Assembly: GCA_947467185.1 (NCBI GenBank)
Contig: CANIHR010000017.1
Coordinates: forward strand, 1 to 33,760
From: Bryobacterales bacterium
GTDB taxonomy: Bacteria; Acidobacteriota; Terriglobia; Bryobacterales; Bryobacteraceae
Length of the DNA: 33,760 nucleotides
Direction: 5' to 3'
Within the stretch, counting starts at the first letter, position 1. Each line of letters begins with the position of its first letter. Both the position numbers and the translations under genes were made by a program. The notes under the pieces are model-generated. The model was given only the letters and a program-made list of their open reading frames with translations. It did not search any database and was not told the DNA's origin. Shown in pieces: positions 1 through 33,760 of the stretch.

Positions 1-2
1 CG

Positions 3-221
3 GCCATTCGTGCGGACTGGAATACGTATCACATTCTGGCGCGGGGCAATGTGCTGACCCATGTCCTGAATGGCAAAACGATGTGCGTGGTGGTGGATGA
101 CGGCGCGCCGGGATCGGCCGAAAAGGCGGGGCGGATGGCCGAAGGGTTGATCGGCGTGCAGGTCCACGTGGGCGGGCCAATGAAGGTGGAGTATCGGAAT
201 TTTCGGCTGAAGGAGTTCTAG
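3..221 (+). CDS. C-terminal fragment of a DUF1080 (3-keto-disaccharide hydrolase-like) protein, truncated by the window start
   Basis: Open frame from the window edge to TAG at 219-221: [33 protein letters not shown]...[17 protein letters not shown]; 'W N.Y.I.ARGN...H..NG' and '..[14 protein letters not shown]' are typical DUF1080 C-terminal motifs. Confidence 0.75.
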
Positions 222-254
222 TGGCGGAGCGGAAATTGTGGTAATTTGATGTTG

Positions 255-285
255 AGGAGGCCAGCGCTGCGAACGCCGACCTCCT
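255..285 (-). other. 3' hairpin of dispersed element copy 1
   Basis: AGGAGGTCGGCG-ttcgcag-CGCTGGCCTCCT pairs as a 12-bp stem with two G.U pairs; no U-tract follows. Confidence 0.6.
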
Positions 286-296
286 TCGGTTAGGGA

Positions 297-377
297 TTAG
301 AATCGAAAGTCGATCTTAATCTTTAGCCGCCGCAGCCTGAGGAAAACCAGGCAAACGATCAACATCGAGAAGATCAT
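297..377 (-). CDS. Predicted 26-aa membrane micropeptide of the dispersed element, MIFSMLIVCLVFLRLRRLKIKIDFRF
   Basis: ATG at 377 (-), TAA at 297-299; SD-like aaaggagggg about 8 nt upstream; partner ORF at 14375-14452 shares layout and the KIDF.F C-terminus despite nucleotide divergence. Confidence 0.65.
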   Translation of the reverse strand: MIFSMLIVCLVFLRLRRLKIKIDFRF

Positions 378-555
378 AAGGCTATCCCCTCCTTTCCACT
401 CCGTGGATTATGCAGACCCCGCTCTTGCCAGCGGGGTTTTGCATTTGGAGTCCGGATTCTCCTGCAAGCTTCGCCTCTGCAAAACCCGGAGTAGAAACCA
501 GCAGGGTAGCGCGATTTCTTCGCGCTGACTATTCCCCTCGCAAAGAAAAAAGTGG
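378..555 (-). ncRNA. Conserved structured 5' leader of the dispersed element, copy 1
   Basis: High nucleotide identity to copy 2; hairpin 410-444 (ATGCA..ACCCCGCT-loop-AGCGGGGT..TGCAT) and local stem AGCGCGA-agaaa-TCGCGCT. Confidence 0.5.
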
Positions 556-557
556 TA

Positions 558-1877
558 TTACCGAATCTCGGAAAGGGTACAGGTGTTATTCGTGATCGCG
601 TTCGCGGATGCCTGCACGCCCGGGCCAATTCCGATGCAGTGCGCCGTCATCCCGAAGCCAGTTACCGTATTGCCTCGGATCACATTTCCCCATGTCTCAG
701 TTGGCCGGCCACCGTTATTCGCGAGGTAAATTCCGCTCCGCAGAAGGTCCGGTTGTTCCGCGACCGCGTAGTTGCAGCGCGCGGTGATCGGCACCGCTCC
801 ACAGTGCGCCCGGTTGATATCGAGGAACCGGTTGTTCTCCACCGTATTGCTGTTGCCCACCAGAAACACGGCACCGTAACCGAACCCTTCCACGGTGTTG
901 CCACGAACCACAATGTTCTGTGCCGTCATCCCCGGGTCGTTATTGCCGAAGACGATTCCGTAATGCGATGCCGGGTACGCCTCCAGGGGACGCCTGTTGA
1001 CGCAGGAATTCCCGGTCACCTCGCCGTCGTGAAAGCCATCCAGATCAATGCACTGGCCGTTCACGTCGGTGAAGGTATTGTCGGCGTAAACCGCCTTGTC
1101 CACATTGCCGGCGGTATCGAGAGCCACACCGACACCGTGGTTCTCCACATCCACCCACTCCGCGGGGAACCCGACTTCGGAACCCTTGTTACCCGTGACC
1201 CGAACCTCGGTCGCATGGCCCATCTGAATCGCGTCCCGGCCCACGGTTGTGATCGTGTTGCCCCGGATAACGCCGTTCGTCTGCCGCGGCGACCTCGCCC
1301 AGGAGTGTGTCCAGATCGCGTTCCCGGCGATCTTCGACAGCGTCGATTTTCGGACTTCAAACCCGGCAACGCCTTCTTCGAAGAGAATTCCACCCGTTGT
1401 GTTGTTGCGTCCGGCCTGATTCAGGGTGCCGGACTCCTCAATCTGCACGGCATCCACCAGGACCTTCGACGAAGCGTTCACCAAAATCGGAAAGGTCCGA
1501 ATCTTGCGGAACCGCACGCCCCGAACCGTCACATTGCTGCTCTTGCGGATCAGAATCCCGTTCGCCGGGTAGAAATCGGCGAACGCGGCCTCTCCGGTCG
1601 GCAGATACCAGTCGGACTTCATCTCCACCCGGTCGCCCACGATCTCAAAGCCGCTGAGCGCGACGTTCGCCGCGCCTTCCACCACAATGGCTGCAGCGCC
1701 TGAAAAACCTGGCTTCAAAATCAAACGGCTGCCCCGGGGATTTCCCAGGACAGCCGTATTGGACTTAATTTTCAGAGGCGCGTCGAGCAACGTATCGCCC
1801 GCACGCAGGCTCAGTGTGGCCGCCGAGAGTAAACCCGGCAGCGTCAGCAGTACGACGAAAGCAGAGCCGAAGCTCAC
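558..1877 (-). CDS. Secreted right-handed parallel beta-helix (pectate-lyase-like) repeat protein
   Basis: 439 aa, signal peptide-like N-terminus, repeated 'GI.....NVTVRG..F', 'NTVEGFGYGAVFLVGNSNTVENNRF', 'NVIRGNTVTGF' rungs; GTG start overlaps the infC stop (GTGA). Confidence 0.8.
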   Translation of the reverse strand: MSFGSAFVVLLTLPGLLSAATLSLRAGDTLLDAPLKIKSNTAVLGNPRGSRLILKPGFSGAAAIVVEGAANVALSGFEIVGDRVEMKSDWYLPTGEAAFADFYPANGILIRKSSNVTVRGVRFRKIRTFPILVNASSKVLVDAVQIEESGTLNQAGRNNTTGGILFEEGVAGFEVRKSTLSKIAGNAIWTHSWARSPRQTNGVIRGNTITTVGRDAIQMGHATEVRVTGNKGSEVGFPAEWVDVENHGVGVALDTAGNVDKAVYADNTFTDVNGQCIDLDGFHDGEVTGNSCVNRRPLEAYPASHYGIVFGNNDPGMTAQNIVVRGNTVEGFGYGAVFLVGNSNTVENNRFLDINRAHCGAVPITARCNYAVAEQPDLLRSGIYLANNGGRPTETWGNVIRGNTVTGFGMTAHCIGIGPGVQASANAITNNTCTLSEIR

Positions 1878-2500
1878 CCCTGTGTCGGGGCAGGGCCAGC
1901 GGCAGGCGGGGCTGGCGGTTTGGGTGCCGGAGCGCCCGCCGGAGCGGGTGCCTTCACAGCAGCCTTCACCGGGCTGATCAGCACGTGGAAGCTGCGGCCT
2001 TCCAGTCGCGGCATGCCATCAATGGCACCGACGCCCGTCAGATCCTCAGCGAAACGCATGAGCAGCTTGCGGCCCAGGTCCGTGTGCGCGATTTCGCGGC
2101 CACGGAACTGCACCAGAGCCTTTACACGATTCCCTTCCTGGAGGAAGCGAATCGCATGCGCCTTCTTGAAGTCGTAGTCATGTTCGTCGGTGTTGGGCCG
2201 GAACTTCAGCTCTTTCACCTGAACGACGTGCTGCTTCTTCTTGGCGTCGTGCTGTTTCTTTTTCAGTTCGTACTGGTATTGGCCATAGTCGATCGCCTTA
2301 GCAACCGGGGGCACGGCGGTCGGTGAAACAACCACCAGATCCAGTCCCAGTTCCTGCGCCCGGCGGAGTGCTGCCGCTGTCGGCATAACTTCCGCTGTGC
2401 CGTCCGGGAAAACTGCCCGGACTTCACGCGCGCGAATCGATTCGTTTACGTTTTCTCTGCGGCTCGGCTTGCGAGGTGGGAAATTGCGGCCTGGAATCAT
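1874..2500 (-). CDS. infC: Translation initiation factor IF-3 with Pro/Ala-rich C-terminal extension
   Basis: VNESIRAREVRAVFPDGTAEVMPTAAALRRAQELGLDLVVVSPTAVPPVAKAIDYGQYQYELKKK...VQVKELKFRPNTDEHDYDFKKAHAIRFLQEGNRVKALVQFRGREIAHTDLG are IF-3 signatures. Confidence 0.95.
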   Translation of the reverse strand: MIPGRNFPPRKPSRRENVNESIRAREVRAVFPDGTAEVMPTAAALRRAQELGLDLVVVSPTAVPPVAKAIDYGQYQYELKKKQHDAKKKQHVVQVKELKFRPNTDEHDYDFKKAHAIRFLQEGNRVKALVQFRGREIAHTDLGRKLLMRFAEDLTGVGAIDGMPRLEGRSFHVLISPVKAAVKAPAPAGAPAPKPPAPPAAGPAPTQG

Positions 2501-2570
2501 GCGTTAAAGGAGGTGTGGTGCATATGTACTAACTTAACCATACTCTATTTGTCGAGTCTATGGGATGGCG

Positions 2571-3452
2571 CTATACGCCGGAATACTTCCGGGTGGCGCG
2601 AATCAGCTCCGGAGCCAGCTTCGGCACGCCGACTTCGGGATCCTTCTCCTCATATTCGAGGGAAACGAAGCCGCGGTAGCCGCCGTTGGAGAACATGCTG
2701 CAAAGGCGGTCAAGGTCTGCGGGTTGGCGCTTGCCGTCTGCGTCAGTCACATAGGGCTTAATGTGGGTGCTGACCGCGTACGGGATCGACATGGCCGTCT
2801 GTTCGTAACCGTTCTTCGGGAAATTCCCCGTATCGACGTTCATGCCCGCCCAGGGCGAGTCGGTCTTCTTAATAATCTCGATTGTGGGGGCGGCATTGGT
2901 GCTCAGGCCGCCATCGTCTTCAATGCCGAGCGTGATGCCCTTGGTGCCGGCGTAGGCGCAGGCGGGCTTCATTACTTCTACGGCCCAGGCGATGGCCTGC
3001 GCTTCGCTCACGTCTTTCGGAACGTTGCCGCCAAAGACGCGGACGTGGCCCGCACCCAGCTTCTGCGCGACATCCACCCATTTCTTCGCGGTCTCCACTT
3101 CCGCCGCCTGAAGTTCCTTCGTTGGCTGGCAGAGGCGAACCCGCACGGCCACACTGTAAAGCGAAATCGCATTGCGGTGCGCGGTGCGGCGCAGGCCCGC
3201 GAGGTAGGAGTCGGAGGTGTCGGGGAACCAGTAGACCGTGGTGTCCAGACCTTCAAAGCCCATGTCCGCAGCCATCCGGATCAGATCTTCATAAGAAATT
3301 TTCTTCGATTCCAGCAGGCCGCGATAGGAATAGGCCACCAGACCGGGGCGGAGCCGGCCTTTGTTGGCGCGTGTGACGGCAGCCGTCTGCGCGCTTACCT
3401 GTGATGCGGCGGCCAGGGCCGGGATAGCTTTCAGAAGATCTCGTCGGTTCAT
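2571..3452 (-). CDS. Sugar phosphate isomerase/epimerase, xylose-isomerase-like TIM barrel, TAT-type signal
   Basis: MNRRDLLKAIPALAAASQVSAQ signal; 'LIRMAADMGFEGLDTTVYWFPDT', 'GITLGIEDDGGLSTNA', 'NVDTGNFPKNGYEQ', 'FVSLEYEEKDPEVGVPK'; ATGA overlap with upstream gene. Confidence 0.85.
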   Translation of the reverse strand: MNRRDLLKAIPALAAASQVSAQTAAVTRANKGRLRPGLVAYSYRGLLESKKISYEDLIRMAADMGFEGLDTTVYWFPDTSDSYLAGLRRTAHRNAISLYSVAVRVRLCQPTKELQAAEVETAKKWVDVAQKLGAGHVRVFGGNVPKDVSEAQAIAWAVEVMKPACAYAGTKGITLGIEDDGGLSTNAAPTIEIIKKTDSPWAGMNVDTGNFPKNGYEQTAMSIPYAVSTHIKPYVTDADGKRQPADLDRLCSMFSNGGYRGFVSLEYEEKDPEVGVPKLAPELIRATRKYSGV

Positions 3453-4582
3453 TGTTTTTCCGTTTGTGCCTGCGTTGCTGTCGTGACGGAGTAGACCGGA
3501 GGCAGGTGGCTTGCCAGCTTGTCCCAGGATTTCCCCGCGTTGCGAGTGTAATACACGGTACCGCCCTGAGTCCCAAAGTAGACGCCGGCAGGGGCTCGAT
3601 CATCGGCTGTCATCGCCTCACGGACGATCAGGTCAAAGCAGTCTTTCTGCGGCAGACCTTTGCTGAGAAGTTCCCAGGTCTTCCCGGCATCACGGCTGCG
3701 CGCGACCTGAAGTTTTCCATCCGCCACCCAGCGGTTTTGCGGTGAACCAATGGGTATGGTGAACATCGTCTTGTCTTCCGCTGCCGGCACTGCCGCCGCG
3801 AACCCAAAGCGGGAGGGGAGTCCTTCTGAAATATCGGTCCACTGCTTGCCGTTGAAGGTGGCGCGGTAGACGCCGCAGTGGTTCTGCTGGTAAAGATCGT
3901 TCTTCAGCCTGGGATGGGCCAGGAGTTTGTGGACACACTGTCCCACTTCGGGGAACCTCTCGGGCGCGAAATCGGCCAGGACGTTTTTGTTGAAAGGTGC
4001 CCACGTCTTCCCGTTGTCGGATGTCCGGAAGGCTCCCGCGGCCGAGATGCCGACGATGACTCGACCCTTGCCCAGCGGTTCAATCGAGTGGACCATCATC
4101 CCGCCCGCGCCAGCGTTCCATTTGCCCCGGCTGGCGTGCATCGACAGGCCTTTCACCATCTTCCAGTTCGCGCCGTTGTCTTCACTGCGGAACAGGACAC
4201 CAGGGTCGGCACCCAGCCACATTCCGCCTGGATCATCCGCCGCGCCGGGTGCAATATGCCAGATGCGCGTGAGCGAGGCACCCTCAATGCCCTTCACCTC
4301 GAGGCCGTTTTCGGACTGCGCCCAGGTCTTGCCGCCATCGGTGCTGGCGTGCAGATGCGGGCCGAACCAGGGCGAGTTCACCGCCGCATACATTCGGTTG
4401 GGTTCTCTGGGATCCTGCACGACGTGGTGAACTTCCAGGCCGCCGAAATGCGGCCCCTCCTGTTCCCAGGTCTTGCGGTCTTTCGAGCGAAAACAAAAGG
4501 CACCCTTGCGGGTGCCGACCCAGACTTCCAGTGTGGGTTTGGCCATGTAGGCCAGTGTATCGGAGAAATCGCGCCCGTGCAC
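3449..4582 (-). CDS. BNR/Asp-box repeat glycosidase-like (sialidase-fold) protein
   Basis: Repeated Asp boxes: ASTDGGKTWAQ, RSEDNGANWKM, RTSDNGKTWAPF, RSRDAGKTWELL, TRNAGKSWDKL; probable internal start at MAKPTLEVWVGTRKGAF. Confidence 0.85.
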   Translation of the reverse strand: MHGRDFSDTLAYMAKPTLEVWVGTRKGAFCFRSKDRKTWEQEGPHFGGLEVHHVVQDPREPNRMYAAVNSPWFGPHLHASTDGGKTWAQSENGLEVKGIEGASLTRIWHIAPGAADDPGGMWLGADPGVLFRSEDNGANWKMVKGLSMHASRGKWNAGAGGMMVHSIEPLGKGRVIVGISAAGAFRTSDNGKTWAPFNKNVLADFAPERFPEVGQCVHKLLAHPRLKNDLYQQNHCGVYRATFNGKQWTDISEGLPSRFGFAAAVPAAEDKTMFTIPIGSPQNRWVADGKLQVARSRDAGKTWELLSKGLPQKDCFDLIVREAMTADDRAPAGVYFGTQGGTVYYTRNAGKSWDKLASHLPPVYSVTTATQAQTEKQ

Positions 4583-4589
4583 TCCGCAG

Positions 4590-5930
4590 CTAGCGGAGCG
4601 ACGGACGGTCTTTCTTGCGCAGGCGGCCGCGGATCTTGATCTCGATCGGCGTGCCCTGGAACCCGAAGCGTTTCCGCAGCTGGTTGATAATGTAACGCTC
4701 GTCGGAGAAGTGCAGCGGACCGGACTTATCCGTAAACAGGATGAAGGATGGCGGCTTCACACTGGCTTGGGTGATGTAGAGAATCTTGCGCTCTTCGAAG
4801 CGCAGGGTTTCCACGAAGCGGTTCAGTTCGCCCGTCGTCACACGTTTCCGCGCGTTGTCGTAGCATTCCTTCACCATCGGGAACAGGTGCTTCACGCTGG
4901 CGCCGGTCTTGGCGGAGAGGTAGACCGAAGGCGCGTATTCGAGGAACTTCACGTTGTAACGGAGGTCCTCTTCAAACACGGTCTTCTTCGCGGAATCCAC
5001 CAGATCCCACTTGTTGACGCACAGAATGACGGAACGTCCGCCCTCGTGCGCATAACCGGCGATGGTGGCGTCCAGGCCGAGCACACCTTCGCTCGCGTCC
5101 ATCACCACAATCACGACATCGGCCATGCGGATGTTGCGGCGTGCCATCACGACGCTCATCTTTTCGGCCATCAGCTTGGTCTTACCCTTGCGTCGGATAC
5201 CGGCGGTGTCGATGAAGACGTAACGAACGCCGTGGTTTTCGATTTCCTCGTCAACCGAGTCCCGGGTGGTACCGGCGACGGGCGAGACGATTGAACGTTC
5301 TTCGCCAATGAGGGCGTTCAGCAGCGTGGACTTCCCGGCGTTCGGACGGCCAATGATGGCGACACGAATCACGGGCATTTCCGGCAGCGCATCTTCCGCC
5401 GTCGGCTTCTCGTCTTCGTCCGGTTCTTCAGGGATCCCGGCGGTCAGGTGCTCCATCAACTGATCGACGCCGAGGCCATGTTCGCCGGAAACCGGGAAAA
5501 TATCCTTGAAGCCGAGGGTGTAGAAATCGTGCACCAGAGACTGGCGCGGGCCGGTATCGGCCTTGTTGACGGCCAGGGTTACGGGCTTTCCGGTCTTCCG
5601 GAGCAGGTGTGCGAGTTCGCGGTCGGCGACGGTCAGTTCCGACCGACCATCCACCACAAAAACGACTTGAATCGCCTTCTCCAGGGCCACGCGGGCCTGT
5701 TTCAGGATCTGGCTCGGAATAAAATCCGCATCATCGACGACAATTCCACCCGTATCGATTAACTCAAACCGGCGGCCTTCGTACTTGGCTTCGCCGTGGA
5801 GGCGGTCGCGGGTGATACCCGGCTCATCGCCGACAATCGCGCGCCGCTGTCCGGTGATCCGGTTAAAGAGGGTGGACTTGCCGACATTTGGTCGCCCAAC
5901 GATCACAATCGCTGGCAGTTCGTTCGGCAT
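4590..5930 (-). CDS. der: Ribosome-associated GTPase Der (EngA)
   Basis: Two tandem GTPase domains: GRPNVGKSTLFNRITGQRRAIVGDEPGITRDR and GRPNAGKSTLLNALIGEERSIVSPVAGTTRDS; NKAD and NKWD motifs. Confidence 0.97.
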   Translation of the reverse strand: MPNELPAIVIVGRPNVGKSTLFNRITGQRRAIVGDEPGITRDRLHGEAKYEGRRFELIDTGGIVVDDADFIPSQILKQARVALEKAIQVVFVVDGRSELTVADRELAHLLRKTGKPVTLAVNKADTGPRQSLVHDFYTLGFKDIFPVSGEHGLGVDQLMEHLTAGIPEEPDEDEKPTAEDALPEMPVIRVAIIGRPNAGKSTLLNALIGEERSIVSPVAGTTRDSVDEEIENHGVRYVFIDTAGIRRKGKTKLMAEKMSVVMARRNIRMADVVIVVMDASEGVLGLDATIAGYAHEGGRSVILCVNKWDLVDSAKKTVFEEDLRYNVKFLEYAPSVYLSAKTGASVKHLFPMVKECYDNARKRVTTGELNRFVETLRFEERKILYITQASVKPPSFILFTDKSGPLHFSDERYIINQLRKRFGFQGTPIEIKIRGRLRKKDRPSLR

Positions 5931-6131
5931 GTACCTTCAGGATAGCAACTTTGGGTGCCCCATCGCGGTGGAAATACCCGGCGCAAGCTCGGAGTTGTCC
6001 GCATGCTGACTGGTTTCAGTGCCCTCGGACGGTTCCCGTTCGTCCATTTCAGCACTGGCCTGGGCGTTCTCAATCTCCCGCGTCCGGGTTTCGGCCGTGG
6101 CTGATTCGACGCGTCCTGTCATGATAAAGAC

Positions 6132-8090
6132 TTGAGCACCAGCTCCCCACCTGGAAGCCAGAATTCCGTCAGCCAAAGTCGGATCGTCAAGCGTTTCTTC
6201 CAGCCCGGGGGCGCGCTGGCCGCCGCGCACCCCTCCTTCGAATCCCGTCCGGGGCAGGTGGAAATGGCGCTGGCCGTGGACCTCGCTCTCGCGGATGGCC
6301 GCAAGCTGATCGTTGAGGCCGGCACCGGGACAGGCAAGACGCTGGCCTATCTGGTCCCCGCGCTGCTCTCCGGCAGACGGGTCGTTGTCTCCACCGGCAC
6401 CAAGGCGCTGCAGGAACAGCTCTTCTTCCGCGACATCCCGTTCCTCGAAAAGGTCATCGGGCGCGAACTCAACGTCTGTTACATGAAGGGCCGCAGCAAC
6501 TACGCGTGCCGCCAGAAGATCTACGACGCCGAAAATACGCCGATCCTGACCGGCCTCGAAGAAGTTGGCGATTTCCAGATCATCAAAGAATGGGAGCAGA
6601 CCTCTGAGCTTGGCGACCGCGCCGAGATTCGTACCCTGGCCGAAGATTCCACCGCCTGGGGCAAGATTGACGCCCGCTCAGAACTCTGCGCCGGTGCGAA
6701 GTGCAAGCAATACGAACGCTGCTTCATCACCCTGATGCACCAGCGGGCGACCGAAGCCGACATCATCATCGTCAACCACCACCTCTTCTTCGCCGACCTC
6801 GCCGTCCGCCGCGAAGACATGGCGAAGATTCTGCCCGACTACACCGCCGTCATCTTCGACGAAGCGCACGATATTGAAGACATCGCCGGTCAGTACTTCG
6901 GCTTCCAGATTTCCACCTATCGGATTCTGGAACTACGCCGCGACATTGCCGCGCTGTCTCGCACGCGCAAGTTCGGGTCGGAAGAACTCGACCGCATCCT
7001 GATCCGCCTCGAAGAGATCTCGCTCAGCTTCTTCTCGCTGCTGCCAGGTGGTGACGGTCGCGCCAGCTTTGGGGGCCGCCAGGAGTTCCTTGGGGGGAAC
7101 GCCGAACTCTACATCGACATGATGTCGGCGTTTGAACTCCTGATGAGCCATCTCCAGACCATTCAGGATGCGCCCACCGAGGTGATACCGCTCTTCCGCC
7201 GAGCCAATGAACTTCGCGAGGCGCTGCGTTTCCTGATGGAGGGCGACGACCCGTCCTTCGTCCACTGGATCGACCGCCGGGGTCGCAACGGCGTCTTCCT
7301 GCAGGCGACACCGATCGACGTGGCCCATCTGCTGCGCGAACAGCTCTGGGAAAAGGTGGACGCGGCGGTGCTGACCTCCGCCACGCTCGCCGTCGCCAGT
7401 GGCTTCGATTATGTCCAGGCGCGCCTCGGCCTCCCCGACGCCCGGACCCTCGTCGTCCCCAGCCACTTCGATTACCAGCAACAGGCGTTGCTCTACGTCC
7501 CGCGCCATCTGCCGCACCCGTCAAACCCGTCATATATCCAGCAGGCCAGCGACGAAATCGTCAAAATCCTTACCGCCAGCAAGGGCCGGGCGTTCTGCCT
7601 GTTTACCAGTTACAGCCAGATGCGGCAGATCTACGAGCGGGTCTCGTTCGAGATTGAATACCCCACGCTGATGCAGGGCACCATGCCCCGGATGGCACTT
7701 CTGGACGAGTTTCTGGCCCAGCCAAACTCCGTTCTTTTCGCCACCGCCGCCTTCTGGCAGGGCGTTGACGTGCCGGGGGAGCAGCTTAGCTGCGTTATTA
7801 TTGATAAGTTGCCGTTTGCGGTGCCGAACGATCCTGTGGTCGAGGCGCGCATCCGAAATGTTCGCGAAGCTGGCGGGAAGCCTTTCTACGATTACCAGAT
7901 TCCCCAGGCTGCCATCGCGCTCAAGCAAGGCTTTGGCCGTTTGATTCGAACGGCTTCCGATCGCGGGGTGCTGGTCCTGCTCGATAACCGGATAACCGAC
8001 CAGCGTTACGGCCAGGTATTTTTCGACAGCCTGCCCGACTATTCATTTACCATGCAAATCGCAGACGTGGAGAAGTTTTTCGATGTTTGA
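6132..8090 (+). CDS. DinG/XPD-family ATP-dependent DNA helicase
   Basis: EAGTGTGKTLAYLVPALLSGRRVVVSTGTKALQEQL, Fe-S type cysteines (C..., CAGAKC...C), VIFDEAHDIEDIA, FATAAFWQGVDVPGEQLSCVIIDKLPF, QGFGRLIRTASDRG. Confidence 0.93.
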   Translation: MSTSSPPGSQNSVSQSRIVKRFFQPGGALAAAHPSFESRPGQVEMALAVDLALADGRKLIVEAGTGTGKTLAYLVPALLSGRRVVVSTGTKALQEQLFFRDIPFLEKVIGRELNVCYMKGRSNYACRQKIYDAENTPILTGLEEVGDFQIIKEWEQTSELGDRAEIRTLAEDSTAWGKIDARSELCAGAKCKQYERCFITLMHQRATEADIIIVNHHLFFADLAVRREDMAKILPDYTAVIFDEAHDIEDIAGQYFGFQISTYRILELRRDIAALSRTRKFGSEELDRILIRLEEISLSFFSLLPGGDGRASFGGRQEFLGGNAELYIDMMSAFELLMSHLQTIQDAPTEVIPLFRRANELREALRFLMEGDDPSFVHWIDRRGRNGVFLQATPIDVAHLLREQLWEKVDAAVLTSATLAVASGFDYVQARLGLPDARTLVVPSHFDYQQQALLYVPRHLPHPSNPSYIQQASDEIVKILTASKGRAFCLFTSYSQMRQIYERVSFEIEYPTLMQGTMPRMALLDEFLAQPNSVLFATAAFWQGVDVPGEQLSCVIIDKLPFAVPNDPVVEARIRNVREAGGKPFYDYQIPQAAIALKQGFGRLIRTASDRGVLVLLDNRITDQRYGQVFFDSLPDYSFTMQIADVEKFFDV

Positions 8091-8457
8091 AGTCTCTGTG
8101 GAACATACTTTCGCCGCCGGGCACGCCCTTCGCAACTATCGCGGAAAGTGCGAAAACGTGCACGGGCACAACTACAAAGTGCAGGTCACACTGTGCGGCG
8201 AGACGCTGGACCATGCTGGCATGCTGGTCGATTTCGTGGAACTGAAGCGGTTGCTTCGCGCGATTTCTGAGCCGCTCGACCACGTGTTCATCAATGAGAT
8301 TGAACCATTTATCGAACTGAATCCCACAGCCGAAAACATGGCGTGGTACTTCTGCGAGAAGCTGCAGGAAGGCCTGAAGGTTGGCGTTCCCGTGGCGGTG
8401 AAAGAAGTGAAGGTCTGGGAAACCGACATTCAGTGCGCCACCTACCGGCCAGCGTAG
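8083..8457 (+). CDS. queD: 6-pyruvoyl/6-carboxy-tetrahydropterin synthase family protein
   Basis: HTFAAGHALRNYRGKCENVHGHNYKVQVTL...GMLVDFVELKRLL...LDHVFINE...NPTAENMAWYFCEKL; overlaps the helicase stop by 8 nt. Confidence 0.9.
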   Translation: MFEVSVEHTFAAGHALRNYRGKCENVHGHNYKVQVTLCGETLDHAGMLVDFVELKRLLRAISEPLDHVFINEIEPFIELNPTAENMAWYFCEKLQEGLKVGVPVAVKEVKVWETDIQCATYRPA

Positions 8458-8483
8458 GTCTTTTTTCGGATAAACTGGCGAAT

Positions 8484-9281
8484 ATGCGTTCGCCGAAAGT
8501 GTGTTTCCTCGCTGCATGTCTCCTGACGGCGCCGAGTGCTTTCCCGCAGTTCATGGTTACGCTCTCCGGACCGGGAACGAGTCCCTCCGTCACCGTCACC
8601 CCACCACGGGCGAACACGTTTCGCGCCATGACCGGTTCGCCCTATTCCGGCACGGAAGTACGGGAATCGGTGCAGACCCTGGCCGATGGCACCCACCTGA
8701 AGCGCCCCGGTATGGAGACAAAAACCTGGAGGGATTCGCAGGGCCGCACCCGGACCGAGCGCCCGGTATTTATCGGACCCGTGAAGCCGGTCGACTTCAA
8801 ACCGGTCGATATCCAGGATCCCGTTGCCGGTTTCGAGTACTTGCTGGATCCCCTCAACCTGGTCGCCCATCGAGTGCCGATGACATCGACTTCCTTTCCC
8901 GCCCCAACCGCTTCTGTACCGCCGCCGATCCGTCGTGAGCCCATCACCGGCCCTGATGGCACTGTCTCGGAAGTGGAAGCGCTGGGGTCGAAGATCATTT
9001 CCGGCGTAGAGGCCTTTGGGACCCGCCGTACCACCACCTTCCCGACCGGTTCCTCGTTCGGGAACGACCGCCCGGTCAAGTCGGTGAACGAAATGTGGGT
9101 TGCCATGCGCCTTGGCCTGGTCGTACAGTCCGTCATGGCCGCTCCGACCGGTGGCGAATCGACTTCGTCCTGGCGGGACCTTTCGCTGGCGGAACCCAAT
9201 CCCGAACTCTTTCGCATCCCGGTCGGGTACAAAGTTGTGGACGAGACAGGTAGCTTCACCATCTCCGTCCCGATGAAATGA
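8484..9281 (+). CDS. Secreted hypothetical protein
   Basis: Signal-like MRSPKVCFLAACLLTAPSAFPQ; chosen as a start internal to ORF 8343-9281 because the ORF track start lies inside queD. Confidence 0.65.
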   Translation: MRSPKVCFLAACLLTAPSAFPQFMVTLSGPGTSPSVTVTPPRANTFRAMTGSPYSGTEVRESVQTLADGTHLKRPGMETKTWRDSQGRTRTERPVFIGPVKPVDFKPVDIQDPVAGFEYLLDPLNLVAHRVPMTSTSFPAPTASVPPPIRREPITGPDGTVSEVEALGSKIISGVEAFGTRRTTTFPTGSSFGNDRPVKSVNEMWVAMRLGLVVQSVMAAPTGGESTSSWRDLSLAEPNPELFRIPVGYKVVDETGSFTISVPMK

Positions 9282-9317
9282 ACGGGGACGGATGGTAATC
9301 CGCCCCCACCCACCGCG

Positions 9318-9644
9318 CTATTCGGTCCAGTAGCTGACGAGAAGTCCCTCGCTGGCCACATCCGCGTCGATCACGTAGTCCATCAGACGGAGGGAGTCGC
9401 GTCCATCCTGCGCTTCGACGGTGAAGGTTTCCGAAAAGCCCCCGGCCGAGTTTGGCCAGAGGATGCGCACCACGCCAGCCAGCGTGGCTTTGTTCATGCC
9501 GGGGACTCCGACATAGGTCTTGCCAGTCAGCCCCGGAATCACCTGGAAAAACAGCTTTGTGGCTGTCACGCTCGAATCGGTTGACAGAGCGACGGGTGTG
9601 CCCGGAGTAGTTACGTTGACGCGGCCTTTTGCAGTGACGTTCAT
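9318..9644 (-). CDS. Small hypothetical protein resembling phage structural/virion accessory proteins
   Basis: MNVTAKGRVNVTTPGTPVALSTDSSVTATKLFFQVIPGLTGKTYVGVPGMN...YVIDADVASEGLLVSYWTE; layout 'VALS..S..T..........GK.YVG..GM...Y.DADV.SEG..V.Y'. Confidence 0.5.
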   Translation of the reverse strand: MNVTAKGRVNVTTPGTPVALSTDSSVTATKLFFQVIPGLTGKTYVGVPGMNKATLAGVVRILWPNSAGGFSETFTVEAQDGRDSLRLMDYVIDADVASEGLLVSYWTE

Positions 9645-9779
9645 GTGTGTTGTCCTCGGTTGCATTCTGGCTTTGAGGCAATGCAGGATCTCGTCGCGAA
9701 ACCCTCAACCCGCTGAAAACAAGCAGACTAAACTTGGAAAAAAGTTGGGAACGGATTTTCGGATTGCTAGAATCGGAGC

Positions 9780-11108
9780 ATCTCTACTACACCGAAAGTC
9801 TCCTCTGTTACCGTTATCCCCGTGGCCGGGCATGACGGCATGCTGCTCAATCTGAGCGGGGCCCACGGGCCATTTTTCACGCGTAACCTCGTCATCCTGA
9901 AGGACACGGCTGGTAATACGGGTGTCGGCGAAGTCCCGGGCGGCGAGCGCATCCGGCAGACGCTGGAAGATGCCAAACCCCTGGTGATCGGGCAGTCTAT
10001 TGGCGCCTGGCAGAATATTCTCACCTCTGTCCGCCGCCAGTTTGCCGACCGTGACGCGGGCGGCCGTGGCAACCAGACCTTCGACCTGCGGACCACGATC
10101 CATGCGGTGACCGCGCTCGAAGCTGCGCTGCTCGATCTCCTCGGCCAGCATCTGGACGTGCCTGTCGCGGCGTTACTGGGGGAAGGGCAGCAGCGAAAGC
10201 AGGTGGAGGTGCTCGGGTACCTCTTCTACGTGGGTGACCGCACGAAAACGGACCTCGCTTACCGGAGTGAGCCTGATGCGGCGGATGACTGGTTCCGGCT
10301 CCGCCACGAAGAAGCACTCACCCCCGAAGCCGTGGTGCGCCTCGCGGAAGCGACGCATGCCCGCTATGGCTTCAACGACTTCAAGCTGAAGGGCGGAGTG
10401 CTGAGTGGCGAGGCCGAAATCGAGGCTGTCACGGCCCTCGCGGAACGTTTCCCGGAAGCGCGAATCACCCTCGATCCCAACGGAGCGTGGAGTCTCCGCG
10501 AAGCGATCGCGTTATGCCGCGACCAGCACGACGTTCTCGCTTACGCCGAGGACCCCTGTGGCGCGGAGAACGGCTACTCGGGCAGGGAAGTGATGGCTGA
10601 ATTCCGCCGCGGCACCGGTCTGCCCACCGCGACCAACATGATCGCGACCGACTGGCGCGAAATGGGCCACGCGATCCAGTTGCAGTCCGTCGATATTCCG
10701 CTGGCCGACCCGCACTTCTGGACCATGCAGGGTTCGGTTCGTGTGGCGCAGATGTGCAACGAGTGGGGCCTGACCTGGGGTTCGCACTCGAACAACCACT
10801 TCGACGTCTCGCTTGCAATGTTCACCCACGTGGCCGCCTCGGCCCCCGGGAAAATCACCGCAATCGATACCCACTGGATCTGGCAGGACGGTCAGCGCCT
10901 GACGCGCGAACCGTTCAAAATCGAAGGCGGCCTGCTGACCGTACCCGATAAACCCGGCCTCGGTGTCGAAATCGACATGGAACAAGTGGAAGCCGCCCAC
11001 AAACTCTACCTGGGCATGGGCCTCGGAGCACGCAACGATGCGGTCGCCATGCAGTACCTGATCCCCGGTTGGAAGTTCGACCCGAAGAAGCCCTGCCTGG
11101 TTCGGTAA
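9780..11108 (+). CDS. gudD: Glucarate dehydratase (enolase superfamily); exact start uncertain (GTG at 9822 in ORF track)
   Basis: [28 protein letters not shown]...GEVPGGE...[38 protein letters not shown]...[12 protein letters not shown]...LDPNGAWSL...[22 protein letters not shown]...GSHSNNHFD...[19 protein letters not shown]. Confidence 0.95.
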
Positions 11109-11123
11109 TGGTTTCGGCCCTGT

Positions 11124-11987
11124 TCAGGCTCCGAAGCTTCGCAAGTACTGAATGGCCGCTCCGTAGTACTCACGGGCGGTGTCTGTGTCCTGCACGCAGA
11201 GCCGACTGAACGCACGAGCGCAATTTCGGTGTGGGAATCCGGGTAAGTCTATTTGGGCAAGGGTTTGTAGTGAATCGTCACGCACAAGTGGATCTCTGCT
11301 CTTTCTGTTCCGGTGGGCGACGTAAATTGCCTTCAGCAAGAAGGCTCTCTCCCGCAGCAACTCTTCCCTGGTGTCCAAGGCGAAAAAATCAATGATGACC
11401 CTCGCCCGCCGAGCCTTGCGTCCTCTCCTCTTTACTGCAACTGGGACGAACCCCTCGAACGAAAGTAAATCCTCGGGGTCGTCATCCACCTCTGCAATTG
11501 GATATATCAACAGTGGCAGTTCTCCCGCCAGCACCTCAGGCGTGTCCGCATCCACGGCACGGGCAGCGGCCTCGATCGGAAAGTAATTCGCTTTAAACGA
11601 CGAGTTGCACTTCTTACATGCTGCGGCGTAGTTTAGTAGATTGTACGGAAGCAAGAAATAACCCACATCAGATGCTGGTCCGGTGGGAAAAGAATATTGA
11701 AAGGTAGCGCCTGCTGGCGGCCAGACTTTAACAGAACTTTTTGGCCGGAAGTGCTCGATGTCGTGCTCAATACGGCTCTGGGGATCTGAGCCGAACTGGC
11801 GCTCACAGTAGGCGCATTTGCCATGCTGTAGTTGCATGTATACGGGTTTAACTTTACTCCACGAACCAGCCTTTTCCGTGTATTTCCCCGCCGCTCTGAA
11901 GGCTGCCGTCCTCTCCGCCGCATCGGCGAGCCATCGGGCACCAATCTTGTCGGTTAATTCTGCCACGGTTGTGTTGTAGCGGATCAT
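11124..11987 (-). CDS. HNH endonuclease, PtuB-like (Septu-type defence candidate)
   Basis: CAYCERQF...RIEHDIEHFRPKS...NLLNYAAACKKCNSS: HNH/zinc-binding CxxC...CxxC core; ATGA overlap with the upstream ATPase gene. Confidence 0.8.
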   Translation of the reverse strand: MIRYNTTVAELTDKIGARWLADAAERTAAFRAAGKYTEKAGSWSKVKPVYMQLQHGKCAYCERQFGSDPQSRIEHDIEHFRPKSSVKVWPPAGATFQYSFPTGPASDVGYFLLPYNLLNYAAACKKCNSSFKANYFPIEAAARAVDADTPEVLAGELPLLIYPIAEVDDDPEDLLSFEGFVPVAVKRRGRKARRARVIIDFFALDTREELLRERAFLLKAIYVAHRNRKSRDPLVRDDSLQTLAQIDLPGFPHRNCARAFSRLCVQDTDTAREYYGAAIQYLRSFGA

Positions 11988-13300
11988 TTTTTCTTTAGTC
12001 CGGCTTTCTTTAGACCGGAGCTTTTTGGGCCGCGAGTTGCCTTCGCCAGGGTGGGCTTGCTTTCTACCGGATCGTCAACCCCCGCCAGTTTTCGCATGAT
12101 ACTCAGGGCTATATCGGATCGTCCCGGTGAAAGTTGCCTCGACAAATGACTCAATTCGTCCATGAATTGCGGTGCCCTCGTCGTTTTCAGGCCGAAGTAC
12201 GGGCTTAGCAGCACCTGTTGTGCGTCGAGACCGTAAATTCGCTCACTGTACTGGTCTACCGTTGAAGCTCCGGCGGGTGCTGGTTCCATTACAAAGATAT
12301 TCCTGCTCTCCAGCGAACCTGCGACAATCGGGCTGTGCGTAGAGAAAATGAACTGTAGGTTGGGCAACGCTTCCGCCAGAGACGCTACAACGGTACGCTG
12401 CCACTCCGGGTGAAGGTGCAGGTCAATCTCGTCAACCAGGACCACACCGCGATTTTCAACCAGTTTTGCTCCGGCCGGTGAACCGAAGCAGACGTGATAC
12501 AGCAGGTCTGCAACCCAGCCAATATAAGCTCTGTATCCGTCGGATAACGCACTGAAGGGTGAGGCAACCCCATTGATGTTGAAGAGGTATTCTCCAAGTC
12601 CACCGCTCTCCCTCTCTCCAGTGAAGCTGGACCCCTCAGGCAGAAGACGGTCAAGCAAATGGACGACTTGCGTGTAGCGTCCCTTGTTGGTTGATTCGTA
12701 ATCCGGAAGCCAGGTATCAAGGGGAGTTAGTGCAATGTGGCTTTCGAACAACCCCGCCACCCTCTGATACTTCAAGGTTCGGCTACGTCGCTGATCGTTG
12801 GGGCGGTAGTTGGAGGAATCCTCCACCCGTCGCGTTGCTCCGTAACCAACCACCAAGAATGCGGGAGAGCGGTCATCGTACATCTTCTTGTGCGACGGCC
12901 CCTTGTGAACAACGTCTTCTACAAACTCGTGATCACCTTCTTTGATAATGCGAACGGAAAAGTGAGCGTGATGCTCCGACGTCTTCGCCTCAATTGTTTC
13001 ATCGAGGTCCTGATCGTGCAATAGCATGACAGCATCGATCTGGGCACTTTTTGCTTTTCGGCGCACCATGTTGCGGGGGACATAACCGGCGCTTCTTGCC
13101 ATAATCGGAGCTAGTGCCGAAAGGGCGATCGCACGCAGCAACGTTGTCTTCCCTGCACCATTATTGCCCAAAAGGAGGTTTACGTTCGGTGCGTTAAGGC
13201 CGTTACTCTTTCCGGGTTTGTCCTCACCTGGACAGCGAAGGGAAACTGCTGCCGACTCAAAACACCGGAGGTCCCGAATCTTGAGGCTTTCTATGTACAT
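11984..13300 (-). CDS. AAA/SMC-RecF-like ATPase, PtuA-like (Septu-type defence candidate)
   Basis: Walker A GNNGAGKTTLLRAI, 'LSDGYRAYIGWVADLLYH', Walker B GVVLVDEIDLHLHPEWQ, 'NLQFIFSTHSPIVAGSL' switch; coupled to an HNH gene. Confidence 0.8.
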   Translation of the reverse strand: MYIESLKIRDLRCFESAAVSLRCPGEDKPGKSNGLNAPNVNLLLGNNGAGKTTLLRAIALSALAPIMARSAGYVPRNMVRRKAKSAQIDAVMLLHDQDLDETIEAKTSEHHAHFSVRIIKEGDHEFVEDVVHKGPSHKKMYDDRSPAFLVVGYGATRRVEDSSNYRPNDQRRSRTLKYQRVAGLFESHIALTPLDTWLPDYESTNKGRYTQVVHLLDRLLPEGSSFTGERESGGLGEYLFNINGVASPFSALSDGYRAYIGWVADLLYHVCFGSPAGAKLVENRGVVLVDEIDLHLHPEWQRTVVASLAEALPNLQFIFSTHSPIVAGSLESRNIFVMEPAPAGASTVDQYSERIYGLDAQQVLLSPYFGLKTTRAPQFMDELSHLSRQLSPGRSDIALSIMRKLAGVDDPVESKPTLAKATRGPKSSGLKKAGLKKK

Positions 13301-13315
13301 ATGGCGTCTCTACTA

Positions 13316-13933
13316 TCATATGCTCAGGATGTCAGTTCGTATCGAAGGTATAAGAGTCTGGCGAGCAACGGCCGATAGGCTGGCGGCGGCCACGAGGACC
13401 CATATCCATGACACTCCGAAATAGACCACTTCTCGCTGATTGATCTGTACATGGAGTGCCTGCGGCACTGTTCGAAACTCCCCGCTCACCGGACTCATGG
13501 CACGAACTCTCCAAATCGTCACGGATTCCGAAGGTATCCGCAATGCCGGCGTTTCCACTGCCACCCCAAATGGTGCGATCAGGTCGACGCCCTCCGCAGT
13601 TGAAGCCACCTTCGCGATCGTCAGGTCACCTGCATCGAGCGGTGCCCGGCCCAGCGTGTTTTCCAACGGTACGTACCCCGCGACCAGGATGGCGCACGAG
13701 ATCACCATCGGGATTGCAACCGCCCGAAGCCCGGCGACGTTCGCACGCACCAAATCCCGCTGCGCCCGGAAAATCAGGCGCGGCTCATCAATGAACAGCC
13801 GGAATTCCAGGACATGGGCGATACTCCGATTCACCGCAAGCCTGAGCGCCGCCGTGTCCGTGAAACGTCGAAAGAGCCAACCGGCCACGGCCCCGTAAAT
13901 CATCCCGCACAAAACCAGCAGGGCCAATTTCAT
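13316..13933 (-). CDS. Predicted membrane protein with extracytoplasmic domain
   Basis: Hydrophobic segments MKLALLVLCGMIYGAVAGWLF, AVAIPMVISCAILVAGYV and WIWVLVAAASLSAVA; ATGA overlap with the upstream gene. Confidence 0.65.
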   Translation of the reverse strand: MKLALLVLCGMIYGAVAGWLFRRFTDTAALRLAVNRSIAHVLEFRLFIDEPRLIFRAQRDLVRANVAGLRAVAIPMVISCAILVAGYVPLENTLGRAPLDAGDLTIAKVASTAEGVDLIAPFGVAVETPALRIPSESVTIWRVRAMSPVSGEFRTVPQALHVQINQREVVYFGVSWIWVLVAAASLSAVARQTLIPSIRTDILSI

Positions 13934-14133
13934 TCGATGTAGCCAAGTCCCCGCAACTGCTTCTCGATTTCCGCTGCATCTGCTGCCGGTGCGTCCGCGT
14001 CACGTCGCGCCAGTTCCTTCTCCACGGTGTGCGCGACAAACTCATCCGCGGAACTGTATCCCGCAGCCTTCGCCGCTGCCACTGCGCGTTCGTGCAGAGC
14101 CGGTTCCAGTCGAATTGTGTGTCTTGAAAACAT
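13930..14133 (-). CDS. Ribbon-helix-helix (CopG/Arc-like) small DNA-binding protein
   Basis: 67 aa: MFSRHTIRLEPALHERAVAAAKAAGYSSADEFVAHTVEKELARR, a beta-strand + two helices RHH layout. Confidence 0.65.
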   Translation of the reverse strand: MFSRHTIRLEPALHERAVAAAKAAGYSSADEFVAHTVEKELARRDADAPAADAAEIEKQLRGLGYIE

Positions 14134-14199
14134 GGGTTGTCTACAGGTACTTCTGCCCGAACTGTAACACGCTTATACCTCTCTGAAAAGTTGGGTACG

Positions 14200-14374
14200 A
14201 CCACTTTTTTCTTTGCGAGGGGAATAGTCAGAGAACGAAAATCGCGCTACTCTCCTGGTTTCTACTCCGGGTTTTGCAGAGGCGAAGTTTGCAGGAGAAT
14301 CCGGACTCCAAATGCAAAACCCCGCCTTGGGGACGGGGTCTGCATAATCCACGGAGTGGAAAGGGGGTGCTTCT
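14200..14374 (+). ncRNA. Conserved structured 5' leader of the dispersed element, copy 2
   Basis: Near-identity to copy 1; hairpin 14312-14345 with conserved stem and changed loop. Confidence 0.5.
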
Positions 14375-14452
14375 ATGGCCCTGCTGATGTTGTTTTTTGG
14401 TCTTCTCAAGAGACTGAAACGGATCGGAATCAAAATTGACTTTACATTTTGA
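14375..14452 (+). CDS. Predicted 25-aa membrane micropeptide of the dispersed element, MALLMLFFGLLKRLKRIGIKIDFTF
   Basis: ATG 14375, TGA 14450-14452; SD-like aaagggggtg about 8 nt upstream; C-terminal IKIDF.F shared with copy 1 with synonymous codon changes. Confidence 0.65.
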   Translation: MALLMLFFGLLKRLKRIGIKIDFTF

Positions 14453-14464
14453 TTCTTAACCGTA

Positions 14465-14496
14465 AGGAGGTCAGCGATTCGCCCCGCTAGCCTCCT
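14465..14496 (+). other. 3' hairpin of dispersed element copy 2
   Basis: AGGAGGTCAGCG-attcgccc-CGCTAGCCTCCT, same stem as copy 1 with one G.U to A-U replacement and one C.A mismatch. Confidence 0.55.
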
Positions 14497-14517
14497 CAAC
14501 ATCAAATTACCACATTT

Positions 14518-16095
14518 TCAATTGATCGGAGGCGTGTCCCGAAGCCCGAACGCGAAAATCGCATGGCCACTCGCAATCGCGATCTGCTGCTTACCATCCG
14601 CCCCCACATAGCTCACCGGATCGGCATTGACCTTCCCGCCCATCGGATACCGCCACAGCAGTTTCCCCGTCGCATCGTCCAGCGCGATCATGTCGCCATC
14701 CGCCATCGCTGTGAACACAAGACCACCCGCCGTTGCCAGCACGCCCGACCACGACGGACCCGTCTCAAACGTCCACTTCGCCGTCCCGGTCATGGGGTCC
14801 ATCGCCTTCACACCACCGGTGGCATCCTCGCCTGGCTTCGATACAAATCGTCCCGCCAGGAACCAGCTGCCAGCCTTGTACGTGTCGTCGCCCGAGTAGA
14901 AAACGCCACCCTCATCGCGTGTCATCACATAGTGCAGTTTCGTGTTCGGGCTGTACGCTGCCGCCTGGTAATTCGTCGCACCCGGCGAATTCGGGTACAC
15001 CGTCGTCCCCTGTTCGGTTGGAGTCGTTCCCGCCTTCAGCGTCGGCCTGCCCTTGTCACTCAGAGTCGGTTCCGCCCACGTCTGCCGCACATACTGCTTG
15101 CCCAGCAAAAACTCGCCAGTCGTCCGGTCCAGCACGTAGTAGAAGCAGTTCCGATTCGCAAACAGCACCAGTTTCCGCGCTTGCCCCTTCCAGTTCGCAT
15201 CCACCAGAATCGGAGTCTGCGTGGAATCCAGGTCCCACATGTCATGCGGCGTGAACTGGAAATGCCACTTCAGCTTGCCCGTATCGGCGTCGAGCGCAAT
15301 GATCGAATCCGAGTACAGGTTGTCCCCCGCCCGCGTCTTCGGGTTCCAGTCCGGCCCCGGATTGCCCGTGCCCCAATACAACGTGTTCAGGCCCGGATCA
15401 TACGCGCCCGTCACCCACGTCGTCGCCGACCCTGTCTTCATGCTCGTTCCGGCCCACGTCTCAGAACCCGGCTCACCTGCCGCCGGCACCGTCCAGAAAC
15501 GCCAGGCCTGCTTGCCCGTCTTCGCGTCATACGCCGCCAGATATCCGCGCACGCCGAACTCACCGCCCGCCGATCCGATAATCACCTTATCCTTCACAAT
15601 CATCGGCGCCACGGTCGAGGAATATCCCTTATGGAAGTCCGCGACCTCCACATCCCAGATCACGTTGCCCGAAGACGCATCCAGCGCCACCAGGTGTGCG
15701 TCCAGCGTCCCGACATAGATTCGGTCGCCTGAGATCGCCACGCCGCGATTCACGCGTCCGCAGCACGTTGGAATATTGTCCGGATACACCCGGCGGTACT
15801 TCCACAAAACTTTTCCCGAGCGGGTCTCCAGCGCAGTCACGTCGCTGGGTGGCTCACTGATGTACATGATGCCGCCGCGAACTACCGGCGACACTTCAAA
15901 CTTGTCTGTCTTGTCGATCTGATACGACCACAGCGGCTGCAGTTTTCCCGCATTCGCCCGGGTCACCTGCGTCAGCGGCGAAAAGCGGAAACCTTCCTGG
16001 TTGCCCTGATAATGCAGCCAGTCGGCACCGGTCTGGGCCCCCGTTTGGGCAAAGATGGCGCCCGTGAAAATTAGTGAAGTCAGTAATGTTTTCAT
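14518..16095 (-). CDS. PQQ-binding quinoprotein (alcohol-dehydrogenase-like) beta-propeller protein
   Basis: WLHYQGNQEGFRFSPLTQVTRANAGKLQPLWSYQ, repeated 'ALDA.TGKLKW', 'IPTCCGRVNRGVAI', 'MIALDDATGKLLWRYPMGGKV'. Confidence 0.9.
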   Translation of the reverse strand: MKTLLTSLIFTGAIFAQTGAQTGADWLHYQGNQEGFRFSPLTQVTRANAGKLQPLWSYQIDKTDKFEVSPVVRGGIMYISEPPSDVTALETRSGKVLWKYRRVYPDNIPTCCGRVNRGVAISGDRIYVGTLDAHLVALDASSGNVIWDVEVADFHKGYSSTVAPMIVKDKVIIGSAGGEFGVRGYLAAYDAKTGKQAWRFWTVPAAGEPGSETWAGTSMKTGSATTWVTGAYDPGLNTLYWGTGNPGPDWNPKTRAGDNLYSDSIIALDADTGKLKWHFQFTPHDMWDLDSTQTPILVDANWKGQARKLVLFANRNCFYYVLDRTTGEFLLGKQYVRQTWAEPTLSDKGRPTLKAGTTPTEQGTTVYPNSPGATNYQAAAYSPNTKLHYVMTRDEGGVFYSGDDTYKAGSWFLAGRFVSKPGEDATGGVKAMDPMTGTAKWTFETGPSWSGVLATAGGLVFTAMADGDMIALDDATGKLLWRYPMGGKVNADPVSYVGADGKQQIAIASGHAIFAFGLRDTPPIN

Positions 16096-16101
16096 GGGTG
16101 A

Positions 16102-16830
16102 TTATTCTCCGCGCAGGGTAAACAGATAGGCGATCAGATTGTCGAGGTCGGCGGCCGGCAGTTGCTTAAATGCGGGCATGGTCGATTTCGCTCCGGCGCG
16201 TTCGATGCCGGACGTTTGGTTCTTCGCGATGGACTGAATTTTCCCGTCAGCCGTGCGCACATGGATGGTGAGCATATCTTCGTTCAGTTTGATGCCCCGA
16301 ACCGACTTGCCATCCTTCGTCTTCACCGTGATGCCCTGCCAGCCGGCCACGAGATTGGCGTCCGGCTCGACAATCGAACTCTTCAGATTCGCCGGACTCC
16401 GCCGCAGTCCGATGTCCGAAAGATCCGGCCCCATCACCCCGCCGCTCCCCTTCACCATGTGGCATCCGCGGCACTGCTTGTCGAATGCTGCCTGGCCCTT
16501 CGCGGCATCGCCCGCCACCTTCTGCGGAGCTGTTCGTCCCAGCGCCCGAACATAGGTCGCCACCTGGCGAATCTCGGCATCCGTCATGCCCAGCGACGCC
16601 GGCATATCGGTGCCCGGAATCCCGTTCCTGATGATGTTGGCCAGCGCCGCATCCGAAGGCGCGTGAGGCAGCTTCGGCGACACGAGATTCGCGGCCATGC
16701 CGTCGTCTCCCTTGCCATGGCAAAAGGCGCAATGGAACTTGTATAGCCGTTCGCCCTGTTGCGCGAAGCTAGCTGAGGCGCAGATGAGGGCGAGAAAGAT
16801 GAGTCTCCGGAAAGGAGCCGGAAGTTGCAT
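16102..16830 (-). CDS. Secreted cytochrome c with two heme-binding motifs
   Basis: CAFCHGKGDDG and CRGCHMVKGSGGVMGPDLSDIG CxxCH motifs; signal peptide; just upstream of the quinoprotein gene. Confidence 0.9.
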   Translation of the reverse strand: MQLPAPFRRLIFLALICASASFAQQGERLYKFHCAFCHGKGDDGMAANLVSPKLPHAPSDAALANIIRNGIPGTDMPASLGMTDAEIRQVATYVRALGRTAPQKVAGDAAKGQAAFDKQCRGCHMVKGSGGVMGPDLSDIGLRRSPANLKSSIVEPDANLVAGWQGITVKTKDGKSVRGIKLNEDMLTIHVRTADGKIQSIAKNQTSGIERAGAKSTMPAFKQLPAADLDNLIAYLFTLRGE

Positions 16831-16871
16831 GGGTCTTGATTCTCCAGTGCAGCAGTATATAACGTTGGGCT

Positions 16872-18575
16872 ATGCTTACGTCCAGGAATTTTTCTTTGAG
16901 ACTCGCAACCCTGTTGTTCCTCACTTTCGGCCTCGCCGTCTCCGCCTCCGCCCAGGCCAGCTGGGGCCGGGCCCAGACCCGCTCCCTCACAATTACCCAG
17001 CAGGGCATGGTCGCCACCAGCCAAATTCTCGCGTCTCAGACCGGCACCCGGATCCTTGCGAAAGGCGGCTCCGCCGCCGATGCCGCGATTGCTTCCAACG
17101 CCGTCCTGGGGCTGGTGGAGCCTTTGATGGATGGCATCGGTGGCGACCTCTTCGTCCTCTATTGGGACGCCAAGGCCAAAGAATACGTGGGCCTAAACGC
17201 CTCCGGGCCGGCGCCGAAAGCGCTCACCCCGGCATTCCTGGCAGGGAAGGGAATCAAAGAAATGCCGACCGTCGGCATTCACACCGTCACCGTTCCGGGC
17301 GCGGTCGATGGCTGGGCGATGGTCCACGCCCGCTTCGGTAAACTGCCATGGAAAGATCTGTTCGATGACGCCATCTTCTACGCCGAGAATGGCTTCCCCG
17401 TCACCGAAATCATCCAGGAACAGTGGGCAGACGCGGTTAATCTGAAAAAGCTGCGCGCCAACCCAGCCTCGGTGCGTATCTTCCTCCCCGGCGACAATGC
17501 CCCAAAGGTCGGCGAAGTCTTCCGCAACCCCGGCCTCGCGAAAGCGTACAGGCTCATCGCCACCCAGGGCCGCGACGCCTTCTACAAAGGCGATATCGCC
17601 AAAGCGATTCTCAAAACCTCCGCTGCCGAGGGTGGCACGCTCACCGCCGCCGACCTCGCTGCGTACAAGTCTGAATGGGTCAAGCCGATCTCCATCGACT
17701 ACCGCGGCTGGCGCGTGCTGGAACTGCCGCCCAACGGGCAGGGTATGGCGGCGCTCGAGATTCTCAACATCATGCAGACGATGCCCGCCGCGCTCGGGCC
17801 TCTCAGCCCGGCCGAAATGCACAAACGCATTGAGGCGACCAAGCTCGCCTTCGCTGACCTGCGCAAGTACGATGCAGACCCCCGCGCCTACAACGCCCCC
17901 GTTGCCACTCTGCTCTCAAAAGCCTGGGCCGAAAGGCGGGCCAAACTGATCGACCCCGCGAAGGCCAACTGCAAAGTCCCCCCCGGCGATATCAAATCGG
18001 GCGACACCACCTACCTCACAGTTGTCGATAAAGAGGGCAACATGGCCAGTTGGATCCAGAGCATCGCCCACGCCTGGGGCTCCGCCATCACCGTCGAAGA
18101 AATGGGCTTCCCGCTCCACAATCGCGGCTGGGGCTTCACACTGGATCCGCAGGACCCGGATGTGCTCGCCGGCGGTAAGCGCCCCTTCCACACCATCATC
18201 CCGGCCTTCATGGATAAGGGCGATTCGCGCATCGGTTTCGGCATTATGGGCGGCATGAACCAGCCCCTGGCCCACGCCCAGTTTGTGTCCAATATCGTGG
18301 ATTTCGGCATGAATATTCAGCAGTCGATGGAAGCCCCCCGCTTCACAAAATCCAGCGCGGCCGGCTGCGATGTCTCCATCGAGGTCCGTGTGCCCTCCGC
18401 CACGCTGCAGGCGCTATCCGAACGAGGTCACGAAATTCTCATCCGCCGCGAATTTACCCAGGAGATGGGCCGGGGCCAGGCGATCCTCCACGACGCGAAA
18501 ACAGGCACCAATTTCGGCGCTTCCGACCCCCGCGCCGACGGAGCCGCCCTGCCCGAACCCCTGCCGCCCCACTGA
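16872..18575 (+). CDS. ggt: Gamma-glutamyltransferase
   Basis: AAIASNAVLGLVEPLMDGIGGDLFVLYWD, PNGQGMAALEILNI, SGDTTYLTVVDKEGNMASWIQS (catalytic Thr region), PFHTIIPAF, MQP-type 'MGGMNQPLAHAQFVSNIVDFGMNIQQSMEAPRF'. Confidence 0.93.
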   Translation: MLTSRNFSLRLATLLFLTFGLAVSASAQASWGRAQTRSLTITQQGMVATSQILASQTGTRILAKGGSAADAAIASNAVLGLVEPLMDGIGGDLFVLYWDAKAKEYVGLNASGPAPKALTPAFLAGKGIKEMPTVGIHTVTVPGAVDGWAMVHARFGKLPWKDLFDDAIFYAENGFPVTEIIQEQWADAVNLKKLRANPASVRIFLPGDNAPKVGEVFRNPGLAKAYRLIATQGRDAFYKGDIAKAILKTSAAEGGTLTAADLAAYKSEWVKPISIDYRGWRVLELPPNGQGMAALEILNIMQTMPAALGPLSPAEMHKRIEATKLAFADLRKYDADPRAYNAPVATLLSKAWAERRAKLIDPAKANCKVPPGDIKSGDTTYLTVVDKEGNMASWIQSIAHAWGSAITVEEMGFPLHNRGWGFTLDPQDPDVLAGGKRPFHTIIPAFMDKGDSRIGFGIMGGMNQPLAHAQFVSNIVDFGMNIQQSMEAPRFTKSSAAGCDVSIEVRVPSATLQALSERGHEILIRREFTQEMGRGQAILHDAKTGTNFGASDPRADGAALPEPLPPH

Positions 18576-18649
18576 TACAAACAACACATTTCTTTGTGTT
18601 AGCCTTGAGCGTGTTTTCTATTTTTGCCCGGTGTCCAGGCGCACCGAGA

Positions 18650-19984
18650 TTGTGTTTCAGTCTGAAACGGCAGGTTTGGGCAACCGTCCTGATTTTGCTC
18701 CTGCCCTTCGTGTCTTCGGGTCAGACTTCTGCCTCGCCCGATGTCATCCAGCGTCTGGAAGCCCTTGAAAAACGTCTCCGGCAGTCCGAACAGGACCTGG
18801 CCACGCGGAACCGCCAGCTCGACGACGCCCTGAAGCGTATCGGGCAACTCGAAAACCGCCTCGGCGAAGTCCCGACAACCGCTTCCGTTGCCCAGGTCCC
18901 GCCGCCCCCGGCCCCCGAGCCGGAGCCCAAGAGTGCCGACATGGACATGGACCACGACGCCATGATGTCCCTGCCCAACGGTCCTCACCTGAACATTCGC
19001 GGCTACGGCGATATCGGCTACGGGTACTCCCGCGTTTCCGGTAAAACGCCATCCACCCAAAACTCCTTTTCCCTCGGCCAACTCGACCTCTACATCACAT
19101 CCCGTATCACAGACAAGCTCGGCGTCGTCATGGAAAACGTGTTTGAAGCCGACCGCGACAACTTCATGTCGCTCGACGTGGAACGCATCCTCCTCCAGTA
19201 CCGCCAGAACAAGTACTTTGCGGCCGACGTGGGCCGTTATCACACCTCCATCGGCTACTACAACACCACTTACCACCATTCCCGCTGGATGCAGACAGCG
19301 ATGGACCGCCCCCTCCTGTTCGCGTTCGAAGATGCCGGTGGGCCGCTCCCGACCCACAATGTCGGCCTGAGTGTCTCTGGTCAGATTCCCTCCGGTGGTC
19401 TCCGCCTCGCCTACGTCGCGGAGATCGGCAACGGTCGCTCCTTCCGCATTGCGGGCGCTGAGCCGGTGCAGAACCTCCTCGACGACAATCGCGGCAAGTC
19501 CCTCAATTTCGCCATCTCTTCCCGCCCGGATGCCATCCCTGGCCTGCGGGTCGGAGCCTCCTTCCTGACCGACCGCCTCAGTCCCGTCGCCGCCCCGTCC
19601 ATCTCACAGAAAATCCTCGCCGGCTATGTGGTTTACGTTCGCGGGCGAGTCGAATTCCTCAACGAAGCCATCTGGATGCGCCACGCGCAGGAGATTCCGA
19701 AACTCGGCCAGCGCGTCACCGCCATCCCCGGCGGCTACTCCCAGTTTTCGTACCGCTTCGGAGAATTCCGTCCGTGGGTTCGTGTCGAAATGCTGAATCC
19801 CTCTTCCGGCGACCCCGTTGCCCAGCGGATTCTGATGACCACCAGCCTGATTCGCCGGGTCTCCACCGGCCTCCGATACGATTTTTCGGAATACGCCGCC
19901 TTCAAGGTCGGTTTTGATCGCCTCACCCAGAATCTGATGCCCGCCGCCAACGTGGTCAGCGGGCAGTTGTCGTTTACCTTCTGA
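18650..19984 (+). CDS. Outer-membrane porin-like protein with N-terminal coiled coil
   Basis: Signal-like LKRQVWATVLILLLPFVSSGQ, coiled coil RLEALEKRLRQSEQDLATRNRQLDDALKRIGQLENRL, beta-barrel-like sequence ending in ...VVSGQLSFTF (terminal Phe). ORF track start at GTG 18596; TTG 18650 gives a better signal peptide. Confidence 0.75.
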   Translation: MCFSLKRQVWATVLILLLPFVSSGQTSASPDVIQRLEALEKRLRQSEQDLATRNRQLDDALKRIGQLENRLGEVPTTASVAQVPPPPAPEPEPKSADMDMDHDAMMSLPNGPHLNIRGYGDIGYGYSRVSGKTPSTQNSFSLGQLDLYITSRITDKLGVVMENVFEADRDNFMSLDVERILLQYRQNKYFAADVGRYHTSIGYYNTTYHHSRWMQTAMDRPLLFAFEDAGGPLPTHNVGLSVSGQIPSGGLRLAYVAEIGNGRSFRIAGAEPVQNLLDDNRGKSLNFAISSRPDAIPGLRVGASFLTDRLSPVAAPSISQKILAGYVVYVRGRVEFLNEAIWMRHAQEIPKLGQRVTAIPGGYSQFSYRFGEFRPWVRVEMLNPSSGDPVAQRILMTTSLIRRVSTGLRYDFSEYAAFKVGFDRLTQNLMPAANVVSGQLSFTF

Positions 19985-19991
19985 ACCGGCG

Positions 19992-20504
19992 ATGACATCT
20001 CTCACCACATTGAAATTTCTGCGGTCCGCCGTCTGTCTGTCGGTGCTGCTGGTTGCCGTGCTCGCCGGGCCACGCACCATGGCGCAAACGGAGACGGCGG
20101 CACCTCTCGCCGTCATCGTTCATGAAAGCAGTCCGGTCAATGCCCTTTCGGTCAATGAACTTCGCCGGGTCCTGATGGGCGAGACTACGGAATGGCCGGA
20201 CCGTAAACGGGTCGTCCTCGTCGAACGCGATGCCGCCAGCCGGGTTTTTCGTACTGTGCTCCGCATTGTCTGCCGGATGACGCCGATTGAATACAAACGC
20301 CATCTCCTCTCCATCGAATTTCAGGGCGGTCAGGCACCTATCCAAAAAGTCTTAAACTCGGATGACGCGGCCACTAAATTCGTACGGAGCGTTCCTGGGG
20401 CCATCGGCGTGGTCGAAAGCTCTTCCCTGGCGGCCGTCCAGCATGTCAAAGTTCTAAAGATCGGCGGCAAATTGCCGGGAGAGGCGGGCTACCTGCTGCA
20501 ATGA
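19992..20504 (+). CDS. PstS-like periplasmic substrate-binding domain protein
   Basis: [40 protein letters not shown]...F...V...[14 protein letters not shown] matches short PBP/PstS-like family layout; ATGA overlap with the downstream kinase. Confidence 0.75.
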
Positions 20505-23141
20505 AATTTCTGAGTGTTCCCGCGTTCCTGCGTTCCCGGGCCCGGTTCGTCCTTCCCTTCATCGGCCTGGTAATTCTTGCCGGCGGCATAGGCGTCGGCA
20601 TTGACTCCTGGTCGGCTGTGGGCGAAGCCAGTGCGGTCTATGATGTCGGTGTAACCGGCCTCCAAATCGGAGGGGAACTCCAGTACTCCACCCAGGAAAG
20701 CCGCCGCACCGTCGTCTACGCCCTCACCACAGCGGACCCCAACGAACAGATTCGCTATATCGACGAAGCGCGCGCCTCCGACAGCGCCATCGAAGCCCGC
20801 GAAGCGAAGCTCAGCGCCCTGCCTCTCGACCCCCTTTCCCGCGACGCCCTCGACAGCTTCTCCCTCCGCTGGAAAGAATATCTCCGGATCCGCGATGAGA
20901 TCGTCGCCCTGATCCTCGTCGACGACGGGAAAAAGGCTCTCGAAAAAGACCTCTCGCTCGGCAAAGACTCCTTCAGTCAGGCTTCGGCCAGCCTGACCCA
21001 ACTGCAGAGCGAACTCAACCGCTTCGCCAGTCAGCACTCCGCTCACGTCAAAATCGTCTTCTATCGGACCGCGTTTGAGTCGATTCTTCTTCTCGCCGGA
21101 ACCCTGCTCTTCCTCACCACCCTCGCCGGTAATCTCGAAAAACGCCGCATGGTGGATGCGCTCCAGGCGATGAATACCGACCTCGCGGAAGCCCGCCGCA
21201 TTGCCGACTCCGCCAACCGCCTGAAGTCCGAATTTCTGGCCAGCATGAGCCATGAAATCCGCACCCCGATGAATGGCGTCATCGGTACCACTGGCCTCCT
21301 GATCGAAACTCAGCTCACGGCCGAACAGCGCGACTACGTGGAAATGATCCGTGCTTCCGGCGAAGCGCTGATGACCATCATCAACGACATCCTCGATTTC
21401 TCGAAGATCGAAGCCGGCAAGCTCGATCTGGAACTGACGCCCTTCGATCTCCATTCCCTGGTGGAAGAGGCCGTCGAACTGATGGCCCCTGTCGCCGATG
21501 GCCGTGGCCTCGAAATCTGTGCCTCCATTGAAGACGACGTCCCGAACGGCGTGCTTGGCGATGCCGGTCGTCTGCGTCAGATTCTGCTCAACCTGGTCGG
21601 CAACGCCATCAAATTCACTGACGTCGGCGAGGTTACCGCGGAAGTTCGTCTGCTCTCGGTTGTTCGCTCGGGCGCCAGCCTCCGCTTTGAAGTTCGCGAC
21701 ACCGGCATCGGCATCTCGGAAGAGGCGCAGACCCGCCTGTTCCAGAGCTTCTCGCAGGCCGAAAGCAACACCACCCGGCGCTACGGGGGGCACCGGCCTC
21801 GGCCTCGCCATCTGCCGCCGGTTGGTGGAATTGATGGGTGGTCGCATTGGGGTTCTCAGCGAACCTGGCAAGGGTTCGACCTTCTGGTTCGAGGTCACGC
21901 TCGGTTTTGCCGAGAGTATCCCGAAACCTGTCGCCGATGAATCGCTTCAAGGCAAACGGGTTCTCGTCGTCGACGATAACGAAACCAATCGCCGCGTTCT
22001 GGAGCGGCAGTTGCAGCGCGCCGGCATGCTGGTCCACACCGTTTGCAGCGCCCAGGAGGCGATGGACGCTCTCGCCAGCGCCCCGCCTTCGCTTCGTTAT
22101 CACCTGGGCGCCCTCGATCTGCACATGCCCGGCGTGGACGGTCTGATGCTCGCTTCCGCTATTCGTACGCGCAGCCCCCAGCCCGACCTGCCCCTCATGA
22201 TGCTCACTTCTTTCCGGGACCGCGCTGAAGCGGCCCAGGCGAGGACAATGGGAATTGAGGTTTATCTCGTCAAGCCGGTCCGCCAGGCTCAACTGGAACG
22301 TGCTTTGGCGGAGGTCTTGTCTTTAGGGAGAAAGATGACAGATAACACCGCTTCGTCGGGGCAACGGTTAATCAGCGCGCGAATCCTCGTTGTAGAGGAC
22401 AATCCCACCAATCAGAAGGTCGTGTCGCTGCGCCTGCAGAAGCTCGGCTGCCGCGTTGATGTCGCCGCTAACGGGAAGGAAGCTGTGCAGAGTGCCGCAC
22501 AGATTCAATACGATCTGATCCTGATGGATTGCCAGATGCCCGAGATGGATGGTCTGGAGGCCACCCGGCTCATCCGCAGTGCCGAAGGCAGCCGCCGCCA
22601 CACTCCCATAATTGCCCTCACCGCGAATGTCATGAGCGGGGAACGCGAACGGTGTCTCCTCGCCGGGATGGATGATTTTCTGGCCAAGCCCGTCCGTTCG
22701 GATGCGCTGATCGAAATGCTGGACAAATGGCTCCAGGCGACAAAAACCACAAGCCAGGCGCCCGAACAGGGAGACCCGGAGGGTCTGGCAGCATTCGTCG
22801 CCGAACTGCGCAGCGAAGGCTTCGGCCCCGGCGATGCCGCCGATCTGCTTCGCAGCTTTCAGCGCTCGGTCCCGTCACTCATGGAACGGGCTGAGCGTGG
22901 TGTTGCCCAACAGGACGCCGCAGAAGTCTCGTTCGCCGCTCACTCCATCAAAGGAAGCGCCGCTAACGTTGGCCTCAAACAAATGGCGCGCGTTTCCGCG
23001 CGCCTGGAAAAAGCCTGTCGTGATACCGAGCCGTGGCCGGAGATTGAGAAACGCTACCGGGAACTCGCGGCGGTTCATACCGACACCGCCCCGGAACTGG
23101 TGCGCCTGATTACCTCGCTCGACAACGAAGTGGCGCGGTAG
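20501..23141 (+). pseudogene. Hybrid histidine kinase (4HB-type sensor, HisKA, HATPase_c, two REC, HPt) interrupted by a frameshift at ~21785-21790
   Basis: ORF 20501-21940 carries [14 protein letters not shown] and [10 protein letters not shown]...DTGIGI then leaves frame after RRYGG; ORF 21498-23141 resumes [19 protein letters not shown] then VLVVDDNETN...LDLHMPGVDG, ILVVEDNPTN...MDCQMPEMDG and HPt HSIKGSAANVG. Confidence 0.9.
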
Positions 23142-23159
23142 CCGCCAGAACTGAAGGCG

Positions 23160-23897
23160 CTAGATTTCCGAAAGATCCAGACCCGCGTTTTGAGCCGCGA
23201 GGCGGTTCGCCCGCGCCAACGATTCAAATGTGCCGGCGTCCGTCCACCAACCCGTCAGGAAGGAATACGTCAGGTTGCCTTCCGCGATGTAGGCATTGTT
23301 CACGTCGGTGATCTCCAGCTCATTCCGACGGGACGGCTTCAGTGTGCTGATCTTGTCGAAAACCGTGTTGTCGTAGAAGTAAATTCCGGTTACCGCGTAG
23401 TTTGACTTCGGTGCTTCCGGCTTCTCTTCGATGCCGACAATCTTGCCGTCTTTGAGTTCCGCGACCCCGAAACGCTCGGCGTCGGTAACTTCCTTCAACA
23501 GCAACCGCGCGCCCGATTCCTGCGCCCGGAACGCGTCCGCCGCTTCCCGGATGCCGCCATCGATAATGTTGTCGCCCAGAATCACGCAGATCTGGCCACC
23601 CGCTGCGAAATGCTCCGCCAGTCGCAGTGCCGCCGCGATCCCGCCCTCGCCCTCCTGATACGTGTAGTTCAGGTGGATATCGCCGAATTCCCGTCCGCTG
23701 CCCAGCAGCCGCAGGAAGTCGCCGGAGTTGTTGCCTCCGGTAACGATCAGAATGTCGGTAATGCCCGCTTCGATCAGCGCCTTGATCGGGTAATAGATCA
23801 TGGGCTGGTCGTAAACCGGCAACAGGTGCTTATTGGTGACCTTGGTCAGGGGGTAGAGTCGGCTGCCTGTGCCGCCGGCGAGTATGATGCCTTTCAT
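23160..23897 (-). CDS. Glucose-1-phosphate nucleotidyl(thymidylyl)transferase family protein
   Basis: MKGIILAGGTGSRLYPLTKVTNKHLLPVYDQPMIYYPIKALIEAGI...LGDNI...YFYDN...RNELEITDVNNAYI...GWWTDAGTFESL; RfbA/RmlA-like. Confidence 0.93.
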   Translation of the reverse strand: MKGIILAGGTGSRLYPLTKVTNKHLLPVYDQPMIYYPIKALIEAGITDILIVTGGNNSGDFLRLLGSGREFGDIHLNYTYQEGEGGIAAALRLAEHFAAGGQICVILGDNIIDGGIREAADAFRAQESGARLLLKEVTDAERFGVAELKDGKIVGIEEKPEAPKSNYAVTGIYFYDNTVFDKISTLKPSRRNELEITDVNNAYIAEGNLTYSFLTGWWTDAGTFESLARANRLAAQNAGLDLSEI

Positions 23898-24089
23898 TCT
23901 GTGTCCTCTTTAGATGATATCCCCGCGTCACACCCGGCTGCTGACGTACCGTCCCCTCAATCAAAGGCCACAACGCGCTCCCGTGATTATCCACCAGAAG
24001 CGCCTCCCGATGCAGTGCGGGAGTTTTGTCGTCAGTTGCCTTACCTGAATCGATTAAACTGGTAACGCTTCACTCGGGACTCCAACACT

Positions 24090-26654
24090 ATGCCTTCCGC
24101 CCCTGCCCGTCTCCTGAAACTCGCCGCCCTGCTGCTTCCCGCGCTCTCTCTCACGGCTCAGACCGTCGACTACAAGACTCAGGTCAGCGCCATCTTTGCT
24201 CACAAATGCGCTGCGTGCCACAACTCCACCAAGCGGTCGGGCGGCCTGTCCCTCGCCACTTATGAAGACGTACTGACCGGTGGTCGCAACGGAGCCGTAG
24301 TCCGTCCCGGCAAAAGTGCCGAGAGCATGTTGCTCCGCCGCATCACCGGTGCCGTAGAACCCCGGATGCCTCAGGACGACGAGCCTCTGACTTCAGCCGA
24401 GACCATCCTCATCCGCAAATGGATCGACGAAGGGGCCCGCCCAACTCCGAAATCCGCCCCCGCCAAACCGAAGTGGGAGGCCCCTCTCACTCTGACCAAA
24501 CCAGCCGTTCCCGCCGCTGCCTGGCCCGGCTGGTCAAACCCCATCGACAGCTTCACAGCCTCTTATCTGGTCCGCCACGGCCTGAAAGAAATCCTGCCAG
24601 TCACCGACGCCGTCTTCGCCCGCCGCGCTTATCTCGACATCCAGGGCCTCCTGCCCGAACCAAAAGATATCCAGGCCTTCGTCGCCGATAAAGCCACTGA
24701 TAAGCGCGCGCAGCTGGTCGCGACCCTCCTCGCCGACAACAAAAAGTACACCGAGAACTGGATCTCTTACTGGAACGACCTCCTTCGCAACGACGAAGGT
24801 GTCGTCTACTACTCCGAAACCGCGCAGCGCAAGAGCATCTCCCCCTGGATCTATTCCTCGCTCGAAACCAACAAGCCCTTCGACCAGTGGATTCACCAGT
24901 TGCTGAACCCCACCAACCCGTCCGACCCCGACGGCTTCCTCATTGGCGTCAACTGGCGTGGCACCGTCAGCGCCAGCCAGACCCCCGCCCTCCAGGCCGC
25001 CCAGAACACCGCGCAGATCTTCCTTGGCATCAATTTGAAGTGCAACTCCTGCCACGACAGCTTCGTCAGCAAATGGAAACTGAGGGACGCTTATTCGCTC
25101 GCAGCCTTCTTCTCCACCGAAGAAGAACTGCAGCTTTACCGCTGCGACACCATCACGCCCCAGTTCGCCAAAGCTGCCTTCCTCTACCCCGAACTCAGCC
25201 CGAAGTTGCCCTCATACTCAGCCGCGGACCGCCGCGCCGCCGCTGCCGCCACCTTCACCGACACCCGCAACGGACGCATGCCCCGCACCGTCGTCAACCG
25301 CATCTGGCAGCGCCTTATGGGGCGGGGAATTGTTGAAAATGTCGATGAAATGGATGGCGAACCGTTCAATCCCCAGCTCCTCGACTGGCTCGCCAGCGAC
25401 TTTGTCTCCTCCGGGTACGACCTGAAACACCTCATCGCGCAGATCATCACCTCTCGGACTTACCAGCTGCCCACGGTTCCCCAAAAGGGCGACCCGCCGA
25501 AGGAGTACGTCTTTAAGGGGCCCGAAATCCGCCGCGTCACTGCCGAACAGTTCGCCGACGCTGTTGCTTCCCTCACCGGCGATTGGCACGTGACTCCCGG
25601 CAGCCTGGAATTCCCCCCTGCCCGCACTTCTCTGCCGCCGCTGCAGGTTTCCGGCCGTCCCTTCGATGGCTCGCTCAACAAAGCCAACGGTGGTCAGGCC
25701 GTACCCGACGCGCCTCCCGTTCCGCGCACCGGCACACCCGCGCCGCCTCCGCCCCCCTTCACCGCCATCCCCGCCGGTAATTACACCCGCGAATGGCGGC
25801 TGGCGGCCAGTAATCTCACCCGAGCGCTCGGTCGCCCCATTCGCGACCAGGTTTACGGCACCCGCGATACCCAGGCGGCCATGCTCCCGGCCCTCGAAGT
25901 CGTCAATGGTGAACAACTCACCCACTGGCTGTGGCGCGGTGGACGCAAACTGATTGGCGAACTTCCGGCGGAACCGAAGAGCCTCCTTTCCCGCCAGGCT
26001 CCCGCCGGTCGTGCGAATCCGATCACTGCCTCGGCGTTCACCCTCGACGTCGCGAAGTCGCAAAAGCTCTACCTCATCGTGCAGGATTCCCTCTCCACCG
26101 CCCCCGACAGAGCCAAACCCGTCTGGCTCAACGCCGAACTCGTCGGCGCGAACGGTGCCGTCACCCCGCTGTCCTCCCTGCAGCCCGAAAACCCCTCGGA
26201 CCTCCGCGAGGGCACCGGCACCGTCATGGTTGCCGGCGGCGATACCACCGGCAATGCGCTGCGAGTGAAACTCTCCTCCGTGCTGGTCTACGACATCGCG
26301 GGCAAGGGCTTCACTACCTTCCGGGGCGCTACCGGCTATGAACAGGTCACCCTCAACCAGGGCGAAAACGTCACCGGACGCTTCTTCGTCTTCGACCAGA
26401 ACCCCACCATGGACCGCCTCGTCAGCCCCAATCCGGCGACGCCGCGCCCCACCCCGGCGGTCCTGAAAACCGTGCCCGAAGCGGTTGACTACATCTACTG
26501 GTTCGCCCTCGGCCGTGCTCCCAATGCCGCCGAGCGAGCCGTTTCCGAACGGGCCCTGCTCGATTCCTCTCGTCCCGGCCGCCCTGGCCCCGATGGTGTG
26601 GCCGACCTCCTCTGGTCCGTCCTCATGACCCCTGAATTCCAGTACATCCGCTAA
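24090..26654 (+). CDS. DUF1549/DUF1553 protein with planctomycete-type cytochrome c domain
   Basis: FAHKCAACHNSTKRSGGLSLATYEDVLTGGRNGAVVRPGKSAESMLLRRI; RAYLDIQGLLPEPKDIQAFVAD; RNGRMPRTVVNRIWQRLMGRGIVENVDEM. Confidence 0.9.
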   Translation: MPSAPARLLKLAALLLPALSLTAQTVDYKTQVSAIFAHKCAACHNSTKRSGGLSLATYEDVLTGGRNGAVVRPGKSAESMLLRRITGAVEPRMPQDDEPLTSAETILIRKWIDEGARPTPKSAPAKPKWEAPLTLTKPAVPAAAWPGWSNPIDSFTASYLVRHGLKEILPVTDAVFARRAYLDIQGLLPEPKDIQAFVADKATDKRAQLVATLLADNKKYTENWISYWNDLLRNDEGVVYYSETAQRKSISPWIYSSLETNKPFDQWIHQLLNPTNPSDPDGFLIGVNWRGTVSASQTPALQAAQNTAQIFLGINLKCNSCHDSFVSKWKLRDAYSLAAFFSTEEELQLYRCDTITPQFAKAAFLYPELSPKLPSYSAADRRAAAAATFTDTRNGRMPRTVVNRIWQRLMGRGIVENVDEMDGEPFNPQLLDWLASDFVSSGYDLKHLIAQIITSRTYQLPTVPQKGDPPKEYVFKGPEIRRVTAEQFADAVASLTGDWHVTPGSLEFPPARTSLPPLQVSGRPFDGSLNKANGGQAVPDAPPVPRTGTPAPPPPPFTAIPAGNYTREWRLAASNLTRALGRPIRDQVYGTRDTQAAMLPALEVVNGEQLTHWLWRGGRKLIGELPAEPKSLLSRQAPAGRANPITASAFTLDVAKSQKLYLIVQDSLSTAPDRAKPVWLNAELVGANGAVTPLSSLQPENPSDLREGTGTVMVAGGDTTGNALRVKLSSVLVYDIAGKGFTTFRGATGYEQVTLNQGENVTGRFFVFDQNPTMDRLVSPNPATPRPTPAVLKTVPEAVDYIYWFALGRAPNAAERAVSERALLDSSRPGRPGPDGVADLLWSVLMTPEFQYIR

Positions 26655-26665
26655 CGGTAACCAAA

Positions 26666-28108
26666 ATGACGCGCGAAGAAAAACTGATCAGTTCCAAAAT
26701 CGGCCGCCGCGGCTTCATGAGCAGCGGCGTCACAGCCGCAGGCACCCTCGCTGCCCTCGCCGGTCGCGAACTCGCCATGGCGCAGACACCCATGCTGCCC
26801 TCCACCGCCGACTCCATCATTGTTCTGTGGATGGCCGGTGGTATGGCAGCTACCGAGACCTTCGATCCCAAACGCTACACGCCCTTTGCCCCCGGCGTCC
26901 GCACCGACCGTGTCCTCAGCACCTTCCCGGCCATCGACACTGCCGTCGACAACATCAAGATCTCCCAGGGTCTGGAACGCGTTGCCAAAGTGATGGACCG
27001 CGCCACGCTCATCAAGACCTTCCAGGCCGCCGACCTCGGCTTCATCCTCCACTCCCGCCACCAGTACCACTGGCATACCGGCTACGTGCCGCCGCAGCCC
27101 ATGGCCATCCCCCACCTCGGCGCGGTCATCGCGAAGACCCTCGGTCCCCGCGTGCCCACCATGCCGCCGTTCATCTCCATCGGGCAAAATCTGGAAATCG
27201 GCGCCGAAGCCGCGCCCCTCAAGTCCTTCCACACCGCCGGCTACCTCGGCACGGAATACGGTCCCTTCCTGATCACCAACCCGCAGGACGCCGCCTCCGC
27301 CGTCCGCCCTCCGGCCGACCTGGGCCAGGAGCGCTTCCGCACCCGCCGCAATCTCTACGAGCGCATTCTAGCCGCCCAGCCCGTCTATCAATACGCGGGC
27401 GATTTCCAGCGCGAGTCCATGCTCCGCTCCCTCGATAATGCGGACCGCCTTCTGAACTCACCGCAGGCCAAAGCCTTCGACCTTTCGCAGGAGCCGGAAG
27501 CCACCCGCAACGTCTACGGCCAGAGTCGCTTCGGCCAGGGCTGCCTCCTCGCCCGCCGCCTCGTCGAAAACGGCGCGCGCTACGTCGAAGTCACCTCCGA
27601 GTACATCCCCTTCGTCAACTGGGATTCCCACCAGGATGGCCACTCCCGCGCTCAGGAAATGAAGCAGCGGATCGACGCGCCCATCGCTCAACTCATCCTT
27701 GACCTGGAAGAACGCGGCCTCCTGAACCGGACCCTCGTCGTGCTCGCCAGTGAATTCAGCCGCGACGCCATCACCGAGGGCAAGGTAGGCAAGGAAGTGA
27801 AGGACCAGTCCTCGCAAACCCCCGACGTGATGCAGCAGCCGACCCACTACGGCATGCACCGCCACTTCACCGGAGCCGGTGCCGTCCTCATGTTCGGCGG
27901 AGGCGTGAAAAAAGGTTTCGTCTACGGCAAGACAGCCGACGAGCGCCCGTGTATCACGCTCGAAAACCCGGTCTCTATGGAAGACCTCCACGCGACGATG
28001 TATCACACCCTCGGCATCCCGCCGACCCACTCCTTCATTACGGAAAAGCGCCCCGTCTACGTGACGAAAGACGGAAAAGGTAAGGCGATCAAAGCGCTGT
28101 TCGCTTAG
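26666..28108 (+). CDS. DUF1501 domain-containing protein
   Basis: TAT-like IGRRGFMSSGVTAAGTLAALAG; IIVLWMAGGMAATETFDPK; YVEVTSEYIPFVNWDSHQDG; VLASEFSRDA; follows the DUF1549/1553 gene as usual. Confidence 0.9.
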   Translation: MTREEKLISSKIGRRGFMSSGVTAAGTLAALAGRELAMAQTPMLPSTADSIIVLWMAGGMAATETFDPKRYTPFAPGVRTDRVLSTFPAIDTAVDNIKISQGLERVAKVMDRATLIKTFQAADLGFILHSRHQYHWHTGYVPPQPMAIPHLGAVIAKTLGPRVPTMPPFISIGQNLEIGAEAAPLKSFHTAGYLGTEYGPFLITNPQDAASAVRPPADLGQERFRTRRNLYERILAAQPVYQYAGDFQRESMLRSLDNADRLLNSPQAKAFDLSQEPEATRNVYGQSRFGQGCLLARRLVENGARYVEVTSEYIPFVNWDSHQDGHSRAQEMKQRIDAPIAQLILDLEERGLLNRTLVVLASEFSRDAITEGKVGKEVKDQSSQTPDVMQQPTHYGMHRHFTGAGAVLMFGGGVKKGFVYGKTADERPCITLENPVSMEDLHATMYHTLGIPPTHSFITEKRPVYVTKDGKGKAIKALFA

Positions 28109-28129
28109 ACTAAGCCCAAAGGGGCCAAA

Positions 28130-28531
28130 ATGGAATCACCACAAAGCGGACGCATCCTGGGAATCGGCGGCATCTTCTTCAAATCCGCCAATCGCGACCA
28201 AATGAAGGAATGGTATTCGAAGCACCTGGGCCTTGCGGACAGCGGTCACGGCGTGATGCTGCCCTGGCGTCAGCACGACGCCCCGGAAAAAGAACACGTC
28301 ACCGTGTGGAGTGTCTTCCCCGCCGCGACGGACTACTTCGGTCCCGGTCCATCACCGTTCATGATCAACTACATCGTGGACGACATGGATGCTCTCCTCG
28401 AGCGCCTCGAAAAAGAGGGAGTCCAGATCGATCCCAACCGCATGAACGAATCCTACGGCCGCTTCGCCTGGATCTACGACTCCGACGGCAACAAGATCGA
28501 ACTCTGGCAGCCGGTCTCTGACGCAGCGTAA
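28130..28531 (+). CDS. VOC (glyoxalase/bleomycin resistance) family protein
   Basis: GGIFFKSANRDQMKEWYSKHLGL...FMINYIVDDMDALLERLEKEGVQID...GRFAWIYDSDGNKIELWQPV. Confidence 0.92.
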   Translation: MESPQSGRILGIGGIFFKSANRDQMKEWYSKHLGLADSGHGVMLPWRQHDAPEKEHVTVWSVFPAATDYFGPGPSPFMINYIVDDMDALLERLEKEGVQIDPNRMNESYGRFAWIYDSDGNKIELWQPVSDAA

Positions 28532-28556
28532 ACAGCCCCGGGTGCATATCGTACAG

Positions 28557-28979
28557 TTAGCGGAATGGGTTTTCGATGCGCACGCCGCGGATAGTTTGGC
28601 CGTGTTGCAGATCTTCGGTTAGCAGGCGGGCACATTGCCCATCCGTTGCTGCGCTCACTATCAGCGAATCCCACCACGACAGTTTCTCGACGGCATGGAT
28701 CGAAAGCGCGGTTTCGAGTAGGCTTCGACTCGATTCTACCCTTGCCAGCGGCTCCACAAGTTCCGCATACAAAGTCGCCGCATCGTTAGGTGTAAACGGT
28801 GTCGCCGCCTTGCGCAAAAGAAAGTTCAGCCATTCATGAACCACCTGGAAGCTGACCATGCCAGTACCCTTGGCTCGGGCGTCCAGAACCAGAGACAAGG
28901 CGATCTCGTGTTTTCGCGGGTCCCTTCGGTCCACCGCGTAAATCAGGACGTTGGAATCCAGCAGAAATCTATCGTTCAT
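28557..28979 (-). CDS. PIN-domain ribonuclease toxin (VapC-like)
   Basis: MNDRFLLDSNVLIYAVDRRDPRKHEIA...EWLNFLL...LSWWDSLIVSAATDGQCARLLTEDLQHGQTIRGVRIENPF; start taken internal to the over-long ORF 28557-29951. Confidence 0.88.
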   Translation of the reverse strand: MNDRFLLDSNVLIYAVDRRDPRKHEIALSLVLDARAKGTGMVSFQVVHEWLNFLLRKAATPFTPNDAATLYAELVEPLARVESSRSLLETALSIHAVEKLSWWDSLIVSAATDGQCARLLTEDLQHGQTIRGVRIENPFR

Positions 28980-29196
28980 TGAGTTCTTCGCGGCTTGGTC
29001 GGGGACCCGCCTCGAAATACGGCATCCGGTCCAGCAGTTTCTCAATGTCAGCCCGCGTCGGAGTCGTCTCGTCGGAGTATTTTGCCAGCCAGATCCGGAA
29101 TTCGCTGTTGAGGGTCGTCTTGCGTGATTCCGCTTTCCGTCGCGCGCGCTCAATGACCTCCGGATCGGCGCTGAAGGTGAGATTTCGGAGTCCCAT
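28969..29196 (-). CDS. VapB-like antitoxin of the PIN-domain toxin
   Basis: 75 aa, RHH-like N-terminus MGLRNLTFSADPEVIERARRKAESRKTTLNSEFRIWLAKY; 11-nt overlap with the PIN gene. Confidence 0.8.
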   Translation of the reverse strand: MGLRNLTFSADPEVIERARRKAESRKTTLNSEFRIWLAKYSDETTPTRADIEKLLDRMPYFEAGPRPSREELNER

Positions 29197-29273
29197 ATAT
29201 TTCCAGTGTACGCGAAACGACTCGTGTGTGCGAGTCCTCCGACACCTATGCCCAACTCTTCATTCGGCACGAT

Positions 29274-30974
29274 ATGATGGCCACGGTGCGAAACCCGGGT
29301 CAACAGTATCGCTTCCGCGCAGGCTTGCTCCTCCTCGTCACCGTCGCCCTCCTCCTCGCCTTCAACGCCGCCAGCCAGCCTCCCAAGCCCACCGCTCCGG
29401 TCCCCTCCCAATTCACAGATATCGCCCTCCGCGTCCGGTTCGACTACGTAACCCGCAACGACTTCCGCGACCGCAAGTACTTCCCGCAACCCATGTGCGG
29501 CGGAGTCGCCATCTTCGATTTCGATAACGACGGCTGGCAGGATATCTTCTTCACCAACGGCTCCGAACTTCCCTCCATGCAGCGCCCCGCGGCCTTCAAC
29601 AACTGCCTCCTCCACAACCGGCACGACGGCACCTTTGACGACCAGACCGCCGCCGCCGGCCTCCTCGGCAAAGACATGGGCTACAGCCTCGGCGTCGCAG
29701 TTGGTGACTACGACAACGACGGTTTCGCCGACCTCTTCATCTGCAATCTCGGCGAAAACAAACTCCTCCACAACAACCACAACGGCACCTTCACCGACGT
29801 CACGCCCGGCGCGGGCCTCGGCAAACCGCAGGACACCATCAGCGTCGATGCCGCGTGGTTCGATTACGACGGGGATAGTCTCCCCGACCTCCTCGTCTCC
29901 GACTACACCAAATGGACCCCCGCCGCTGATTTCCGCTGCGTCGATGCTCAAAAACGGGAAATCTACTGCAGCCCCACCCGCTACATCAGCGTGCCCGACC
30001 GCCTCTACCGCAACCTCGGAAACGGCAAGTTCGAGGACATCACGGCCGCCGCCGGACTCTCGGAAGCTCGCGGCAAAGGCATGGGCATCTCCATAGCTGA
30101 CGTGGACCGCGACGGCCGACCTGACGTCTTCGTCGTCAACGACACCGAACGCAACTTCCTCTTTATGAACCAGGGTGGCGGCAAGTTTCGCGAACTCGGC
30201 GTCCCGTTCGGCGTCGCCTATAACGACGATGGTGTCACCGTGAACGGCATGGGTTCCGACGCTAAAGACTACGACAACGACGGCTTCCCCGACTTCTTCT
30301 ACAACAACCTGCCCAGCCAGGTCTTCGCGCTCTTCCGGAACGAAGCAGGTAAGGCTTTCCGCTACGTGAGTCCCGCCGCCGCACTGGGACGACTCTCATA
30401 TCGCTTCGGTGGCTGGAGCGCCGGCTTCATCGACTACGACAACGACGGCTGGAAGGACATCTACTCCGCCAACGGGGACGTCGATTACCTCGGCGACAAC
30501 GCAAAACAGGCCGACACCATGTTCCGCAACGAGGGTGGCAAGACGTTCTCCGATGCCTCGCCCCGCATGGGCTCCGCCTTCACGCGACTCGGCTACCACC
30601 GCGGAGCCTCGTTTGGCGATCTCAATAACGACGGTTCTCTCGACATCGTCGTTACCGGCCTGAATGAACGCCCCCGCATCCTCATGAACGCCGGTAATAA
30701 AGGCCGTCACTGGTTGAGCCTCGAACTGACCGGCACCAAAGCCAGCCGCGACGCCGTCGGCGCGAACGTGAAGGTGACTACCGCGTCCGGCCGCACACTG
30801 ATCAACCATGTGGCAATCTCGATCGGCCTGCTGTCTTCTTCGGAAAAGCGCGTCCACTTCGGGCTCGGCTCCGAAGCCGAAATCAAAACTGTCGAGATTC
30901 AGTGGCCCGGCGGCCAGGTCCAGACGCTGAACAACGTCCGCGCCGACCAGTTCCTGAAAGTCCGCGAGCCCTAA
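29274..30974 (+). CDS. CRTAC1-family FG-GAP/VCBS repeat protein with ASPIC/UnbV C-terminus
   Basis: Repeated DFDNDGWQDIFFTNG, DYDNDGFADLFICN, DYDNDGWKDIYSANG, DLNNDGSLDIVVTG; C-terminal 'RDAVGANVKVTTASGRT...VHFGLGSEAEIKTVEIQWPGG'. Confidence 0.9.
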   Translation: MMATVRNPGQQYRFRAGLLLLVTVALLLAFNAASQPPKPTAPVPSQFTDIALRVRFDYVTRNDFRDRKYFPQPMCGGVAIFDFDNDGWQDIFFTNGSELPSMQRPAAFNNCLLHNRHDGTFDDQTAAAGLLGKDMGYSLGVAVGDYDNDGFADLFICNLGENKLLHNNHNGTFTDVTPGAGLGKPQDTISVDAAWFDYDGDSLPDLLVSDYTKWTPAADFRCVDAQKREIYCSPTRYISVPDRLYRNLGNGKFEDITAAAGLSEARGKGMGISIADVDRDGRPDVFVVNDTERNFLFMNQGGGKFRELGVPFGVAYNDDGVTVNGMGSDAKDYDNDGFPDFFYNNLPSQVFALFRNEAGKAFRYVSPAAALGRLSYRFGGWSAGFIDYDNDGWKDIYSANGDVDYLGDNAKQADTMFRNEGGKTFSDASPRMGSAFTRLGYHRGASFGDLNNDGSLDIVVTGLNERPRILMNAGNKGRHWLSLELTGTKASRDAVGANVKVTTASGRTLINHVAISIGLLSSSEKRVHFGLGSEAEIKTVEIQWPGGQVQTLNNVRADQFLKVREP

Positions 30975-31714
30975 TTTTTCTGCGTTTTGCGCGCGGTGTT
31001 GATAGCCTGGGCCCCCTGGGTCCGGTTAAACGACCGCAGCGCCTCGCGGAAGTGGATCACCATATACTCCCGGGCCTGCACAGCGTCGCCATCGGAAATC
31101 GCATCCGCAATTCGCTGGTGCGTCACCGCCACCTGGTCCAGTTCCGACTGCACCACGCGGTTCTTCAACCCCACCCGAATCGTCGTCTTCAATGCCCCAC
31201 GAAGCGCGCTGCCAATCAGGCCGAACAGTGGATTCCCCGTAGCCTGGCCAATGGTCTCGTGAAACCGCGCATCGGCCTCGGCGAAAAGATCCTGACGCGC
31301 AATATTCGCCCGCATGATCGCAGCCTCATGCTGCAGGGCGGCCGCGTGCGTCGGTAGTCTGTTTTCTGCCGCCAGTTCCGCCGCACGTACCTCAATCGCC
31401 GCGCGCAAATGCAATGCCTGTTCCGTGGTTGCTTGCTCGGTCGAGATCGCGTGTTCCAGCAGGTGCTCAAGCACACCCTCATTAATGCTGCCCACCCGTG
31501 GTGGTCGGCCGTTGCTGATTTCGAGGATTCCCGCCATCCGCAGACCTCGGTACGCTTCGCGAACAATACCCCGGCTGATGCCCAACTCCGAACTCACGCT
31601 CAGTTCCGACGGGACCTCGTCTCCGGAGCGCAGTCTATTCTCCCGGATGTACGTCACCATATGCCGCGCGACCGTATCGGAAAGGCTGCTTCTGGTCGGA
31701 TCAGGGGTTGACAT
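30971..31714 (-). CDS. GntR-family transcriptional regulator, FadR/FCD subfamily
   Basis: SDTVARHMVTYIRENRLRSGDEVPSELSVSSELGISRGIVREAYRGLRMAGILEISNGRPPRVG wHTH, then FCD domain. Confidence 0.93.
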   Translation of the reverse strand: MSTPDPTRSSLSDTVARHMVTYIRENRLRSGDEVPSELSVSSELGISRGIVREAYRGLRMAGILEISNGRPPRVGSINEGVLEHLLEHAISTEQATTEQALHLRAAIEVRAAELAAENRLPTHAAALQHEAAIMRANIARQDLFAEADARFHETIGQATGNPLFGLIGSALRGALKTTIRVGLKNRVVQSELDQVAVTHQRIADAISDGDAVQAREYMVIHFREALRSFNRTQGAQAINTARKTQKN

Positions 31715-31767
31715 TTTCTTACATTCTACCTTTGGCTGGCGGAGTGCCTATAAATCTACTACAAACC

Positions 31768-31796
31768 TTGACCTGTTTAACAGGCCCTGATAGCAT
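31768..31796 (+). promoter_or_regulatory. Candidate promoter with an operator palindrome in its spacer
   Basis: TTGACC (31768-31773) - 17 nt - TAGCAT (31791-31796); palindrome CCTGTT-T-AACAGG at 31772-31784; between a GntR gene and a + strand gene. Confidence 0.45.
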
Positions 31797-31803
31797 CAAT
31801 CCC

Positions 31804-32808
31804 ATGCGTCTTCGCCTTCCTCTCCTGTTCGCCGCCGTCGCCCTCTGTGGCCAGGCTGCCGAGCCACCATCTGCGGTGATCTCCAGCAAACAGATTAAGG
31901 TGAACCTATATCTGCCGGATGTAGAGAAAGGCTTCTACCAGGGAGCCCGGTTCGACTGGAGTGGCATGATCGGTCTGGTCGAGGCTGGTGGCCACAAGTT
32001 CTACGGTCAATGGTTCAAGAGGGTAGATCCGGAAACCCGCGACGTTGGGTACAAGGAAGATGGCGTTGTGGCCGCCGTGAACACGGCTGCGGTAGGCCCC
32101 GTGGAGGAATTTCAGACGCCCCTCGGCTTCGCCACCGCCAAACCGGGCGAAACCTTCGTGAAGATCGGCGTTGGCTCCCTCGAAAAGACAGCCGACAACC
32201 AGTACGCCTTCGCCAAAGTCTTTAAGATCGTCGATCATGGCAAATGGAGCGTGAAGCGCTCCCCCACCTCCGTCGAAATCACGCACGACCTCCTCGACAA
32301 AAGCTCCGGCTATGGCTATTCCTACACGAAGATCATTCGTGTCGCGCCCGATAAGCCCCAGTTGATCATCGAACACCGCCTGAAAAATACCGGCGCCCAA
32401 CCCATTCTCTCCACCCTCTACGACCACAACTTCACCGTGTTCGACGGCGAACCCACCGGCGACATCACCGTCACGGTGCCCTGGGAAATCAAGTCCACCC
32501 GTCCGCCCGACGCGAAGTTCGCCACTGTCTCCGGCCACGAATTCGTCTATGCCAAAACGCTCGAAGGTCAGGAACGCGCTTCCGGCGGCCTGCAGGGCTT
32601 TGGCCCCGACGCCTCCCAGTACGACTTCCGTATTGAGAACAAGAAGACCGGCACCGGTATCCGCATCCAGGGCGACCGTCCGCTGACGAACGCTACTGTC
32701 TGGTCCATCCGCCCCGTAATGGCGGTGGAACCGTTTATCGAAATCAAGGCCGATCCCGGCAAAGAGTTTACCTGGGCGTACACCTACACTTACTACAATC
32801 TCAAGTAA
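31804..32808 (+). CDS. Secreted protein with galactose-mutarotase-like (aldose 1-epimerase-like) layout
   Basis: Signal MRLRLPLLFAAVALCGQAA; VNLYLPDVEKGFYQGARFDWSGMI...IIEHRLKNTGAQPILSTLYDHNFTVFDG...F. Confidence 0.65.
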   Translation: MRLRLPLLFAAVALCGQAAEPPSAVISSKQIKVNLYLPDVEKGFYQGARFDWSGMIGLVEAGGHKFYGQWFKRVDPETRDVGYKEDGVVAAVNTAAVGPVEEFQTPLGFATAKPGETFVKIGVGSLEKTADNQYAFAKVFKIVDHGKWSVKRSPTSVEITHDLLDKSSGYGYSYTKIIRVAPDKPQLIIEHRLKNTGAQPILSTLYDHNFTVFDGEPTGDITVTVPWEIKSTRPPDAKFATVSGHEFVYAKTLEGQERASGGLQGFGPDASQYDFRIENKKTGTGIRIQGDRPLTNATVWSIRPVMAVEPFIEIKADPGKEFTWAYTYTYYNLK

Positions 32809-33760
32809 ATGAAGCTTCGCTCCGCGGTCCTGGCGCTGTTGCTTGTCACCGCGCCCGCGCGGAATCGCAGCGGTGCGTTCCAGTCGCCCCCGGAAGTCCG
32901 TTATCCGGCTCGCGACGGAGGCGTCGAGACTCTTCGCGTCCGCGCGCAGGCCCAGCAGCAGACCGCCGCGCAGTTCGAAGTGGAACATGACTTCCACTTC
33001 ACCGACCGCATCGTCGAAAGCGGCATCACCTTCGTCCCCCACATCGTGGATGATGCAGGGCTGAACTACAAGGCCGTCCACTACGATCACGGAACCGGCA
33101 TCGCCGCCGCCGATGTGGATGGCGATGGTCTTTCCGACATCTACTTCGTCAATCAGACCGGCGGCAACGAACTCTGGAAGAATCTCGGCGGCGGTAAATT
33201 CCGCAACATCACCGATAGCTCCGGCGCCGCCGTCAAAGGCCGAATTTCCGTGGGAGCCTTCTTCGCCGACATCGATAATGACGGCGACCCCGATCTCTTC
33301 ATCACCACTGTCCGCGGCGGCAATGTCCTGCTGGAAAACGACGGTCACGGCGTCTTCCGCGATATCACGCAACGCGCCGGCGTCGGCCAGGTGGCCCACT
33401 CCTCCGGCAGCGTTTTTTTTGACTACAACCGCGACGGCCTGCCCGACCTGCTCGTCTGTAACGTTGGCAAATACACCTCCGAAACCAAAGGCGCTCAGGG
33501 CCAGTATGTAGGGTTCCCCGACGCGTTCTCCGGCCACATGTACTCCGAGCGTTTCGAATACCCGGTCCTCTACCGCAATCTCGGCGGCGGAAGGTTTCGC
33601 GACGTCACCGCCGCCACAGGTCTGAAGCCGCGCGGCTGGTGCGGTGATGTCTCCGTCGCCGATCTCAATAACGATGGCTTTCCTGACATCTACTTCCTCA
33701 ACATGATGGGAGCCAACCACTACTTCGAAAACCGTGGTGGCCAGGCCTTCGTCGAACGTC
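32809..33760 (+). CDS. CRTAC1-family FG-GAP repeat protein, truncated by the window end
   Basis: MKLRSAVLALLLVTAPA signal; ADVDGDGLSDIYFVNQTGGNELWKNLGGGKF, ADIDNDGDPDLFITTVRGGN, DYNRDGLPDLLVCN, ADLNNDGFPDIYFLN. Confidence 0.88.
   Translation, partial: MKLRSAVLALLLVTAPARNRSGAFQSPPEVRYPARDGGVETLRVRAQAQQQTAAQFEVEHDFHFTDRIVESGITFVPHIVDDAGLNYKAVHYDHGTGIAAADVDGDGLSDIYFVNQTGGNELWKNLGGGKFRNITDSSGAAVKGRISVGAFFADIDNDGDPDLFITTVRGGNVLLENDGHGVFRDITQRAGVGQVAHSSGSVFFDYNRDGLPDLLVCNVGKYTSETKGAQGQYVGFPDAFSGHMYSERFEYPVLYRNLGGGRFRDVTAATGLKPRGWCGDVSVADLNNDGFPDIYFLNMMGANHYFENRGGQAFVER

Follow-up and report, generated by a model that had tools for sequence, protein, structure and literature searches.

What are the two short ORFs, alike in translation and set on opposite strands, that lie within a 33,760-nucleotide stretch of DNA from a Bryobacterales bacterium (NCBI GenBank assembly GCA_947467185.1, contig CANIHR010000017.1; the whole stretch is hereafter the window)? 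One of them, at 14375-14452 on the forward strand, encodes MALLMLFFGLLKRLKRIGIKIDFTF (25 aa, stop codon TGA); the other, at 297-377 on the reverse strand, encodes MIFSMLIVCLVFLRLRRLKIKIDFRF (26 aa, stop codon TAA). A sequence-only reading had presented them as a conserved micropeptide pair, and its coordinates and translations proved exact when the window sequence was read again. It had also held that the ORF diverges more than its flanks, and this is the case: the two ORFs lie within inverted copies of one element (about 14191-14519, forward, and 565-232, reverse), the arms of which are 90-97% complementary, with the ORFs being less alike. What it overlooked is the larger unit around the ORF, an intergenic RNA cassette of about 300-330 bp with promoters of its own and a covarying structure. 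Its parts stand in a fixed order: behind a sense promoter come a 5'UTR of ~115 nt, a Shine-Dalgarno sequence and the ORF, and these are followed by a 3' hairpin and by an extended -10 element that points back at the ORF. In the two window copies the parts are as follows:

14225-14253, forward: predicted sense promoter of copy 1 (-35-like TAGTCA at 14225-14230, 17-nt spacer, -10-like TACTCT at 14248-14253)
14255-14374, forward: structured 5'UTR of copy 1, a three-way junction (covariance model score 123 bits; covariation equalled in 0 of 500 shuffles)
14260-14268 with 14353-14361, forward: outer pairing of the copy 1 5'UTR, adjoining the Shine-Dalgarno sequence
14316-14339, reverse: candidate antisense terminator of copy 1, a GC hairpin followed by TTTT
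14362-14367, forward: Shine-Dalgarno sequence of copy 1, AGGGGG
14375-14452, forward: micropeptide ORF of copy 1, 25 aa (selection statistics)
14466-14495, forward: 3' hairpin of copy 1, GGAGG...CCTCC, kept across the alignments
14504-14512, reverse: antisense extended -10 of copy 1, TGGTAATTT (TGnTAnnnT present here in 47 of 51 copies)
503-508, reverse: sense -10-like element of copy 2, TACCCT
378-501, reverse: structured 5'UTR of copy 2 (covariance model score 119.9 bits; fold z-score -4.05)
388-393, reverse: Shine-Dalgarno sequence of copy 2, AGGAGG
297-377, reverse: micropeptide ORF of copy 2, 26 aa (selection statistics)
256-284, reverse: 3' hairpin of copy 2 (sequence and alignment)
239-247, forward: antisense extended -10 of copy 2, TGGTAATTT

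Among the genes around these copies, a beta-helix gene (558-1877, reverse) has its stop codon inside the left end of the copy 2 cassette (558-565, gGTAATACC), which suggests that the cassette is a later arrival at this site. Copy 1 is adjoined by a gene for a 67-aa HicB/ribbon-helix-helix-like protein (13930-14133, reverse; slightly below the cut-off of Pfam HicB). About 1 kb from copy 1 lies a Septu anti-phage defence pair (11127-13300, reverse), comprising a PtuA-like ATPase (11984-13300, reverse; PADLOC E=7e-156) and a PtuB-like HNH protein (11127-11987, reverse; PADLOC E=2e-94).

The proposal of a conserved hydrophobic and basic micropeptide is borne out by many homologues. Across the family the peptides have 22-30 residues, and they are hydrophobic and basic in subfamilies A and B and not hydrophobic in subfamily C. 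Those of subfamily A (22-28 residues) display the pattern M-x-L-L-M-L, a short hydrophobic run of ~12 residues, a basic cluster and a tail of alternating charged and hydrophobic residues, such as KIKIDFRF or KLKIEIDL; their ATG is preceded at 7-14 nt by a Shine-Dalgarno sequence. Purifying selection, likewise claimed earlier, is evident in this subfamily from a dN/dS of about 0.31 (minimum spanning tree, 45 distinct ORFs) and from a pN/pS that is 0.38 in frame 0 but 0.90 and 2.08 in the two alternative frames, a frame-0 value that none of 300 column shuffles matched, with related copies being counted as independent. An intact family ORF is present in 51 of the 68 aligned copies defined by their 5'UTR, several of the others ending at contig ends. 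Given these counts, the dN/dS value and the presence of five cassette copies in the window's genome, the likeness of the two window ORFs is not due to chance. Homologues with frameshifts or in-frame stops, which the sequence-only reading had set down in advance as a finding that would speak against it, do occur in a minority, but the remaining copies are clearly constrained. The broken copies show frameshifts (the second copy of L078, and L115), premature stops (L048, L052 and L053), loss of the start (L072) and partial deletion of promoter and UTR (L019 and G007:C18); decay of this kind in a minority is as expected for toxin-like genes. Two further loci are distinct: in L075 (G015:C185) an insertion apparently separates the Shine-Dalgarno sequence from the ORF, with the family peptide following the extra sequence, and in L037 (G015:C44) the UTR and the sequence after it are similar and the family peptide was not found.

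The ~115 nt before the ATG, which are better conserved than the ORF itself, fold as a three-way junction. Its outer helix is formed by the extreme 5' end (TTCTACTCC) pairing with GGAGTAGAA, which directly adjoins the Shine-Dalgarno sequence. In a first alignment of 27 sequences, which was not fitted to the structure, 94.6% of cells can pair and 11 pairs show changes on both sides. The order-wide alignment of 74 sequences was so fitted and its numbers are inflated: two-sided changes in 25 of 28 pairs, 331 cells with such changes versus 93.5 +/- 9.3 in shuffles, and a covariation score of 0.500 versus at most 0.089 for slid structures. The 3' hairpin is also conserved in the alignments. Folding further predicts that the ribosome-binding site is occluded: in most family copies the Shine-Dalgarno sequence is predicted to pair mostly with the start of the ORF, the family median of its unpaired probability being 0.07. 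For subfamily A the mean is 0.13 versus 0.27 in synonymous recodings (p=1e-5, copies counted as independent), and at the start sites of other genes in the window the mean is 0.42. Copy 1 is among the less occluded copies, with 0.20 in the full-length fold and 0.54 in a local fold.

Promoter-like motifs flank this unit on both strands. A sense -10-like TAnnnT stands just upstream of the 5'UTR in most subfamily-A copies (36 of 50; shuffles: mean 6.3, maximum 13). The opposite strand has the extended -10 motif TGnTAnnnT, pointing towards the ORF and mostly located 47-52 nt beyond its stop codon, in 47 of 51 copies (shuffles: mean 2.7, maximum 7), related copies again being counted as independent. 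In the same windows, TGnTAnnnT is absent from the sense strand. The other subfamilies, which played no part in defining the motif, have TATnnT in 33 of 43 copies (shuffles: 3.0). The -35 element of the antisense promoter is weak. As to the candidate antisense terminator, its A-tract is near-invariant in alignment A2, and by score it is at chance level (one site in the region of copy 1 versus 0.7 in shuffles); the scan of one distant copy returned no site. Farther upstream, at ~54-66 bp from where the 5'UTR begins, 18 of 50 subfamily-A copies have the motif GTAATACC (shuffles: 0.26). In some copies it makes up, together with GGAGGTATTTAC, an inverted repeat that covers the -35, and it may be an operator.

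A search at the DNA level through 101 related genomes recovered about 50 cassette copies in 12 of them, and an exact core pattern found 25 stretches among 85,488 species (one genome each), all in Bryobacterales or Acidobacteriia/Terriglobia bins. Among 258 genomes of the order Bryobacterales, covariance model R2 has matches in 29 and R3 in 34, and the cassette is present in 16 of its 84 sampled genera; matches elsewhere in the class are rare, and a phylum-wide sample gave, besides the window's own genome, a single weak match in the same class. Three weak model matches (L054, L120 and L141) are probably false, and two of them (L054 and L120) have no family-like peptide. In several genomes copies stand in tandem at intervals of ~370-400 bp. 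The site of copy 2 is likewise occupied in G015 and G007, and in G016 the same two genes adjoin directly, with no cassette between them. An origin in a phage or plasmid was rejected, as pattern and BLAST searches of phages, plasmids and viral contigs came back empty. Against the covariance models of Rfam 15 nothing reached the gathering score, and a relaxed E-value gave chance matches alone; nothing credible emerged from Pfam, NCBIfam, PHROGs and PADLOC for 24 peptides, or from Pfam for 16 distant peptides. The type I toxin profiles of Pfam and NCBIfam (Ibs, Ldr, Hok, Fst, TisB and others) gave no meaningful match to set A3, nor did those of Pfam to set A6. No papers came up when full texts in the literature were searched for type I toxin-antitoxin in combination with Acidobacteria.

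Distant Bryobacterales copies keep the UTR fold, the Shine-Dalgarno sequence, the 3' hairpin and the antisense -10, and have unrelated peptides. Model R3 ends at the ATG, and the copies it found outside its training set mostly carry such ORFs again. At least three unrelated peptide classes occur on the scaffold: TM-KIKIDF, TM-WTRKGRR and a soluble-looking GYRLTIKV-DG-EI-LEP. Class B is exemplified by MILLLVIRLKLIGRLTALIVWTRKGRR, MLTLWLKIVTMFMTVRLKLTIRKGR and VTLRLKIVWLRYTVEIVFRLKR, and class C by MRLQIAIPKGYRLRVRFLKDGTTEVALEPP and VIHLIIPKGYRLTIKVSPDGFVEITLKP. We tentatively raise the possibility, short of an even chance, that the 5'UTR, 3' hairpin and antisense promoter constitute an interchangeable platform for expression and silencing, on which the lineage would swap presumably toxic peptides under a single RNA module. 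Class C is the main puzzle, because its peptides do not look membrane-active. Two class C cassettes from different families of the class (L118, G083:C6, and L050, G227:C48) have a homologous neighbouring ORF in common.

We consider it probable that the cassette represents a new family of type I toxin-antitoxin-like loci, found in Bryobacterales (Acidobacteriota). Sequence comparison provides this reading with a selected ORF, a conserved RNA structure, promoter-like motifs on both strands, a standalone intergenic placement and presence or absence between species; from there we infer the transcription of two RNAs, control by base-pairing, toxicity and membrane action. The sense promoter, with a transcript start predicted just upstream of TTTCTACTCC, would give an mRNA of ~250 nt with the 5'UTR as a three-way junction. 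Because its 5' end pairs beside the Shine-Dalgarno sequence, itself predicted to pair with the first codons, this mRNA would be poorly translated by default. The convergent promoter past the 3' hairpin, with a start predicted just past the TGnTAnnnT box, would produce an antisense RNA spanning the ORF and the ribosome-binding site and perhaps ending at the UTR hairpin, which on the minus strand reads as a GC-stem plus TTTT. This RNA would keep the ORF from being translated and hasten decay; a shortage of it would allow a peptide of 22-30 aa, with a hydrophobic N-terminus, a basic cluster and an amphipathic strand-like tail, to be made and to act at the inner membrane. Counting against such a reading are the weak antisense -35, the weak terminator score, the short hydrophobic stretch and subfamily C, the peptides of which (MRLQIAIPKGYRLRVRFLKDGTTEVALEPP for instance) lack the hydrophobicity of membrane-acting type I toxins.

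Conservation of the 5'UTR beyond that of the ORF, and the occurrence of unrelated peptides on the same scaffold, some of them soluble-looking, would also suit a dual-function regulatory RNA, in which the UTR fold is the main actor and a small non-toxic peptide tunes a membrane protein. We regard this as unlikely, though deserving of some weight: the near-universal antisense promoter motif, the tandem copies, the patchiness and the frequent decay fit toxin-antitoxin loci better. The cassette could alternatively be a small selfish or mobile repeat of the MITE/REP type with an incidental ORF, being multicopy, intergenic and variably present between species, and enclosing the stop codon of a neighbouring gene at copy 2. 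Such an origin is improbable in view of the strong codon-level selection. Moreover, neither a common neighbour gene nor a transposase was found at 35 loci, where shared neighbours mostly reflect orthologous sites; three genomes (G000, G007 and G015) retain orthologous copies at one shared site, and the copies are diverged rather than products of recent bursts. A short ORF with a structured RNA is also the usual anatomy of an attenuator, but a leader peptide for a downstream gene is very improbable here, since that gene is on the opposite strand at 19 of 29 loci, as well as at both window copies, and is not conserved between loci.

The type I toxin-antitoxin-like reading can be set beside several known systems. 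As a class, type I toxins come from ORFs of fewer than 60 aa and are usually hydrophobic with basic residues; restraint of the toxin mRNA by its own fold is common among them, though not universal. The analogy to the Ldr/Fst/Ibs type made by the sequence-only reading is supported for the manner of working, given the structured mRNA, a Shine-Dalgarno sequence predicted to be occluded, a convergent promoter motif, and loci that are multicopy, often in tandem and sometimes decayed, but not for membership in those families, to which there is no Pfam or Rfam match. The ibs/Sib and ldr/Rdl loci of E. coli likewise encode a very short hydrophobic peptide in multicopy, often tandem, intergenic loci with a cis antisense RNA across the ORF; here such an RNA is suggested by the conserved promoter motif. 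The cassette is set apart from them by the absence of any sequence match in Pfam or Rfam, by a conserved 5'UTR of 115 nt with a three-way junction and by the charged, amphipathic tail of its peptide. In zorO/orzO and tisB/istR an sRNA, encoded divergently, serves as antitoxin, whereas here the convergent promoter would yield a fully complementary RNA. Common to those two is an inhibitory 5'UTR on the toxin mRNA, with the antitoxin acting on the UTR or the standby site; the toxin mRNA of the cassette would similarly be restrained by its own predicted structure, and ZorO, of 29 aa, is encoded in tandem (PMC11264685). The aapA/IsoA systems of Helicobacter pylori comprise a membrane peptide of ~30 aa with basic C-terminal residues, multiple copies and a cis-encoded antisense RNA; aapA1 resembles the cassette in its peptide of ~30 aa with basic residues (PMC8309996). 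Unlike in aapA/IsoA, to which both peptide and RNA are unrelated in sequence, the UTR fold here is common to several unrelated peptide classes.

A relationship to a described RNA is also conceivable. The Solibacter-1 motif is listed as a candidate RNA of Solibacter usitatus that is neither cis-regulatory nor a riboswitch, and the listing gives no Rfam accession (PMC2864571). This acidobacterium is likely of the same order as the cassette hosts, and Solibacter-1 (Weinberg 2010) could be related to the cassette family. The claim of novelty is limited to that extent. Acidobacteriota are a dominant and little-studied soil phylum, and such loci are easily missed, as ORFs of only 25 codons tend to fall through standard annotation; a covariance model for the cassette accompanies the finding. 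If the reading is true, this phylum gains a predicted family of type I toxin-antitoxin-like loci, and the pairing of one scaffold with different peptide classes makes the turnover of micropeptides under RNA control testable.
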